NCBI RefSeq assembly: GCF_000013365.1
Contig: NC_007778.1
Location: 1,426,001 to 1,490,000 of the forward strand
Direction: 5' to 3'
From: Rhodopseudomonas palustris HaA2
Lineage (GTDB): Bacteria > Pseudomonadota > Alphaproteobacteria > Rhizobiales > Xanthobacteraceae
DNA length: 64,000 bases
Made by a program: the position numbers and the translations under genes. Below the pieces are notes generated by a model. That model was not told the DNA's origin and did not search any database. It saw only the letters and a list, made by a program, of their open reading frames with translations. Every line of letters starts with the position of its first letter. Position 1 is the stretch's first letter. Shown one piece after another: positions 1 through 64,000 of this stretch.

Positions 1-2
1 TC

Positions 3-320
3 GCCGACGCGATCCGGCGCGCGTCGCACGAGTTCGACAACGACGTCCCGATCGCCGGCGTCTACATGCGCAAGGCGGCCAACAAGGTGGAGGAGATCTC
101 CGACACCGTGCAGCGCGGCGATATCTCGGATCTGGTCAAGGGCGTGCAGGATTTCGCCCGCCGCCAGCCGACCGCGTTTCTCGGCCTCGCGGTGCTGGCC
201 GGCTTCGGCGCGGTGCGCTTCCTGAAGAGTTCGTCGTCGTCCGCGGAGCCGTCCTATCGCACGGCGTCGCACGACGGTGGTGGAGACGACAACCGGGGAT
301 ATCGCGATGACTCCAAATAA
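3..320 (+). CDS. small envelope-associated protein, 5'-truncated by window edge
   Basis: The reading frame is open from the first bases of the window, so the true start lies upstream; about 105 codons are visible. The visible part has a polar, probably helical region, then 'ARRQPTAF' followed by one hydrophobic segment and a serine-rich, acidic polar tail ending in RDDSK. A single membrane segment near the C-terminus preceded by an amphipathic stretch is typical of small stress or 'nutrient deprivation-induced' proteins of rhizobia, but the name is only a resemblance. Its end overlaps the start of the holin-like gene at 307, and the next two genes are also overlapped, so the four probably form one translationally coupled operon. 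Biochemical role unknown. Confidence 0.75.
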   Translation, partial: ADAIRRASHEFDNDVPIAGVYMRKAANKVEEISDTVQRGDISDLVKGVQDFARRQPTAFLGLAVLAGFGAVRFLKSSSSSAEPSYRTASHDGGGDDNRGYRDDSK

Positions 321-696
321 TCGGTCGATTCCCGAGCTGTTCGGCGATGCGTTCAATCAGTTCGCCAAGCTGATCAGCAACGAGTTCGATCTCGCCCGCG
401 CCGAGATGGCCGACAAGATCGGCCAGGTCGGTCGCGCGGTGGCGATGATGGGCGCGGGCGCGGTGATCCTGATCCCCGGCCTGGTGGTGTTGCTGTTCGC
501 GCTCGCGGCCTTGCTGATCGAGAACGGGTTCTCCGCCTCGGTCGCCTATCTGATCACCGGCGGCGGCACGATCGTCGTCGCCGCTGCGCTGATCGGCATC
601 GGCATCAGCCGGCTGTCGCCCGACTCATTGAAGCCGAACATGACGATCGAGCAATTGCAGCGCGACAAGGTCGCGGCAAAGGAGATGGTGCAGTGA
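307..696 (+). CDS. phage-holin-family (Holin-X like) membrane protein
   Basis: This 129-residue protein has an N-terminal amphipathic helix (PELFGDAFNQFAKLISNE) and two hydrophobic hairpin segments at roughly residues 40-65 and 75-97. That is the layout of the 'putative actinobacterial Holin-X, superfamily III' family, which is chromosomal and not evidence of a phage. I chose ATG 307 over GTG 277 because a purine-rich GGGGAT lies just upstream and the earlier start would lie deep inside the preceding gene. It overlaps the preceding coding region by 14 nt and the following one by 4 nt. The likely role is in the cell envelope under stress; the molecular function is not established. Confidence 0.8.
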   Translation: MTPNNRSIPELFGDAFNQFAKLISNEFDLARAEMADKIGQVGRAVAMMGAGAVILIPGLVVLLFALAALLIENGFSASVAYLITGGGTIVVAAALIGIGISRLSPDSLKPNMTIEQLQRDKVAAKEMVQ

Positions 697-1418
697 ACGA
701 TCGATCCGACCAGGGCAAAGTGATGCCTTTCATTCACGATCTCGGCGATGCGATGCGTCGCAATCCGGTGTCGACCGCGCTGATCGGCATGGGCGTGCTG
801 TGGCTGTTCACCGGCGGCAAGGCCAAAGAGCGTGCCGCGAGTTTGGCGCACAGCACCGGGCTCGATCGCGTCCCCGACGCCGCATCGGGCGCGATCGATG
901 CCGGACGCGCGGCGATGCACGACGTCAGGGATCGGGTCAGCGAAACGGTCGCCGGGGTCGGGGATCGCGCCGCCAGTGCGATGCATAGCGTCCAGGACAG
1001 CGGCGCCGCTGCGCTCGATCGCGCCAGCGAATTCGGAAGGCAGATTCCGGAAACCGGCGCCGAACTGCTCGGCGCGGCGCGCTCGCGCCTGACCGAGCTG
1101 TTCAACGAGCAGCCGCTGATGCTCGGCGCGCTCGGGGTGGCGATCGGTGCGGGCATCGCAGCCTCGCTGCCGCGCACAACCGTCGAGGCCGAGCTGTTCG
1201 GCGAAACCAGCGACGAGTTCAAGGCGCAGGCGCGCGGCTTCGTCGAACAGGCCCAGGAGCGAGTCGGCGCGGCCGCGCGGGATGCGGTCGATGCCGCGAC
1301 CGAGGAAGCGCGCCGCCAGGGGCTGACGCCCGAGGGCGTGATGTCGGCTGCAGGCGAGATCGGCGAAAAAGCCAGGCGTGTCGCCGATGCGGCCGAAGAA
1401 AATCTGCGTCTGGAATGA
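693..1418 (+). CDS. membrane-anchored coiled-coil protein of the holin-X operon
   Basis: This 241-residue protein starts at GTG, which overlaps the TGA of the holin-like gene (GTGA), so translation is probably coupled. It has a hydrophobic segment near residues 28-42 (TALIGMGVLWLF), a long Ala/Asp/Arg-rich amphipathic region likely to be helical (about 50-130), a second hydrophobic segment near 143-160 (LMLGALGVAIGAGIAASL), and a charged helical tail. The N-terminal membrane segment resembles the part that follows the DUF3618 domain in rhizobial proteins, but I do not see DUF3618 itself. Apolipoprotein-like repeats of this type suggest membrane association. No catalytic motif is visible and the function is unknown. 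Confidence 0.75.
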   Translation: MNDRSDQGKVMPFIHDLGDAMRRNPVSTALIGMGVLWLFTGGKAKERAASLAHSTGLDRVPDAASGAIDAGRAAMHDVRDRVSETVAGVGDRAASAMHSVQDSGAAALDRASEFGRQIPETGAELLGAARSRLTELFNEQPLMLGALGVAIGAGIAASLPRTTVEAELFGETSDEFKAQARGFVEQAQERVGAAARDAVDAATEEARRQGLTPEGVMSAAGEIGEKARRVADAAEENLRLE

Positions 1419-1585
1419 GCATGGCGGACATCGACGACAAGGCCCCGAGCGACCGGCCGGACGATGCGATGAAGAGCGGCACCCGTGAGCCCTGGAAGAA
1501 GCCGAACCAGAGTTCGCAGACCAATTCGCAGCCGCCGCCCGACAAGCCGGACCTGGAGCGGTGGCAGGACAGCAACACGCACTGA
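1415..1585 (+). CDS. 56-residue proline/glutamine-rich hypothetical protein
   Basis: ATG 1415 overlaps the TGA of the upstream gene (ATGA), with an alternative in-frame ATG at 1421. The frame encodes 56 very polar residues (MSMADIDDKAPSDRPDDAMK, then EPWKKPNQSSQTNSQPPPDK, ending LERWQDSNTH). There is no membrane segment or signal peptide and it is probably disordered. Reasons to believe it is real are the exact stop/start overlap, which continues the pattern of the two upstream junctions, and the coding-like third-position GC. I do not recognise a family. It is the last gene of the small envelope operon. Confidence 0.6.
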   Translation: MSMADIDDKAPSDRPDDAMKSGTREPWKKPNQSSQTNSQPPPDKPDLERWQDSNTH

Positions 1586-1675
1586 CGCGGCGTCCGATCG
1601 TGTCCCAAACGCAGCGATGCCCGGCCATGCGCCGGGCATCGGCGTCTGTAGAGGTCGTGCTGAAGGGAATTGAGG

Positions 1676-2746
1676 ATGGCACGAACGAGCTCCGGATTTC
1701 TGGCATCGCTGGCCATCGTCGCCGGTGCGAGTGCAGCTGGCTGGATCGCGGGGCGCGGTGCCCCTGAGCGTGCCGGCGGCAGGCCACGCGAGGCCGCGAC
1801 GACGATGCCTGCCGCCCCCGCCGTACCGGCGGGGCGGACGCAAGACGATACCGATCCGCCTGCTGCGCGCTTCCATCAACCGCTTCCCGTCCTGCGCCGG
1901 CAATGGAAAGCCGTGCTCCGCGGCACCTACGCGCGCATCAACGACGACCGGCTGATGCTGGTCGCCGCGGGCGTGGTGTTCTACGGCCTGCTGGCGTTGT
2001 TTCCGGGCATCTCCGCGCTGGTGTCGTCCTACGCGCTGTTCACCGACGGCGGCACCATCAATGGCCATCTGCAGCAACTTGCCGCCATCGTGCCGGAGGG
2101 GACCTATTCGGTGATCGAGGATCAGGTCGGCCGCGTGCTCGCCAATGGCGAGACCCGGCTGGGACTGGCGTTCCTCTCCAGCCTCGCGCTGGCGCTGTGG
2201 AGCGTCAATGGCGGCGTCAAGGCGGTGATCGATGCATCGAACGTCGTCTACGACAAGCAGGAGAGCCGCGGCTTCATCAAGCTCAACGCGCTGTCGCTGG
2301 GCTTCACCATCGGCGCCCTCGCGGCGGTGCTGTCGGCGATCGGCCTCGTGATCGCGACCCCGATCGCGCTGTCGATGATCGGGATGGAGGGCCAGGGCGC
2401 GGTGCTGATCGGCTACGGCCGCTGGCCGCTGCTGGCGCTGCTCACCTTCGCCGGGCTCGCGGTGCTGTATCGCCACGCGCCCGATCGCGACACGCCGCAC
2501 TGGCGCTGGGTGTTGCCGGGTTGCGTGTTCGCCACCCTCGCCTGGATCGTCGGTTCGGCGCTGCTGTCCTATTACCTGGGCAATTTTGCCAATTACGACG
2601 CCACCTATGGCTCGCTCGGCGCCGCCATCGGCCTGATGATCTGGATGTGGATGACGGCGATCGTGGTGCTGGTCGGCGGCGAACTCAACGCCGAGATCGA
2701 GATGCAGGCCAAGGGCGGCCGCAGACAGCGTTCGTCCGCACGCTGA
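1676..2746 (+). CDS. YihY/virulence factor BrkB family membrane protein
   Basis: This 356-residue integral membrane protein has an N-terminal hydrophobic segment and a proline/alanine-rich linker (about residues 1-80), then the YihY core: YARINDDRLMLVAAGVVFYG, a SVNGGVKAVIDASNVVYD loop and six hydrophobic segments, ending with LVGGELNAEIE, a hallmark of the family C-terminus. YihY proteins were once called 'ribonuclease BN' in error; they are membrane proteins of uncertain transport function. The start at ATG 1676 has GAGG immediately upstream; a TTG at 1670 is possible. It stands alone and converges on the response regulator gene. Confidence 0.88.
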   Translation: MARTSSGFLASLAIVAGASAAGWIAGRGAPERAGGRPREAATTMPAAPAVPAGRTQDDTDPPAARFHQPLPVLRRQWKAVLRGTYARINDDRLMLVAAGVVFYGLLALFPGISALVSSYALFTDGGTINGHLQQLAAIVPEGTYSVIEDQVGRVLANGETRLGLAFLSSLALALWSVNGGVKAVIDASNVVYDKQESRGFIKLNALSLGFTIGALAAVLSAIGLVIATPIALSMIGMEGQGAVLIGYGRWPLLALLTFAGLAVLYRHAPDRDTPHWRWVLPGCVFATLAWIVGSALLSYYLGNFANYDATYGSLGAAIGLMIWMWMTAIVVLVGGELNAEIEMQAKGGRRQRSSAR

Positions 2747-2794
2747 GCAGTTCCACGAAACCCTGCTGATCGCGCCGCGGCGACGCGCGGCGGC

Positions 2795-3713
<919 letters not shown>

Positions 3714-3724
<11 letters not shown>

Positions 3725-6700
3725 GGCGATACAGCGTGTTCAGGGTCTTCATGTACTGGTCGAGATCGAACTGCTCGACCAGCGCGCGCATCTGCGACAC
3801 GAACGTCCCCGATTCCGGATAGTCGTTGTCGATCTGATCGAGCTTGGATTCGATGCCGCGGATGTAGCCGATCTTGCCGAGCTCGATCAATTCCTCGACG
3901 TGCTGCATCGGCGGGCTTTGCATATCGCCCGTGGCCGCCGGCGTCTCGGGCGTTTCGCCTTTGTAGATCCATTCTATCTTGAGCAGCTGCCCGATCTGTT
4001 CGAGCAGCCGCGGAATGTCGACCGGCTTCATCAGGTAGCCGTCGTGGAACGGCTGCGCCAGCGGCGCGCCGTGCGCCTCGATCGCGCTCGCCGACACCAT
4101 CAGGATGCGGGCGTGGTGGTGGCCGTTGGTGCGCAGCGTCTCGGCCACGGTCCAGCCGTCCATGCCGGCCATCGAGATGTCGAGCAGGAACAGGTCGGGC
4201 TGGCAGTGTTCGGCGAGGCCGACGCAGGTGTAGCCGTCCGGCGCGCTCAGCACGATGAAGCCGAGCGGCGCCAGCAATTCCTGCAGCAGATTACGCTGCG
4301 CCGGATCGTCGTCGGTGATCAGGATGGTCTTGCGCGGGCCGTGATAGCCGAGGATCGGCGCGCGGATCGCGCGGGTGCGGGTCGGATTGGTGACTTCCGA
4401 CAGCAGCAGCTTGACGCGGAAGGTCGAGCCCTGGCCGAGCGTGCTGGTGACGCTGAGATCGCCGCCCATCACGCCGGCGAGCAGCTTGCTGATCGTCAGC
4501 CCGAGCCCGGTGCCGGTGTGCGGCTGCGATACGCCGAGCGCGCCGCGTTCGAACGGCGCGAAGATCCGCTCCAGATCGTCGGCATGGATGCCCGGGCCGG
4601 TGTCGCGCACTTCGAGCTCGGCCACCGGGTTGCGATAATGCACGATGAAATGCACGCTGCCTTCTTGCGTGAACTTGATCGCGTTGGAGAGCAGATTGAT
4701 CAGCACCTGGCGCAGCCGCTTCTCGTCGGCGTAGACCACCGGCGGCAGATATTGCGGGCGCTTGAACACGAAGTCGACGTCCTTGGCGGTCGCCTGCAGC
4801 CGGAACATGCCGACGAGCTGGTCGAGAAATTCGCCGAACCGCACCTCGTCGCGCGACAGATACAGCCGGCCGGCCTCGATCTTGGAAATATCCAGCAATC
4901 CGTCGATCAGCCCGGAGAGATGATCGGCGCTGCGTCGCATCAGGCGAATCTGGTCGCGCGGGCGCGGCGGCAGGCTGGCGTCCTGTTCGAGCAATTGCGC
5001 GTAGCCGCTGATGGCGTTGAGCGGCGAGCGCAGCTCGTGGCTGAGGCCGACGACGTAGCGGCTCTTGGCGAGATTGGCCGATTCGGCGACCTCCTTGGCG
5101 CGCTGCAGCTCGGCGTCGGTCTGGCGGTGCGCGTCGATCTCCTGCATCAGCAGCGTGGTCTGGCGCCGGGTCTCGGCCTCGGCGGCCTGCCGGCTCTGCC
5201 GCGCCAGCACGAACAGCCAGGTCACCACGCCGATGATGATCGACAGCGCGAAGAACAGCTTCCAGAGAATTTCCGACAGCAGGATCTGCTGCGCGTCGGT
5301 GGCGGGTGCGGCCTGCAGATAGATCATCATCAGCGTCAGGCCGACCAGCCCGGCCGACACCATGAACACGCTGAGATAGTGCCCGACCTGCGAATTCAGC
5401 AGCGCATGGACGCGCTGCGGCAGCACCTTGCCGAGCGCGTCGGTGAATTGCGCGTCGAACCGCGCGTGCGGCTTGCACAGATCGTGGCAGCGGGCGTCGA
5501 GCGAGCAGCACAGCGAGCAGATCGGCCCGGCATAGGCCGGGCAATGCGCCATGTCCTCGGGCTCGAACGAATGCTCGCAGATGCAGCACTTGATCGCCGG
5601 CAGGTTCTGCCAGGAGCGCTTCGGCTTGCGCGCGATATAGAACCGGCCGCGGGTGAGCAGCGCGATCGCCGGCGCGGTGACGAACGCCACCAGCAACGCG
5701 ACGAACGGCGCCAGCGCCTTGGCGGTCGGCCCGAACACGCCGTAGAACGCGGTGATCGACATCACCGTGGCGATCGCCATCGAGCCGACGCCGACCGGAT
5801 TGATGTCGTAGAGATGCGCGCGCTTGAACTCCATCTGCCGCGGCCGCAGGCCCAGCGGCCGGTTGATGACCAGATCCGCCACTAGGGCGCCGACCCAGGC
5901 GATCGCCACGTTGGAATACAGCGCCAGCGTCTGCTCCAACGCCCTGTAGACGCCGATCTCCATCAGCAGCAGCGCCACCAGCACGTTGAACACCAGCCAG
6001 ACCACGCGGCCGGGATGCGAATGGGTCAGCCGCGAGAAGAAGTTCGACCAGGCGATCGAGCCCGCATAGGCGTTGGTGACGTTGATCTTGATCTGGGACA
6101 GCATCACGAAGGCGCCGGTCAGCGCAAGCGCCAGTTCGGGCTGCGCCAGCACGTAACGGAACGCCTCGCGATACATGTGCGACGGCTCCGCCGCGTCCTC
6201 CATGTCGAGGCCATGGCTCAGGGCGAAATAGGCGAGGAACGAGCCGGCCAGCAGCTTGATCGCGCCCGGCACGATCCAGCCCGGCCCGGCGCTGATCATC
6301 GCCGCCCACCACGCCGCCTTCGAGGTGCGGCGGTCGCGCGGCAGGAAGCGGAGAAAGTCGACCTGCTCGCCGATCTGCGCCACCAGCGCGAACACCACCG
6401 ACGCCGCGGTGCCGAACAGCAGCAGGTCGAGATGGCCCGCCGGATCGCCCTGCGCGCCGGCGAATCTGGTCCACTCTTCGAACGATTCCGGACTCTTGAT
6501 CGCGATCGCCGCGAACGGGAGGATGTGCAGCAGAATCCAGAACGGCTGGGTCCACAGTTGAAACCGGCTGATCAGCGTGATGCCGTGCGTCACCAGCGGA
6601 ATGATCACCACGGCGCTGAACAGATAGCCCAGCGCCAGCGGCAGCCCGAAACACATCTCCAGCGCCTTGGCGAGGATAACAGCCTCGATGGCGAAGAAGA

Positions 6701-7082
6701 TGAACGTAAATGAGGCATAGATCAGCGAGGTGATCGTCGATCCGATATAGCCGAATCCGGCGCCGCGCGTGAGCAAGTCTATATCGACGCCACATCTGGC
6801 TGCATGATAGGCAATCGGCAGGCCGCAGCAGAAGATGATGACGCTGACCACGAGGATCGCCGCGGTGGCGTTGGTGACGCCGTAATTCAGCGTGATGGTG
6901 CCGCCGATCGCCTCCAGCGCCAGGAACGAAATCGCGCCGAGCGCGGTGTTGGCGACCCGCAGCGCCGACCAGCGGCGCGCGCTCTTGGCGGTGAAGCGCA
7001 GCGCATAGTCTTCGAGCGTCTGGTTGGCGACCCATTGATTGTACTGGCGCCGAACGCGGTCTATGCGCTGCCGCCCAACCAC
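3714..7082 (-). CDS. NCS1-permease / Cys-cluster / hybrid histidine kinase-receiver fusion
   Basis: This 1122-residue chimera starts at GTG 7082; no in-frame ATG fits and AAGGAG lies 6 nt upstream. The frame stays open antisense to urtA, but that part is not coding. Residues ~20-480 form a 12-segment permease domain of the nucleobase-cation-symport-1 type (cytosine, purine, allantoin, thiamine). Residues 499-536 hold nine cysteines and two histidines. Two further membrane segments follow (~570-625) and a coiled coil (~630-670). The kinase has its H-box at H682 (SHELRSP), N-box near 796-800, DTGPG at 827 and GTGLGL at 857. The receiver has D924-D926, phospho-acceptor D968 and K1019. A C-terminal helical tail (1060-1122) has no clear HPt motif. 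By analogy with CbrA-type transporter-kinases, transport or binding probably controls kinase activity. It pairs with the response regulator gene and diverges from urt/fmd, so urea, amides or nucleobase degradation products are plausible ligands. Confidence 0.9.
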
Positions 7083-7241
7083 GCGCTTCTCCTTGTTTTT
7101 CGTCTCGCTCTGCTGCGTGAAAAATCTACGTCGCGATCTTGCGATGCAACATACGTGATCTTGCGTATCGGTACAGCCGAAAATTTCGCCGATCGTTTGC
7201 CCCGACTGCACACGCGTCCAAACAACACGAAGGGGTAGTTC
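7083..7241. promoter_or_regulatory. divergent promoter region, sensor kinase / urtA, with direct repeat
   Basis: The 159-bp gap between two divergent starts contains GATCTTGCG at 7135-7143 and again at 7157-7165, exactly 22 bp apart (two helical turns). The second copy lies within an inverted repeat ATACG-N8-CGTAT (about 7151-7168). An A/T-rich patch (GAAAAATC) lies at about 7119. This geometry suits a dimeric response regulator binding on one DNA face; the adjacent LuxR-type regulator is the natural candidate. No convincing sigma-70 or sigma-54 promoter could be fixed by eye. Confidence 0.55.
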
Positions 7242-8504
7242 ATGGCAGACGACAAAGACCAGGGCCTTCACTCGCCGTTCCGGCGCAAGCTTCTGATGGG
7301 GATGGCGGCCATCCCGGCGATGACGATGCTGCCGCGCACGTCGTTCGCCCAGGCGCCGGCGACCTCCGTCGTCAACACCACCGGCCTCGCCGTGACCGAC
7401 ACCGAGGTCACCGTCGGCATCCTGCACTCCGTCACGGGCACGATGGCGATCTCCGAGACCGGCTCGGTGCAGGCCGAGAAGCTCGCGATCGAGCAGATCA
7501 ACGCCGCCGGCGGCGTGCTCGGCCGCAAGATCAAGTACATCCAGGAGGACGGCGCGTCCGACTGGCCGAACTTCGCCGAGAAGGCCAAGAAGCTTCTCGT
7601 CAACGACAAATGCGCCGCGGTGATGGGCTGCTGGACCTCGGCCTCGCGCAAGGCGGTGCTGCCGGTGTTCGAGCAGTACAACGGCATGCTGTACTACCCG
7701 ACCTTCTACGAAGGCCTCGAGCAGTCCAAAAACGTCATCTACACCGGCCAGGAAGCCACCCAGCAGATCATCGCCGGCCTCGATTGGGTCAACAAGACCA
7801 AGAACGCCAAGAGCTTCTATCTGCTCGGCTCCGACTACATCTGGCCGCGCACCTCCAACAAGATCGCCCGCAAGCACATCGAGAATCACCTGCAGGGCTG
7901 CAAGGTCGTCGGCGAGGAGTACTTCCCGCTCGGCCACACCCAGTTCAACTCGGTGATCAACAAGATCAAGCTGACCAAGCCGGACGTGATCTACGCGATC
8001 ATCGTCGGCGGCTCCAACGTCGCGTTCTACAAGCAGCTCAAGGCGGCCGGCATCGATCTGTCGAAGCAGACCCTGCTCACCATCTCGGTCACCGAGGACG
8101 AGATCGACGGCATCGGCGGCGAGAACATCGCCGGCGCCTTCGCCTGCATGAAGTACTTTCAGTCGCTCGACAATCCGAACAACAAGGCATTCGTCGCCGC
8201 GTTCAAGAAGATGTGGGGCGAGAAGACGGTGATCGGAGACGTCACCCAGGCTGCCTATCTCGGCCCGTGGCTGTGGAAATTGACCGTCGAGAAGGCCGGC
8301 TCGTTCGACATCGACAAGGTGGCGGCGGCGTCGCCGGGCGTGGAATTCAAGGGCGCGCCGGAAGGCTACGTCCGGGTCCACGAAAACCACCACCTCTGGT
8401 CGAAGACCCGCGTCGGCAAGGCAAAGCTCGATGGCCAGTACGAACTGGTCTACGAGACCGCCGACCTGGTCGAGCCCGATCCGTTCCCGAAGGGCTATCA
8501 GTAA
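7242..8504 (+). CDS. urtA: urea/short-chain amide ABC transporter, substrate-binding protein
   Basis: This 420-residue periplasmic binding protein belongs to the UrtA/FmdD branch of the branched-chain amino-acid family. The N-terminus has SPFRRKLLMGMAAIPAM then SFAQA, a signal sequence with a twin-arginine pair that may be Tat-dependent. Diagnostic stretches are VGILHSVTGTMAISE, AAVMGCWTSASRKAVLP, YYPTFYEGLEQS and HLWSKTRVGKA. It delivers urea or short amides to the UrtBC permease. The gene starts the operon, with AAGGGG upstream of the ATG. Because formamidase genes close the operon, the FmdD name from Methylophilus-type amide uptake may describe the substrate better than urea. Confidence 0.93.
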   Translation: MADDKDQGLHSPFRRKLLMGMAAIPAMTMLPRTSFAQAPATSVVNTTGLAVTDTEVTVGILHSVTGTMAISETGSVQAEKLAIEQINAAGGVLGRKIKYIQEDGASDWPNFAEKAKKLLVNDKCAAVMGCWTSASRKAVLPVFEQYNGMLYYPTFYEGLEQSKNVIYTGQEATQQIIAGLDWVNKTKNAKSFYLLGSDYIWPRTSNKIARKHIENHLQGCKVVGEEYFPLGHTQFNSVINKIKLTKPDVIYAIIVGGSNVAFYKQLKAAGIDLSKQTLLTISVTEDEIDGIGGENIAGAFACMKYFQSLDNPNNKAFVAAFKKMWGEKTVIGDVTQAAYLGPWLWKLTVEKAGSFDIDKVAAASPGVEFKGAPEGYVRVHENHHLWSKTRVGKAKLDGQYELVYETADLVEPDPFPKGYQ

Positions 8505-8534
8505 GCGTCGGCAGACGCTTCCACACACACTCCG

Positions 8535-8611
8535 CGTCATGCGCGGGCTCGACCCGCGCATCCATCTCTCTTCGCAGAAGATGGATCGCCGGGTCGAGCC
8601 CGGCGATGACG
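8535..8611. repeat. palindromic intergenic repeat (CGTCATGCGCGGG type)
   Basis: The inverted repeat begins CGTCATGCGCGGGCTCGACC and returns as GGTCGAGCCCGGCGATGACG, with arms interrupted near CGCGCATCCATC / GATGGATCGCC. It lies between urtA and urtB. It is of the REP-like type common in Bradyrhizobiaceae and can form a long hairpin in RNA. That could attenuate the distal operon or stabilise the abundant urtA mRNA. Confidence 0.8.
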
Positions 8612-8682
8612 GCCGGAATGTGTGGCGGCGGCGCCGGCAAACACCGCGTCCGGATCATTTCAATTAGCAGGGGCCAGCCTCC

Positions 8683-9609
8683 ATGTTCGGCGATTATTCC
8701 ATTGGCGATCTCGGCGCGATCTTCGCGATGCAGGGCTTCGCGGGTCTGATCCTGTTCTCGGTCTATGTGCTGATGGCGCTCGGGCTGGCGATCATCTTCG
8801 GCCAGATGGGCGTCATCAACATGGCGCATGGCGAGTTCATGATTCTCGGCGCCTACGTCACCTGGATGACGTCGAGCGCCTTTCAGGCCTATCTGCCGTC
8901 GCTGTTCCCCGGCTACTTCTTCGTCGCCATGATCCTGGCCTTCATCGCCGCGGGCGCGCTCGGCATGCTGGTCGAATGGGGGCTGATACGCCATCTCTAC
9001 AAGCGCCCGCTCGATACGCTGCTGGCGACCTGGGGCCTGTCGCTGATCCTGCAGCAGGCCTATCGGTCGATCTTCGGCGCGCGTGAAGTCGGCGTCGAGC
9101 TGCCGCAATGGATGCTCGGCTCCAAGCAGATCACCGACACCATCGAGGTGCCGATCAACGGCATCTTCGTGATGTGCCTGACCTTCCTGATCACCGCCGC
9201 CGTCGCCTATGTGATGTACAAATCGCGCTGGGGCCGCCAGGTTCGCGCCGTGGTGCAGAACCGGGTGATGGCCGGCGCCGTCGGCATCAACACCGAGAAG
9301 GTCGATCGCTACACTTTCGGGCTGGGCTGCGGCATCGCCGGAATCGCGGGTTCGGCCTTCACCATGATCGGCTCGACCGGGCCGACCTCCGGCCAGCTCT
9401 ACATCGTCGACACCTTCCTGGTCGTGGTGTTCGGCGGCGCGGCGAGCCTGTTCGGCACCATCGCATCGGCCTTCAGCATCTCGCAGGCGCAGTCGACCAT
9501 GGAGTTCTTCATGTCCGGCTCGATGGCCAAGGTGCTCACATTGCTCGCCATCGTCGCGATCCTGATGGTTCGCCCGCAAGGCCTGTTCGCCCTCAAGGTT
9601 CGCAAATAG
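8683..9609 (+). CDS. urtB: urea/amide ABC transporter permease UrtB (short form)
   Basis: This 308-residue LivH-type inner-membrane permease has about eight hydrophobic segments, the FGQMGVINMAHGEFMILGAY signature near the N-terminus and VFGGAASLFGTIASAF near the C-terminus. The common cyanobacterial and proteobacterial UrtB carries a long N-terminal periplasmic extension (over 500 residues); this copy lacks it and so resembles FmdE of amide-uptake systems. It forms the channel with UrtC, powered by UrtD and UrtE. The 178-nt gap from urtA is filled by a palindromic repeat, and urtC follows after 11 nt. Confidence 0.92.
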   Translation: MFGDYSIGDLGAIFAMQGFAGLILFSVYVLMALGLAIIFGQMGVINMAHGEFMILGAYVTWMTSSAFQAYLPSLFPGYFFVAMILAFIAAGALGMLVEWGLIRHLYKRPLDTLLATWGLSLILQQAYRSIFGAREVGVELPQWMLGSKQITDTIEVPINGIFVMCLTFLITAAVAYVMYKSRWGRQVRAVVQNRVMAGAVGINTEKVDRYTFGLGCGIAGIAGSAFTMIGSTGPTSGQLYIVDTFLVVVFGGAASLFGTIASAFSISQAQSTMEFFMSGSMAKVLTLLAIVAILMVRPQGLFALKVRK

Positions 9610-9620
9610 GAGTCATCGAC

Positions 9621-10772
9621 ATGGAAAGCCCGCGCTTTCTCAGCCGCTCCGACCTGATCGGTCTCGCCGCGCTCGCTCTGCTCCTGGTCGTGATCCTGCC
9701 GCTGTCGCTGGATGTGTTCCGCCTCAACCTGGTGGCGAAGTATCTGACCTACGCCTTCGTGGCGCTCGGTCTGGTGCTGTGCTGGGGCTTCGGCGGCATC
9801 TTGAGCCTCGGGCAGGGGGTGTTCTTCGGCCTCGGCGGCTACGGCATGGCGATGTATCTGAAGCTGGAAGCCTCCAGCGTCGCCAACACCAAGATCCAGT
9901 CCACGCCCGGCATCCCGGATTTCATGGACTGGAACCAGATCACGCAATTGCCGCTGTTCTGGCAGCCGTTCCACAGCCTGACGCTGACGATCCTCGCGAT
10001 CCTGATCGTGCCGACGCTGTTCGCCTATCTGATCGGCGCGGCGATGTTCAAGCGGCGCGTCGGCGGCGTGTATTTCGCCATCATCACCCAGGCGATCGCC
10101 GCGATCCTCACCATCCTGATCATCGGCCAGCAGGGCTACACCGGCGGCATCAACGGCATCACCGATCTGCGCACGCTGAAGGGCTGGGACATCCGTCCCG
10201 ACCACGCCAAGGTGGTGCTTTACTTCGTCGAGGTGGCGTTCCTGTTCGGCTGCATCCTGCTGGCGCTGTTCGTGCGCCACTCCAAGCTCGGCCGCATCCT
10301 GGTGGCGATGCGCGAGAAGGAGGACCGGGTGCGGTTCTCCGGCTACAGCGTCGCCAATTTCAAGATCTTCGCGTTCTGCCTGGCGGCGATGTTCGCGGCG
10401 ATCGGCGGCGCGATGTTCACGCTCAATGTCGGGTTCATGTCGCCGTCCTTCGTCGGCATCGTGCCGTCGATCGAGATGGTGATTTACACCGCGGTCGGCG
10501 GCCGGCTGTCGATCTTCGGCGCGATCTACGGGACGCTGCTGGTCAATTTCGCCAAGACCAGCCTGTCGGAATCCTTCCCGCAGCTCTGGTTGTTCGGGCT
10601 CGGCGCGCTGTTCATCGCGGTGGTGCTGATCTTCCCGAACGGACTCGCCGGGATCTGGCGCGACCACGTCCAGCCGCTGATCGACAAGGTCCTCAACAGG
10701 CGCAAATCCGGCTCGGATCACACCAGCGGCAAGACGCTCGGCCCGGTCGCCGGCGGCGCTCCGGCGGAATAG
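9621..10772 (+). CDS. urtC: urea/amide ABC transporter permease UrtC
   Basis: This 383-residue LivM-type permease has about ten membrane segments. Diagnostic features are GLVLCWGFGGILSLGQGVFF near residues 50-70, KRRVGGVYFAIITQAIAAIL, YTGGINGITDL and the EKEDRVRFSGYSVANFK loop that contacts the ATPases. The ATG at 9621 has AGGAG 9-10 nt upstream, and upstream codons in the same frame lie inside urtB. It has an extended polar C-terminus (GSDHTSGKTLGPVAGGAPAE). It is the second permease half of the heterodimeric channel. Confidence 0.93.
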   Translation: MESPRFLSRSDLIGLAALALLLVVILPLSLDVFRLNLVAKYLTYAFVALGLVLCWGFGGILSLGQGVFFGLGGYGMAMYLKLEASSVANTKIQSTPGIPDFMDWNQITQLPLFWQPFHSLTLTILAILIVPTLFAYLIGAAMFKRRVGGVYFAIITQAIAAILTILIIGQQGYTGGINGITDLRTLKGWDIRPDHAKVVLYFVEVAFLFGCILLALFVRHSKLGRILVAMREKEDRVRFSGYSVANFKIFAFCLAAMFAAIGGAMFTLNVGFMSPSFVGIVPSIEMVIYTAVGGRLSIFGAIYGTLLVNFAKTSLSESFPQLWLFGLGALFIAVVLIFPNGLAGIWRDHVQPLIDKVLNRRKSGSDHTSGKTLGPVAGGAPAE

Positions 10773-10783
10773 GGGAGGCAACC

Positions 10784-11539
<756 letters not shown>

Positions 11540-11568
11540 GCGATCTGACATGCGAACAGCCTCTCCCC

Positions 11569-11651
11569 CGTCATTGCGAGCGAAGCGAAGCAATCCAGCT
11601 CCGAGCACGGAGCCTGTGGATTGCTTCGTCGCTTCGCTCCTCGCAATGACG
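11569..11651. repeat. palindromic repeat, CGTCATTGCGAGC family (copy 1)
   Basis: The arms read CGTCATTGCGAGCGAAGCGA and, on return, CGCTTCGCTCCTCGCAATGACG, with inner arms AAGCAATCCA / TGGATTGCTTCG. Three more copies occur in the window (13833, 14389, 60824). The intergenic location, imperfect palindrome and multiple copies identify a dispersed REP/RPE-like element and not a gene. Confidence 0.88.
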
Positions 11652-11660
11652 CCTCTTCCT

Positions 11661-11812
11661 TCACCTCTCCCCGCGCGCGGGGAGAGGTCGACCGGCGGCG
11701 CGCAGCGCGGCCGGTCGGGTGAGGGGGCGTCTCGTCACGGCCGAGCCTCTGCGACTCGCGGAGGCGCCCCCTCACCCCGACCCTCTCCCCGCACGCGGGG
11801 GGAGGGAGCTCA
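11661..11812. repeat. second palindromic repeat, CCTCTCCCCGCGCGCGGGG type
   Basis: Directly after copy 1 of the CGTCATTGCGAG repeat there is a second, unrelated element. It begins CACCTCTCCCCGCGCGCGGG, has an inner GACCGGCGGCG / CGCGGCCGGTC hairpin, then GGGTGAGGGGGCG and the inverted partner CGCCCCCTCACCC. It ends with CCCTCTCCCCGCACGCGGGG. Together the two elements fill the gap between urtD and urtE; nothing else is seen here. Confidence 0.7.
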
Positions 11813-11836
11813 ACGTTACGGCTAGAGGAGATCCCG

Positions 11837-12526
11837 ATGCTCGCTATCAACGATCTGCACGTCGCCTACGGCCAGAGCGAGGTGCTGCACGGGCTCAATA
11901 TCGACGTCGCGCCGAACGAGATCGTCGCGATCATGGGCCGCAACGGCATGGGCAAGACCACGCTGATGAAGTCGCTGATGGGCATCATCCCGCAGCGCAA
12001 GGGTTCGATCTCGATGGAAGGCGCCGAGCTCGGCGGCCTCAAGAGCTACGAGCGCGTCGCCAAGGGGCTGGCTTACGTGCCGCAGGGCCGGATGATCTTC
12101 TCGACCATGACGGTGAAGGAGAACATCGAGACCGGCCTCGTCGTCTCCGGCGAAAAGGATGTGCCGGGCGATCTCTACGAGCTGTTTCCGGTGCTGCTGG
12201 AGATGAAGAGCCGCCGCGGCGGCAATTTGTCCGGCGGTCAGCAACAGCAACTCGCGATCGCCCGCGCGCTCGCCACCAGGCCGAAAGTGCTGCTGCTGGA
12301 CGAGCCGACCGAGGGCATCCAGCCGTCCATCATCAAGGAGATGGGGCGGACGCTGAAGCGCATCCGCGACACCAAGGGCCTGTCGATCATCGTCTCCGAG
12401 CAGGTGCTGAGCTTCGCGCTCGACGTCGCCGACCGCGTGCTGGTGATCGAGAACGGCGAGATCGTCCGCGACGAGCCGCGCGCCAGCGTCGACGAGGCGC
12501 AGGTCGCCAAATATCTGTCCGTCTGA
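11837..12526 (+). CDS. urtE: urea/amide ABC transporter ATP-binding protein UrtE
   Basis: This 229-residue LivF-type ATPase has Walker A GRNGMGKTT at 34-42, ABC signature NLSGGQQQQLAIARAL, Walker B VLLLDEPTEGIQ and a switch residue glutamine (VSEQVLSFAL) where many ATPases have histidine, as is normal for UrtE/LivF. GAGGAG lies about 9 nt upstream of the ATG. It pairs with UrtD. The intervening repeats mean that it may have its own expression level. Confidence 0.92.
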   Translation: MLAINDLHVAYGQSEVLHGLNIDVAPNEIVAIMGRNGMGKTTLMKSLMGIIPQRKGSISMEGAELGGLKSYERVAKGLAYVPQGRMIFSTMTVKENIETGLVVSGEKDVPGDLYELFPVLLEMKSRRGGNLSGGQQQQLAIARALATRPKVLLLDEPTEGIQPSIIKEMGRTLKRIRDTKGLSIIVSEQVLSFALDVADRVLVIENGEIVRDEPRASVDEAQVAKYLSV

Positions 12527-12571
12527 GTCTGTCTATCTAACCGAGTCAACTGGTAACAAGGGGAGCTTCCG

Positions 12572-13801
12572 ATGCCAGAGACACTGATCAAGGTCGATCT
12601 CACGCAGTCCGCCTACGACAACGAGATGGTCCACAACCGCTGGCACCCGGACATTCCGATGGCGGCGTGGGTCAATCCCGGCGACGACTTCATCGTCGAG
12701 ACCTACGACTGGACCGGCGGCTTCATCAAGAACAACGACAGCGCCGACGACGTCCGCGATATCGACCTGTCGATCGTGCACTTCCTGTCGGGGCCGATCG
12801 GCGTCAAGGGCGCCGAGCCGGGCGACCTGCTGGTGGTCGACCTGCTCGACGTCGGCCCGATGAAGGAGAGCCTGTGGGGCTTCAACGGCTTCTTCTCCAA
12901 GCAGAACGGCGGCGGCTTCCTGACCGATCACTTCCCGCTGGCGCAGAAGTCGATCTGGGACTTCAAGGGCATGTACACCTCGTCGCGCCACATCCCGGGC
13001 GTGAACTTCGCCGGCCTGATCCATCCCGGCCTGATCGGCTGTCTGCCGGATCCGAAGCTGCTCGCAACCTGGAACGAGCGCGAGACCGGCCTGATCGCCA
13101 CCAACCCGACCCGCGTGCCCGGCCTCGCCAATCCGCCGTTCGGCCCGACCGCGCATATGGGCAAGCTCACCGGCGACGCCAAGGCGAAAGCCGGAGCGGA
13201 AGGCGCCCGCACCGTGCCGCCGCGCGAGCACGGCGGCAATTGCGACATCAAGGACCTGTCGCGCGGCTCCAAGATCTTCTTCCCGGTCTATGTGCCGGGC
13301 GGCGGCCTGTCGATGGGCGACCTGCATTTCAGCCAGGGCGACGGCGAGATCACCTTCTGCGGCGCCATCGAGATGGCCGGCTGGCTGCACATCAAGGTCG
13401 ACATCATCAAGGACGGCGTCTCGAAATACGGCATCAAGAATCCGATCTTCAAGCCGTCGCCGGTGACGCCGAACTACAAGGACTATCTGATCTTCGAAGG
13501 CATCTCGGTCGACGAGCAGGGCCAGCAGCATTATCTCGACGTCACCGTCGCGTATCGCCAGGCCTGCCTGAACGCCATCGAGTATCTGAAGAAGTTCGGC
13601 TACTCCGGCGCCCAGGCCTATTCGATCCTCGGCACCGCCCCGGTGCAGGGCCACATCTCCGGCGTCGTCGACGTCCCCAACGCCTGCGCCACGCTGTGGC
13701 TGCCGACCGAGATCTTCGATTTCGACATGATGCCGTCCTCGGCCGGCCCGGTCAAACACATCAAGGGCGACATCCAGATGCCGATCTCGCAGGACAAGTA
13801 A
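12572..13801 (+). CDS. fmdA: formamidase (FmdA/AmdA family)
   Basis: This 409-residue cytoplasmic amidohydrolase of the acetamidase/formamidase family hydrolyses formamide (and more slowly short amides) to formate and ammonia. The length matches FmdA of Methylophilus. Recognisable stretches include NRWHPDIPMAAWVNPGDDF, GPIGVKGAEPGDLLVVDLL, HPGLIGCLPDPKLLATWNER, REHGGNCDIKDLSRGSKIFF and CGAIEMAGWLHIKVD. It is not related to amidases of the Ser-Ser-Lys type. It lies 45 nt after urtE with GGGGAGC at the start site, and so completes an uptake-plus-hydrolysis operon for amide nitrogen. Confidence 0.95.
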   Translation: MPETLIKVDLTQSAYDNEMVHNRWHPDIPMAAWVNPGDDFIVETYDWTGGFIKNNDSADDVRDIDLSIVHFLSGPIGVKGAEPGDLLVVDLLDVGPMKESLWGFNGFFSKQNGGGFLTDHFPLAQKSIWDFKGMYTSSRHIPGVNFAGLIHPGLIGCLPDPKLLATWNERETGLIATNPTRVPGLANPPFGPTAHMGKLTGDAKAKAGAEGARTVPPREHGGNCDIKDLSRGSKIFFPVYVPGGGLSMGDLHFSQGDGEITFCGAIEMAGWLHIKVDIIKDGVSKYGIKNPIFKPSPVTPNYKDYLIFEGISVDEQGQQHYLDVTVAYRQACLNAIEYLKKFGYSGAQAYSILGTAPVQGHISGVVDVPNACATLWLPTEIFDFDMMPSSAGPVKHIKGDIQMPISQDK

Positions 13802-13832
13802 TTGCGTTCGAGTCGGGGTGACCACCTTTCCC

Positions 13833-13915
13833 CGTCATTGCGAGGAGCGAAGCGACGAAGCAATCCAGAGGCTCAGTGCACCGCGCTGGATTGCTTCGCT
13901 TCGCTCGCAATGACG
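13833..13915. repeat. palindromic repeat, CGTCATTGCGAG family (copy 2)
   Basis: The element begins CGTCATTGCGAGGAGCGAAG and ends CTTCGCTCGCAATGACG, with inner AAGCAATCCAGAG / GGATTGCTTCG arms. It lies between fmdA and fmdB. Rest of the 231-nt gap: no other feature was seen except the fmdB ribosome-binding site AAGGGAAACG. Confidence 0.88.
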
Positions 13916-14032
13916 TCGATAGGTGGTTCGCTCGGGCTCTCATTCTTCCCTGCGCGAAGGGAGCGGGACGGTGCGGTTCATCCGCCCCGCTCCCATCGCC
14001 GGGACCAAATCGTCAGCGCAAGGGAAACGACG

Positions 14033-14377
14033 ATGCCAGTCTATGAATACATGTGCGACGCCTGCGGGCCGTTCACCGATCTGCGGCCGATGGCCGAATA
14101 CGAGGCGCCGCAGCCGTGCCCGGTGTGCGAAACCTCGTCGCCGCGGGTGCTGCTCACCGCGCCGAACTTCTCCTGCATGCCGGCGTCGCAGCGCAATGCG
14201 CACGCCACCAACGAGAAGAGCAAGCACGCGCCGATGAGCGTCGGCGAATACAAGGCCAAGCACGCGCCGGGCTGCGGCTGCTGCTCCGGCCTGAAGAAGC
14301 CGGCGCGGTTGCAGACCCGCACCAAGAGCGGCGCCAAGGGCTTTCCGACGGCGCGGCCGTGGATGATCAGCCACTGA
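14033..14377 (+). CDS. fmdB: FmdB-family zinc-ribbon regulatory protein
   Basis: This 114-residue protein has a rubredoxin-like zinc ribbon: C8-x2-C11 and C29-x2-C32 (YEYMCDACG ... CPVCE). A basic tail contains a second small cysteine cluster (GCGCC) and repeated Lys residues. FmdB proteins accompany formamidase genes and were proposed to regulate them; the exact mechanism is not proven. AAGGGAAACG precedes the ATG. It closes the urt/fmd operon after a palindromic repeat, so it may be transcribed at a lower level. Confidence 0.9.
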   Translation: MPVYEYMCDACGPFTDLRPMAEYEAPQPCPVCETSSPRVLLTAPNFSCMPASQRNAHATNEKSKHAPMSVGEYKAKHAPGCGCCSGLKKPARLQTRTKSGAKGFPTARPWMISH

Positions 14378-14388
14378 GGTTTCCTCTC

Positions 14389-14469
14389 CGTCATTGCGAG
14401 CGAAGCGAAGCAATCCACGCCCCGCATGCGGCGCTGGATTGCTTCGTCGCTTCGCTCCTCGCAATGACG
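14389..14469. repeat. palindromic repeat, CGTCATTGCGAG family (copy 3)
   Basis: The arms are CGTCATTGCGAGCGAAGCGA and CGCTTCGCTCCTCGCAATGACG, with inner AAGCAATCCACG / TGGATTGCTTCG. It sits between the convergent fmdB and cobS genes, where it could act as a bidirectional terminator-like hairpin, although there is no T-run. Confidence 0.88.
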
Positions 14470-14482
14470 GGAGGTTGTCGGA

Positions 14483-15283
14483 CTAACTCCCCGCCAGCAC
14501 CGCGGCCACACCCAGCAGATACCCGATCTCGAACATCTGCTCGGTGGCGCCGAGCACGTCGCCGGTGTAGCCGCCGAGCAGACGCTTCGCCCATGAGGCT
14601 ATCAGGGCGGCCAGCGCCGCGCCGAAGCCGAGGCCGGCGATCAGCGCCAGCGGCGACACCAGCAGCAGCGGCAGCGCCGCCAGCGCGACGGTGATCAACA
14701 CCAGCGCCCATTCATCCTTGCGCATCGGCTCTTCGGCGTAGCTCACCTTCATGCCGCTGACGTCGCCGGCGTAGGACAGCTTGCGCTTGACGAAACCGGG
14801 CGTCGCGCGCGCGGCGGCATGGCAGGCGACCAGCGTGGCGAGCGCGGCCCACAGCGGCAATTGCGCCAGCGCCATGGCGCGCAGCGCCACATCGAGGCCG
14901 AGCGCCAGGCCGCCATAGGTGCCGAGCCGCGAGTCCTTCATGATCTCCAGCCGCTTGGCCACCGACCAGCCGCCGCCGAAACTGTCGAACGTGTCGGCGA
15001 GGCCGTCCTCGTGCATCGCCCCGGTGACGACGACCGAGGCGGCGACCGCCAGCAGCGCGGCGAGCCCGGGGCCGAACAGCGAATTGCCGATCAGCAGCAC
15101 GGTCGCTGCGATCACACCGATGCCGACGCCGACGATCGGAAAGAACGCCAACGCCCGGGTCAGCCAGTCCGGCTCCGGCGCGCGGTCGGAATCCGGCACC
15201 GGCAGGATGGTCAGGAAGCGAATCGCATCGAGCAGTTGCGCGAGCGTCGGCGAAGGCCGCGGGGGCCGGGAATCGATCGACAT
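14483..15283 (-). CDS. cobS: adenosylcobinamide-GDP ribazoletransferase (cobalamin synthase)
   Basis: This 266-residue inner-membrane enzyme joins adenosylcobinamide-GDP with alpha-ribazole (or its phosphate) to finish the cobalamin nucleotide loop. The signature regions are FLTILPVP near the N-terminus, VTGAMHEDGLADTFDSFGGG (the acidic metal/nucleotide site), KDSRLGTYGGLAL, and the C-terminal GYTGDVLGATEQMFEIG with its conserved acidic residues. It has about six to seven hydrophobic segments. AGAGGA precedes the ATG. No cobT or other cob gene is adjacent in the window, and I see no cobalamin riboswitch upstream. Confidence 0.94.
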   Translation of the reverse strand: MSIDSRPPRPSPTLAQLLDAIRFLTILPVPDSDRAPEPDWLTRALAFFPIVGVGIGVIAATVLLIGNSLFGPGLAALLAVAASVVVTGAMHEDGLADTFDSFGGGWSVAKRLEIMKDSRLGTYGGLALGLDVALRAMALAQLPLWAALATLVACHAAARATPGFVKRKLSYAGDVSGMKVSYAEEPMRKDEWALVLITVALAALPLLLVSPLALIAGLGFGAALAALIASWAKRLLGGYTGDVLGATEQMFEIGYLLGVAAVLAGS

Positions 15284-15777
15284 GCGGGTCCTCTGCGGGG
15301 AGGCTCTACTGCGCGCCTCGGCACGCCGCGGTCAACTGCGACCTTGGCCATGGCCGGCCGGCGTGATTGCGCGATCCGCAGCCCGGCGGTGGAGGCCTTG
15401 CGACAGGACAACTCGGGGTGGGACCTCCGTGCTGAGGTCGGACGGCACCCAAAATTCCGTATCGATGATATGTGAAACATCATTTTTGCTGGCACAAAAT
15501 AGATGATTGATAGACTGCCTTCGTTTCGGGTAACTAGGTCGTCGAACGCTGCGTTCCATGCGAAGCTCTCGGCGAATCCACGTCTTGCCGTCATGGCGAG
15601 GCGGCGTTGCCGTTTGCCGATGGTTCGTCGCCCAAGGGGCGGGCGCAGCGACACTGATGGAATGAGGTCGAACCCGATGCGAATGGGGGCACGATCGCGG
15701 ATGAAGGTTCCGGCGCGGGATGGCACGCAGGCTCTCCTCGGGCGCCATATCGCTGGCGCGGCGAGGGTGCACGCCCG
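15284..15777. other. 494-bp intergenic region between cobS and the Hyf-like operon
   Basis: This is a divergent intergenic region with no gene I can support. An A/T-richer patch lies at about 15450-15535 and includes ATGAT-N9-ATCAT (around 15466-15484), a possible operator, followed by TTTTGCTGGCACAAAATAG. The rest is GC-rich with no conserved frame. It probably holds promoters for cobS and for the six-gene operon. No tRNA-like, riboswitch-like or repeat element of the families seen elsewhere is present. Confidence 0.5.
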
Positions 15778-17796
15778 ATGACTGAACTTGCGGTTCAGCT
15801 CTGGTGCGTGGCGGTGCTGCTCGCGATCGCGGTCATCGCGGTTCCGCTGAGCCGGAGGCCGGGCCTCGCCACCGCAACCATCTATTCCGCGACGCTGGTC
15901 ACCTGCGCGGTCGCCACCGCCAGCGCACTGACCTGGCTGCTGCTGCATGCGGACGCCGCCGCCCAGCGCACGCTGCCGATCGGGCTGCCCTGGCTCGGCG
16001 CGCATCTGCGGCTCGATGCGCTCGCGGCGTTCTTCCTCGTCGTGGTCAATCTCGGCGGCACGCTGGCGAGCCTGTATGCGCTCGGCTATGGCCGGCACGA
16101 GCACGCGCCGCATCGCGTGCTGCCGTTCTATCCGGCGTTTCTGGCCGGCATGAACATGGTGGTGCTCGCCGCCGACGCGTTTTCTTATCTGCTGAGCTGG
16201 GAATTCATGTCGCTGGCGTCGTGGGCGCTGGTGATGGCGCATCACCGCGACGGATCCAATCGCCGCGCCGGCTATGTCTATCTGCTGATGGCGAGTTTCG
16301 GCACGCTGGCGCTGCTCTTGGCGTTCGGCCTGCTCGCGGGCGCCGCCGGAAATTACGATTTCGCCGCGATCCGCGCCGCGCAGCACGCGCCGTGGATCGC
16401 GACGCTGGTGCTGATCCTGCTGCTGCTCGGCGCCGGCTCCAAGGCCGGGCTTGTCCCCTTGCATGTCTGGTTGCCGCTGGCGCATCCGGCGGCGCCGAGC
16501 CACGTCTCGGCGCTGATGAGCGGCGTGATGACCAAGGTCGCGGTCTACGGCTTCATCCGCGTGGTGTTCGATCTGCTCGGCACGCCGGACTGGTCGACCT
16601 CCGGGATCGTGCTGGCGCTCGGCGGCATCACGGCGGCGCTCGGCATTCTTTATGCGCTGATGGAGAAGGACCTGAAGCGGCTGCTGGCCTATTCGACGAT
16701 CGAGAATGTCGGCATCATCTTCGTCAGCCTCGGCCTCGCGCTGGCGTTCCAGGCCAATCATCAGCCGCTGCCGGCGGCGCTGGCCTTCACCGCGGCGCTG
16801 TTCCACGTGCTCAACCATTCGCTGTTCAAGAGCCTGCTGTTCTTCGGCGCCGGCGCGGTGCTGAGCGCCACCGGCGAGCGCGACATGGACAAGCTCGGCG
16901 GACTGATCCATCGCATGCCGGTGACCAGCGTGGTGTTCCTGATCGGCAGCGTCGCGATCTCGGCGCTGCCGCCGTTCAACGGCTTCGTCTCGGAATGGCT
17001 GATCTTCCAGGCGGTGCTGCAGAGCCCGCAACTGCCGCAATGGGGATTGAAAATTCTGGTGCCGGCGGTCGGCGGCTTGATGGCGCTCGCGGCGGCGTTG
17101 GCGGCGGCGTGTTTCGTCAAGGCCTATGGCGTGACGTTCCTCGGCCGGCCGCGCGGCGCCGCGACGCTGGCTGCCAAAGAGGTCGATCGCTTCTCGCTCG
17201 CCGCGATGGCGATCCTCGCCGCGCTGTGTCTCGCCGCCGGCGTGCTGCCCGGACTGGTGATGGACACGCTGGCGCCGATCGCGACCGAGATTCTCGGCAG
17301 CCGGCTGGCGCCACAAACGCCGCTCGCCTGGCTGTCGATCGTGCCGATCGCGCAAAGCCACAGCTCCTATAATGGCCTGCTGGTCGCATTGTTCATCGCG
17401 GTGTCGGCGTCGTTGCTGTTCGTCGCGATCCGGCTGTTCTCGTCGGGCGCGGTCCGCCGCGGCCCGGCCTGGGGCTGCGGCTTCACCGAGCCTGCGCCGC
17501 TCGCGCAATATTCCGCGGCCGGCTTCGCGCAGCCGATCCGCCGGGTGTTCGGCACGCTGATCTTCCGCGCCCGCGATCACGTCACGATGCCGCCGCCGGG
17601 CGACACGGCGCCGGCGCGGCTGCGGATCGAACTGCACGACCAGATCTGGGAGCGGATCTACGCGCCGCTCGCCGGCGGCGTCATGGCCGCCTCGGTGCGC
17701 CTCAACCGGATGCAGCTCCTCACCATCCGCGGCTATCTCAGCCTGGTGTTCGCCACCCTCGTCACGCTGCTGCTGGTGCTCGCGATATGGACGTGA
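15778..17796 (+). CDS. hyfB: hydrogenase-4 subunit B-like (NuoL/MrpA-type antiporter subunit)
   Basis: This 672-residue polytopic membrane protein of the proton-pumping NADH dehydrogenase/antiporter family has about 14-16 hydrophobic segments. Conserved pump motifs include SWEFMSLASWALVMAHH, GAGSKAGLVPLHVWLPLAHP, the lysine-bearing SGVMTKVAVYGFIRV, EKDLKRLLAYSTIENVGIIF and NHSLFKSLLFFGAGAVL. It corresponds to HyfB/HycC of formate hydrogenlyase. It heads an operon of six tightly spaced genes and overlaps hyfC by 10 nt. It should carry out cation or proton translocation; the redox partner is uncertain because the large subunit is atypical. Confidence 0.92.
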   Translation: MTELAVQLWCVAVLLAIAVIAVPLSRRPGLATATIYSATLVTCAVATASALTWLLLHADAAAQRTLPIGLPWLGAHLRLDALAAFFLVVVNLGGTLASLYALGYGRHEHAPHRVLPFYPAFLAGMNMVVLAADAFSYLLSWEFMSLASWALVMAHHRDGSNRRAGYVYLLMASFGTLALLLAFGLLAGAAGNYDFAAIRAAQHAPWIATLVLILLLLGAGSKAGLVPLHVWLPLAHPAAPSHVSALMSGVMTKVAVYGFIRVVFDLLGTPDWSTSGIVLALGGITAALGILYALMEKDLKRLLAYSTIENVGIIFVSLGLALAFQANHQPLPAALAFTAALFHVLNHSLFKSLLFFGAGAVLSATGERDMDKLGGLIHRMPVTSVVFLIGSVAISALPPFNGFVSEWLIFQAVLQSPQLPQWGLKILVPAVGGLMALAAALAAACFVKAYGVTFLGRPRGAATLAAKEVDRFSLAAMAILAALCLAAGVLPGLVMDTLAPIATEILGSRLAPQTPLAWLSIVPIAQSHSSYNGLLVALFIAVSASLLFVAIRLFSSGAVRRGPAWGCGFTEPAPLAQYSAAGFAQPIRRVFGTLIFRARDHVTMPPPGDTAPARLRIELHDQIWERIYAPLAGGVMAASVRLNRMQLLTIRGYLSLVFATLVTLLLVLAIWT

Positions 17797-18743
17797 TCAC
17801 CGACATCGCCGTGCAGGGCGTGCAGATGCTGCTGGTGTTCCTGCTGGCGCCGCTGCTCACCGGCTTCATCCGCAAGGTCAAGGCGCGGCTGCAGCGCCGC
17901 CGCGGCCCGTCGCTGCTGCAGCCCTATCGCGACCTGATCCGGCTGTTGCGCAAGGAGGTCGTGCTCGCCGACAACGCCTCCTGGCTGTTCCGCGCCACGC
18001 CCTACGTCACTTTCGCGGCGATCTGGGTCGCCGCCGCTTTGGTGCCGACCTTCGCCACCGGGCTGTTGTTCAACTGGACAGCGGATCTGATCGTCATCGT
18101 CGCACTGCTCGGCACCGCGCGGTTCTTCCTCGCGCTCGCCGGCATGGACGTCGGCACCTCGTTCGGCGGCATCGGCTCGTCGCGCGAGGTGATGATCGCA
18201 GCCCTTGCCGAGCCGGCGATGCTGATGATCGTGTTCTGCGTCGCGCTGGTCGCGGGCACCACGCATCTGTCGACCGTCGCCAATTACATCGCGTCGACCG
18301 CGGTCGGCCTGCGGGTTTCGCTCGGGCTGGCGATGATCGCGCTGGTGATGGTGGCGCTCGCCGAGAACGCCCGCATCCCGATCGACAATCCCTCGACCCA
18401 TCTCGAACTCACCATGGTGCACGAGGCGATGATCCTGGAATATTCCGGCCGGCATCTGGCGATGATCGAGTATGGCGCGCAGCTCAAGCTGCTGCTCTAT
18501 GTCTCGCTGATCGTCTGCCTGTTCTATCCCTGGGGCATCGGCGTGTTCGGCGCTGGTCCCGCGGCCTATCTGGCCGGCGCGGCGCTGTATCTGTTCAAGA
18601 TCACCATTGCGGGCTTTTTGCTGGCGGTGTTCGAGACCGCCACCGCCAAGATGCGGGTGTTCCGGGTGCCGCAATTCCTCGGTGCGGCCTTGATGCTCGG
18701 CCTGCTCGGCACGCTTCTCCTGTTCGTGTCGAAGGGATTGTAA
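17787..18743 (+). CDS. hyfC: hydrogenase-4 subunit C-like (NuoH/HycD-type)
   Basis: This 318-residue membrane protein of the complex I subunit 1 family links the soluble redox arm to the membrane arm. It shows GPSLLQPYRDLIRLLRKEVV, the acidic ENARIPIDNPSTHLELTMVH loop and HEAMILEYSGRHLAMIEYGA, all typical of HycD/HyfC. About eight hydrophobic segments are visible. It overlaps the 3' end of hyfB and is followed after 3 nt by hyfE. Confidence 0.93.
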   Translation: MDVITDIAVQGVQMLLVFLLAPLLTGFIRKVKARLQRRRGPSLLQPYRDLIRLLRKEVVLADNASWLFRATPYVTFAAIWVAAALVPTFATGLLFNWTADLIVIVALLGTARFFLALAGMDVGTSFGGIGSSREVMIAALAEPAMLMIVFCVALVAGTTHLSTVANYIASTAVGLRVSLGLAMIALVMVALAENARIPIDNPSTHLELTMVHEAMILEYSGRHLAMIEYGAQLKLLLYVSLIVCLFYPWGIGVFGAGPAAYLAGAALYLFKITIAGFLLAVFETATAKMRVFRVPQFLGAALMLGLLGTLLLFVSKGL

Positions 18744-18746
18744 GCG

Positions 18747-19409
18747 ATGCACGGGCTCGCTTTCGACATTTCACATTCGCTGGCCGGCGGCCTGGTGCTG
18801 GTGTCGTTCATGATGCTGTATCAGGACCGGTTGACCTCGCTGCTCAATGTGTTCGCGTTGCACGCGATCATGCTGTCGCTGGCGGTGGGGTGGCAGGCGC
18901 TGATCCAGGACGCGCCGCATCTCTACGTCACCGCGCTGATCGCGCTGCTGTTCAAGGCGATCATCATTCCGGTGGCGCTGCGCCGGATCGTCTACAAGCT
19001 CGGCATCCACCGCGACATCGAGACCGTGGTCGGGATCGGCCCGACCATGCTGGCCGGGATGGGGCTGGTGGCGCTGTCGCTGGCGCTGATGCTGCGCGTC
19101 ACCGCCGACGCCGACGCGCTGGCGCGGGAGGATCTCGCGTTTGCGCTCTCCGTCGTGCTGCTCGGGCTGTTGTTCATGGTGACGCGGCGCAACGCGGTCA
19201 GCCAGGTGATCGGCTTCATGTCGCTGGAGAACGGGCTGATCCTCGCCGCCGCCGGCGCCAAGGGCATGCCGCTGGTGGTCGAGATCAGCGTCGCGTTTTC
19301 GGTGCTGATCGCCTTCATCGTGATCGGCATCGTGCTGTTCCGGATCCGCGAACGCTTCGACTCGGTCGACGTGGCCCAGCTCGACGTCTCGCGCGGAGAG
19401 CAGCGATGA
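18747..19409 (+). CDS. hyfE: hydrogenase-4 subunit E-like membrane protein
   Basis: This 220-residue protein has about seven hydrophobic segments; its C-terminal half has a NuoK-like character (RRNAVSQVIGFMSLENGLIL, where the glutamate lies inside the membrane). It matches HyfE of hydrogenase-4-type complexes. It begins 3 nt after hyfC, and its TGA overlaps the ATG of the next gene (ATGA). It probably forms part of the ion-translocating membrane arm. Confidence 0.9.
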   Translation: MHGLAFDISHSLAGGLVLVSFMMLYQDRLTSLLNVFALHAIMLSLAVGWQALIQDAPHLYVTALIALLFKAIIIPVALRRIVYKLGIHRDIETVVGIGPTMLAGMGLVALSLALMLRVTADADALAREDLAFALSVVLLGLLFMVTRRNAVSQVIGFMSLENGLILAAAGAKGMPLVVEISVAFSVLIAFIVIGIVLFRIRERFDSVDVAQLDVSRGEQR

Positions 19410-20857
19410 ATTTGTCCGGCCTCGATCCGGTGGTGGGGGTGCTGCTGATCCCGGTCTGCGCCGCCATCGTGCTGGCGCTGCTGCCGGGCTACAGGCTGAC
19501 CGCGCGGCTCAACGTCGTCGCGAGTCTGGGGAGCTTTCTCTGCGCCGCCTCGCTGCTGGTGCTGCCGCGGCCGCTACCGGGCCCGTACATCCTGGTCGAC
19601 GATCTCAACATCGTCTTCATCGTGCTCAACACCTTCGTCGGCTTCACCACCAGCCTGTTCAGCGCCAGCTACATCGCCCACGAACTCGAAACCGGCAAGC
19701 TGACGCCGACCTATCTGCGATTCTACCACGCGATGTACCAGATCATGATGTTCGGCATGAATCTGGCGTTCATGTCGAACAATATCGGGCTGATGTGGGT
19801 CGCGGTCGAACTGGCGACGCTGACCACGGTGCTGATGGTGGGGATCTATCGCTCGCCGGCGGCGCTGGAGGCGGCCTGGAAGTACTTTATCCTCGGCAGC
19901 GTCGGCATCGCGCTGGCGCTGTTCGGCACCATCCTGGTCTACATGGCGGCGCGGCCGGTGGTCGGCGAGGGCCAGGACGGCATGATCTGGACCGTGCTGG
20001 TGGCGCGCGCCGCGGGCTTCGATGCGCCGCTGTTGAACGTCGCCTTCGTGTTCCTGTTCCTCGGCTACGGCACCAAGGTCGGGCTGGCGCCGCTGCACGC
20101 CTGGCTGCCGGACGCCCACGCCGAGGGCCCGACGCCGATCTCGGCGGTGCTGTCGGGCCTGTTGCTCAACGTGGCGCTGTACGCGCTGCTGCGCTTCAAA
20201 ATGCTGCTCGCCGCCAATGGCGACGCGATGCCGCCCGGCGTGCTGATGATCGTGATGGGGCTGGCGTCGCTCTTGTTCGCCGCCTTCATGCTGTATCGGC
20301 GGCGCGACATCAAACGGCTGTTCGCCTATTCGTCGATCGAGCACATGGGCATCATCGTGTTCGCCTTCGGCATGGGCGGACCGCTGGCGAATTTCGCCGG
20401 GCTCCTGCACATGGTGATGCACAGCCTGACCAAATCGGCGATCTTCTTCGCGGTCGGCCACATCACCCAGGTCAAGGGCACGCAGTCGCTGGCGAAGATC
20501 CGCGGCATCACCGAGACCCATCCGGTGCTCGGCTGGGGCCTCGTCGTCGGCGTGGCGGCGATTGCCGGGTTGCCGCCGCTCGGCATCTTCATGAGCGAGT
20601 TTCTGCTGGTGTCCTCGACCTTCGCGCGGGCGCCTTGGCTGGCGCTGCTGCTGGTGTTCGGCATTCTGGTGGCGTTCGGCGCGCTGATGCTGCGGCTGAC
20701 CGGCATCGCCTTCGGCCGGCCGCGCGGCAGCCGGCAGCCGGTGCAGGCGTCCTATGTGCCGATGTTCGCGCATCTGGCGCTGGTGCTGATCGCCGGCGTG
20801 TATCTGCCGGCGCCGGTGGTGGCGTGGTTCCAGCACGTCGCGAAACTGCTGGGCTAG
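19406..20857 (+). CDS. hyfF: hydrogenase-4 subunit F-like (NuoN/NuoL-type antiporter subunit)
   Basis: This 483-residue polytopic protein has about 14 hydrophobic segments. It shows LMWVAVELATLTTVLMVGIY, GYGTKVGLAPLHAWLPDAHA, SAVLSGLLLNVALYALLRF, RRRDIKRLFAYSSIEHMGII and HSLTKSAIFFAVGHITQ, the pump motifs of HyfF. The ATG at 19406 overlaps the hyfE stop; upstream codons in the same frame lie inside hyfE. Together with HyfB it gives the complex two antiporter-like subunits; the third (HyfD) of E. coli hydrogenase-4 is absent. Confidence 0.92.
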   Translation: MNLSGLDPVVGVLLIPVCAAIVLALLPGYRLTARLNVVASLGSFLCAASLLVLPRPLPGPYILVDDLNIVFIVLNTFVGFTTSLFSASYIAHELETGKLTPTYLRFYHAMYQIMMFGMNLAFMSNNIGLMWVAVELATLTTVLMVGIYRSPAALEAAWKYFILGSVGIALALFGTILVYMAARPVVGEGQDGMIWTVLVARAAGFDAPLLNVAFVFLFLGYGTKVGLAPLHAWLPDAHAEGPTPISAVLSGLLLNVALYALLRFKMLLAANGDAMPPGVLMIVMGLASLLFAAFMLYRRRDIKRLFAYSSIEHMGIIVFAFGMGGPLANFAGLLHMVMHSLTKSAIFFAVGHITQVKGTQSLAKIRGITETHPVLGWGLVVGVAAIAGLPPLGIFMSEFLLVSSTFARAPWLALLLVFGILVAFGALMLRLTGIAFGRPRGSRQPVQASYVPMFAHLALVLIAGVYLPAPVVAWFQHVAKLLG

Positions 20858-20872
20858 GGAGCAACAGATCCG

Positions 20873-22384
20873 ATGCCGTCGCTGATCGATCTCAACCTCG
20901 AAGGCCGGCAAGTGGCCCGGCATCGGCCGTGGAGCCGCACGGTGGTCGACAGCGCGGTGTGGAGCTTCGCGGTCAAAATGCTGAGCGAGCGGCAGTGGCA
21001 ATTGCTGTCGCTGTGGGGCGAGCCGGCGGCCGTGCACATGGCGCTGTTCGATCCGCGCACCGCCGAGATCGGACTCATCAGCCTGGATTGTCCGCATGGT
21101 TCATTTCCATCGGTCGCCGCCAAGCATCTGCCGGCGCTGCGGCTGGAGCGCACGATCACCGATCTGTTCGGCCTGAAGCCCGACGGTGCGATCGATGATC
21201 GGCCGTGGCTCGATCACGGCCAATGGGGCGTCCACGCGCCGCTCGGCGCGCGCGTCCAAGCTGAGACGCCGCCGCCGGCCTATCGCTTCCTGCCGGTGCA
21301 TGGCGAGGGCGCGCATCAGGTTGCGGTCGGCCCGGTGCATGCCGGCATCATCGAGCCGGGGCACTTCCGGTTCACCGTCAGCGGCGAAACCGTGGTGCGG
21401 CTGGAGCAGCGGCTCGGCTATGTCCACAAGGGCATCGACGGCCTGATCGCCGGCGCGGATTTGGCAAGCGCTGCACGTCTCGCCGGCCGCGTCTCCGGCG
21501 ATTCGACGGTGGCTTATGCGCTGGCGTTTTCGCGCGCGGTGGAAGCTGCCGCCGAGATCGTGGTTCCGGCCCGCGCGGTGTGGCTGCGGGCGCTCGTCGC
21601 CGAGCTCGAGCGTCTCGCCAATCACCTCGGCGACATCGGCGCGGTCTGCAACGACGCCGCTTTTGCGATCATGCTGGCGCAGTTCGGCGTGCTGCGCGAA
21701 CACGTGCTGCGCGCCGCTGACGCTGCGTTCGGCCATCGCCTGATGCGTGACGTGGTGATGCCCGGCGGCGTCGCGCGCGATCTCGACGACAATGGCAAGG
21801 CCGCGTTCCGCGATGCGCTCGCCGCCGTGCGCGCCAAGCTGCCGGCGCTGATTGAACTCTACGACAGCACCGCCTCGCTGCAGGACCGCACCGTGTCGAC
21901 GGGCATCCTCAGGCCCGCGCTCGCCGATCAATACGCCGCCGGCGGCTTTGTCGGCCGTGCCTCCGGCCGCGGCTTCGATGCGCGCCGCACGCTGGCTTAC
22001 GCGCCCTATCATCAACTGCGCTTCGACGTACCGGTGCTGACCGAGGGCGACGTCGACGCCCGCATCTGGATCCGGATTCGCGAGGTCGAGCAGAGCCTGT
22101 CGCTGGTCGACCAGATTCTCGACCGGCTGCCGCGCGGCGAGATCCGCGTCGCGCCGGAATTGCCGGACCAGGCCTGCGAAGGCCTGGCGCTGATCGAAGG
22201 GTTTCGCGGCGATATTCTGGTCTGGCTGCGGTTGCAGGACGGCGTCGTCGCGCGCTGTCACTTGCGCGATCCGTCGTGGTTTCAATGGCCGCTGCTGGAA
22301 GCCGTGATCGAGGGCAACATCATCGCCGACTTCCCGCTGTGCAACAAATCGTTCAACTGCTCTTATTCGGGCGTGGATCTGTAG
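20873..22384 (+). CDS. hyfG: Hyf/Ehr large subunit, NuoCD-like, without NiFe-ligating cysteines
   Basis: This 503-residue fusion has a NuoC-like N-terminus (~20-110, including ISLDCPHGSFPS) and a NuoD/hydrogenase-large-like domain (~150-503; PVHAGIIEPGHFRF, ERLANHLGDIGAVCNDAAF). In true NiFe enzymes the metal is held by two CxxC pairs. Here the first position reads R206-V-S-G-D-S211 and the C-terminal one N495-C-S-Y-S-G-V-D-L, so three of four ligands are not cysteines and the C-terminal extension removed by maturation protease is absent. The gene is intact otherwise (DPSWFQWPLLEAVIEGNIIA, FPLCNKSFNCSYSG), so this is a family trait and not decay. It fits the 'energy-converting hydrogenase-related' (Ehr) group. 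No hydrogenase maturation genes are nearby. Confidence 0.9.
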   Translation: MPSLIDLNLEGRQVARHRPWSRTVVDSAVWSFAVKMLSERQWQLLSLWGEPAAVHMALFDPRTAEIGLISLDCPHGSFPSVAAKHLPALRLERTITDLFGLKPDGAIDDRPWLDHGQWGVHAPLGARVQAETPPPAYRFLPVHGEGAHQVAVGPVHAGIIEPGHFRFTVSGETVVRLEQRLGYVHKGIDGLIAGADLASAARLAGRVSGDSTVAYALAFSRAVEAAAEIVVPARAVWLRALVAELERLANHLGDIGAVCNDAAFAIMLAQFGVLREHVLRAADAAFGHRLMRDVVMPGGVARDLDDNGKAAFRDALAAVRAKLPALIELYDSTASLQDRTVSTGILRPALADQYAAGGFVGRASGRGFDARRTLAYAPYHQLRFDVPVLTEGDVDARIWIRIREVEQSLSLVDQILDRLPRGEIRVAPELPDQACEGLALIEGFRGDILVWLRLQDGVVARCHLRDPSWFQWPLLEAVIEGNIIADFPLCNKSFNCSYSGVDL

Positions 22385-22386
22385 CG

Positions 22387-22920
22387 ATGCGCAAGCTGCT
22401 GTTCGAAAGCCTGTTCGCCAAGCCGTTGACGGAAAGCCCGCCGGCGCCGGACGATGCCGCCGTCGCCGAACTCGCCGCGCGGCTCGACGCGACCGCGCGG
22501 CGGATGCTCGGCCGCAGCCTGTCGATCCGCGAGGTCGACGCCGGCTCCTGCAATGGTTGCGAACTCGAGATCCACGCGCTCAACAATGCGTATTACGACG
22601 TCGAACGGTTCGGCCTGCGCTTCGTCGCCTCGCCGCGCCATGCCGACGTGCTGATGGTCACCGGGCCGGTGACGCACAACATGCGCGAGGCGCTGCGGCT
22701 CACTTACGACGCGGTGCCCGGACCGAAATGGGTGGTCGCGGTCGGCGATTGCGCCAAAGACGGCGGTTGCTTCGCCGGCAGCTACGCGGTCGCCGGCGGC
22801 GTCTCCGCGGTGATCCCGGTCGATCTGCACATCCCCGGCTGCCCGCCATCACCTATGCAAATCCTGCGCGGCCTGCTGGCGCTTCTCGATAGCGTCTCCG
22901 AGCGCGAGACGTCGCGTTGA
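22387..22920 (+). CDS. hyfI: Hyf/Ehr small subunit, NuoB-like iron-sulfur protein
   Basis: This 177-residue NuoB/HyfI-type protein retains all ligands for one [4Fe-4S] cluster: C55 and C58 (GSCNGCELE), C122 (GDCAKDGGC, with C128 adjacent) and C152 (IPGCPPSP). The start at ATG 22387 lies 2 nt after the hyfG stop, so translation is coupled. An intact cluster beside a large subunit without metal ligands implies that electrons still reach the large/small interface, possibly with a quinone-like or unknown acceptor. HyfA and HyfH (ferredoxin-like subunits) are not found. Confidence 0.93.
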   Translation: MRKLLFESLFAKPLTESPPAPDDAAVAELAARLDATARRMLGRSLSIREVDAGSCNGCELEIHALNNAYYDVERFGLRFVASPRHADVLMVTGPVTHNMREALRLTYDAVPGPKWVVAVGDCAKDGGCFAGSYAVAGGVSAVIPVDLHIPGCPPSPMQILRGLLALLDSVSERETSR

Positions 22921-23065
22921 CATAAGCCGATACCGCGAGTTCTCGTTTTTCATCGCGATGTCATCAGCCGCGCGACTAATGACTGGTGTGTTCAGTATTT
23001 CTATCAGTTGCTGCTGCCCCTCGATCACCTCACCGATAGTCATTGGCGGGAAGGGGTGATTCGTG

Positions 23066-25120
23066 ATGTCCAGTATCTCAAGGGGTCATGCGCGGAATTG
23101 CGCGCCGATATTCGTTTCCCGCATTCGCACTGGACTCCTGACGAGCGCTGTCGTGACGACGGTCTTGGGCGCATCGCTGGCGCCCGCACAGGCGCAGTTC
23201 GCGAGGCTGTATGGCTTCGGCGACAGCTATGCCGATACCGGCGCCGCACCCGGCGGCGCGTACCGGCTGATCGGCGCGAACGGGACCGGCACGGTCACGA
23301 TCCCATACTTTCCGTTCACGCTGACCCCATCCGACTTCTGGCCTTGTCCAAGCCCGACCTATACGAGCTGCCGCTTCACCGGCAGCACCAATTTCGTCGA
23401 TTCGCTGCAATCGATCTATGGGCTGTCGGGCCTGACGAACTACTCGATCGGCGGCGCGCGCACCGGCAACACCAACACCATGCCGTTTCTGTCGAGCGGC
23501 TACGGGCTGCCGTATGAATTGCAGCAATTCGCCGCCAGCGGGACGCGCTTCACCGAACGCGACCTGATCGCGCTGTCGATCGGTGGCAACGATCTGTCCG
23601 GCATCAATGTCGGCACCGGCGATGTCGCCTCGCAGAATGCGATCATCGTCGCGGGCGCGCTGCAGTCGGCCGCCGCCGCGGTGGGCGGCGTGCAGCAATT
23701 GGTGGCGGCCGGCGCGCGCAACATCGCCTGGCTCGGCACCGGTAGCTCGAAGTGGTTTCCGGAGGCGACGCTCGGCTCGCAGGGAGGGGCCATCGGGACC
23801 TTCAACTTCAGCGCGTCGCAGCGCGACGCCTGGGCCGACACCTATTACCAGCAGACGCAGCTGATGCTGGCGCCGATGGCGCAGGCCGGCGTGCGCATCT
23901 TCCTGTTCAATTTCGGCATCCTGCAGCAGCGCGTCGCCGAGAACCCGGCGATGTACGGCTTCGCCGGCGTGCCGGCGGGCTTCACCGGCTGCGAGGCCGG
24001 ACCGGGCACCGGCGCGACGCCGGGGACGGTCGCGGTGAATGTCGCCGGCTGTTTCTATGAAAACTCGGTGCATCCGACCGGCGCGGCGATGGCGCTGATC
24101 GCCAACTACATGGCCAACCAGATCGACGCGCCGACCACGGTGACGCCGCAGGCCGCCATCGCGACCGGCCTGCTCGGCAGTTTCTCGAATTCGGTGTTCG
24201 ATCGCCTCGAGGCCGGCCGGCGCTTCCAGCCGTCCGGTGTCAATGCCGCAATGGCGGCGATGCCGAGCAAGGCCGTTGCGCTGACCGAGCCGGCGGACCG
24301 TTGGTCGGTCTATGGTGCGGCGAGCTATGCGGGCGGCAGCCGTGACCGGCAGTTCTACGCCACCGGCTATGACTACGATGCGGCGGGCGGCTATCTCGGG
24401 CTGGAATATCGGCTCAATGCCAATTGGCGCGTCGGCGGCGTGTTCGGCTATTCGCAGCCCGACGTGAAGCTCGCGGTGCAGGATGCGCGCAACCGCATCG
24501 ATGCGTTTCAGTTCGCCGGCTACAGCTCCTACACCGATGCGCACTGGTTCGCCGACGGCCTGGTCGCCTATGGCCGCCAGGACTTCACGCTGGAGCGTCG
24601 CGGCATCATCGACATCATCCGCGCCAGCACCAGCGCCGACGTGGTCACGGTCGCCGCGCGTGGGGGCTATCTGTTCGATGCCGGCCGGCTCCGCGTCGGG
24701 CCGATCGCCGGGCTGAACTACACCAACGCCACGATCCGGGGCTACACCGAAACCGGCGACGTGCTGCTCACCATGATGGTGGATCGCCAGACCCTCGACA
24801 CCCTCACCGGCGATGCCGGCGTGCAGCTCCGCTATCCGCTGCAATTCGGCAACGGCCTCTACGCGCCGTTCCTGAACCTCACCGCCGCGCACGACTTCCT
24901 GCGCTCCGGCCACACTGTCACCACCACGCTGGTGTCGGCGCCGCTGCTGCCGATCCTGACGCCGGTGTCCGCCGATGGCGGCACCTATGGCCGGGTTGCG
25001 GCCGGCGTCTCGGCCCTGGTCGCCACCAACGTCACCGCGACGCTGACCGGCACCACCAGCTTCGCCCGCAAGGGCGGCGACGACGCCGGCGTCACCGGCG
25101 GCGTCAAGCTCGCGTTCTGA
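23066..25120 (+). CDS. GDSL esterase/lipase autotransporter
   Basis: This 684-residue type V secreted protein has a signal peptide ending near AQAQ (residues ~20-44). The GDSL passenger has block I FGDSYADTG (nucleophile S54), the G130 region (SIGGAR), block III GGND (N175) and block V reading E-N333-S-V-H336-P-T. The catalytic Asp expected three residues before the His is Asn. The C-terminal part (~400-684) is a beta-barrel of alternating aromatic/polar strands ending in F684, as needed for outer-membrane insertion. It resembles EstA-type cell-surface esterases. ATG 23066 was preferred to the GTG three bases upstream because AAGGGG lies 8-10 nt before it. It stands alone after the hyf operon. 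Confidence 0.88.
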   Translation: MSSISRGHARNCAPIFVSRIRTGLLTSAVVTTVLGASLAPAQAQFARLYGFGDSYADTGAAPGGAYRLIGANGTGTVTIPYFPFTLTPSDFWPCPSPTYTSCRFTGSTNFVDSLQSIYGLSGLTNYSIGGARTGNTNTMPFLSSGYGLPYELQQFAASGTRFTERDLIALSIGGNDLSGINVGTGDVASQNAIIVAGALQSAAAAVGGVQQLVAAGARNIAWLGTGSSKWFPEATLGSQGGAIGTFNFSASQRDAWADTYYQQTQLMLAPMAQAGVRIFLFNFGILQQRVAENPAMYGFAGVPAGFTGCEAGPGTGATPGTVAVNVAGCFYENSVHPTGAAMALIANYMANQIDAPTTVTPQAAIATGLLGSFSNSVFDRLEAGRRFQPSGVNAAMAAMPSKAVALTEPADRWSVYGAASYAGGSRDRQFYATGYDYDAAGGYLGLEYRLNANWRVGGVFGYSQPDVKLAVQDARNRIDAFQFAGYSSYTDAHWFADGLVAYGRQDFTLERRGIIDIIRASTSADVVTVAARGGYLFDAGRLRVGPIAGLNYTNATIRGYTETGDVLLTMMVDRQTLDTLTGDAGVQLRYPLQFGNGLYAPFLNLTAAHDFLRSGHTVTTTLVSAPLLPILTPVSADGGTYGRVAAGVSALVATNVTATLTGTTSFARKGGDDAGVTGGVKLAF

Positions 25121-25357
25121 TGGTGCGAAACGCGTCGTAGCGGCCAACGCGGAATCGCTCGGCGCGATCGACGATCGCGGGTTTCGAGCGGTTCCAAGGT
25201 CTGCTGCTGCCGTGTTCGGGCATTCCTCTGCCGTGCACGTCATCGCGCATTGCGACGACCGGCCGCAGTTGTTCGCCCGCCGATGTTGCGCGAGGTCAAT
25301 GATACGATCGGGGCGCCGTTTAGCTTCGATGAGCTCGGCACACACACCCGGAGCGAG
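25121..25357. other. intergenic stretch downstream of the autotransporter
   Basis: Nothing coding is supported. It contains an odd near-perfect palindrome CGCGATCG-A-CGATCGCG at 25163-25179, which has no T-run and too short a centre to be a terminator. It probably includes the promoter of the small secreted protein gene that follows. Confidence 0.4.
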
Positions 25358-25711
25358 ATGCAGCGCGATCGAACCAGCTCTGATCTGATATGGCCCGCTT
25401 TGCGTCTCTGGCTCAAATCGGCCATCTGTCTGTGCGCGCTGGCGATGATCGTTCTCGGCACCGCGTCGGTCGCCTCTGCGGCGCCGGAGATGCCCCGCGA
25501 TCAGCTCGAATTCGTCAAGACGCCGCCCCCCGTTCCCACACCGAGCGTCAGCGACGAGCCGGAAATAACCACGACCGACAGCGCTCAGGCGCTGACTCCG
25601 GCGCCGGGTCGCAGCTTTGCCTGCGATCAATCGACCCGCGTGCGCCTGCCGCTGTCCGAGGCGATGCTCGATCGCAGCGAGCCTCCGCAGCTCCGGCCGC
25701 CGATCGCCTAG
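25358..25711 (+). CDS. small secreted proline-rich hypothetical protein
   Basis: This 117-residue frame starts at ATG 25358 with GGAGCGAG upstream. An N-terminal membrane/signal segment (LKSAICLCALAMIVLGTAS, then VASAAPE with a likely cleavage site) is followed by a short polar, proline/threonine-rich mature region (FVKTPPPVPTPSVSDEP) and one cysteine. No known domain is recognised. The signal peptide and length suggest a periplasmic or lipid-free exported protein. Upstream in-frame codons exist, but the signal peptide position favours this start. Confidence 0.55.
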   Translation: MQRDRTSSDLIWPALRLWLKSAICLCALAMIVLGTASVASAAPEMPRDQLEFVKTPPPVPTPSVSDEPEITTTDSAQALTPAPGRSFACDQSTRVRLPLSEAMLDRSEPPQLRPPIA

Positions 25712-25951
25712 CCCGCGCCGCGCGCCGCCGCATCGTCCTGATCACCAGCGCTTCAGCCGTCGCGTGACGGCGCGAGACTTCGTGTCTCGTTGCGCGTGAA
25801 CGCATGCCGCGGTCGAGGCGCGCCGGCTCTTTCCGTCATCCATCGCTGCAGCGACCGATCCATCCGGATCGGCGGAGTCGGGGCCATTGGCCGGCCGGCG
25901 CCGGGCTCCGTGCAGCGGCGCCGTTCCCGAACCCAACCGTCGAGACACACC

Positions 25952-28693
25952 ATGACCGAACTGCTGCAAGTCGACATCACAGGGCCGAACGACCAGGCCT
26001 CGGAGGAGATGTGGCATGCGGTCGATGCCGATTGCGTGCTCGCCGGCCTGTCGACCGATCGCGGCGGCTTGAGCAGTGACGAAGCCGCGCGGCGGCTGGC
26101 AACCTATGGGCCGAACGCGCTTCCCGAAGCCTCGCGCCGCCACCCGCTGCTGCGCTTTCTCGCGCAGTTCAACAACACGCTGATCTACTTCCTGCTGGCT
26201 GCGGCGGTCGCGGCCGCCATCCTTGGCCATCGCATCGATGCCGCGGTGATCGTGGCCGTGGTGATGATCAATGCCATCGTCGGCTTCATCCAGGAGGACA
26301 AGGCGGAGAAGGCGCTGAACGCGATCCGCAAGATGATCTCGCCGCGCGCCCATGCCTGGCGCGATGGCCACCGCATCAGCATCCCCGCCGCCGACCTGGT
26401 GCCCGGCGACGTGGTGATGATCGAGGCCGGCGATCGCGTTCCCGCCGATCTGCGGCTCACCCGCGCCCGTGGCCTGTTGATCGACGAGGCGATGCTGACC
26501 GGTGAGTCTGTCGCCTCGGAAAAGCACGATCAGCCCGCCGCGGCGGATGCGCCCCTCGGTGATCGCCTGTGCATGGCGTTTTCCGGGACGCTGGTGTCGG
26601 CCGGCCAAGGCTTCGGCGTCGTCGTCGCGACCGGTGAACGCACCGAGATCGGCCACATCAGCACGCTGATCGAGGGCGTCGAACAATTGACCACGCCACT
26701 GCTCGGCCAGATCAACCGGTTCGGTCAGCGTTTCACCTGGGTGGCGCTGTCGGCCGCGGTTGCGATCTTCGCATTCGCCACCCTCGTGCGCGGCTACGAA
26801 TGGCCGGACGCGCTGATCGTGGTGGTGGCGATGGCGGTCGGCGTCGTGCCGGAAGGCCTGCCCGCGGTGATCACCATCACGCTGGCGATCGGCGTGCAGC
26901 GCATGGCCAAGCGCAACGCCATCATCCGCAGCCTGCCCGCGGTCGAGACGCTCGGCGCCACCTCGGTGATCTGCTCCGACAAGACCGGCACGCTGACCCG
27001 CAACGAGATGACCGCGCGCCGCATCGTCACCGCCGAGCACACCGTTCTGGTCAGCGGCTCGGGCTACATCCCGCAGGGCGAACTGACGGTCGACGGCCGC
27101 AAGGACGCCGAGGCCGACGCTTCGGCGATCAGACTGATCCGCGCGGCGTTGCTGTGCAACGACGCGCAATTGCGCGAGGTCAAGGGACACTACGTCGTCG
27201 ACGGCGATCCGATGGAGGGCGCGCTGGTCGCGCTGGCGATCAAGGCCGGCCTCGACCCCGTCCGGGAACGATCGGAATGGAAGCGCTCGGATGAAATTCC
27301 GTTCGACGCTCAACATCGCTTCATGGCGACGCGCCACGCGGCCGCCTCGGGTGGGCAGGTGATCTTCGTCAAGGGCGCGCCCGAGCGGCTGCTGGCAATG
27401 TGCCAGACGCAACTGGGCCGCGACGGCCTGCAGCCGCTCGACACGGCTTTCTGGACCGATCGGATTTCGCTGGCTGCGGCGGAGGGCGAACGGGTGCTCG
27501 GCGTTGCGGTGCGATCGCCGGCGCGCGCCAGCGATCAGCTGGTGTTCGCCGATCTCGACGAAGGCCTGGCCTTCATGGGGCTGGTCGGCTTCATCGATCC
27601 GCCGCGCGCCGAGGTGATCCAGGCGATCGCCGAATGCCGCTCGGCCGGCATCGTCGTCAAGATGATCACCGGCGACCACACTGCCACCGCCGACGCGATC
27701 GCGCGGCAATTGAAGCTGACCGACAGTCCCGACGTCGTCAGCGGCGCCGATCTCGACCGGACCCCGGATGCGGGTTTCATCGGCGTCGTCACACAGTCCG
27801 ACGTGTTCGCGCGCACCAATCCCGAGCACAAGCTGCGCATCGTCCGGGCGCTGCAATCGACCGGCGCGGTGGTGGCGATGACCGGCGACGGCGTCAACGA
27901 CGCGCCGGCGCTGAAACAGGCCGATGTCGGCATCGCGATGGGGCACAAGGGCACGGAGACCGCGAAGGAGGCCTCCGAGGTCGTGCTGCTCGACGACAAT
28001 TTCGTCTCGATCGTGGCCGCGGTGCAGGAAGGACGCACGGTCTACGACAACATCCGCAAGGTGATCGCCTGGACGATCCCGACGAATGGCGGCGAGGTGC
28101 TCGCCGTCATCCTCGCCATTCTTTTCGGCTTCACCTTGCCGATGAATCCGGTGCAGATCCTGTGGATCAATCTGATTCTCACCGTCACGCTCGGTCTGGT
28201 GCTGGCGTTCGAGCCGCCGGAGCCCGGGGTGATGAAGCGGCCGCCGCGCCCGGCGCACGCGCCGCTGCTGTCGCCGTTCCTGGTGTGGCGCATCGTCTTC
28301 GTGTCGGTGCTGTTCACCGCGGGCGCGCTGGGGATCTTCTTCTACGCGCTGGGCAAGGGGCTGCCGCTGGAGACGGCGCGCACGATGGTGGTCAATGCGG
28401 TGGTGGTGTTCGAGATCTTCTATCTGTTCAACGTCCGCTATCTGCACATGTCGTCGTTCTCTTTCCGTGGTGCGCTCGGCACCCCGGCGGTGCTGCTGGC
28501 GTTGATCGTGGTCATCGCGGCGCAGCTCGCCTTCACCTACGCACCGGTGATGCACACGCTGTTCGAGACCACGCCGATCGGGGTGAGCGACGGCCTGGTG
28601 ATCCTCGGCGCAGGCGTCGTGCTGATGGTCGTGCTCGAGCTGGAAAAGCTGCTGATGCGCCGCATCGGCGCGCTGCACAGTCTCGACCGCTAG
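25952..28693 (+). CDS. cation-translocating P2-type ATPase
   Basis: This 913-residue P-type ATPase has the actuator loop TGES at 183-186, phosphorylation motif SDKTGTLTRNE with D343, a nucleotide domain (VIFVKGAPERLLAMCQ), hinge MTGDGVNDAPALKQADVGIA, and ten predicted membrane segments. PEGLP in M4 and NLILTVTLGLVLAFEPPEPG in M6 place it among SERCA/PMR1-like P2 pumps. The M6 Asp that binds calcium in SERCA is replaced by Val, so the ion (Ca2+, Mn2+, Mg2+ or Na+) is uncertain. ATG 25952 matches the family N-terminus; the open frame upstream is not supported. A tandem Usp gene follows. Confidence 0.93.
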   Translation: MTELLQVDITGPNDQASEEMWHAVDADCVLAGLSTDRGGLSSDEAARRLATYGPNALPEASRRHPLLRFLAQFNNTLIYFLLAAAVAAAILGHRIDAAVIVAVVMINAIVGFIQEDKAEKALNAIRKMISPRAHAWRDGHRISIPAADLVPGDVVMIEAGDRVPADLRLTRARGLLIDEAMLTGESVASEKHDQPAAADAPLGDRLCMAFSGTLVSAGQGFGVVVATGERTEIGHISTLIEGVEQLTTPLLGQINRFGQRFTWVALSAAVAIFAFATLVRGYEWPDALIVVVAMAVGVVPEGLPAVITITLAIGVQRMAKRNAIIRSLPAVETLGATSVICSDKTGTLTRNEMTARRIVTAEHTVLVSGSGYIPQGELTVDGRKDAEADASAIRLIRAALLCNDAQLREVKGHYVVDGDPMEGALVALAIKAGLDPVRERSEWKRSDEIPFDAQHRFMATRHAAASGGQVIFVKGAPERLLAMCQTQLGRDGLQPLDTAFWTDRISLAAAEGERVLGVAVRSPARASDQLVFADLDEGLAFMGLVGFIDPPRAEVIQAIAECRSAGIVVKMITGDHTATADAIARQLKLTDSPDVVSGADLDRTPDAGFIGVVTQSDVFARTNPEHKLRIVRALQSTGAVVAMTGDGVNDAPALKQADVGIAMGHKGTETAKEASEVVLLDDNFVSIVAAVQEGRTVYDNIRKVIAWTIPTNGGEVLAVILAILFGFTLPMNPVQILWINLILTVTLGLVLAFEPPEPGVMKRPPRPAHAPLLSPFLVWRIVFVSVLFTAGALGIFFYALGKGLPLETARTMVVNAVVVFEIFYLFNVRYLHMSSFSFRGALGTPAVLLALIVVIAAQLAFTYAPVMHTLFETTPIGVSDGLVILGAGVVLMVVLELEKLLMRRIGALHSLDR

Positions 28694-28782
28694 CCGATGC
28701 AGCGAGCGCGGCGGCCTTTCCGGCCGCTGCGCCGAGCCGATGCAGCCCAGTCGGAACGCCTGTCAGAATGCAGAGGGTGACC

Positions 28783-29679
28783 ATGGATCAGATGCCGCGT
28801 CAGACGACGAAGTCCGCCTTGAAGCTCGTGGTCGCCGCCACCGACTTTTCGGCGCGTTCCGATCGTGCGGTGCGTCGTGCCGCGCTGATCGCCAGGAAGG
28901 CCGGCGCGCGCCTGGTGATCGTCCATGTCGTCGACGACGACCAGCCGGAACGCATCGTTGCCGCGGAATGCGATCTTGCCGAGACGGCGCTCGCCGACGC
29001 GATCCGCGAGCACGCCTATCTCACGGACCTGAACTGCAGCCCGCTGGTGGTACGCGGCACGCCGTTCGACGGCATCGTCAGGGCCGCGCAGCAGATGGCC
29101 GCGGATCTGTGCGTGATCGGCAGTCATCGCCGGGCGTTTCTGAGAGACATTTTCGTCGGCACCACGGCCGAACGCGTGATCCGCAATTCGTCGATCCCGG
29201 TGCTGATGGCCAATATCGACGCGGCACTGCCTCACACATCGTGCCTGGCGCCGGTCGAATTGTCGGCCTGCTCGGCGCGCGCTCTCACCGTCGCCCGCAG
29301 CCTCGGCCTGTTGCCCCGCACGCGCGTCGCGATCCTGCACGTCTACGACGCCGCAGCGGCCGGGATGCTGAGCTATGCGGGCGTCCACAAGGGCAAGGTC
29401 GACGACTATCTGGCCCAGTCGCGCGTCGAAGCGGTACGGGATCTGGTGCGTTTCCTGGAGCCGCTCGATCTCGGTGAGGTCGACTACACCACCCTGGTCA
29501 GGGAGGGCATCGCGCCCTCCACGATCGTCGACGTCGCGACCGAGATGCGGCCCGATCTGGTGGTGATCGGCACCCACGGTCGGCAGGGCGCGATCAGGAT
29601 GCTGCTCGGCAGCGTCACCGAAGAGGTGTTGCGGCGACTGCGTCAGGACATCCTGGTCGTTCCGGTGCGCGACGCATAG
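28783..29679 (+). CDS. tandem universal stress protein (two UspA domains)
   Basis: This 298-residue protein has two Usp folds. The first (~12-145) has VVAATDFSARSDRAVRRA and the ATP-binding-like CVIGSHRRAFLRDIFVGTTA; the second (~155-298) has VVIGTHGRQGAIRMLLGSVT and ends ILVVPVRDA. Domain 2 keeps the G-x2-G-x9-G-(S/T) pattern for nucleotide binding; domain 1 has it in a variant form. ATG 28783 has AGAGGG upstream; an ATG at 28768 is possible. Its place behind a P-type ATPase is common in low-oxygen or dormancy regulons, but no regulatory site is visible here. Confidence 0.9.
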   Translation: MDQMPRQTTKSALKLVVAATDFSARSDRAVRRAALIARKAGARLVIVHVVDDDQPERIVAAECDLAETALADAIREHAYLTDLNCSPLVVRGTPFDGIVRAAQQMAADLCVIGSHRRAFLRDIFVGTTAERVIRNSSIPVLMANIDAALPHTSCLAPVELSACSARALTVARSLGLLPRTRVAILHVYDAAAAGMLSYAGVHKGKVDDYLAQSRVEAVRDLVRFLEPLDLGEVDYTTLVREGIAPSTIVDVATEMRPDLVVIGTHGRQGAIRMLLGSVTEEVLRRLRQDILVVPVRDA

Positions 29680-29790
29680 CGAGCTGCACTGCAGCACGCA
29701 AACGCGCTTGCGGGTGTCGCCGTCCCGTTTCAGACTGAGCGTTGCAATCGGCGCGCCGTCAATCGTCGCCGAACCGAACGGGAGGTCATG

Positions 29791-31389
29791 ATGGGCAGCG
29801 CGCGGCTGAAGCATTACGGCTGGGGACGGGAAGGCGAGGGCATGAGCGGGGCCGAGCAGGCCTTCGTGCTCGGCCGCTACCGGCAGAAATTCGGTCGCGA
29901 CAGCTTCGACACCATCGCGGTGCCGAAGCTCGACGATCTGAAGCTGCGCGAGCCGCGAATCGTGCCGCCGCGCGCGCTGGCGGAGATCTGTTCGATCGAC
30001 GTCTACAATCGCGCCGCCCACGCCTATGGCAAATCCTATCCCGACTACGTCCGCGGCATGATCGGCGATTATGACGCCGCGCCCGATATCGTCGCCTATC
30101 CGCGCAATGAAGCGGAGATCGCCGCGGTGATGGACTGGGCCGGCGGTGCCGGCGCGGCGCTGACGCCGTTCGGCGGCGGTTCGTCGGTGTGCGGCGGCGT
30201 CGAGTGTCGCGTCGACGGCAGTCGTTACAAGGCCGCGGTGGCGCTCGACATGCGCCATCTCGGTCGGGTGGTCGAGGTCGACAAGACCTCGCGCGCCGCG
30301 CTGATCGAAGGCGGCGCCTATGGTCCGGCGCTGGAGGCGCAGCTCAAGCCGCACGGCATGACGCTGCGGCATTTTCCGCAGAGCTTCGAATATTCCACGC
30401 TCGGCGGCTGGATCGCGACCCGCTCCGGCGGTCACTTCGCCAGCCTCTATACCCACATCGACGATTTCGTCGAAAGCATCCGCGTGGTGACGCCGCGCGG
30501 CGTCGTGGAAACGCGACGGTTGCCGGGATCGGGGGCGGGGCCGAGCCCGGACCGGATGTTCATCGGCTCCGAGGGCATTCTCGGCGTGATCTCGCAGGCC
30601 TGGATGCGGCTGCAGGCGCGGCCGACGTTCCGTGCCGGCGCATCGGTGCGCTTTGCGGATTTCTTCGCCGCGGCCCGCGCCGTGCGCGCGGTGGCGCAGG
30701 CCGGCCTGTATCCGTCGAACTGCCGCATCCTCGATCCGCAGGAAGCGTTCAACACCGGCGCCGCCGACGGCAGCGTCGCGATCATGGTGCTCGGCTTCGA
30801 ATCCGGTGACCATCCGGTCGAGGCGTGGATGGCGCGCGCGCTCGAATGCTGCGCCGACCATGGCGGCACGCCGGAGAAGGCCGATGCCGCCGCGGCGCAT
30901 CTCGAGGGCGCCGCCGGCCTGTGGCGCAACGCTTTCATCCGCATGCCCTATGCGCGCGAATTTCTCACGCCGGCGGCGCTGATCAACGACACCTTCGAGA
31001 CCGCGATCACCTGGGATCGCTTCGAATCGTTCCACGACAGCGTGAAGGCCGCGACCGAACGCGCGATCCTCGAGGCGACTGGTATCAAGGGTGAAGTCAC
31101 CTGCCGTTTCACCCACGTCTACCCGGACGGGCCGGCGCCGTATTTCTCGTTTCATGCGCTCGGCCGCCACGGCGCGCTGCTCGAACAATGGCAGGCGATC
31201 AAGGACGCCGCGAGCGACGCGCTGATCGACGCCGGCGGCACCATCACGCATCACCACGCGGTCGGCCGGGATCACCGGAAGTGGTACGACCGCCAGCGCC
31301 CCGAATTGTTCGCCGCCGCGCTACGCGCCGCCAAGCGCGAACTCGATCCGCAGGCGATGCTCAATCCGGGCGTGTTGATCGATCCGTAG
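29791..31389 (+). CDS. FAD-binding oxidase, alkyl-DHAP synthase / D-lactate dehydrogenase type
   Basis: This 532-residue PCMH-type flavoprotein has the FAD-binding loop TPFGGGSSVCGGVE, GYGPALEAQLKPHGMTLRHF-like region (preceded by EGGAYG), FPQSFEYSTLGGWIATRSGG, GSEGILGVISQAWMRL, and C-terminal ITHHHAVGRDHRKW with the histidine run used in catalysis. It ends LDPQAMLNPGVLIDP as in GlcD/ADPS proteins. The closest family by motif is alkyldihydroxyacetonephosphate synthase; in bacteria such members are often of unknown substrate. Of two adjacent ATGs, 29791 has the better distance to GGAGG. It is the last gene before a long gap. Confidence 0.87.
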   Translation: MGSARLKHYGWGREGEGMSGAEQAFVLGRYRQKFGRDSFDTIAVPKLDDLKLREPRIVPPRALAEICSIDVYNRAAHAYGKSYPDYVRGMIGDYDAAPDIVAYPRNEAEIAAVMDWAGGAGAALTPFGGGSSVCGGVECRVDGSRYKAAVALDMRHLGRVVEVDKTSRAALIEGGAYGPALEAQLKPHGMTLRHFPQSFEYSTLGGWIATRSGGHFASLYTHIDDFVESIRVVTPRGVVETRRLPGSGAGPSPDRMFIGSEGILGVISQAWMRLQARPTFRAGASVRFADFFAAARAVRAVAQAGLYPSNCRILDPQEAFNTGAADGSVAIMVLGFESGDHPVEAWMARALECCADHGGTPEKADAAAAHLEGAAGLWRNAFIRMPYAREFLTPAALINDTFETAITWDRFESFHDSVKAATERAILEATGIKGEVTCRFTHVYPDGPAPYFSFHALGRHGALLEQWQAIKDAASDALIDAGGTITHHHAVGRDHRKWYDRQRPELFAAALRAAKRELDPQAMLNPGVLIDP

Positions 31390-31875
31390 AGCGGTTCTGC
31401 TTTTGATGGAATCGAAGCTCCCGATCCGGCTGCCGCCGTCATCCTGAGGTGCCCATTGGGCCGCGCTGTGCGCGGCCCAACGGGCCTCGAAGGATGGGCC
31501 GCAGGCGCCTCGGGTCCGCATCCTTCGAGGCGCGCTACGCGCGCACCTCAGGATGACGACTCTGCACTCGAGAAGGCGGCAGTGCTTCAATAGTCCTTGA
31601 AGCGGCCCCGTGATCACGCGCGATCAATTCCATTCACCAGCGCGGGCCGCGCCCGCCGGGCGCGCGCGGCGGGCGTCTGCGCGAAGCGCATAAATCCCTG
31701 CGTCACAGTCGCTTTCAGCGGCCATCGGAGGTCGCGCAGGATCCCGGTCATCAATCTTACGACTTTACTAATTTCGTCCATCACATTGCCTCGCTTGGCT
31801 TAGTCAAATTTTAAGCCGGCCGGCCTACGTTCACATCACACAGTATGTTGAGTGCTTGAGAGTTGTGAGTACGCC
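31390..31875. promoter_or_regulatory. 486-bp gap: repeat plus sciP promoter region
   Basis: The first part holds a large palindromic repeat (listed separately). The remainder (31560-31875) is less GC-rich toward its end, with TTTACTAATTTCGTC and GTCAAATTTTAAGCCGG near 31770-31818, which is likely promoter sequence for sciP. No convincing gene is present. Confidence 0.5.
31437..31558. repeat. palindromic repeat, CGTCATCCTGAGGTG type
   Basis: The outer arms are CGTCATCCTGAGGTGCCC and CGCACCTCAGGATGACG. Two inner hairpins (GGGCCGCGCTGTGCGCGGCCC and GGCGCGCTACGCGCGC) sit around CCTCGAAGGATG / CATCCTTCGAGG. It is a classic Bradyrhizobiaceae-type intergenic palindrome and lies downstream of the FAD oxidase gene. 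Confidence 0.88.
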
Positions 31876-32151
31876 ATGACAGAGCCCCACCGTCCGCGGG
31901 TCAAATACGTCATCGGGCCCGACGGAAGTCCGTTAACGATTGCGGACCTGCCCGCCCCGGGGACCAAGCGCTGGGTGATCCGACGCAAGGCCGAGGTGGT
32001 CGCGGCGGTCCGCGGCGGCCTGCTCTCGCTGGAAGAGGCCTGCAGCCGCTACACCCTGACCGTGGACGAATTCCTGTCCTGGCAGTTCTCGATCGACCAG
32101 CACGGGCTGGCGGGGCTTCGGACCACCCGAATCCAGCAATATCGCCAGTAA
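31876..32151 (+). CDS. sciP: SciP, CtrA inhibitor (DUF1153)
   Basis: This 91-residue DUF1153 protein has a helix-turn-helix fold. The conserved blocks VKYVIGPDGSPLTIADLP, KRWVIRRKAEVVAAVRGGLL and EEACSRYTLTVDEFLSWQ are those of SciP, which in Caulobacter binds CtrA and blocks RNA polymerase recruitment at CtrA-activated promoters. ATG 31876 is the family start. It sits immediately upstream of the fliF operon, as in Caulobacter, so it probably couples flagellar transcription to the cell cycle. Confidence 0.92.
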   Translation: MTEPHRPRVKYVIGPDGSPLTIADLPAPGTKRWVIRRKAEVVAAVRGGLLSLEEACSRYTLTVDEFLSWQFSIDQHGLAGLRTTRIQQYRQ

Positions 32152-32182
32152 TATTCCTTACCGAAATCTTAACGAATTCGCG

Positions 32183-32213
32183 AAAGCCGGCCCCGTTTCG
32201 GGAAGCCGGCTTT
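32183..32213 (+). terminator. hairpin after sciP
   Basis: AAAGCCGGC pairs with GCCGGCTTT across a 13-nt loop. A short T-run (TTT) follows but no long one, so termination efficiency is doubtful. It separates sciP from the fliF promoter. Confidence 0.5.
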
Positions 32214-32242
32214 CAGCACATCTGCAGCAATTCCGCGTCCGG

Positions 32243-32256
32243 TTAAGATTCGTTAA
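32243..32256. promoter_or_regulatory. CtrA-like box with embedded GANTC, fliF promoter
   Basis: The sequence GGTTAAGATTCGTTAACC (with one flanking G pair on each side) contains TTAA-N6-TTAA, close to the CtrA consensus TTAA-N7-TTAA, and is palindromic in its outer arms. The spacer carries GATTC, a CcrM methylation site. It lies about 72 bp upstream of the fliF start. The spacing is one base short of the usual consensus, so this is a candidate, not a proven site. Confidence 0.5.
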
Positions 32257-32327
32257 CCTTATGGAAACCATCCCATAGGCAAGATTTGCCTAGTCGGCTT
32301 TGTCGTGCCGAATCCGAGGGGCTGGTC

Positions 32328-33926
32328 TTGCAGAGTTTGCTGGGTTTCCTGAAAGGCTTGGGCGCCGCCCGGGTGATGGCCATGATCGCCGTCACCATGG
32401 CGCTGCTCGGCTTTTTCGCCTTCGTCATCATGCGCGTGTCGCAGCCGCAGATGACGACCCTCTATACCGACCTCAGCGTCGAGGACTCCTCCAGCATCAT
32501 CAAGGAGCTGGAGCGCCAGGCGATCCCGTTCGAAATGCGCAATGACGGCGCCATTCTGATGGTGCCGAAAGACAAGGTGACCCGGCTGCGGATGAAGCTG
32601 GCCGAGGGCGGACTGCCGAAGGGCGGCGGCGTCGGCTACGAGATCTTCGACAAATCCGACGCGCTCGGCACCACCAGCTTCGTCCAGAACATCAACCATC
32701 TCCGCGCGCTGGAAGGCGAATTGTCCCGCACCATCCGGGCGATCGACCGGGTTCAGGCGGCGCGGGTGCATCTGGTGCTGCCGGAGCGGCCGTTGTTCTC
32801 GCGCGAGACGCCGGAGCCGTCGGCGTCGATCGTGCTGAGGGTGCGCGGCGCGCTGGAGCCGCAGCAGGTCCGCGCCATCCGCCATCTGGTCGCCTCCGCG
32901 GTCAACGGCCTGAAGCCGCAGCGGGTCTCGATCGTCGACGAGGGCGGCCAGTTGCTCGCCGACGGCTCGGCCAGCGCCAATGCCGCCGACGGCGCCGCCG
33001 GCGACGAACGCCGCACCAGCTTCGAGAAGCGGATGCGCAACGAGATCGAGGGCATCGTGTCCTCGGTCGTCGGCTCCGGCCGCGCCCGGGTCCAGGTCAC
33101 CGCCGATTTCGATTACAACAAGATCACCCAGACTTCGGACAAGTTCGACCCCGAAGGCCGGGTGCTGCGCTCCAGCCAGACCCGCGAAGAGCAGGCGCAG
33201 ACCTCCGCGGCCGACGGCCAGGTCACCGTCAACAACGAACTGCCGGGCAATCAGGCCCCGGGCGGCGCCGGCGCGCGGGACCAGAGCAAGAAGTCCGAGG
33301 AGACCAACAATTACGAAATCTCCCGCGTCACCAAGACCGAGGTGACCGAGGCCGGCCGGGTCAACCGGCTGTCGGTCGCGGTGCTGGTCGACGGCAGTTA
33401 CACCAAAGACGAGAAGGGCGAGCTGGTCTACGCCGAGCGGCCGAAGGAGCAGCTCGACCGCATCGCCGCGCTGGTGCGCTCGGCGATCGGCTTCGACCAG
33501 AAGCGCGGCGACCAGATCGAGGTCGTCAATCTGAGATTCGCGGAGGCGCCGCAGGTCGAGAAACTGCCGGAGCCCGCCGGCCTGCTCGGCATGCTGCAAT
33601 TCACCAAGGACGACATCATGAACATGATTCAGCTCGGCGTGATGTTCGTGCTCGGCCTGGTGGTGCTGTTCATGGTGATCCGCCCGCTGGTCAAGCGCGT
33701 GCTCGCCTCCGACCCGGCGTCCGAAGCCAGCGGCCTGCCGGCGCTGGCCGACGGCAGCCTGCCGCAAATCGGCTCCGACGGGCAGGCCGGCACCAGCATG
33801 ATCGACATCGCCCAGGTGCAGGGCCAGGTTCACGCCCAGTCGGTCCACCGCGTCGGCGAACTCGCCGAGCGCAATCCCAACGAAACCGCAGCCATTGTCC
33901 GTCAATGGCTGGCCGAGCCGGCATAA
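32328..33926 (+). CDS. fliF: flagellar MS-ring protein FliF
   Basis: This 532-residue inner-membrane protein has an N-terminal membrane segment (ARVMAMIAVTMALLGFFAFV), periplasmic ring-building motifs (VSQPQMTTLYTDLSVEDSSS, VKDKVTRLRMKLAEGGLP-like region) and a C-terminal membrane segment near 435-455, followed by the cytoplasmic FliG-binding tail ending IVRQWLAEPA. The start is TTG 32328: GAGGGG lies 6 nt upstream and homologues begin MQSLxxFLKGLG. A TTG at 32286 lacks a ribosome site. First gene of the fliF-fliG-fliH-fliN-flbD operon. Confidence 0.94.
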   Translation: MQSLLGFLKGLGAARVMAMIAVTMALLGFFAFVIMRVSQPQMTTLYTDLSVEDSSSIIKELERQAIPFEMRNDGAILMVPKDKVTRLRMKLAEGGLPKGGGVGYEIFDKSDALGTTSFVQNINHLRALEGELSRTIRAIDRVQAARVHLVLPERPLFSRETPEPSASIVLRVRGALEPQQVRAIRHLVASAVNGLKPQRVSIVDEGGQLLADGSASANAADGAAGDERRTSFEKRMRNEIEGIVSSVVGSGRARVQVTADFDYNKITQTSDKFDPEGRVLRSSQTREEQAQTSAADGQVTVNNELPGNQAPGGAGARDQSKKSEETNNYEISRVTKTEVTEAGRVNRLSVAVLVDGSYTKDEKGELVYAERPKEQLDRIAALVRSAIGFDQKRGDQIEVVNLRFAEAPQVEKLPEPAGLLGMLQFTKDDIMNMIQLGVMFVLGLVVLFMVIRPLVKRVLASDPASEASGLPALADGSLPQIGSDGQAGTSMIDIAQVQGQVHAQSVHRVGELAERNPNETAAIVRQWLAEPA

Positions 33927-33932
33927 ACCGAC

Positions 33933-35021
33933 ATGGCCGAGACGCCCGCAACAACACCCGGCACCGAAGACATCGCCAGCGTCGTCGCGACGCTCGCGCA
34001 GCGTCAGAACGGCCGCCCCGCCTCGAAGCCGCTGCCCGGCCCGAAGCGCGCGGCGATCCTGATGCTCGCGCTCGGTGAGCAATATGGCGGCAAGATCTGG
34101 AGCCTGCTCGACGACGACGAGGTGCGGGAGCTGTCGTCGGTGATGTCGACGCTCGGCACCATCGAGCCGGAGACGGTCGAGGACCTGCTGCTCGAATTCG
34201 TGTCGCGGATGTCGGCGTCCGGCGCGCTGATGGGCAATTACGACGCCACCGAGCGGCTGCTGCAGCGCTATCTGCCGGCCGATCGCGTCACCGGCATCAT
34301 GGAGGAAATACGCGGCCCCGCCGGCCGCAACATGTGGGAGAAGCTCTCCAACGTCCAGGAGGAGGTTCTCGCCAACTATCTCAAGAACGAATATCCGCAG
34401 ACCACGGCGGTGGTGCTGTCGAAGCTCAAGCCCGAACACGCCGCCAAAGTGCTGGCGATCCTGCCCGAAGACATGGCGCTCGACGTCATCAATCGGATGT
34501 TGCGGATGGAATCGGTGCAGAAGGAAGTGGTGGAAAGCCTCGAGCGGACGCTGCGCTCCGAATTCATGTCCAATCTGTCGCAGACCCGCCGCCGCGACGC
34601 CCACGAGGTGATGGCGGAAATCTTCAACAATTTCGACCGCCAGACCGAGACCCGGTTCATCACCTCGTTGGAAGAGGACAATCGCGAGGCGGCGGAGCGC
34701 ATCAAGTCGCTGATGTTCACCTTCGACGATCTAGTCAAGCTCGACGCCGGCTCGGCGCAGACGCTGATGCGCAATATCGACCGCGACAAGCTCGCGATCG
34801 CGCTGAAGAGCGCCAACGAGGATGTCCGCGGCTTCTTCATGGGCAACATGTCGTCGCGCGCCGGCAAGATGCTGCTCGACGACATGGCCGCGCTCGGCCC
34901 GGTGCGGCTGCGCGATGTCGACGAGGCCCAGGCGCTGCTCGTGAATCTCGCCAAGGACCTCGCCGCCAAGGGCGAGATCGTCCTCACCAAGAACCGCGCC
35001 GACGACGAACTGGTGTATTGA
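33933..35021 (+). CDS. fliG: flagellar motor switch protein FliG
   Basis: This 362-residue cytoplasmic rotor protein shows the N-terminal FliF-binding region ([20 protein letters not shown]), the middle EHPQT-equivalent [20 protein letters not shown], and the C-terminal torque domain ([60 protein letters not shown]). It begins 6 nt after fliF and its TGA shares one base with the ATG of the next gene. It is an alphaproteobacterial-type FliG. Confidence 0.95.
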
Positions 35022-35638
35022 TGGCCGCTCCCGCGCAGAAATTCCTGTTCGACAACGATTTCGGGGCGCCCGACAAGGCCCGCGAAAAGGCCGCGGCCGC
35101 CGACGAGCTGGCGCGCGAGGTCGCCGCCGCCGAACAGCGCGGCTATCAGACAGGATTCGCCCAGGCCCAGCGCGAGATCCAGGCCGAAGCCGAACGCCGC
35201 AGCGCCGCGGCGCTGGAGCAGATCGCCCAGGCGATCCGAAGCATCGCCGACGGCATCGGCGCCGTCGAAACGCGGATGGAAACCGAGGCGGTCGAAGTCG
35301 CGGTGGCGGTCGCGCGCAAACTCTGTGGCGAACTGGTCGCCGCCGAGCCGCTGGCGGAAATCACGTCGCTGGTCGGCGAATGCTTCCATCAACTGGTCTC
35401 GACGCCGCATCTGGCGGTGCGCATCAGCGACTCGCTCTACGAGGCCGCGCGCGAGCGCATCGAGCTGCTCGCCAAGCAGAGCGGCTTCGCAGGACGGCTG
35501 GTGCTGTTGTCGGATCCGGAGATCGCCGGCGGCGACTGCAGAATTGAATGGGCCGACGGCGGCGTGGTGCTGGACCGCGCCGCGATCGAAGCCAAGATCG
35601 GTGAATTGGTCGGGCGCTACATGGCGTCGCGCCGCTAA
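35021..35638 (+). CDS. fliH: FliH-like flagellar export regulator (FlbE type)
   Basis: This 205-residue protein has a polar N-terminus (QKFLFDNDFGAPDKAREKAA), an Ala/Glu/Gln-rich coiled coil at about 20-85 typical of FliH stalks, and a C-terminal globular part (AVARKLCGELVAAEPLAEIT, FAGRLVLLSDPEIAGGDC). FliH binds and regulates the FliI ATPase. Its ATG overlaps the fliG TGA by one nucleotide (TGATG). In Caulobacter the gene at this operon position is flbE, a FliH-like gene. Upstream in-frame codons lie in fliG. Confidence 0.85.
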   Translation: MAAPAQKFLFDNDFGAPDKAREKAAAADELAREVAAAEQRGYQTGFAQAQREIQAEAERRSAAALEQIAQAIRSIADGIGAVETRMETEAVEVAVAVARKLCGELVAAEPLAEITSLVGECFHQLVSTPHLAVRISDSLYEAARERIELLAKQSGFAGRLVLLSDPEIAGGDCRIEWADGGVVLDRAAIEAKIGELVGRYMASRR

Positions 35639-35656
35639 CGAGTTCGAGGACTGAAC

Positions 35657-36007
35657 ATGGGCGACAATGACGGCCAGGTGCCGCTTCCCGATCTGAACGG
35701 CGCCGACGCGCCGCCGCTGGCGGATGTCGGTTACCACGAGGAAGAACAGACCTCGCGCGTCGCCGCCGATCTCGAAGCGGTGTTCGACGTTCCGGTGCAG
35801 GTCTCGGCCGTGCTCGGCCGCTCCAAGATGGACGTCGGCGAATTGCTCAAGCTCGGGCCCGGCGCGGTGCTGGAGCTCGATCGCCGGGTCGGCGAAGCGA
35901 TCGACATCTACGTGAACAATCGCCTGGTGGCGCGCGGCGAAGTGGTGCTGGTCGAGGACAAGCTCGGCGTCACCATGACCGAAATCATCAAGGCGGAACG
36001 CAGCTAA
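35657..36007 (+). CDS. fliN: flagellar motor switch protein FliN
   Basis: This 116-residue protein carries one SpoA/FliN domain (residues ~40-113: AVFDVPVQVSAVLGRSKMDV, LLKLGPGAVLELDRRVGEAI, DIYVNNRLVARGEVVLVEDK, GVTMTEII). It polymerises at the base of the C-ring and helps to control rotation direction. The N-terminal 40 residues are acidic and unstructured. It lies 18 nt after fliH. Confidence 0.95.
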   Translation: MGDNDGQVPLPDLNGADAPPLADVGYHEEEQTSRVAADLEAVFDVPVQVSAVLGRSKMDVGELLKLGPGAVLELDRRVGEAIDIYVNNRLVARGEVVLVEDKLGVTMTEIIKAERS

Positions 36008-36057
36008 TTCGGAAGCCCGCGTCGGCGCGGCAGGACACAGGATCACAGGAGCGAACC

Positions 36058-37437
<1,380 letters not shown>

Positions 37438-37458
37438 GGGCGCCGCCAACAAGCACAC

Positions 37459-37603
37459 TGTCATTCCGGGGCGCTCACGAAGTGAGCGAACCCGGAATCC
37501 ATACGCCGCAGCTTCGCTATCGAAGCACGGTGGTCGTCTCGCTTCACATCAAGGTCAGGGGCTATAGATTCTGGGTTCGCGCTTCGCGCGCCCCGGAATG
37601 ACA
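37459..37603. repeat. palindromic repeat, TGTCATTCCGGGGCG type
   Basis: The outer arms are TGTCATTCCGGGGCGC and GCGCCCCGGAATGACA, with inner CGAACCCGGAATCCA / TAGATTCTGGGTTCGCG. A variable centre of ~60 bp separates the arms. It lies between convergent flbD and the small gene at 37614. Confidence 0.85.
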
Positions 37604-37613
37604 AACGCCTATT

Positions 37614-37769
37614 TCAAGAATATTTCGGCGCGTCCGGATTGCGGAAGATCTTGATCGGCTCACCGGGGGTGAGCTTCGGCGCGGTCAGCACCGTATAAGC
37701 GTACAGCGCCAGATACGCGCAGGCGAGCGCGCCGGTCGCGTAGAACAGCCAGGTCGCCAGGCGCCGCAT
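37614..37769 (-). CDS. 51-residue single-pass membrane protein
   Basis: ATG at 37769 (minus strand) opens a 51-codon frame: MRRLATWLFYATGALACAYL, then ALYAYTVLTAPKLTPGEP and IKIFRNPDAPKYS. It has one N-terminal transmembrane helix starting after a basic pair and a short C-terminal tail. It is too short for most gene callers. The coding pattern and strong membrane helix make it credible, but no family is recognised. Confidence 0.6.
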   Translation of the reverse strand: MRRLATWLFYATGALACAYLALYAYTVLTAPKLTPGEPIKIFRNPDAPKYS

Positions 37770-37822
37770 TCCGCCGATCCTCCATCCGCGACAGATGGCG
37801 CCGTCATAGCGGAAATCGAGCG

Positions 37823-38098
37823 TCAGCGAAAATCGATGCTGCGCAGGATGATGCCGGCGGGGTTGCCTTCGAGTTCGGCGGCCGCGAATTTGCGCTCGGC
37901 GCGTTGCTCGATCGACGTGCGCAACCGCAAGAATTGCTGTTCGCGCTGCGCGGGCGAGGTCCGTTTGGCGCCGTCGAGGAAGTCCATCGCGTCCGCACTG
38001 ATCGCGCAGGGCACTTCCTTGTAGCCATCGATCATCGAGAACAGCACCACCGATCGGTCGGTGTCGTAGCCGCGATATTCGCCGCTGGTGAACGTCAT
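37823..38098 (-). CDS. DUF1488 family protein
   Basis: This 91-residue protein begins MTFTSGEYRGYDTDRSVVLF and has the pattern ISADAMDFLDGAKRTSPAQR of the DUF1488 family, a small group found in rhizobia and Burkholderia with no assigned function. No membrane or signal segments are visible. AAGGATC lies 9 nt upstream of the ATG. It lies 39 nt downstream of another small gene on the same strand (38138-38407), so the pair may be co-transcribed. Confidence 0.8.
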   Translation of the reverse strand: MTFTSGEYRGYDTDRSVVLFSMIDGYKEVPCAISADAMDFLDGAKRTSPAQREQQFLRLRTSIEQRAERKFAAAELEGNPAGIILRSIDFR

Positions 38099-38137
38099 TG
38101 CGATTGATCCTTGGGTACGGCCGCGCTGCGCCGTGGA

Positions 38138-38407
38138 TTACGGCAGGCTGGCGCCGGCCTCGGCATCTTGGGCGTTGCGCACCGCTTCGGGGTCGATTGC
38201 GACCATTTCGATGGCGGTCTGGTGCGGCGGCGCGCAGGGCAGGGTGATCAGGGTCGCGAGCCGGCGAAACACCGGGAACGACAGACCTTCGATCAGTTCT
38301 TCGTCGGTGACGATGTCGTAGGAACCTGCCGGCAGTTCGCGCTCGATACCGCGGAGCCGGAAGGGCTGTTGAAAGATGATGGTCTCGCGGCGCGTGCGCG
38401 TGGTCAT
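38138..38407 (-). CDS. 89-residue hypothetical protein
   Basis: Start ATG 38407 is preceded by AGGAGG at ideal distance; a GTG further upstream would place that ribosome site inside the gene. The protein (TTRTRRETIIFQQPFRLRGI, then ELPAGSYDIVTDEELIEGL, FPVFRRLATLITLP) is small and soluble, with beta-rich character. I recall no named family, although similar proteins ('hypothetical, RPA-type') occur widely in Bradyrhizobiaceae. It is likely the first gene of a two-gene operon with DUF1488. Confidence 0.75.
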   Translation of the reverse strand: MTTRTRRETIIFQQPFRLRGIERELPAGSYDIVTDEELIEGLSFPVFRRLATLITLPCAPPHQTAIEMVAIDPEAVRNAQDAEAGASLP

Positions 38408-38619
38408 GGATGAGTTCCTCCTGACCTGCGTCACCGTGCTTGCGGCGCGATCATCGCGGATGCTGCGCCTTTTCGCTTGCGATTGCCACCCAAATCGACC
38501 GCGGCGTCATCGCCTCCTCACGACATCTTGTTTTCCGGGGTTGCGATCGCCATCTCTCACCAAGCAGCCGGCGATCACTTCCGATCAAGCCCCAAGGTGC
38601 GATTGCGGAGACGACTGTC

Positions 38620-39456
38620 ATGAAACTGCGTGTCGGCTATGAAATGCTCTACGATTTCCCGCAGCCGACGCCGATGCTGATCGTGCTGGGAACTCATTTC
38701 ACGCGCGCCTCCGACGTCATCGTGCCCGACTATCTCACCGTCGACCCGCCGGTCGCGATCACGCCCTATCGCGACATGTTCGGGAATTGGTGCAGCCGGC
38801 TGGTGGCGCCCGCGGGCCGGGTGCGGTTCGCGGCGGACGGTATCGTCCGTGATCTCGGTGTGCCGGACCCGGTGGTGCCGTCGGCGATCCAGCATGCCGT
38901 CGAGGATCTGCCCGCCGACACCATCGTCTATCTGCTCGGCAGCCGCTATTGTGAGACCGACCTGCTGTCCGATACAGCCTGGAAGATGTTCGAGACCACG
39001 CCGCCGGGCTGGCCGCGGGTGCAGGCGATTTGCGATTTCGTCCACAACCACATCAAATTCGATTATCAGCACGCCCGCGCCACCCGCACCGCGCACGAGG
39101 CGTTCGAGGAAGGCCGCGGCGTCTGCCGCGACTATGCGCATCTGGCGATCGCGCTGTGCCGCTGCATGAATATCCCGGCGCGCTACTGCACCGGCTATCT
39201 CGGCGACATGGGCACGCCCAAGCCCTGGGCCGCCGGCGATTTCGCCGGCTGGTTCGAGGCCTATCTCGGCGGCCATTGGCATACCTTCGATCCGCGCAAC
39301 AACGAGCCGCGGCTCGGGCGGGTCCTGATCGCGCAGGGGCGCGACGCGGCCGACGTGCCGATCACCCAGACCTTCGGCCCCAACACGCTGGTCAGCTTCA
39401 AGGTCTGGACCGACGAGATCGTCGAGACCGCCAACGGCGTCGCCGGCTTGCGCTGA
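38620..39456 (+). CDS. transglutaminase-like (core domain) protein
   Basis: This 278-residue protein of the transglutaminase/protease-like superfamily has an N-terminal beta-sandwich part (KLRVGYEMLYDFPQPTPMLI) and the catalytic core with C169 (EGRGVCRDYAHLAIALCR), H221 and D224 (GGHWHTFDPRNN), which completes a Cys-His-Asp triad. Bacterial members are usually cysteine peptidases or amidases; the substrate is unknown. GGAG lies about 9 nt before the ATG. No signal peptide is visible, so it is probably cytoplasmic. It is divergent from the 89-residue gene. Confidence 0.88.
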   Translation: MKLRVGYEMLYDFPQPTPMLIVLGTHFTRASDVIVPDYLTVDPPVAITPYRDMFGNWCSRLVAPAGRVRFAADGIVRDLGVPDPVVPSAIQHAVEDLPADTIVYLLGSRYCETDLLSDTAWKMFETTPPGWPRVQAICDFVHNHIKFDYQHARATRTAHEAFEEGRGVCRDYAHLAIALCRCMNIPARYCTGYLGDMGTPKPWAAGDFAGWFEAYLGGHWHTFDPRNNEPRLGRVLIAQGRDAADVPITQTFGPNTLVSFKVWTDEIVETANGVAGLR

Positions 39457-39529
39457 GGCCACGAAGCGCTAGCTTGCCGGCATCGAGTCGCCGCGGGCCA
39501 TGCCTGCGCGCCTGCTGCCATGAGACCGC

Positions 39530-40639
39530 ATGACCACCTTCACCCCGATCCAGGACGACGCGCTGAAAGCCGTCGCTGCCTGGCTGAAAGCCAAGCCCGG
39601 CCGAGGCGGCACGCCGCTGGTGTTCCGGCTGTTCGGCTATGCCGGCACCGGCAAGACCACGCTGGCGCGCGAGATCGCCGAGGGCGTGTCGGGCGAGGTG
39701 AAGTTCGCCGCCTTCACCGGCAAGGCCGCGCTGGTGATGCGCAACAAGGGCTGCGACGACGCCTCGACGATTCATTCGCTGATCTATCGCACCAAGGAGT
39801 CGGGCGTCGAGCAGCCGAGCTTCGAATTGTGGGACGACGCCCCGGCGTCGAAGGCCAAGCTGATCGTGATCGACGAATGCTCGATGGTCGACGAGGAACT
39901 CGGCCGCGACCTGATGTCGTTCGATTGCCCGCTGCTGGTGCTCGGCGATCCGGCGCAGTTGCCGCCGATCCAGGGCGGCGGCTATTTCACCGATTGCGAG
40001 CCCGACGTGATGCTCACCGAGGTGCATCGCCAGGCGCAGGACGATCCGATCGTGCGGCTGTCGATGGACGTGCGCGAAGGCCGCCGTCTCGAACTCGGCC
40101 GCTACGGCGAGACCGAAGTGGTGACGCGCGACAGCCTCGATCCGCAGCGGGTGATGGACGCCGACCAGGTGCTGGTCGGCCGCAACAACACAAGGCGCGC
40201 CTACAACGCCCGCTTCCGCCAGCGCCTGAACATCGAGGACCCGCTGCCGGTCGGCGGCGACAAGCTGGTGTGCCTGCGCAACAACCGCAAGAAGGCGCTG
40301 TTCAACGGCGGCCTGTGGCGGGTGAAGTCGCGGGCGCCGACCAAGTCGAAGATCATCACCCTGCGGGTGACGCCGGACGAGGATTTCGGCGGCCGGCTCA
40401 CCAAGGTGTCGGTCCGCAACGAGTGCTTCGCCGGGGGCATCGAGGACATCTCGTGGGATCAGCGCAAGCCCTATGACGAGTTCGACTACGGCTATGTGCT
40501 CACCGTGCACAAGAGCCAGGGCTCGCAATGGGACGACGTCGTGCTGTTCGACGAAAGCTTCGCCTTCCAGGACAGCCGCGCCCGCTGGCTCTACACCGGC
40601 ATCACGCGAGCCGCGAAGCGGCTGAGCGTGGTGGTGTGA
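39530..40639 (+). CDS. RecD-like / UvrD_C2 ATPase (DNA helicase)
   Basis: This 369-residue SF1-type ATPase has Walker A GYAGTGKTT at 36-44, Walker B VIDECSMVDEEL, motif III LGDPAQLPPIQGGGYF, a motif IV-like ADQVLVGRNNTRRAYNARFR, motif V VHKSQGSQWDDVVLFDE and motif VI YTGITRAAKRLSVVV. All motifs of a 5'-3' RecD helicase are present but the N-terminal domain of RecD is missing, so it is a compact stand-alone version common in phages and alphaproteobacteria. The ribosome site is weak. No RecBC is nearby. Confidence 0.88.
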   Translation: MTTFTPIQDDALKAVAAWLKAKPGRGGTPLVFRLFGYAGTGKTTLAREIAEGVSGEVKFAAFTGKAALVMRNKGCDDASTIHSLIYRTKESGVEQPSFELWDDAPASKAKLIVIDECSMVDEELGRDLMSFDCPLLVLGDPAQLPPIQGGGYFTDCEPDVMLTEVHRQAQDDPIVRLSMDVREGRRLELGRYGETEVVTRDSLDPQRVMDADQVLVGRNNTRRAYNARFRQRLNIEDPLPVGGDKLVCLRNNRKKALFNGGLWRVKSRAPTKSKIITLRVTPDEDFGGRLTKVSVRNECFAGGIEDISWDQRKPYDEFDYGYVLTVHKSQGSQWDDVVLFDESFAFQDSRARWLYTGITRAAKRLSVVV

Positions 40640-40680
40640 TGTGGTGACGAGGGCCCTGAGCCAGCGTGCCACCCTGCGCT

Positions 40681-41376
40681 TCAGGCCGCCGGCCGCGCCA
40701 CGAAGGTCATTCGCCACGGATTGTGGCCGATATTGGTGTCGGCGCGGATGGCCGAGAAGCCCGCTGCGGTGAGCTTGGCCAGCATATCGGCTTCGCTGTA
40801 GCGCTGCAGGCCGATCTTGGTGCGGAGTTGGCGGTAGTCGGATAGCGCGGTCCGCGCCAGGCCGACCAGCGCATCCTTCAGAAAGCCGTGCCGGGCCGCG
40901 AATTTCAGCAGCGCGGCCACGTCGCGACCCATGCCGACTTCGGGCCGCAGGATGTCGCCGAGCACCAGTTTGCCCGAACGCCGCAGCAGCCGGCGGATCA
41001 GCGACAGAGCCTGATCGAGTGCGGCCGGCGTCATGTATTGCGCCACCGAATTCATCACCACCAGATCGACCGAGCCGTTCGGCATCGCCTGCAGGTCGTC
41101 GAGCGAGCGCACCTTGATATTGGGATGGTGCGCGAACCGGACGCTCAGCCGGCCGCGGACCCCGGGCGCCGGCTCGGCGAGGATCAGCGTGCCGCATTTT
41201 TCGGCGACCGTGGCCGCCGACAGCGCCTCGCCGCAGGAATAGTCGAGCACGGTCGCGTCCGGCGCCGCGATATAGCCGGCGATATCCTTCGCAATCTCGT
41301 CGAAATGCACGTCGCGATGGAGCTTGCTGACATAGATCGTGTGGGTCGAGTCGTAGTAGTCGATCCAGTCGTCCAT
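40681..41376 (-). CDS. class I SAM-dependent methyltransferase
   Basis: This 231-residue protein begins MDDWIDYYDSTHTIYVSKLH and has motif I VLDYSCGEALSAATVA, motif II-like RSLDDLQAMPNGSVDLVVMN and LLRRSGKLVLGDIL as a post-I motif. The glycine-rich loop is DYSCGE instead of the usual DxGxGxG but fits the Rossmann fold. The substrate is unknown; small molecules or lipids are more likely than proteins or DNA. GAGG precedes the ATG. Convergent with the RecD-like gene. Confidence 0.85.
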   Translation of the reverse strand: MDDWIDYYDSTHTIYVSKLHRDVHFDEIAKDIAGYIAAPDATVLDYSCGEALSAATVAEKCGTLILAEPAPGVRGRLSVRFAHHPNIKVRSLDDLQAMPNGSVDLVVMNSVAQYMTPAALDQALSLIRRLLRRSGKLVLGDILRPEVGMGRDVAALLKFAARHGFLKDALVGLARTALSDYRQLRTKIGLQRYSEADMLAKLTAAGFSAIRADTNIGHNPWRMTFVARPAA

Positions 41377-41654
41377 CGATGCCTCGAAAATTGGCAGGGC
41401 TTGAATATGGCTCGCGGCTGCGAAGCCAACCGGCGGGCGGACACACGCGCTGAATTCGTTCCATCATTGGAACACGGCGGAATTTGGCGCGTTGTCGCGA
41501 GGTCTATCGTGTTTCGCGGGGCCGACCAACGAATTCAATCCAAACATCCAAGAATTCGCGGTTGCGACCTGCTTGGATCGTCCGGATTGAACGATCGCCC
41601 CAGCCGACCGATCTTTCGCCTTCGGGCACATCCCTCTCGACAGGACAACCCGCC
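41377..41654. promoter_or_regulatory. upstream region of dps and methyltransferase
   Basis: This is a divergent 278-bp gap. No coding frame is convincing. It contains ATTGGAACACGGCGGAATTTG around 41467 and other mixed-composition sequence. It is probably the promoter area of both genes; no Fur or OxyR site was recognised with confidence. Confidence 0.35.
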
Positions 41655-42182
41655 GTGACCAAAGCCAAATCCGCTTCCATCGCTCCCGACCTCGACACCC
41701 CGACCGACCTGCCGCAGCAGTCCGTCGACAAGATTTCCGCCGCGCTGAACACGTTGCTGGCCGATGCGTTCGCGCTGTATCTGAAGACCAAGAACTTCCA
41801 CTGGCACATCAGCGGCCGGCATTTCCGCGATTATCATCTGATGCTGGACGAGCAGTCCGACCAGATCTTCGCCACCACCGACGCGCTGGCCGAGCGGGTC
41901 CGCAAGGTCGGCGGCGTCACCCTGCGCTCGATCGGCCACATCGCCAAGCTGCAGACCATCCAGGACAACAACGAGGACTACGTCCCGCCGCGCGAGATGC
42001 TGCGCGAGCTGATGAACGACAACAAGAAAATGGCGGCGGCGATGCGCAAGGCGCACAAGATCGTCGACGAATGCGACGACGCCGCCAGCGCCGGCCTGCT
42101 CGAGAATTTCATCGACGAGACCGAAAAGCGCACCTGGTTCCTGTTCGAAGCCAGCCGCCAGGAAGGCGCCAACGAAGAGTGA
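41655..42182 (+). CDS. dps: Dps family ferritin-like DNA-protection protein
   Basis: This 175-residue protein of the Dps family forms dodecamers that oxidise and store iron and protect DNA in stress and stationary phase. It shows the ferroxidase signature NFHWHISG at 47-54, MLDEQSDQIFATTDALAERV with D76 and E80, and a lysine-rich N-terminus (MTKAKSASIAPDLDTPTD). GTG 41655 is the likely start; longer readings add an implausible Arg-rich segment. It is monocistronic. Confidence 0.92.
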   Translation: MTKAKSASIAPDLDTPTDLPQQSVDKISAALNTLLADAFALYLKTKNFHWHISGRHFRDYHLMLDEQSDQIFATTDALAERVRKVGGVTLRSIGHIAKLQTIQDNNEDYVPPREMLRELMNDNKKMAAAMRKAHKIVDECDDAASAGLLENFIDETEKRTWFLFEASRQEGANEE

Positions 42183-42295
42183 GCATCATGAGGTGGTGAG
42201 TCCGCCCCGAGGCGCAGAGAACTCCCTCGCCCCGCTGTTGCGGGGAGAGGGATCGGAGGGCATCGAAGAAATGTTCAGCCGCTGCCCACGCAACA

Positions 42296-42414
42296 GTCGT
42301 CCCCGCGCAGGCGGGGACCCATAGCCCCTGGCTTTTCTAGTGAAGGAAGGCCTCTGCCACAGCGCTTCAATCGAGGTGTTGCGGAGTATGGGTCCCCGCC
42401 TGCGCGGGGACGAC
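42296..42414. repeat. palindromic repeat, GTCGTCCCCGCGCAGGCGGGG type
   Basis: The arms GTCGTCCCCGCGCAGGCGGG and CCGCCTGCGCGGGGACGAC enclose CCCATAGCC / GGTCCCC-type inner segments. It lies in the gap after dps. A partial second hairpin (CCCTCGCCCCGCTGTTGCGG, then GGAGAGGG) precedes it at about 42224-42251. Rest of the 304-bp gap 42183-42486: nothing else seen. Confidence 0.85.
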
Positions 42415-42486
42415 ATGCGGATAGGCAGAACCCGGATCGCTCATCACACCGGGCGGAAGCTCCGGTGAGTTAGCGGCCTGCTGACG

Positions 42487-43020
42487 TCAATGCGATGACT
42501 TGCCCCACAGCCGCATCAGCGGCCCGTCCTCGCCGGCGACCGGATCGGTCTGCGGCAGCGGCACCTGCGGGATGGTCTTCAGCGCCCGGCGATAATTGTC
42601 CGGCGTCGGCCGCATGATCTGCATCTCGGGGCCGGGCGGATAGGCGCCGACCACCTGGAAATCATGCGAGGCGAACAGTCGCTTGTGGCCGGTGCCGGCC
42701 GGCAGCACTGCGACATCGCCGGGCGTCAGCTCGATCGCCTCGCCCTGGTCGCCGCCGAACAGCACCAGCGCATGGCCGCGCGCGACGCCGAGCGCCTCGT
42801 GCACCGTGGCGTGATAATGCGCGTAGTCGAAAATGCCGTTGCGCCACATCTGGCCCCAGCCGTTGCGGCCGAACAGCGCCTCGATCGCCTCCGCGGGGCC
42901 GTCGCGCCCAACCTCGACGGCGCGCTTGTAGATCAGCAGCGGCATCGGATTGTTCGGGATCAGCCCGTCGTCGTCGAAATGATAGGACTGCGGCTTGATC
43001 TGGTCGCTGGCGAGCGACAT
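42487..43020 (-). CDS. cupin-domain protein
   Basis: This 177-residue small soluble protein has a single cupin barrel with GVARGHALVLFGGDQGEAIE and LTPGDVAVLPAGTGHKRLFA as the two conserved motifs; the metal-binding His/Glu set is partial (HYHATVHEALGVARGH). C-terminal sequence QVVGAYPPGPEMQIMRPTPD is characteristic of a rhizobial cupin group of unknown function. CGGAG precedes the ATG. It lies 36 nt downstream of the thioesterase on the same strand and may be co-transcribed with it. Confidence 0.85.
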   Translation of the reverse strand: MSLASDQIKPQSYHFDDDGLIPNNPMPLLIYKRAVEVGRDGPAEAIEALFGRNGWGQMWRNGIFDYAHYHATVHEALGVARGHALVLFGGDQGEAIELTPGDVAVLPAGTGHKRLFASHDFQVVGAYPPGPEMQIMRPTPDNYRRALKTIPQVPLPQTDPVAGEDGPLMRLWGKSSH

Positions 43021-43056
43021 GCGGTCTCCGGCTTTGTTGGTACGCCGGAAACAACG

Positions 43057-43566
43057 CTACACGGCCGGGCGGGTTCCGGTCGGCAAATCGAACACCAGGC
43101 AGGTGGTGGTGGCGTGCGACAGCAACCGGCCGTTGGAATCGGTGATCTTCGCCTCCGCGGTCGCGGCGCGGCGGCCGACATTGAAGATGCGGCCTTCGGT
43201 GCGGATCATGCCGGTGTCGGCGCTCATGCCGCGGACGAAGCTGATCTTGAATTCCAGCGTGGTGTAGCCCTGGCCCGGCTGCAGCATGCTCTGCACCGCG
43301 AGCCCCATCGCCGAATCCAGCAGTGTCGCCGCGTAGCCGCCGTGCACCGAGCCGATCGGATTGTAGTGCCGCAGCGCCGGCAGCGAGTGCATCACGATCA
43401 GGCCCGGTTCGGCGGTGCAGTCGAACGGCTCGATGGTCTGCATGATCGGCGGCTGCGGCAGCCGGCCGTCGAAGATCGCGCGGACGAAGTCCAGCCCCGC
43501 CATCGACGCCATGGTTTCGACCGGCGTCACGCCGTAGTCGATCTGATTTTCGGTCCGCGCATCCAT
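43057..43566 (-). CDS. PaaI-family acyl-CoA thioesterase
   Basis: This 169-residue hot-dog fold thioesterase has the PaaI signature NPIGSVHGGYAATLLDSAMG, with the catalytic/structural Asp-Ser region, and LEFKISFVRGMSADTGMI and EGRIFNVGRRAATAEAKITD. It hydrolyses an acyl-CoA, often hydroxyphenylacetyl- or aromatic-CoA, which suits an organism that degrades aromatic acids, though the exact substrate is unknown. GGGAG precedes ATG 43566. A palindrome lies 17-32 bp upstream of the start. Confidence 0.9.
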   Translation of the reverse strand: MDARTENQIDYGVTPVETMASMAGLDFVRAIFDGRLPQPPIMQTIEPFDCTAEPGLIVMHSLPALRHYNPIGSVHGGYAATLLDSAMGLAVQSMLQPGQGYTTLEFKISFVRGMSADTGMIRTEGRIFNVGRRAATAEAKITDSNGRLLSHATTTCLVFDLPTGTRPAV

Positions 43567-43582
43567 GCCGCTCTCCCTTTGA

Positions 43583-43598
43583 TATGATGATTATCATA
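43583..43598. promoter_or_regulatory. operator-like palindrome TATGAT-N4-ATCATA
   Basis: TATGAT GATT ATCATA is a perfect 6-bp inverted repeat 17-32 bp upstream of the PaaI thioesterase start, in an A/T-rich patch in otherwise GC-rich DNA. The form is typical of MarR/TetR-type operators, but no such regulator is next to it. Identity of the regulator is unknown. Confidence 0.5.
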
Positions 43599-43684
43599 CC
43601 AAAGTCGCGCGCGGGATGCCAGAGGGGGCGGAGGCCGAAGGTGGTTGTGATGTCGCCGCAGGCGGCGCGAAGAGGTGTCGCGCC

Positions 43685-44374
43685 TCAGCCGGGCGACGGC
43701 GACGGCACGAAGCGTCCGCGCTGGCGCAGCGTCGCCAGCACCGCGTGCAGATCGGGCAGCACCGCGGCGCATTTTTCGCGCGTGCCGTGGTCCGGCTGCA
43801 GCAGATCGGGCACCATCAGGGTGATCGCGCCGGCGGTGAAGGCTGCGGCGACGCCGACGCTGGAATCCTCCACCGCGACGCAGTTCCGCGGCGCACTGCC
43901 GATCCGCTGCGCCGCGAGCAGATACAGGTCGGGCGCCGGCTTGCCGCGATCGACGTCGTCGCGGGTGAAGATGGTGTCGAACCGCGCGCGGATGCCGGCC
44001 AGCGTCAGATGCAGGTCGGCGGTTTTGCGCGACGACGACGTCACCACCGCCACCTTGCAGCGCGCCTCGCGCAGCGTATCGAGCAGCTCCAGCGTGCCGG
44101 CCTTCACCGGCAGCCCACGTGCGAACCGGGCGTCGCGCTTGGCGGCGAAGGCGCGATTGATGGCGGTGAGCGGCAGCGCATCGCCGTAGCGCGCCACCAG
44201 CAGCGCCTGGCATTGCGGGCCGGGCAGGCCGATCATGCTGTGGCAGGTGGCGAGCGCGTCGGGCAGGCCCAGTTCGGCCAGCACCTCGGTCAGGCTCTCG
44301 ATATAGACGCGCTCGGTGTCGACCAGCGTGCCGTCCATGTCGAGCAGCACCGCCTCGATCAGCCAGTCGGTCAC
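43685..44374 (-). CDS. HAD-superfamily hydrolase (phosphatase)
   Basis: This 229-residue HAD-IA (beta-phosphoglucomutase/phosphoglycolate phosphatase-like) enzyme has motif I VLLDMDGTLVDTERV with nucleophile/acid Asp pair, motif II VVTSSS, motif III Lys near RGKPAPDLYL and motif IV VEDSSVGVAAA. The substrate is unknown. The start is GTG 44374, whose codon lies 5 nt after the stop of the upstream CWC protein gene, so the two are translationally linked; the longer reading that begins with an Arg/Cys-rich segment belongs to that gene. Confidence 0.88.
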   Translation of the reverse strand: MTDWLIEAVLLDMDGTLVDTERVYIESLTEVLAELGLPDALATCHSMIGLPGPQCQALLVARYGDALPLTAINRAFAAKRDARFARGLPVKAGTLELLDTLREARCKVAVVTSSSRKTADLHLTLAGIRARFDTIFTRDDVDRGKPAPDLYLLAAQRIGSAPRNCVAVEDSSVGVAAAFTAGAITLMVPDLLQPDHGTREKCAAVLPDLHAVLATLRQRGRFVPSPSPG

Positions 44375-44378
44375 GCGC

Positions 44379-44591
44379 TCACGCCCTGTCCCCGGCCGGC
44401 CGGTCCGCCTTGGCAAGTTCGCGCAGGCAGTCGGGGCACAGACAATCCACCGCATCCGACGGCATCGGCAAGCTCACCGGCTCCGCCGCACACCAGCAAT
44501 CGCCGTCCATCGTGCACGCGAACTCCGTGCCGCATCCGGCGCAGATCAGCCGGCGGGCTTGGGGAGGGAGCGTGTTCGGCTGCGGTTCCAT
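44379..44591 (-). CDS. cysteine-rich CWC-family protein
   Basis: This 70-residue protein belongs to the 'cysteine-rich CWC' family. Nine-residue-spaced Cys motifs are ICAGCGTEFAC, DCWCAAE and CLCPDC, suited to one or two Zn or Fe-S centres. It starts at ATG 44591 and ends 4 nt before the HAD gene. Function unknown; such proteins often accompany PlsC- or HAD-type enzymes. No signal peptide. Confidence 0.82.
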   Translation of the reverse strand: MEPQPNTLPPQARRLICAGCGTEFACTMDGDCWCAAEPVSLPMPSDAVDCLCPDCLRELAKADRPAGDRA

Positions 44592-44655
44592 CGCGAGAGT
44601 TTAGCGCGGAGGCAGGGGCAACGTAAGCGCAATCCGCGGTGCTTCCGCCCGATTG

Positions 44656-45597
<942 letters not shown>

Positions 45598-45687
45598 GAA
45601 GGGTCCTGTGCGAAACGCCGAAGCCCGCATTGTGCCGCGCGCGCCGCGCGGCGGCAAGGCGGCCGCGTTCACATCAGCGATGCGGCG

Positions 45688-46536
45688 TCAGGCCGGCTCG
45701 AGCTGCGCGTCCGGCCGCGCGACAGGCGCAGCATTCGGACGCGGCGCGATGGGATCGCGGATGCCGGCGCGCCGCGCGGCCTCGCACATCCGCCGCACCG
45801 ATTGCTCGGCGTCGCGTGCGATCGCCTTGCGATCGGTCGCCGAGGCCGCGATCGGCTCGCCCCAGCTCACGGTGACGTCGATGGCGCCGGACGACAGCAG
45901 ACCGACGAAATGCGGAATCAGATCGGCGTCGCCGTACCACGCCACGCGCTCGCGCAGTTCGCGGCCGATCGGCAGGCCGCCGAATCCGGTGTAGGTCACC
46001 GCCATCGGCTGCACGCCGATCGCGGCCTGTGCGTCGTCGCCGAGCGCGTGATGCACCGCGCCGATCAGCGCGGAGCGGAACGGCAGCACGCGGCTGCCGT
46101 CGCTCGACGTGCCCTCGGCGAACAGCACCACGGCGTCGCCGTCGCGCAGCCGTCCGCCGATCTCGACGGTGGCGTCGCCGGTGCGATGCCGTGCCTGGCG
46201 GTCGATGAAGATGGTGCGCTGAAGCTTCGCCAGAAAGCCGAACAGCGGCCAGCCCGCGACTTCGCTCTTCGCGACGAAGGCCACCGGCGCCAGCGCCGAG
46301 ATCACGCAGATGTCGAGCCAGGAGACGTGATTGGCGAGAATCAGCACCGGGCCATGGCCGTCGCGGCAGCCGACCTCGCGGATCCGGACGCCGATCAGCC
46401 TGCACAAAATTCGGTGATACAACCGAGGGATGGTGCGCTGGATGCGCCACTCGTTGCGGAGCGCCAGGAGCTGCAGCGGCAGCAGCGCCAGCGTCAACGG
46501 CACCACGCAGGCAATGACAACGGCAAATCGGATCAT
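45688..46536 (-). CDS. lysophospholipid acyltransferase (PlsC/AGPAT family)
   Basis: This 282-residue membrane enzyme has an N-terminal membrane segment (RFAVVIACVVPLTLALLPLQ), the catalytic NHVSWLDI (NHxxxxD) motif, the lysophosphatidate-binding FAEGTSSDGSRVLPFRSALI motif and a third PlsC block (VQPMAVTYTGFGGLPIGREL). It acylates lysophosphatidic acid or another lyso-lipid such as ornithine lipid precursors (OlsA family is possible). The ribosome site is weak. Downstream by 90 nt is the aldo/keto reductase. Confidence 0.9.
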   Translation of the reverse strand: MIRFAVVIACVVPLTLALLPLQLLALRNEWRIQRTIPRLYHRILCRLIGVRIREVGCRDGHGPVLILANHVSWLDICVISALAPVAFVAKSEVAGWPLFGFLAKLQRTIFIDRQARHRTGDATVEIGGRLRDGDAVVLFAEGTSSDGSRVLPFRSALIGAVHHALGDDAQAAIGVQPMAVTYTGFGGLPIGRELRERVAWYGDADLIPHFVGLLSSGAIDVTVSWGEPIAASATDRKAIARDAEQSVRRMCEAARRAGIRDPIAPRPNAAPVARPDAQLEPA

Positions 46537-46832
46537 CGCAATAGCACCCGCTCAAAAAGGTGCGGCCCCGGTCAGACGCGGCGACTGACAGGGACCGCTG
46601 GGACGCTGATCGGCGACGGGGGGCCTCGATCAAACGCAGGGACAAATTATCGGTACATTGTTACATAGCGGTGACGTATCAGGGACAATCCCGTTTCTTC
46701 CGCTGGGCGTGGTTCGCCCTCGGCATCGCCCATGCATCCGCTTTTGCGGCCCCGCGTCATCGCGTTTGCGTGAAGCCGCCGGAACCGCATCGCGTTCACG
46801 TAGTTACCTCCTGGTTTTTCGAAAGGCCTCCA
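46537..46832. other. 296-bp gap upstream of DUF486 gene
   Basis: Nothing coding is supported. An A/T-rich patch AAATTATCGGTACATTGTTA at about 46644 may be promoter sequence. GGCGACTGACAGGGACCGC lies at about 46580 with no obvious symmetry. Confidence 0.3.
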
Positions 46833-47192
46833 ATGCCCCCCAGCTTCATCTCGCCTTATGTGCTGCCGATCCTGCTGCTGATCGGCTCCAATATCTTCAT
46901 GACCTTCGCCTGGTACGGGCACCTCAAGCACAAGGCCGTCGCGCTGCCCGTGGTGATCATGGTGAGCTGGGGCATCGCGCTGTTCGAATACTGGCTGGCG
47001 GTTCCGGCTAATCGCTGGGGCAGCGCGGTGTATTCGGCGGCGCAGCTCAAGACCATGCAGGAGGTGATCACGCTGGTGGTGTTCGCCGGCTTTTCGGCGC
47101 TGTATCTGAAGGAGCCGCTGGGGTGGAATCACGCGCTCGGCTTCGCCTTCATCGCCCTCGGCGCGTACTTCATCTTCCACAAATGGCATTGA
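46833..47192 (+). CDS. DMT-superfamily small membrane protein (DUF486)
   Basis: This 119-residue four-helix membrane protein has PYVLPILLLIGSNIFMTFAW, KHKAVALPVVIMVSWGIALF, YWLAVPANRWGSAVYSAAQL and EPLGWNHALGFAFIALGAYF. It is DUF486, a family of small proteins in the drug/metabolite transporter clan. Function unknown. An upstream frame is not typical of the family, so ATG 46833 (GAAAGG 10 nt upstream) was chosen. Confidence 0.9.
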   Translation: MPPSFISPYVLPILLLIGSNIFMTFAWYGHLKHKAVALPVVIMVSWGIALFEYWLAVPANRWGSAVYSAAQLKTMQEVITLVVFAGFSALYLKEPLGWNHALGFAFIALGAYFIFHKWH

Positions 47193-47382
47193 AGTAGTTC
47201 GCCCTCGGCCTCCGCTCGTCCTGCGACTCGCCGCTTTGCAACACGCTGTTGTCCCGTACTTGCGGCGATGCGGCGGGTGCGCTCTGCGACATTATCTCCG
47301 CGCGCGCGAGGCTTTGGTCGTTGACGAGCCGGTTTGCGACGTGTTCTGATACCGGCAAAACAACAGACTGAGGGAGAAGCGC

Positions 47383-48423
47383 GTGCCGAGCTCGAGCAAC
47401 ACGTCGAATCGACGCAGCATTCTGAAGGGCGCGCTCGCCGTCGCGGCGGCTCCGGCGGTGATCGGGCAAGCGCTGGCGCAGGAGAAAGTCACCTGGAAGG
47501 TTCAGGCGCATTGGCCGAAAGCGTCGGGCTCGTTCAACGACAGTCTCGCCGTGCTCGCCAAGCAGCTCGCGGCGCGCACCGACGGCCGCTTCAACCTGGA
47601 ACTGTTCGGCGCCGGCGAGATCGCCAAGGATCGTGAGATCTACAACGTCGTTCGGCGCGGTGTCGTACCGATGGGGACGATTTCTCCGGCGTATATTCTC
47701 GGCGAAGCGCAGGCGATGGGGCTGCTCTACGGCGTGCCCGGCACGCTGCGCGAGACCTGGGAGATGATGCATCTGACCAAGAATCTCGGCATCGAGAAGA
47801 TGGTCAACGAGGAACTGCGCCCCAAGGGCGTCGTCATCTTCGCCGAGAAGGCTTACCCGACCGAAGTGGTGCTCAAACGCAAGATCGGATCGGCCGCCGA
47901 TCTCGGCTCGCTGAAGATCCGCTCCGCCGGCTCGATGCTGGAATATCTCGCCGCCGCCGGCGCATCGCCGCAGCAGATCGCCGGCCCTGAGATCTATCAG
48001 GCGATCTCGACCGGCGTAGTGGACGGCGCGCATTGGGGCGCTGCGGTCGGCGCGCTGTCGATGAAATTCTGGGAGGTCGCGCCGTTCCACATGAAGCCGG
48101 CGCTCGGCTTCACCAACGACGCCTACATCATCAATACGGCCGCGCTGGACAAGCTGCCGGCCGACCTGCGGATACAATTGCTGTCGCTGATCGAGGAACG
48201 CTATTTTCTCCGCTCGGTGGAATATCTGCATCAGGAGGCCGTCGCGTTGAGTACCGGCAAGACCAAGATGAACGTCGAGGTCGTGCGGTTTTCCGACGAC
48301 GTGCTCGGCAGATTCACCGCGGCCTCGAAGACGATCCTGCAGAAGGAAACCGCCAAGGGCGCCATCGCGACGAAGGGCGGCGAGGCCCTGACGAAGCTGA
48401 TGTCCGATCTCGGTTACGGCTGA
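47383..48423 (+). CDS. dctP: TRAP transporter substrate-binding protein DctP
   Basis: This 346-residue periplasmic binding protein of the TRAP family has a twin-arginine-type signal (SNRRSILKGALAVAAAPAVI) and the family stretches TWKVQAHWPKASGSFNDSLA, LFGAGEIAKDREIYNVVRRG, SLKIRSAGSMLEYLAAAGAS, IYQAISTGVVDGAHWGAAVG and ADLRIQLLSLIEERYFLRS. The conserved Arg that binds the carboxylate substrate lies in the KIRSAG stretch. It probably imports an organic or keto acid; substrate unknown. GTG start with GAGGGAGAA upstream. First gene of dctPQM. Confidence 0.92.
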   Translation: MPSSSNTSNRRSILKGALAVAAAPAVIGQALAQEKVTWKVQAHWPKASGSFNDSLAVLAKQLAARTDGRFNLELFGAGEIAKDREIYNVVRRGVVPMGTISPAYILGEAQAMGLLYGVPGTLRETWEMMHLTKNLGIEKMVNEELRPKGVVIFAEKAYPTEVVLKRKIGSAADLGSLKIRSAGSMLEYLAAAGASPQQIAGPEIYQAISTGVVDGAHWGAAVGALSMKFWEVAPFHMKPALGFTNDAYIINTAALDKLPADLRIQLLSLIEERYFLRSVEYLHQEAVALSTGKTKMNVEVVRFSDDVLGRFTAASKTILQKETAKGAIATKGGEALTKLMSDLGYG

Positions 48424-48576
48424 GCGGCACTGTCGTCGCGCCGATGAGGCCCGCGAACCGAATCGCCGAAACGCCCGCGTCGACGCCGTGGTCCGACCTC
48501 CTTGCGTTCGGTTCGCCGCGGCGGGTCGTCTCCGAAGGCCGGCCCGGTCGGCAGCGTCGAGACAGGAAGTGAAGGA

Positions 48577-49119
48577 ATGCTGAAACTCGCCGCGGCGATC
48601 ACCCGCCTCAACGCCTGGGTCGCCAGAATTGCCGCGTGGTTGATCGTCCCGATCTTTCTGCTGCTGATGGCCGACGTGATCATGCGCTACCTCGTCGGCA
48701 GCGCCGCGATCTGGACCGCCGAGTTCGCGCAACTGATTTTCGGCGTCTACGCGGTGGTCGCCGGCGGCTATCTGCTGTCGGAGCGGGCGCATGTCAGCGT
48801 CGACATCTTCTACGGCAAATTCTCCCGCGTGCGGAAAGCGAAGGTCGATCTCGCGACCTCTGTTCTGTTCTTCCTGTTCGTCGGCGTGCTGATCTGGCAG
48901 AGCGCCGACATGGCGTGGGAGTCCATGGCAAAGATGGAGTCCAGCTATAGCATCTGGAATCCGTACATCTGGCCGGTCAAGCTCGCTATCCCCATCGCGG
49001 GCGTGCTGCTGCTGCTGCAGGGGCTGGTGCGTGTCGCCTCCGACATCCGCACCGTGGCCGGATACGAGAACGACCCCGAAACGTTCGGCAAGCAGGCCGG
49101 CGACGATCCCTCTCACTGA
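48577..49119 (+). CDS. dctQ: TRAP transporter small permease DctQ
   Basis: This 180-residue membrane protein has four hydrophobic segments (WVARIAAWLIVPIFLLLMAD, FAQLIFGVYAVVAGGYLLSE, LATSVLFFLFVGVLIWQS, AIPIAGVLLLLQGLVRVASD) and is the DctQ partner of DctM. The ATG at 48577 has GAAGGA directly upstream. The 153-nt gap to dctP contains no other gene. It precedes dctM by 12 nt. Confidence 0.9.
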   Translation: MLKLAAAITRLNAWVARIAAWLIVPIFLLLMADVIMRYLVGSAAIWTAEFAQLIFGVYAVVAGGYLLSERAHVSVDIFYGKFSRVRKAKVDLATSVLFFLFVGVLIWQSADMAWESMAKMESSYSIWNPYIWPVKLAIPIAGVLLLLQGLVRVASDIRTVAGYENDPETFGKQAGDDPSH

Positions 49120-49131
49120 ACGGACGGTCTC

Positions 49132-50454
49132 GTGTCTGTCGAACTCCTGACCCTGCTGTTCTTCGGTTCGCTGCTGTTCTTCCTGTTCATCGGCACGCCG
49201 CTGGCGTTCACGCTCGGCGGCATTTCCGTGGTGTTTCTGTATTTCACCATGGGGCCGGTCGGCTTCTACATCGTCGCGTCGAAATTCTGGGACTCGATGA
49301 CCAGCTTCACGCTGATCGCGATCCCGATGTACGTGTACATGGCGATGTTGCTCGAGAAATCGGGCGTGGCGCAGGACCTGTACCGGATGATGCACGTCTG
49401 GTTCGGCGCGATGCGCGGCGGGCTGGCGATCGGCACGGTGCTGATCTGCGCGATCTTCGCGGCGATGAGCGGCATCAGCGGCGCCGCCGTGGTCACCATG
49501 GGCGCCATCGCGTTGCCGCGGATGCTCGAGCGCGGTTACGACAAGCGGCTCGCGCTCGGCGCGATCAATGCCGGCGGCGGCTGGGGCGTGCTGATCCCGC
49601 CGTCGATCCTGATGGTGCTCTACGCGCTGCTGACCGAAGTGTCGGTCGGCCGCCTGTTCGCCTCCGGCATCGGTCCCGGCATTCTGCTCGTCGTGCTGGT
49701 GACGATCTACATCACCGTCCGCGCCTGGCTGCAGCCGTCGCTGGCGCCGGCGCTGCCGGTCGAGGAGCGCGGCGACTGGGGGCTGAAATTCGCGTCGCTG
49801 AAGGCCGTCGTGCTGCCGCTGCTGATCGTGGTGATGGTGCTCGGCGCGATCTTCGGCGGCTTCGCGACGCCGACCGAAGCCGCGGCGCTCGGCGTGTTCG
49901 GCGCGCTGGTCGCCTCCGCGGTGCATCGCAAGCTGACGCTGGAGGTGCTGACCGACGCCGCGATGCAGACGCTGCGCCTCACCGCGCTGATCATGTGGAT
50001 CCTGTTCGCCGCGCACGCGTTCTCGACGGCCTACACCACGCTCGGCGCCAACGAACTGATGAACCATCTGATGACGCTGATTCCCGGCGGCGAGTGGGGC
50101 GCGCTGGCCTTCATCCTGCTCGTGCTGCTGCTGCTCGGCATGGTGCTGGATCCGGTCGGCATCATGCTGATCACGCTCCCGGTGTTCATCCCCGTGGTGC
50201 AGCTCTACGGCTGGGACCCGGTCTGGTTCGGCGTCGTCTTCATCATCATGATGGAGATCGGCTACATGACGCCGCCGTTCGGCTTCAACCTGTTCTACCT
50301 CAAGGCGGTGGCGCCGCCCGAGGTCAGCATGAGCGACATCTACTGGTCGGTCGTGCCGTATGTGCTGGTGACGCTGCTGGGCGTGCTGATCCTGATCATC
50401 TTCCCGCAGATCGCGCTGTTCTTCCCGAATCTGTTCTTCGGCGTTGCACGCTAG
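49132..50454 (+). CDS. dctM: TRAP transporter large permease DctM
   Basis: This 440-residue integral membrane protein has about 12 segments and family motifs: SGISGAAVVTMGAIALPRML, GWGVLIPPSILMVLYALL, FATPTEAAALGVFGALVASA and LDPVGIMLITLPVFIPVVQL. It moves substrate with Na+ or H+ coupling. GTG start. It closes the operon; no regulator or degradation gene follows, so substrate identity cannot be deduced from context. Confidence 0.94.
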   Translation: MSVELLTLLFFGSLLFFLFIGTPLAFTLGGISVVFLYFTMGPVGFYIVASKFWDSMTSFTLIAIPMYVYMAMLLEKSGVAQDLYRMMHVWFGAMRGGLAIGTVLICAIFAAMSGISGAAVVTMGAIALPRMLERGYDKRLALGAINAGGGWGVLIPPSILMVLYALLTEVSVGRLFASGIGPGILLVVLVTIYITVRAWLQPSLAPALPVEERGDWGLKFASLKAVVLPLLIVVMVLGAIFGGFATPTEAAALGVFGALVASAVHRKLTLEVLTDAAMQTLRLTALIMWILFAAHAFSTAYTTLGANELMNHLMTLIPGGEWGALAFILLVLLLLGMVLDPVGIMLITLPVFIPVVQLYGWDPVWFGVVFIIMMEIGYMTPPFGFNLFYLKAVAPPEVSMSDIYWSVVPYVLVTLLGVLILIIFPQIALFFPNLFFGVAR

Positions 50455-50470
50455 CGCCGGGGCCGCCGGC

Positions 50471-51646
50471 TCAGTCCGCGGCCGGCGTCACGCGCAGGAT
50501 GCGTCCGGCGGCGTTGTCGGTCAGCAGCCACAGCGCGCCGTCGGGGCCCTGGCGGACGTCGCGGATGCGTTCGTTCAGCGCCTCCAGCAGGCGTTCTTCG
50601 CCGGTCACCTTGTCGCCGGCGAGCGACAGCCGCACCAGCATCTTGCCGGCGAGCGCGCCGGTGAACAGGCTGCCGGCCCATGTCGGAAACAGCTTGGCGG
50701 TGTAGAACGCCATCCCAGACGGCGCGATCGACGGCACCCAATATTTGACCGGCTGCTCCATACCGGACTTCGCGGCCGCCTCGTGGATGGTGGCGCCGCT
50801 GTAGTCGATTCCGTAGCCGATCACCGGCCAGCCATAATTGTTGCCGGGCCGAATGATGTTGACCTCGTCGCCGCCGCGCGGGCCGTGCTCGATCTCCCAC
50901 AACCCGCCGCTCGCCGGATTGAGGGCGAGCGATTGCGGGTTGCGGTGGCCGTAGCTCCAGATCTCCGGCCTGGCGTCGGCGCGCCCGACGAACGGATTGC
51001 CGGCCGGCACGCTGCCGTCCGGCGCGATGCGGATGATCTTGCCGAGATGGTTGCCGAGATTCTGCGCCTGATCGCGGAAGCTGAAATGATCGCCGAGCGT
51101 GACGAACAGGTGTCCGTCGGCGCCTTGCGCGATCCGGCAGCCATAGTGATTGCCCGAGGACAGCGGGCCGTCCTGACGGAAGATCACGTTCACGTCGTCG
51201 AGCCGTGGCGCGTCGCTCTCGACGAGCGCCGCGCGGGCGACGGCGGTGCGTCCGCCGCTGCGGCCGCCCTGGCTGGTGCGTTCAGCGTAGCAGAAATAGA
51301 TCGTCCGGTTGGCGGCGAAGTTCGTGTCGGTGACGACGTCGAGCAGCCCGCCCTGGCCGGTGGCCCAGACCTCGGGAACGCCCCGGACCGGCGGCGACAG
51401 CGCACCCTGCGCCGACACCACCCGCATCCGCCCCGGCTTCTCGGTGACCAGCACGCGCCCCTCGGGCAGGAACGCCAGCGCCCAGGGGCTGTCGAGATTC
51501 TGTGCGAAGGTCTTCACCGCCAGCGGGCCCGCGGAGGACTTGAACGAGGCCGGCTCGCCGCTGCTCTTGGTCGCGATCAGGAACGAGGCGATGATCACCG
51601 TCGCCACCGTCAGCGTGCCGGAAACCCAGACCAGGAGCGTCTTCAT
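50471..51646 (-). CDS. PQQ-dependent aldose (sugar) dehydrogenase, soluble type
   Basis: This 391-residue protein has an N-terminal membrane anchor or signal (TLLVWVSGTLTVATVIIASF) and the six-bladed beta-propeller of the soluble GDH/YliI family: SPWALAFLPEGRVLVTEKPG, GNHYGCRIAQGADGHLFVTL, LGNHLGKIIRIAPDGS, WSYGHRNPQSLALNPASGGL, IEHGPRGGDEVNIIRPGNNY, GWPVIGYGIDYSG. It oxidises aldoses in the periplasm if PQQ is available. ATG 51646 gives the best leader. Divergent and alone. Confidence 0.9.
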   Translation of the reverse strand: MKTLLVWVSGTLTVATVIIASFLIATKSSGEPASFKSSAGPLAVKTFAQNLDSPWALAFLPEGRVLVTEKPGRMRVVSAQGALSPPVRGVPEVWATGQGGLLDVVTDTNFAANRTIYFCYAERTSQGGRSGGRTAVARAALVESDAPRLDDVNVIFRQDGPLSSGNHYGCRIAQGADGHLFVTLGDHFSFRDQAQNLGNHLGKIIRIAPDGSVPAGNPFVGRADARPEIWSYGHRNPQSLALNPASGGLWEIEHGPRGGDEVNIIRPGNNYGWPVIGYGIDYSGATIHEAAAKSGMEQPVKYWVPSIAPSGMAFYTAKLFPTWAGSLFTGALAGKMLVRLSLAGDKVTGEERLLEALNERIRDVRQGPDGALWLLTDNAAGRILRVTPAAD

Positions 51647-51732
51647 CGCAAGGCCTCCAAGCTTCTGCCGGAGCAAAATGCCATCAGCGCCAGCGCGGCT
51701 GCGTAGGCGGAGCGTTCGATCGAGACGGGAGT

Positions 51733-51912
51733 TCAGTTCGCAAACGGCATCGCCATGCTCGATTGGGTCGAAACGACCGCGAGCGTCAGGATGACGCTGA
51801 GCAAGACCACCGCAACCGTCAGCGATGCCGCCACACCGCGGATCAGCCGGGTTGTCCCATCCGGGGTGTAGCGTTGGATGAAGCCGGCCTCATGGCCAGG
51901 CAACCGAGTCAT
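51733..51912 (-). CDS. 59-residue single-pass membrane protein
   Basis: The frame from ATG 51912 reads MTRLPGHEAGFIQRYTPDGT, TRLIRGVAASLTVAVVLLSV, ILTLAVVSTQSSMAMPFAN: one strong transmembrane helix and short polar ends. Upstream in-frame codons exist. It is plausible as a small membrane protein, but with no homology recognised it may not be expressed. Confidence 0.45.
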   Translation of the reverse strand: MTRLPGHEAGFIQRYTPDGTTRLIRGVAASLTVAVVLLSVILTLAVVSTQSSMAMPFAN

Positions 51913-52042
51913 GACGAAGCCCTCGCAGGCGTCGGCGAATCGCCGAGCACTCAAATATCCTTGCAATCGCAGGCGTTTATGGGGCAGCACGGGGCCGATC
52001 GTGGCAAAATGACGGCGGAATCGGCGCGAAAATACCAGTCGT

Positions 52043-52696
52043 TCAGGCCTCGGCGGCGAAATCGACGTGGTCGTGCGGCGCCGAATCCGGCGTCCAGTCC
52101 ATGGTGATGAAGCCCGGCGTCTGCTCGACCCGCCGCAGCCACGCGTTGACCGCCGGGAAGGTCGACAGGTCGAAGTCGCACTGGTCGGCGACGTGGGTGT
52201 AGCCGTACAGCGCGATGTCGGCGATGGTGAGCTGGCCGGCCGCCACGAAATCGTGAGTCCTGAGGTGATTTTCCATCACCTGCAGCGCGGCGTAGCCCCG
52301 CTCCAGCCAGTCCTCGAGTGCGTGGGTCTGCAAGTCGCGACCGCCCTTCACCAGGCACAGCCAGAAGTAAGCCGATCCGATATTCGGCTCCAGCGCATGC
52401 TGCTCGAAGAACATCCATTGCAGCGCTTCGGCGCGATCCATCCGCGTATCCGGCGCCAGCGAAGTGCCGACGGCGAGGTACCACAGAATCGCGTTGGATT
52501 CGGCCAGATAGCGGCCTTGCGCGACTTCCAGCAGCGGCACCTGACCGCTCGGATTCTTGGCGAGGAATTCCGGCGTGCGACTCTCGCCGCGCAGGATATC
52601 GACTTCGATCGCGCGATAGGGCGCACCCAGAAACGCCAGCGCAAGCCGCGCCTTGTAGCTGTTGCCGGATCGCTGCATCGAATAGAGCTTGTACAT
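52043..52696 (-). CDS. glutathione S-transferase family protein
   Basis: This 217-residue GST has an N-terminal thioredoxin-like domain (YKLYSMQRSGNSYKARLALA, then NPSGQVPLLEVAQGRYLAES with the cis-Pro and glutathione-binding ESNAI) and an all-helical C-terminal domain with the buried Asp of the N-capping box (VAAGQLTIADIALYGYTH). Serine near the N-terminus (S6) is the possible catalytic residue. It fits beta-/zeta-like bacterial GSTs; substrate unknown. An ATG 33 nt further upstream (52729) is possible. Confidence 0.88.
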   Translation of the reverse strand: MYKLYSMQRSGNSYKARLALAFLGAPYRAIEVDILRGESRTPEFLAKNPSGQVPLLEVAQGRYLAESNAILWYLAVGTSLAPDTRMDRAEALQWMFFEQHALEPNIGSAYFWLCLVKGGRDLQTHALEDWLERGYAALQVMENHLRTHDFVAAGQLTIADIALYGYTHVADQCDFDLSTFPAVNAWLRRVEQTPGFITMDWTPDSAPHDHVDFAAEA

Positions 52697-52739
52697 CGCG
52701 GTCGTTTCGCTCGCCTGTGGTCCGGGCATCTGCCGACCC

Positions 52740-54374
<1,635 letters not shown>

Positions 54375-54434
54375 AGGTTCAACCGGCCGTTCATTAAAGA
54401 TCGGCAAGGTTGGTTAGATTTATTCCGGCATCGT

Positions 54435-54465
54435 GGAAGCGCCTTGTTTTGGACAAGACGCTTCC
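54435..54465 (+). terminator. stem-loop downstream of aatA
   Basis: GGAAGCG-c-CTTGT pairs with ACAAG-a-CGCTTCC across a 5-nt TTTGG loop (one internal mismatch), then TTCTT. It is a good candidate for intrinsic termination between aatA and the DUF992 gene. Confidence 0.6.
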
Positions 54466-54513
54466 TTCTTGTCGCCTCCGCAATCCAAATCCTGAAATGC
54501 GGAGTTTCTTTCA

Positions 54514-55038
54514 ATGTCCATCACCAGACTGTTCGGTGTCACGGCTGTCGCGCTGGTCGCGTCGTTCGCGAGCGCGAGTGCGCAAGAGCGACTGCAGGTC
54601 GGCGTGCTCGAATGCGCCGGTGGCCCGAACGTCGGCTACGTCGTCGGCTCCACCACCGAACTCGAATGCGTGTTCAACACCGCCGGCCGCCGGCCGGAGC
54701 CGTATGTCGCGCGCCTGCAGCGCATCGGGCTCGATCTCGGCTTCACCCAGAACACGGGCATCGCCTGGGCGGTCTATGCGCCGACCCGTCGGCTCGGCCG
54801 CGGCGACCTGTCCGGCAGCTATGGCGGCGTCGGGGCCAACGCGTCGTTCGGCGTCGGCGTCGGCGGCAATCTGCTGGTCGGCGGTTCGTCGAACGCCTAC
54901 GCGTTGCAGCCGCTCAGCCTGCAGGGCCAGACCGGCCTGAACGCCACCGCCGGCATCGTCGACGTGCAGCTCCGCCCGGCCGATCTGCCGCAGCGCAAGT
55001 ACCGCAAGCACAAGCGCAAGCATCGCCATCACCGCTGA
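54514..55038 (+). CDS. DUF992 secreted protein with basic histidine-rich tail
   Basis: This 174-residue protein has a signal peptide (TRLFGVTAVALVASFASASA-Q) and a DUF992 domain (~28-153): VGVLECAGGPNVGYVVGSTT, LQPLSLQGQTGLNATAGI, with cysteines C34 and C52 likely forming a disulfide. A C-terminal tail (161-174, RKYRKHKRKHRHHR) of Lys/His/Arg is not present in its paralogue. DUF992 proteins are periplasmic or surface beta-proteins of unknown function in rhizobia-like bacteria. A strong terminator follows. The gene is paralogous to the one at 55313. Confidence 0.88.
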   Translation: MSITRLFGVTAVALVASFASASAQERLQVGVLECAGGPNVGYVVGSTTELECVFNTAGRRPEPYVARLQRIGLDLGFTQNTGIAWAVYAPTRRLGRGDLSGSYGGVGANASFGVGVGGNLLVGGSSNAYALQPLSLQGQTGLNATAGIVDVQLRPADLPQRKYRKHKRKHRHHR

Positions 55039-55066
55039 TCGCGCCGACGCGCCATCGCTTCGACGG

Positions 55067-55095
55067 AAGGGCCCGCATTGCGGGCCCTTTTTTTT
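55067..55095 (+). terminator. rho-independent terminator after DUF992 gene 1
   Basis: AAGGGCCCG pairs with CGGGCCCTT around a 5-nt CATTG loop, followed by an eight-base T-run (TTTTTTTT overlapping the stem end). It is the clearest intrinsic terminator in the window and separates the two DUF992 genes. Confidence 0.85.
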
Positions 55096-55312
55096 GGCGA
55101 CGAGCGTCCGGTTCGACGACGCGTGTCGCGATCGCCGCCGGCGCATTGAAAATCCGGCTGTCATTGAAGATTCGCCGATGCTGTGACTAGATGGGCGGGC
55201 GCTCGGTTGCGCTGCGCGCTTGGCTGATCCGCGTCGGCCGCATCGCCACCATCTGAATCAAATGGTCGGGATCGACCGACCTGCATCACATGTCTTGAAC
55301 CGGAGAATTCTC

Positions 55313-55783
55313 ATGCGCCGCTTTTCGCTTCTGCTCGCTATCGCCGCTTCGCTGGTCGCCAGCGCTGCCCATGCGCAAGAGGGGCGCGTGCGGATCGGCG
55401 TGCTCGAATGCCGCGGCGGGGCGAGCACGGGCTTCATCGTCGGCTCGGTCACCAATCTCGGCTGCGTGTTGCGCGCCGAAGGCCGTCCCGACACACCTTA
55501 TGTCGCCACCATCCGCAAGGTCGGCCTCGACCTTGGTATCACCCAGGAGACCGCGCTGGCCTGGGGCGTGTTCGCGCCGGTCGAGCGCTTCGGCCCGGGC
55601 GATCTCGCCGGTAACTACGCCGGCGCGCAGGGTTCTGCGTCGGTCGGCGTCGGCCTCGGCGCCAACGTGCTGGTCGGCGGCTCGGCCAATTCCATCGCGC
55701 TGCAGCCGCTCAGCCTGCAGGGCCAGACCGGCCTCAACGTCGCGGTCGGCCTGCAGGAGCTGGAACTGCGTCCGGGCCGCTAA
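55313..55783 (+). CDS. DUF992 secreted protein, second paralogue
   Basis: This 156-residue DUF992 protein has a signal peptide (RRFSLLLAIAASLVASAAHA), paired cysteines C33 and C51, and the same LQPLSLQGQTGLN block as its neighbour. It ends at RPGR without the basic tail. GGAG precedes ATG 55313. A 39-nt stretch (55701-55739) is identical to its counterpart at 54905-54943 except for one base, so the pair is a tandem duplication with local gene conversion or strong constraint. No known function. Confidence 0.88.
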   Translation: MRRFSLLLAIAASLVASAAHAQEGRVRIGVLECRGGASTGFIVGSVTNLGCVLRAEGRPDTPYVATIRKVGLDLGITQETALAWGVFAPVERFGPGDLAGNYAGAQGSASVGVGLGANVLVGGSANSIALQPLSLQGQTGLNVAVGLQELELRPGR

Positions 55784-55959
55784 CTAACCGCGTTGCGGCG
55801 CAATGCGCGCGTCGCAGCGATGATTTGCCGCTGTCCTTGATCCTGCTCAAGGGCAGTCTGCAAGCTTCGTAATTTTTCGCGCTTGCCAAGCGGCGAGGCT
55901 GCTGAAAGCATTGCCTCGCCGACCCAATCAAGGGCCGAGCTCCAGACAAGGAGGCGGCG

Positions 55960-58026
55960 ATGGGACAAGACCTCAGAAGTCCCCCAAATACTAAAGAATC
56001 GGGTCCCCGGTGCATTGCATTGGTGGGCCCATTCCAAAGCGGAAAAACCACACTGCTCGAAGCGATCCTCGCGCGTACCGGCGCCGTGCCGCGCGCCGGC
56101 TCGGTCGATGCTGGTACCTCGTATGGCGACTCCAGCCCGGAAGCGCGCCAGCACAAGATGGGGCTCGGCCTCACCGCGGCGACCACGCAGTTCATGGGCG
56201 AGACCTACACCTTCCTCGATTGTCCGGGCTCGGTCGAATTCGCGCACGACATGCGCGCCGCGCTGCCCGCGGTCGATGCCGCCGTCGTGGTGTGCGAGGC
56301 CGACGAGCGCAAGCTGCCGCAATTGCAGATCATCCTGCGCGAGCTCGAAGATCTCGGGATTCCGCGCTTCCTGTTTCTCAACAAGATCGATCGCGCCACC
56401 AAACGCATCCGCGAAGTGCTCGACAGCCTGCAGCCGGCCTCGCGAATCCCGCTGGTGCTGCGCCAGATCCCGATCTGGAACGGCGACCTGATCGCTGGCT
56501 ATGTCGATCTCGCGCTGGAGCGCGCCTTCGTCTATCGCGAGCACAAACCCTCCGAAGTGATCGCGCTGGAAGGCGGCGATCTCGACCGCGAGAAGGAAGC
56601 CCGCTTCTCGATGCTGGAGAAGCTCGCCGATCACGACGACGCGCTGATGGAGCAATTGCTCGAAGACATTCCGCCGCCGCGCGACACGGTGTTCGACGAT
56701 CTCGCGCGCGAACTGCGCGAAGGCGTGATCTGCCCGGTGCTGCTGGGCTCGGCGCTGCGCGAGAACGGCGTGATGCGGCTGTTGAAGGCGCTGCGCCACG
56801 AAGCCCCCGACGTCGAAGAGACCGCGTCGCGGCTCGGCGTCGCGGCGTCCAAGGACGCGGTCGGCTACGTGCTGAAGACCACCCATCTGCAGCACGGCGG
56901 CAAGCTGTCGCTGGCGCGGGTGTTCGCCGGCACGTTGGCCGACGGCGACACCGTGCACGCACCGTCCGGCGAAGCCGCGCGGGTGTCGGGCATCCACACC
57001 GCGAATGGCGGCGCCGACAGCAAGCGCTCGTCGGCGGTGGCCGGTGAGGTGGTCGCACTCGGCAAGCTCGACGCGATCAAGACCGGCGATACGTTCGGCA
57101 ACGGCAAGACCGCGCCCTCGGCGCTGGTCGAGATCGCGCCCGCACCGCCGGTGCTGGCGATGGCGCTGGCCGCCGCCGACCGCAAGGACGACGTCAAGCT
57201 CGGCCAGTCGCTGCAGCGGCTTTCCGAGGAAGACCCGTCGCTGACCGTGATTCACGATCCGCAGACCCACGACATCGTGCTGTGGGGGCAGGGCGAAATG
57301 CACCTGCGCGTCGCGCTGGAGCGGCTCAAGGAGCGCTACGGCGTTTCGGTGAAGTCGCATCCACCGACGATCGGCTATCGCGAGACCATCCGCAAATCGG
57401 CGACGCAGCGCGGCCGGCACAAGAAGCAGTCCGGCGGCCACGGCCAGTTCGGCGACGTGGTGCTGGAGGTGAAGCCGTTGCCGCGTGGCGAGGGCTTCGT
57501 CTTCGCCGAGACGGTGGTCGGCGGCGCGGTGCCGCGCAACTACATCGGCGCGGTCGAAGAAGGCGCGGTCGATGGCCTGCGCGCGGGGCCGCTCGGCTTC
57601 CCGGTGGTCGACGTCCACGTCACGCTGACCGACGGCTCGTATCACAGCGTCGATTCCTCGGATCAGGCGTTCCGCACCGCGGCGCGGATCGGCATCACCG
57701 AGGCGCTGCCGCAGTGCCAGCCGGTGCTGCTGGAGCCGATCCACAATGTCGAGATCGTCTGCCCGAACGACGCCACCGCCAAGGTCAACGCCATCCTGTC
57801 GGGACGACGCGGCCAGATCCTCGGCTTCGATACCCGCGAGGGCTGGCCGGGCTGGGACGTGGTCCGCGCCACCCTGCCGGAGGCGGAGATCGGCGATCTG
57901 ATCGTCGAACTGCGCTCCGCCACCGCCGGCGCCGGCAGTTTCACCCGCAGCTTCGACCATATGGCCGAAGTCAACGGCCGCACCGCGGATCAGATCGTCG
58001 CCGCGCGCCGGCAGGTCGCGGCGTGA
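55960..58026 (+). CDS. elongation factor G-like GTPase (EF-G2 type) with altered GTPase centre
   Basis: This 688-residue five-domain EF-G-like protein has P-loop GPFQSGKTT (23-31), D87-C-P-G-S91 where classical EF-G has DTPGH, and NKID at 141-144; switch I reads MGLGLTAATTQF in place of RGITI. The catalytic His after DxxG is Ser and the P-loop Asp is Gln, so GTP hydrolysis is probably altered. Domains II-V are complete, including KKQSGGHGQFGDVVLEVKP and YHSVDSSDQAFRTA. It is not the housekeeping FusA, since no ribosomal genes lie near. GGAGG precedes the ATG. It is followed by a strong hairpin. Confidence 0.9.
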   Translation: MGQDLRSPPNTKESGPRCIALVGPFQSGKTTLLEAILARTGAVPRAGSVDAGTSYGDSSPEARQHKMGLGLTAATTQFMGETYTFLDCPGSVEFAHDMRAALPAVDAAVVVCEADERKLPQLQIILRELEDLGIPRFLFLNKIDRATKRIREVLDSLQPASRIPLVLRQIPIWNGDLIAGYVDLALERAFVYREHKPSEVIALEGGDLDREKEARFSMLEKLADHDDALMEQLLEDIPPPRDTVFDDLARELREGVICPVLLGSALRENGVMRLLKALRHEAPDVEETASRLGVAASKDAVGYVLKTTHLQHGGKLSLARVFAGTLADGDTVHAPSGEAARVSGIHTANGGADSKRSSAVAGEVVALGKLDAIKTGDTFGNGKTAPSALVEIAPAPPVLAMALAAADRKDDVKLGQSLQRLSEEDPSLTVIHDPQTHDIVLWGQGEMHLRVALERLKERYGVSVKSHPPTIGYRETIRKSATQRGRHKKQSGGHGQFGDVVLEVKPLPRGEGFVFAETVVGGAVPRNYIGAVEEGAVDGLRAGPLGFPVVDVHVTLTDGSYHSVDSSDQAFRTAARIGITEALPQCQPVLLEPIHNVEIVCPNDATAKVNAILSGRRGQILGFDTREGWPGWDVVRATLPEAEIGDLIVELRSATAGAGSFTRSFDHMAEVNGRTADQIVAARRQVAA

Positions 58027-58057
58027 GCTGACCGGCGGGGTCGCAGACGCAGAGTCG

Positions 58058-58100
58058 AAAACGGCTTCAATGATGTTTCAAGCATCATTGAAGCCGTTTT
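58058..58100 (+). terminator. 18-bp perfect-stem hairpin after EF-G2
   Basis: AAAACGGCTTCAATGATG (58058-58075) pairs perfectly with CATCATTGAAGCCGTTTT (58083-58100) around TTTCAAG. The flanking A- and T-runs make it a likely bidirectional terminator. The stem is unusually long and A/T-rich for this genome. Confidence 0.75.
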
Positions 58101-58146
58101 ATATTTGCGCTAGCCGATAGGGCGGACCTCGAAATCGGATGCTCGC

Positions 58147-58422
58147 TTGATCACCTCGTCTCAAATGCGCGCCGCACGCGCGCTGCTCGGGATCGACCAA
58201 CGCGCGTTGGCGAAGCTCGCCGGCGTCTCGGTGCCGACGATTCAACGGATGGAAGCGAGCGACGGCAACGTCCGCGGCATCGTCGAATCGTTGACGCGGG
58301 TGGTCGACGCGCTCAACCGCGCCGGAGTCGAACTGATCGGCGAGCGCGCCCGCAGCGAGGACGGCGGCCGCGGCGTGCGGTTGAGGCAGGCGTCGCCGCC
58401 GGCAGGGAGGGACGACGCGTGA
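58147..58422 (+). CDS. XRE-family HTH transcriptional regulator
   Basis: This 91-residue protein is almost only a helix-turn-helix: MRAARALLGIDQRALAKLAG, SVPTIQRMEASDGNVRGIVE and a short variable tail. The TTG start (58147) keeps the usual ITSSQMRAAR leader; ATG 58165 is an alternative. Its last codons overlap the start of aroE (GTG in the TGA context), so it is translated together with aroE, an unusual pairing. Target unknown, perhaps aroE itself or the upstream EF-G2. Confidence 0.85.
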   Translation: MITSSQMRAARALLGIDQRALAKLAGVSVPTIQRMEASDGNVRGIVESLTRVVDALNRAGVELIGERARSEDGGRGVRLRQASPPAGRDDA

Positions 58423-59273
58423 CGCGGGCGATGCATCCCGGCGACGGTCACACCGCCGCCTGCCTGATCGGCTGGCCCGCGGCGCATTCGCGCTCGCCGC
58501 TGATCCATCATTACTGGCTGCGGACGCTCGGCATCCCCGGCGGCTATTCGATCGAATCGGTGCCGCCGGAAGGCTTCGCCGAATTCGTCCTGAACCTGCG
58601 GGCGCACGGCTACAGCGGCGCCAACGTCACCATCCCGCACAAGGAGCGCGCGCTGCAACTGACGCAGCCGGACGACCGCGCCCGCGCGGTCGGCGCCGCC
58701 AATACGCTGTATTACGACGGCGATGTGCTGCGCTCGACCAATACCGACGTCGAGGGCTTCATCGCCAATCTCGACGCCAGCGCGCCGGGCTGGGATCGTA
58801 CCCCGCATGCCGTGGTGCTCGGCGCCGGCGGCTCTGCGCGCGCGGTGCTGTTCGGCCTGCTGGAGCGCGGCATCGAACGCATCGCGCTCGCCAACCGCTC
58901 GCTCGAGCGCGCGCAGGCGCTGGCCGATCTGTTCGGCGAACGCGTTGTGCCGATCGCCTGGACCGACGCGCCGGCGGCGCTGCCGGGCGCCGGCCTGCTG
59001 GTCAACACCACCTCGCTCGGCATGAAGGGGCAGCCGTCGCTCGATCTCGATCTCGAGCCGCTGCCGAGCGACGCCACCGTCGCCGATCTGGTCTATGTGC
59101 CGCTCGAGACCGAACTGCTCGCCGAGGCGCGCGGCCGCGGCCTGCGCACCGCCGACGGCCTCGGCATGCTGCTGCATCAGGCGGTGCGCGGCTTCGAATT
59201 GTGGTTCGGCGCGCGGCCGCACGTCACCGCCGAACTGCGCGCTTTGGTCGAAGCGGATCTGGCGGCGAAGTAG
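58419..59273 (+). CDS. aroE: shikimate dehydrogenase
   Basis: This 284-residue NADP-dependent enzyme of the shikimate pathway reduces 3-dehydroshikimate. Shikimate-binding SRSP (24-27) and the catalytic K75 (NVTIPHKERA) are present; GAGGSARAVLFGLLERG is the nucleotide loop, and GMLLHQAVRGFELWFG the C-terminal signature. Start is GTG 58419 overlapping the XRE gene stop. No other aro gene is adjacent, so this copy may be the sole or a secondary AroE. Confidence 0.94.
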   Translation: MTRAMHPGDGHTAACLIGWPAAHSRSPLIHHYWLRTLGIPGGYSIESVPPEGFAEFVLNLRAHGYSGANVTIPHKERALQLTQPDDRARAVGAANTLYYDGDVLRSTNTDVEGFIANLDASAPGWDRTPHAVVLGAGGSARAVLFGLLERGIERIALANRSLERAQALADLFGERVVPIAWTDAPAALPGAGLLVNTTSLGMKGQPSLDLDLEPLPSDATVADLVYVPLETELLAEARGRGLRTADGLGMLLHQAVRGFELWFGARPHVTAELRALVEADLAAK

Positions 59274-59302
59274 TTCGCCGCCGCAAAGGTCGCGTGGCGC
59301 GA

Positions 59303-59932
59303 TCAGTTGTCTCCGCGCCCCGGTCGCGGCCGGTAGCGCGGCAGCGACCAGCCGCGCTGCAGCGCTGCGGCGCGCACGGCCAAGCCGAGCGCAAAGCCGA
59401 TGCCCGTGCTGATTTCGCGCGGGGCGCCGACCATCGTCAGGAGAACGAAGGCCGCCGCGCCGACCAGCGCCGCCGTGACGTAGATCTCGCGCCGCAGGAT
59501 CACCGGGATCTCGCCGCCGAGCAGATCGCGGATGATGCCGCCGAAGGTCGCGGTGACCACGCCCATGGCGACGGCCACGATTCCGTTGGCGCCCGCCAGC
59601 GCCGCCGTCTCCGCGCCGGTGACGGCGAACAGCGCGAGCCCGATCGCATCCAGCCACAACAGCGCCTTGTAGCGGGAATGCGGAATATGCGCGGTGAAGA
59701 ACACCACGGCGGAGACCGCGACGCAGGTCGCGAGATAGGCCGGCTCGTGCACCCAGAACACCGGCAGACCGAGCAGGACGTCGCGCAGCGTGCCGCCGCC
59801 GATGCCGGTCGCCGTGCCCAGCAGCGCGAAGCCGACGATGTCCATCTGCTTGCGCGACGCCACCAACGCGCCCGAGACGGTGAACGCGACGACGCCGATC
59901 CAGTCGAGTATCGTGGTGACGGTCTCGAACAT
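59303..59932 (-). CDS. trimeric intracellular cation channel family protein (YicG/UPF0126)
   Basis: This 209-residue membrane protein has seven hydrophobic segments arranged as two repeats: FTVSGALVASRKQMDIVGFA ... TGIGGGTLRDVLLG and FAVTGAETAALAGANGIVAV ... TATFGGIIRDLLGGEIPVIL. The repeated GGxxRDxLLG motif is the hallmark of UPF0126, now linked to TRIC-type K+ channels. GGAGG precedes the ATG. The adjacent enoyl-CoA hydratase gene lies 23 nt upstream on the same strand. Confidence 0.93.
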   Translation of the reverse strand: MFETVTTILDWIGVVAFTVSGALVASRKQMDIVGFALLGTATGIGGGTLRDVLLGLPVFWVHEPAYLATCVAVSAVVFFTAHIPHSRYKALLWLDAIGLALFAVTGAETAALAGANGIVAVAMGVVTATFGGIIRDLLGGEIPVILRREIYVTAALVGAAAFVLLTMVGAPREISTGIGFALGLAVRAAALQRGWSLPRYRPRPGRGDN

Positions 59933-59955
59933 GGTGGCGCCTCCGCTGCCGCGTA

Positions 59956-60771
59956 TCAGCGACCGACGAATTTCGGCTCGCGTTTTTCCATGAAGGCCTT
60001 GATGCCTTCGGCCATGTCCTGCGTCTTGAACAGCGGCAGCAGTTGCAGATAGACGTGATGGACGTGATCGGGGAAGGTCTCGTTGAGGCCGATCCGCATC
60101 ATTCGCTTGGCGGCCTGCACCGCCAGCGGCGCGTTGCCGGCGATCTCCTTCGCCACCGCGCGGGCGCGGCCCATCAGCTCGGAATCGGGCACCACTTCGT
60201 TGGCGAGCCCCCAGTCGAGACTCTCGCGCGCGCTCAGCGTGCGGCCGGTGAAGATCAACTCGGCGGCCTTCGCCCAGCCGATCATCCGCGGCAGAAACCA
60301 GGTGCCGCCGGATTCCGGCACCACGCCGCGCTTGACGAAGGCCGCGGCGAGCTTGGCGGATTCCGCCATGATGCGGATGTCGCAGCCGAGCGCGGTGTCC
60401 ATGCCGTAGCCGGCGGCGCCGCCGTTCACCGCGCAGATCGTCGGCTTGTCCATCGCCTGCAGCACGGTCGGCGGGGTGCTGCGCAGATCCAGCGTGGTCG
60501 GCGACGACGCCGCGCTGAGCCCTTCGTCGCCGCGCTCCTTGCGCAAATCGAGCCCGGCGCAGAACGCGCGGCCATTGCCGGTGAGGATCACGCAGCGCAC
60601 GTCGGCGTCTTCATTGGCCCTGAGCAGCAGCGCCGCCAGCTCGTTCAGCATCGGCCCGGAGATGGTGTTCATCCGCTCCGGCGCGTTCAGTGTGATGGTG
60701 GCGATGTGGTCTTCGACGGCATAGAGCACTTCGCTCGAAGCAGTCTGTACGGCGCGTTGCGTGTCGGTCAT
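59956..60771 (-). CDS. enoyl-CoA hydratase/isomerase family protein
   Basis: This 271-residue crotonase-fold protein has ITLNAPERMNTISGPMLNEL, the oxyanion hole region GNGRAFCAGLDLRKE and GGAAGYGMDTALGCDIRIMA, and FVKRGVVPESGGTWFLPRMI. The catalytic Glu is probably in the PESGG stretch (E position 1 present). It acts in fatty acid or aromatic acid beta-oxidation, with substrate unknown. AGGAGG precedes ATG. It is upstream of the TRIC gene. Confidence 0.92.
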   Translation of the reverse strand: MTDTQRAVQTASSEVLYAVEDHIATITLNAPERMNTISGPMLNELAALLLRANEDADVRCVILTGNGRAFCAGLDLRKERGDEGLSAASSPTTLDLRSTPPTVLQAMDKPTICAVNGGAAGYGMDTALGCDIRIMAESAKLAAAFVKRGVVPESGGTWFLPRMIGWAKAAELIFTGRTLSARESLDWGLANEVVPDSELMGRARAVAKEIAGNAPLAVQAAKRMMRIGLNETFPDHVHHVYLQLLPLFKTQDMAEGIKAFMEKREPKFVGR

Positions 60772-60823
60772 CGGTTTCCTCCTGATTGTTGTTGTTTGTC
60801 ATGTTGTCGTTCGTCGCCTCCTC

Positions 60824-60909
60824 GTCATTGCGAGGAGGCGAAGCCGACGAAGCAATCCAGGGGCGCCGTGCACTGCGCTCTGGATTGCTTCGCTGCGCTC
60901 GCAATGACG
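60824..60909. repeat. palindromic repeat, CGTCATTGCGAG family (copy 4)
   Basis: The arms CGTCATTGCGAGGAGGCGAA and CGCTGCGCTCGCAATGACG, with inner AAGCAATCCAGG / TGGATTGCTTCG, are the same family as the copies at 11569, 13833 and 14389. It lies between lldD-like and enoyl-CoA hydratase genes. Confidence 0.88.
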
Positions 60910-60928
60910 AAGGAATTGTTGCTGGTGC

Positions 60929-62068
60929 TTACTCCGCCAGCACCTTCTCGTCGATCTGGTTGATCGCATTGACGCCGCACAGGCCCATGGTGGTCGACAG
61001 CTCCTTGCCGATGATGTCGATCGCCTTGGCGACGCCGGGGCCGCCATAGGCGCCGAGGCCGTAGATGTAGGCGCGGCCGATCATGCAGCTGCGCGCGCCG
61101 AGCGCCAGCGCTCGCATCACGTCCTGGCCGGAGCGGATGCCGCCGTCGAACATCACCTCGATATGTGAGCCGACGGTGTGGACGATCTCCGGCAGCACCT
61201 CGATCGACGACGGCGCGCCGTCGAGCTGGCGGCCGCCATGGTTCGACACCACCAGCGCCTCGGCGCCGACCTTCACCGCCTCGCGGGCATCCTCGACGTC
61301 GAGGATGCCCTTGATGATCAGCTTGCCCGGCCAGATCGAGCGGATCCAGTCGATGTCCTTCCAGTTCAGCGAGGCGTCGAATTGCGACGCCACCCAGGCC
61401 GACACCGATTCCAGATCCTTGGAGCCGGGCAGGTGCCCGGCGATGTTGCCGAAATTGCGCTGCTTGGCGCCGAGGATGCCCTTCACCCAGCCGGGCTTGG
61501 TGGCGATGTCGAGCAGGTTCTTCGGCCGGAAGATCTCCGGCGGCACCGTCATGCCGTTCTTGATGTCCTGATGGCGCTGGCCGATCACCTGCAGGTCGAC
61601 GGTCAGCACCAGCGCGCTGCATTTGGCCGCGATCGCGCGCTCGATCAGCGCCTTGACGAAGCCGCGGTCCTTCATGACGTAGAGCTGAAACCAGAACGGC
61701 TTGTCGACATTCGCCGCGACGTCCTCGATCGAGCAGATCGACATCGTCGACAACGTGTAGGGGATGCCGGCGGCCTGGGCGGCGCGGCAGGCGTGGATCT
61801 CGCCGTCGCCATATTGCATCCCGGTGGAGCCGACCGGCGCCAGGATCAGCGGCATCGCCGACTTCTCGCCGATGATGGTGGTGGACAGATCGCGCTTGGA
61901 GATGTCGACCAGGATGCGCTGGCGGAACTTGATCCGCTTCAGGTCGTCGACATTGGCGCGGAGCGTCTCCTCGGCATAGGAGCCGTGGTCGACATAGTCG
62001 AAGAACATCTTCGGCACCCGCCGCTTGTGAATCTGGCGAAGGTCCTCGATGCAGGTGATGTATTTCAT
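60929..62068 (-). CDS. lldD: alpha-hydroxy-acid oxidase / L-lactate dehydrogenase family (FMN)
   Basis: This 379-residue FMN enzyme oxidises an alpha-hydroxy acid such as L-lactate. It has the N-terminal RQIHKRRVPKMFFDYVDHGS, FMN-binding PVGSTGMQYGDGEIHACRAA, the active-site SNHGGRQLDGAPSSIEVL (His base and Arg), DGGIRSGQDVMRALALGA and C-terminal ARSCMIGRAYIYGLGAYGG. Length is normal for LldD (~380). AGGGGCGG lies upstream of the ATG. The substrate is assigned by family only; mandelate or glycolate-type enzymes share the motifs. Confidence 0.9.
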   Translation of the reverse strand: MKYITCIEDLRQIHKRRVPKMFFDYVDHGSYAEETLRANVDDLKRIKFRQRILVDISKRDLSTTIIGEKSAMPLILAPVGSTGMQYGDGEIHACRAAQAAGIPYTLSTMSICSIEDVAANVDKPFWFQLYVMKDRGFVKALIERAIAAKCSALVLTVDLQVIGQRHQDIKNGMTVPPEIFRPKNLLDIATKPGWVKGILGAKQRNFGNIAGHLPGSKDLESVSAWVASQFDASLNWKDIDWIRSIWPGKLIIKGILDVEDAREAVKVGAEALVVSNHGGRQLDGAPSSIEVLPEIVHTVGSHIEVMFDGGIRSGQDVMRALALGARSCMIGRAYIYGLGAYGGPGVAKAIDIIGKELSTTMGLCGVNAINQIDEKVLAE

Positions 62069-62226
62069 GAACGGTGCCGCCCCTGGTGCATTGTCAGCGC
62101 GTCGCGTCCTCTAGCACGCCGGCGCGGCCTGCAACATGGTGCGGAACACGGCCGATGCCTTGCCGGGGAACGGCGCGGGTTCCCGTGCGTTCTGCTGCAG
62201 ACACCCCCATGGAGCAGGAGCCCGTC

Positions 62227-62436
62227 ATGGCCGCCACCAAGACCGTTGAAAAAACCGTCGAGAAGACAATCGACAAGTCCGCCGGCACCCCCGTCGAGCA
62301 CACCCGGGACGAGAAGGCCGAGCGCGACGCCGAGCTCAACGAGGCGCTCGAGGAGTCGTTTCCGGGCTCCGACCCGCTCAGCGTGACCCAGCCGGCGCCG
62401 TCCGAGCCGGACGGAGACAGCAAGCGGAAGGCCTGA
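62227..62436 (+). CDS. 69-residue charged hypothetical protein
   Basis: ATG 62227 has GGAGCAGGAG just upstream. The protein is polar: MAATKTVEKTVEKTIDKSAG, TPVEHTRDEKAERDAELNEA, LEESFPGSDPLSVTQPAPS, EPDGDSKRKA. The core DEALEESFPGSDP-like motif is shared with small rhizobial stress proteins of unknown function. No membrane segment. It lies between lldD and glmM. Confidence 0.7.
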   Translation: MAATKTVEKTVEKTIDKSAGTPVEHTRDEKAERDAELNEALEESFPGSDPLSVTQPAPSEPDGDSKRKA

Positions 62437-62492
62437 CGACCCGGCGGAGAAATCCCGTTGTCGCGCTTTATCTCACGTTTTCAACAGTTTAT

Positions 62493-62514
62493 GCCGCGGG
62501 TCGAGGCCCGCGGC
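62493..62514 (+). terminator. hairpin after the 69-residue gene
   Basis: GCCGCGGG pairs with CCCGCGGC across TCGAGG; a loose T-rich stretch (ATCTTTCTTTATATTTTTT) follows about 10 nt downstream. It may be an intrinsic terminator before the glmM promoter. Confidence 0.45.
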
Positions 62515-62645
62515 ACGTAATCTTTCTTTATATTTTTTGAAGGGCCCGCCATTAAAATGGTCCTATAAGCGGTCTGGCCATGGCGGCGTGGGCTGGATTC
62601 CGATCGGCCGAACGCATGGGCCGTGGCGAGGCGGGGGAAAATTTC

Positions 62646-63998
62646 ATGAGCCGCAGATATTTCGGGACGGACGGCATTCGCGGCCGCGCCAACGGTCTGA
62701 TCACGCCGGAGCTGGCGTTGAAGGTCGGGCAGGCGGCGGGTCTGGTGTTTCAGCGCGGCGACCATCGCCACCGGGTGGTGATCGGCAAGGATACGCGGCT
62801 GTCCGGCTACATGATCGAGAACGCGATGGTGGCCGGCTTCACCTCGGTCGGCATGGACGTGCTGCTGGTCGGCCCGATGCCGACGCCGGCGGTGGCGATG
62901 CTGACCAAATCGATGCGCGCCGACCTCGGCGTGATGATTTCCGCGTCGCACAATATGTTCGAGGACAACGGCATCAAGCTGTTCGGCCCGCTCGGCTTCA
63001 AGCTCTCGGACGACGTCGAGAAGCAGATCGAGCAGCTGCTCGACGAGCCGATGGACAAGAAGCTGTCGGAGAGCGCCAGCCTCGGCCGCGCCCGCCGCAT
63101 CGACGGCGTCCACGACCGCTACATCGAATTCGCCAAGCGCACGCTGCCGCGCGATCTGTCGCTCGACGGGCTGCGCGTGGTGGTCGATTGCGCCAACGGC
63201 GCCGCCTACAAGGTGGTGCCCGAGGCGCTGTGGGAACTCGGCGCCGACGTGATTTCGATCGGGGTCGAGCCGGACGGCTTCAACATCAACAAGGAATGCG
63301 GCTCGACCTCGCCGGAAGCGCTGTGCCGCAAGGTCCGCGAGATGCGTGCCGATATCGGCATCGCGCTCGACGGCGACGCCGATCGCGTCATCATGGTCGA
63401 CGAGCGCGGCCACGTCATCGACGGCGATCAGTTGCTGGCGGTGATCGCGCAGAGCTGGAAGGAAGACGGTCGGCTGGCACGGCCCGGCATCGTCGCCACC
63501 GTGATGTCGAATCTCGGGCTGGAGCGCTTCCTCGCCTCCGAGGGCATCGAGCTGGTGCGCACCTCGGTCGGCGACCGCTACGTGCTCGAGGCGATGTTGC
63601 GGGACGGCTACAATGTCGGCGGCGAGGCCTCGGGCCACATCATCCTGTCCGACTACGCGACCACGGGCGACGGCTTCGTTGCCGCACTGCAGATACTCGC
63701 CGTCGTGCAGAAGCTGGGCCGCCCGGTGTCGGAGGTCTGCCATCGTTTCGATCCGCTGCCGCAGATCCTCAAGAACGTGCGTTATCGCGCCGGCCGGCCG
63801 CTCGACGATGCCGGCGTGCAATCGGCGATCAGCGATGCCGAGAAGCGCCTCAACGGCCATGGCCGGCTGCTGATCCGTCCCTCCGGCACCGAGCCGGTGA
63901 TCCGGGTGATGGGCGAGGGCGAGGACCGCATCATGGTCGAGGAAGTGGTCGACACCATCGTCGACGCGCTCGGCAATGCCTCGGCCGCAGCCGCGTAG
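62646..63998 (+). CDS. glmM: phosphoglucosamine mutase
   Basis: This 450-residue enzyme converts glucosamine-6-phosphate to glucosamine-1-phosphate for UDP-GlcNAc and cell-wall synthesis. The phospho-serine is S101 in [14 protein letters not shown]; the metal-binding loop is DGDADR and the phosphate-binding loop [12 protein letters not shown]. The N-terminus [12 protein letters not shown] is diagnostic. The start at ATG 62646 has GGCGGGGG upstream; longer readings with [11 protein letters not shown] are non-family. The gene is complete and ends two nucleotides before the window edge. Confidence 0.96.
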
Positions 63999-64000
63999 TG

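Follow-up and report, generated by a model that had tools for sequence, protein, structure and literature searches.

The window analysed here, a stretch of 64,000 nucleotides from Rhodopseudomonas palustris HaA2 (contig NC_007778.1), carries a hybrid sensor gene and, overlapping it on the same strand, a response regulator gene. Both are divergent from the operon urtABCDE-fmdA, followed by a small ORF that we take to be FmdB-like (Table 1). A preliminary description of this DNA had named a LuxR-type partner with an 11-nt overlap and a complete urea/amide uptake and formamidase operon on the opposite side, and both are confirmed. The regulator is a constant companion of the sensor: in all 60 fusions scored, each longer than 1000 aa and followed by 1 kb or more of sequence, a LuxR-type regulator gene is the same-strand neighbour.

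Table 1. Features of the sensor locus (positions in the window).
Feature	Position	Strand	Basis or remark
Response regulator, receiver and LuxR/GerE DNA-binding domain	2795..3724	-	11-nt overlap with sensor gene
Hybrid sensor gene: NCS1-related permease, 8-Cys module, TM pair, HisKA/HATPase_c, receiver	3714..7082	-	1122 aa
Receiver (Response_reg), contains D968	3993..4325	-	residues 920-1030, family scan
HATPase_c	4401..4727	-	residues 786-894, family scan
HisKA, contains H682	4869..5066	-	residues 673-738, family scan
TM13-TM14 pair	5202..5390	-	residues 565-627, hydropathy and AF2
Cys module	5475..5588	-	residues 499-536; C-x2-C-x11-C-x7-C-x2-CC-x5-C-x3-C
NCS1-related 12-TM domain	5625..7022	-	residues 21-486; hydropathy and HH match
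Dyad ATACGTGATCTTGCGTAT, proposed operator of the LuxR-type regulator	7151..7168		between sensor and urtA
UrtA, urea-type ABC substrate-binding protein	7242..8504	+	TIGR03407 above cut-off
UrtB	8683..9609	+	TIGR03409 above cut-off
UrtC (model-matched stretch; ORF continues to 10772)	9699..10655	+	TIGR03408 above cut-off
UrtD	10787..11539	+	TIGR03411 above cut-off
UrtE	11837..12526	+	TIGR03410 above cut-off
FmdA formamidase	12572..13801	+	NF045496 equivalog 760 bits (cut-off 500); PF03069
Small zinc-ribbon protein, presumably FmdB-like	14033..14377	+	ORF; FmdB/zinc-ribbon genes annotated behind fmdA in other loci

The sensor frame starts with GTG and stays open over all 1122 residues, and relatives that share 77-97% identity across residues 1-640 also have one uninterrupted frame. 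An assembly frameshift or a chance fusion is therefore ruled out, and with it the split into separate permease and kinase genes that the preliminary description had considered. Its picture of one protein with a 12-helix permease, a nine-Cys segment, a further TM pair, a kinase and a receiver agrees with the intact frame, with hydropathy (12 + 2 membrane segments) and with the domain scan. HisKA, HATPase_c and receiver are accompanied by the phospho-accepting His and Asp of a hybrid histidine kinase: H682 and D968, already proposed for these roles, are identical in 135/135 aligned relatives.

Judged by profile comparison, the permease domain is remotely related to NCS1 permeases, whose classical ligands are hydantoins and nucleobases. 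An alignment (A1) in which the window protein is joined by 37 diverse relatives, compared by HH with 23 PF02133 proteins, gave a collinear match over 382 columns of the permease core (Prob 98.8, E 1.4e-16), and the identical PF02133 set retrieved Mhp1 and CodB from PDB. Kinship with NCS2 (HH control 0.1%) or with SLC5 (SSS)/CbrA (Prob 1.1, E 0.048) was rejected, so that the assignment to NCS1 is based on the profile-profile match together with these negative controls; the 12 TM helices are those seen by hydropathy. Neither the window protein nor any of the 37 relatives, scanned singly, reached the Pfam gathering score of PF02133; Pfam has no match within sensor residues 1-640, and PDB none for the N-terminal part, either by single sequence or by A1 profile. 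The AF2 model of residues 1-646 (pLDDT 44.9) is unusable for judging whether the permease has a LeuT-type fold. A stand-alone Klebsiella relative (43% identity over 519 columns) does clear the PF02133 cut-off, with 37.7 vs 23.5 bits. The earlier label "NCS1-type" is correct, but the kinship is remote: with Mhp1, CodB and other NCS1 permeases (PF02133) the domain shares homology over about 380 columns, whereas these proteins lack a kinase and the window protein falls below the Pfam cut-off of their family.

The nine Cys reported earlier within 38 residues are borne out by the sequence (positions 499, 500, 502, 514, 522, 525, 526, 532 and 536); if Cys is taken to make up 0.95% of residues, the naive binomial P for such a cluster is 8e-11. 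Conservation in homologues, which the preliminary description had made a test of its reading, holds for eight of them: C500 occurs in just 100/135 relatives, the others in 135/135. Among 180 distinct relatives, 176 have all eight at precisely the same spacing; the exceptions are one fragment and three stand-alone permeases. By the positive-inside rule, the segment is predicted to be cytoplasmic. Pfam and PDB contain no confident relative of the module; matches to RING or other fingers were weak in both (Prok-RING_1 in 2/22 modules, best E 0.018; zinc-finger fragments on the PDB side). The structure prediction earlier suggested for residues 480-630 succeeded in part: in an AF2 model of residues 476-646 the TM pair alone is usable, as a block of about residues 566-646 with pLDDT 71-84 in which TM14 extends as a helix toward the kinase, while the Cys module has pLDDT below 50. 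Of the stand-alone permeases, 6/9 keep one four-Cys set without the other, and in 2/9 three Cys of that same set are lost together. These loss patterns suggest two sets of four ligands, which would be interleaved as in a RING-like (cross-brace) zinc module, and look like the trace of two structural metal sites; a structural role is also suggested by the retention of four Cys in 6/9 permeases that have no kinase. The redox or metal input through this module envisaged earlier is unsupported so far.

Across the bacteria compared, the sensor adjoins genes of urea/amide uptake and hydrolysis, and this linkage is conserved. Urea-uptake, urease or amidase genes lie near the fusion in 66 of 68 chosen loci and in 0/20 control regions. 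The 68 loci comprise 59 of 60 fetched genome stretches, some genomes having two, and nine loci from a plasmid collection; the stretches were picked for diversity among the sequence matches rather than taken exhaustively, and three stand-alone permease loci (L152, L153, L159) and 80 further loci (L024-L103) were kept apart. The two unlinked cases are a 4.8-kb contig (L193) and a locus of A. baumannii (L249). Among the 80 further, closer loci linkage is found in 77, and in the three without a urt or amidase gene (L042, L068, L098) the sequence ends within 600 bases upstream. Urease genes adjoin the fusion in 13/68 loci, and 53/66 linked loci have none within the fetched stretch. In S. meliloti, three genes separate the sensor from urtA.

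Sister permeases without kinase, annotated as "cytosine permease" or "allantoin permease", occupy similar surroundings: after ureG in K. pneumoniae, at the head of ureEFGJDABC in A. ursingii, divergent from fmdA-fmdB in Moraxella, and in Methylovirgula beside a fusion, fmdA and an amidase gene in a 25.5-kb stretch without urt. The same sensor module also occurs next to fmdA on another kind of kinase, which is shorter (five short fusions, taken as non-hybrid from their length and from inspection of four sequences). In a tree of the permease domain, the stand-alone and the short-kinase forms each fall on one side of a supported branch, the outgroup branch being very long. Polar positions E133, Q236, E239, Q240, K332, N334 and N337 are shared by no less than 97% of 59 fusions and by all nine stand-alone permeases. 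Together with the promoter dyad described below, the linkage and the sister permease loci give good support to the earlier suggestion of a nitrogen-source sensor.

The dyad has the consensus ATACGY-N6-RCGTAT. Its copy at 7151-7168 is the sole exact one in the 5.33-Mb genome (G000), but a reversed control pattern likewise occurs once; since genomes contain the exact consensus and this control about equally often, rarity was dropped as an argument and the case rests on position. In 68 upstream regions (the window and L151-L218 minus L193, three stand-alone permease loci included) the dyad is present in 29, against a shuffled mean of 0.4, and only at spacing 8. It scores below 10/12 in 29/68 regions, which include every one of the five short fusions and 7/13 urease-linked loci, so that the operator either is not universal or is located other than before the sensor gene; exact TACG-N8-CGTA occurs in one of the 13 urease-linked loci (L212). 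Elsewhere it is urtA or fmdA, and not the kinase gene, that the dyad seems to accompany: in G200, whose kinase gene is about 12 kb away, it is found at urtA, and G414 has an exact copy at fmdA. G307 has two sites, neither close to the fusion, G283 has none, and the A. baumannii fusion is preceded by one. One pattern for sigma54 sites found none in the 68 intergenic regions (window and close relatives), nor was a sigma70-like promoter found in the intergenic region.

That A. baumannii fusion very probably is the published two-component system AmsSR/StkSR, identified by shared features rather than by locus tag, which would make the latter a member of the sensor family. AmsSR/StkSR is described, in the portions of the papers available, as having 14 predicted TMs, a hybrid kinase without Hpt and a LuxR-type regulator, and as a regulator of alternative (energy) metabolism or of the colistin response (PMC10112286, PMC9146086). 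In one A. baumannii record, the fusion is 50% identical to the sensor over residues 4-639, retains the eight Cys, and shares exactly 4 nt with its regulator gene, in agreement with the overlap given in those portions. Shared with the window sensor are the 14 TMs, the hybrid kinase without Hpt, the overlapping LuxR-type regulator, the eight Cys and the dyad in front; the fusion is divergent from a stand-alone permease and not from urt, and the role published in those portions does not involve urea. The word "urea" is absent from the main text of both papers, and the portions available name neither a permease fold nor a Cys module (PMC10112286, PMC9146086). The statement in the preliminary description that no described NCS1 version with a Cys cluster was known has to be qualified, since AmsS/StkS very probably is an example of the protein.

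We consider it likely that the sensor is a "transceptor" for urea or short amides that controls urtABCDE-fmdA through its LuxR-type partner; what it binds, which metal it carries and in which direction it acts on the operon we infer from the observations above. As ligand of the permease part we envisage urea or a short-chain amide (formamide, acetamide), which may be bound but not transported. The Cys module would hold two four-Cys metal sites, most likely of zinc, with C499/C502/C522/C525 as site A and C514/C526/C532/C536 as site B, stiffening the joint between TM12 and TM13. Ligand binding would alter the conformation of the permease and, through TM13-14 and the last helix entering the kinase, act on H682; the phosphate would pass to D968 and on to the regulator, directly or via a putative Hpt protein. 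The phosphorylated regulator would bind the dyad and activate urtABCDE-fmdA, possibly its own operon too. The sensor thus probably switches on urea/amide-uptake genes when such nitrogen sources appear.

An unlikely alternative is that the protein mainly senses energy or redox state: the signal would come from the Cys module, acting as an Fe-S or thiol/zinc switch, or from the state of the membrane, with the urea/amide genes as one of the outputs. According to the available part of PMC10112286, CCCP induces AmsSR, which probably is a member, and changes in membrane potential, pH and respiration are seen in its mutants; eight invariant cytoplasmic Cys would suit such a role, and respiratory genes occur near two annotated fusions (cytochrome bd genes in Thioclava, nos genes in Chelatococcus). 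Yet these neighbours differ and were sighted once each, whereas urea/amide genes recur in 66/68 loci; the four Cys kept in 6/9 kinase-less permeases speak for a structural role, and what the same part of PMC10112286 discusses is one Cys that aligns with ArcB, not the eight-Cys module.

Quite improbable, too, is a reading in which allantoin, hydantoin or a nucleobase, the classical substrates of NCS1, is bound or transported by the permease part and the urea/amide genes process its breakdown products. NCS1 kinship and the annotations of the sister permeases would fit this, but the recurring neighbours are urt, ure, fmdA, fmdB and amidase/nitrilase genes, with no allantoinase, hydantoinase or purine-breakdown genes in the annotated stretches examined, and the polar positions common to fusions and stand-alone permeases suggest that both have the same ligand. 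Very little weight can be given to the Cys module as a sensor of Ni or Zn that matches enzyme metallation to substrate: although genes of nickel urease adjoin 13/68 fusions and FmdB-like zinc-ribbon proteins recur beside fmdA, the same eight Cys are found in the 53/66 linked loci without a urease gene in the fetched stretch, and four of them in 6/9 permeases without a kinase.

As a urea/amide transceptor, the sensor would resemble other transporter-kinase systems, compared here from the available parts of their descriptions. CbrA and CrbS/MxtR (SLC5-STAC kinases) likewise combine a permease domain, a linker module and a histidine kinase (PMC7918813, PMC13022988, PMC5715377); CrbS also has a receiver and a LuxR-type regulator, the latter with an inverted-repeat operator. 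Their permease domain, however, is SLC5 (SSS) and not NCS1 (HH 1.1% vs 98.8%), and STAC, compared by description, and PAS take the place of the eight-Cys module and TM pair. In Ks-Amt5 a nitrogen-source transporter similarly serves a histidine kinase as its recruited sensory domain and is said to bind ammonium without translocating it; unlike the sensor it has the Amt fold and an ammonium ligand, and no Cys module is named in that part of the source (PMC5764959). We see about an even chance that the present proteins form a separate, widespread transceptor class, with an NCS1-derived urea/amide receptor, an undescribed eight-Cys zinc module of its own, two kinds of kinase, and stand-alone sisters that, in the urease operons of Klebsiella and Acinetobacter, represent a family for urea/amide uptake that has so far gone unrecognised.

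With the sensor, another permease fold joins SLC5 and Amt among transporter-kinase sensors, with concrete predictions for ligand class, operator sequence and target operon, and "cytosine" and "allantoin" permeases within urease operons gain a candidate function. If the separate class is real, AmsSR/StkSR and the two-component genes beside urt-amiF on Klebsiella plasmids would be urea/amide-sensing systems, a fresh hypothesis for an A. baumannii system and for one carried by many Klebsiella plasmids. The plasmid collection includes some chromosome-sized records. Counted by match, the whole fusion not being confirmed record by record, Klebsiella accounts for 342 of the 535 plasmid records with a match.

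The preliminary description of the sensor as one permease-kinase protein proved correct: its gene is a single open frame of 1122 amino acids, in which a Pfam scan found HisKA, HATPase_c and receiver domains. Residues 1-640 have no Pfam match, even at E 10, and none among solved structures (PDB). By hydropathy analysis, 12 membrane segments are followed by a 93-residue loop, which carries the Cys cluster and is predicted to lie on the cytoplasmic side, and by two further segments. The reported 11-nt overlap with a LuxR-type regulator gene and the neighbouring urea-uptake and formamidase genes were found as well (see table). A single contig of 5,331,656 bases makes up the genome, and the best-matching named records come chiefly from Rhodopseudomonas, Afipia, Tardiphaga and Bradyrhizobium. 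The sensor frame has no stop codon for a long way upstream and, counted from an ATG at 8561, spans 1615 aa (window 3714-8561, minus strand), crossing urtA on the opposite strand; high GC content probably explains this extension as a shadow frame. Three copies of a repeat of about 83 nt (arm CGTCATTGCGAGCGAAGCGAAGCAATCCA) occupy intergenic positions in the window (11568-11651, 13831-13915, 14388-14471), closely behind urtD, fmdA and an fmdB-like gene, respectively; one pair is inverted and 94% complementary.

Positions of the sensor gene, its neighbours and two stand-alone permease genes
Feature	Location	Strand	Remarks
Sensor gene	window 7082-3714	minus	
Regulator gene	window 3724-2795	minus	receiver + GerE; 11-nt overlap with sensor gene
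UrtA-E and FmdA formamidase	other side of sensor gene		each above its own NCBIfam cut-off
NCS1-related permease	L152:8941-10548 (K. pneumoniae locus)		in urease operon
NCS1-related permease	L250:7959-9566 (A. ursingii locus)		in urease operon

The NCS1-type assignment of the membrane domain holds as a remote kinship. An alignment profile of 38 fusion N-termini matched that of 23 PF02133 proteins (Prob 98.8, E 1.4e-16, 382 columns) and gave no match to NCS2 (Prob 0.1) or SSS/SLC5 (Prob 1.1), and PF02133 detects none of the 38 sequences singly. Because of these results we regard the domain, on profile evidence, as a remote NCS1 relative and not as CbrA-type; the SSS/SLC5 value rules out a CbrA-type SLC5 domain. 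The profile of PF02133 proteins recovers Mhp1 and CodB from PDB. A stand-alone relative from Klebsiella, 43% identical to the sensor over 519 aligned columns, scores 37.7 bits against a cut-off of 23.5 for Pfam Transp_cyt_pur.

The fusion is a real, conserved and widespread transporter-kinase sensor. Its N-terminal part was matched in 62 of 398 genomes sampled from the phylum (E <= 0.001), with 52 strong matches (E < 1e-100, frames of at least 894 aa) and 10 weak ones (frames of 94-623 aa) as read from the match table; in 23 of 61 relatives; within the order, in 64 of 249 genomes, weak matches counted; and in 535 of the 72,556 records of a plasmid collection, Klebsiella contributing 342. The claimed link to urea and amide genes extends well beyond the window. 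Among 68 fusion loci, chosen from diverse genomes and plasmid records, urt genes occur in 54, urease genes in 13 and an amidase-type gene (FmdA, AmiF or AmiE) in 40, in overlapping sets; one or other is present at 66 loci, against none of 20 control stretches of 20 kb from 20 of the genomes with fusion loci. By annotation, urt is accompanied by amiF on a Klebsiella plasmid and by fmdA and fmdB in Chelatococcus, Azospirillum and Burkholderia; it lies downstream of the regulator in Thioclava and is separated by three genes in S. meliloti, and Mitsuaria has urease. The regulator gene follows the fusion in 60 of 60 cases (fusions longer than 1000 aa, at least 1 kb of downstream sequence). Five fusions of 878-886 aa (L191, L192, L215, L216, L217) carry the same permease-Cys-TM module beside fmdA, joined to a different, shorter kinase without receiver; the usual kind of regulator was not found in the stretches around them. 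A 25.5-kb Methylovirgula stretch unites fusion, regulator, stand-alone permease, fmdA-fmdB and aliphatic amidase, with no urt found, as if the permease stood in place of Urt.

Eight of the nine Cys noted earlier (499, 502, 514, 522, 525, 526, 532 and 536) are invariant in 135 aligned distinct fusions, and Cys 500 is present in 100. The exact pattern C-x2-C-x11-C-x7-C-x2-CC-x5-C-x3-C occurs in 176 of 180 distinct proteins of a wider set, the exceptions being one fragment and three stand-alone permeases. The complete set of eight is found in just one of nine stand-alone permeases, that of Methylovirgula. Six others (Klebsiella, A. ursingii, A. baumannii, Moraxella, two Streptomyces) retain 499/502/522/525 and lack 526/532/536, and those of Arthrobacter and Tsukamurella have lost 502/522/525 as well, with 499 still present. 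We infer from these patterns that the Cys form two sites of four each, site A (499/502/522/525) and site B (514/526/532/536); the place of Cys 514 in site B is least sure, since both Streptomyces permeases retain it. The interleaving of the sites resembles cross-brace zinc modules. Pfam and PDB searches with the module returned weak matches and nothing better, and its fold could not be modelled here; our guess for the metal is zinc, with iron as alternative.

A dyad between sensor and urtA is common to the upstream regions of 68 close relatives, 45 of which have exact ATACGC-N6-GCGTAT. Another set comprises 68 upstream regions of diverse loci. In it, 29 regions contain TACG-N8-CGTA, where shuffling gives a mean of 0.4 and control blocks 2 of 980; every other spacing from 4 to 15 turns up at most once. 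A dyad score of at least 10 of 12 is reached in 39 of the 68, against about 3.5% of shuffles. Of the 13 urease-linked loci, seven fall short of a score of 10, and the exact dyad is present in one. The window genome has ATACGY-N6-RCGTAT once, at window 7151-7168, and the reversed control pattern also once. Seven other genomes were scanned: sites lie within the sensor-urtA intergenic region in G095 and G474, upstream of urtA in G200, where the kinase gene is about 12 kb away, before fmdA in G414 (two looser copies before urtA) and elsewhere in G307 (two sites); no site was found in G283 or G160. The A. baumannii locus has TACG-N8-CGTA between fusion and stand-alone permease. By these placings the dyad goes with urtA, fmdA or the permease rather than the kinase gene, as expected of an operator bound by the regulator.

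We consider it probable that the protein is a urea or short-amide sensor controlling urt-fmd. The permease part would bind the ligand, presumably urea or a short amide, and a conformational change would pass through a putatively metal-braced joint and TM13-14; the last TM helix is modelled as continuing into the kinase (pLDDT ~80). Phosphate would go from H682 to D968 and the regulator, perhaps through an Hpt step, and the regulator would activate, or possibly repress, urt-fmd. Polar residues E133, Q236, E239, Q240, K332, N334 and N337 are common to at least 97% of 59 fusions and to 9 of 9 stand-alone permeases, which suggests a shared ligand site. Formamide transport by fmdA-linked Urt has been proposed by others (PMC13209695).

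Transporter-kinase precedents are CbrA/CrbS (PMC7918813, PMC13022988, PMC5715377) and Ks-Amt5 (PMC5764959). The preliminary statement that no NCS1 version is described stands in so far as no NCS1-kinase fusion was found in the titles, abstracts and passages searched, mostly of non-subscription papers; against it, a published member seems to exist. The fusion of A. baumannii record NZ_CP104448.1, which shares 50% identity across residues 4-639, keeps all eight Cys and overlaps its regulator gene by exactly 4 nt, fits AmsSR (PMC10112286) and StkSR (PMC9146086) as far as the consulted passages describe them. Neither a permease fold nor a Cys module is named in these passages, and the word 'urea' is absent from both main texts. 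AmsSR is reported to be induced by CCCP and to have metabolic phenotypes, which weakens a pure urea reading. A Klebsiella CG307 preprint terms the urt-amiF cluster 'UTS' (PMC13060141); 'two-component' and 'histidine kinase' are absent from its main text.

The stand-alone permease follows ureG in Klebsiella, heads ureEFGJDABC in A. ursingii, diverges from fmdA-fmdB in Moraxella and has fmdA near by in Tsukamurella; neither urease nor formamidase genes were seen close to those of S. angustmyceticus and Arthrobacter (annotation) or S. chartreusis (tblastn). The L152 and L250 permeases are annotated as 'cytosine' or 'allantoin' permease and end in a CxxC...CSLC tail; this type is likely an unrecognised urea/amide permease family. 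In the stretch L159:7949-12984, a more distant stand-alone NCS1-related permease without Cys tail lies ahead of a nitrilase-like gene and of apparent AmiC-like and AmiR-like genes (names read off translations), an apparent further amide-linked branch. On a Moraxella osloensis plasmid (L251:10765-16380), an fmdA-permease pair has insertion sequences and genes annotated for aminoglycoside resistance in its vicinity.
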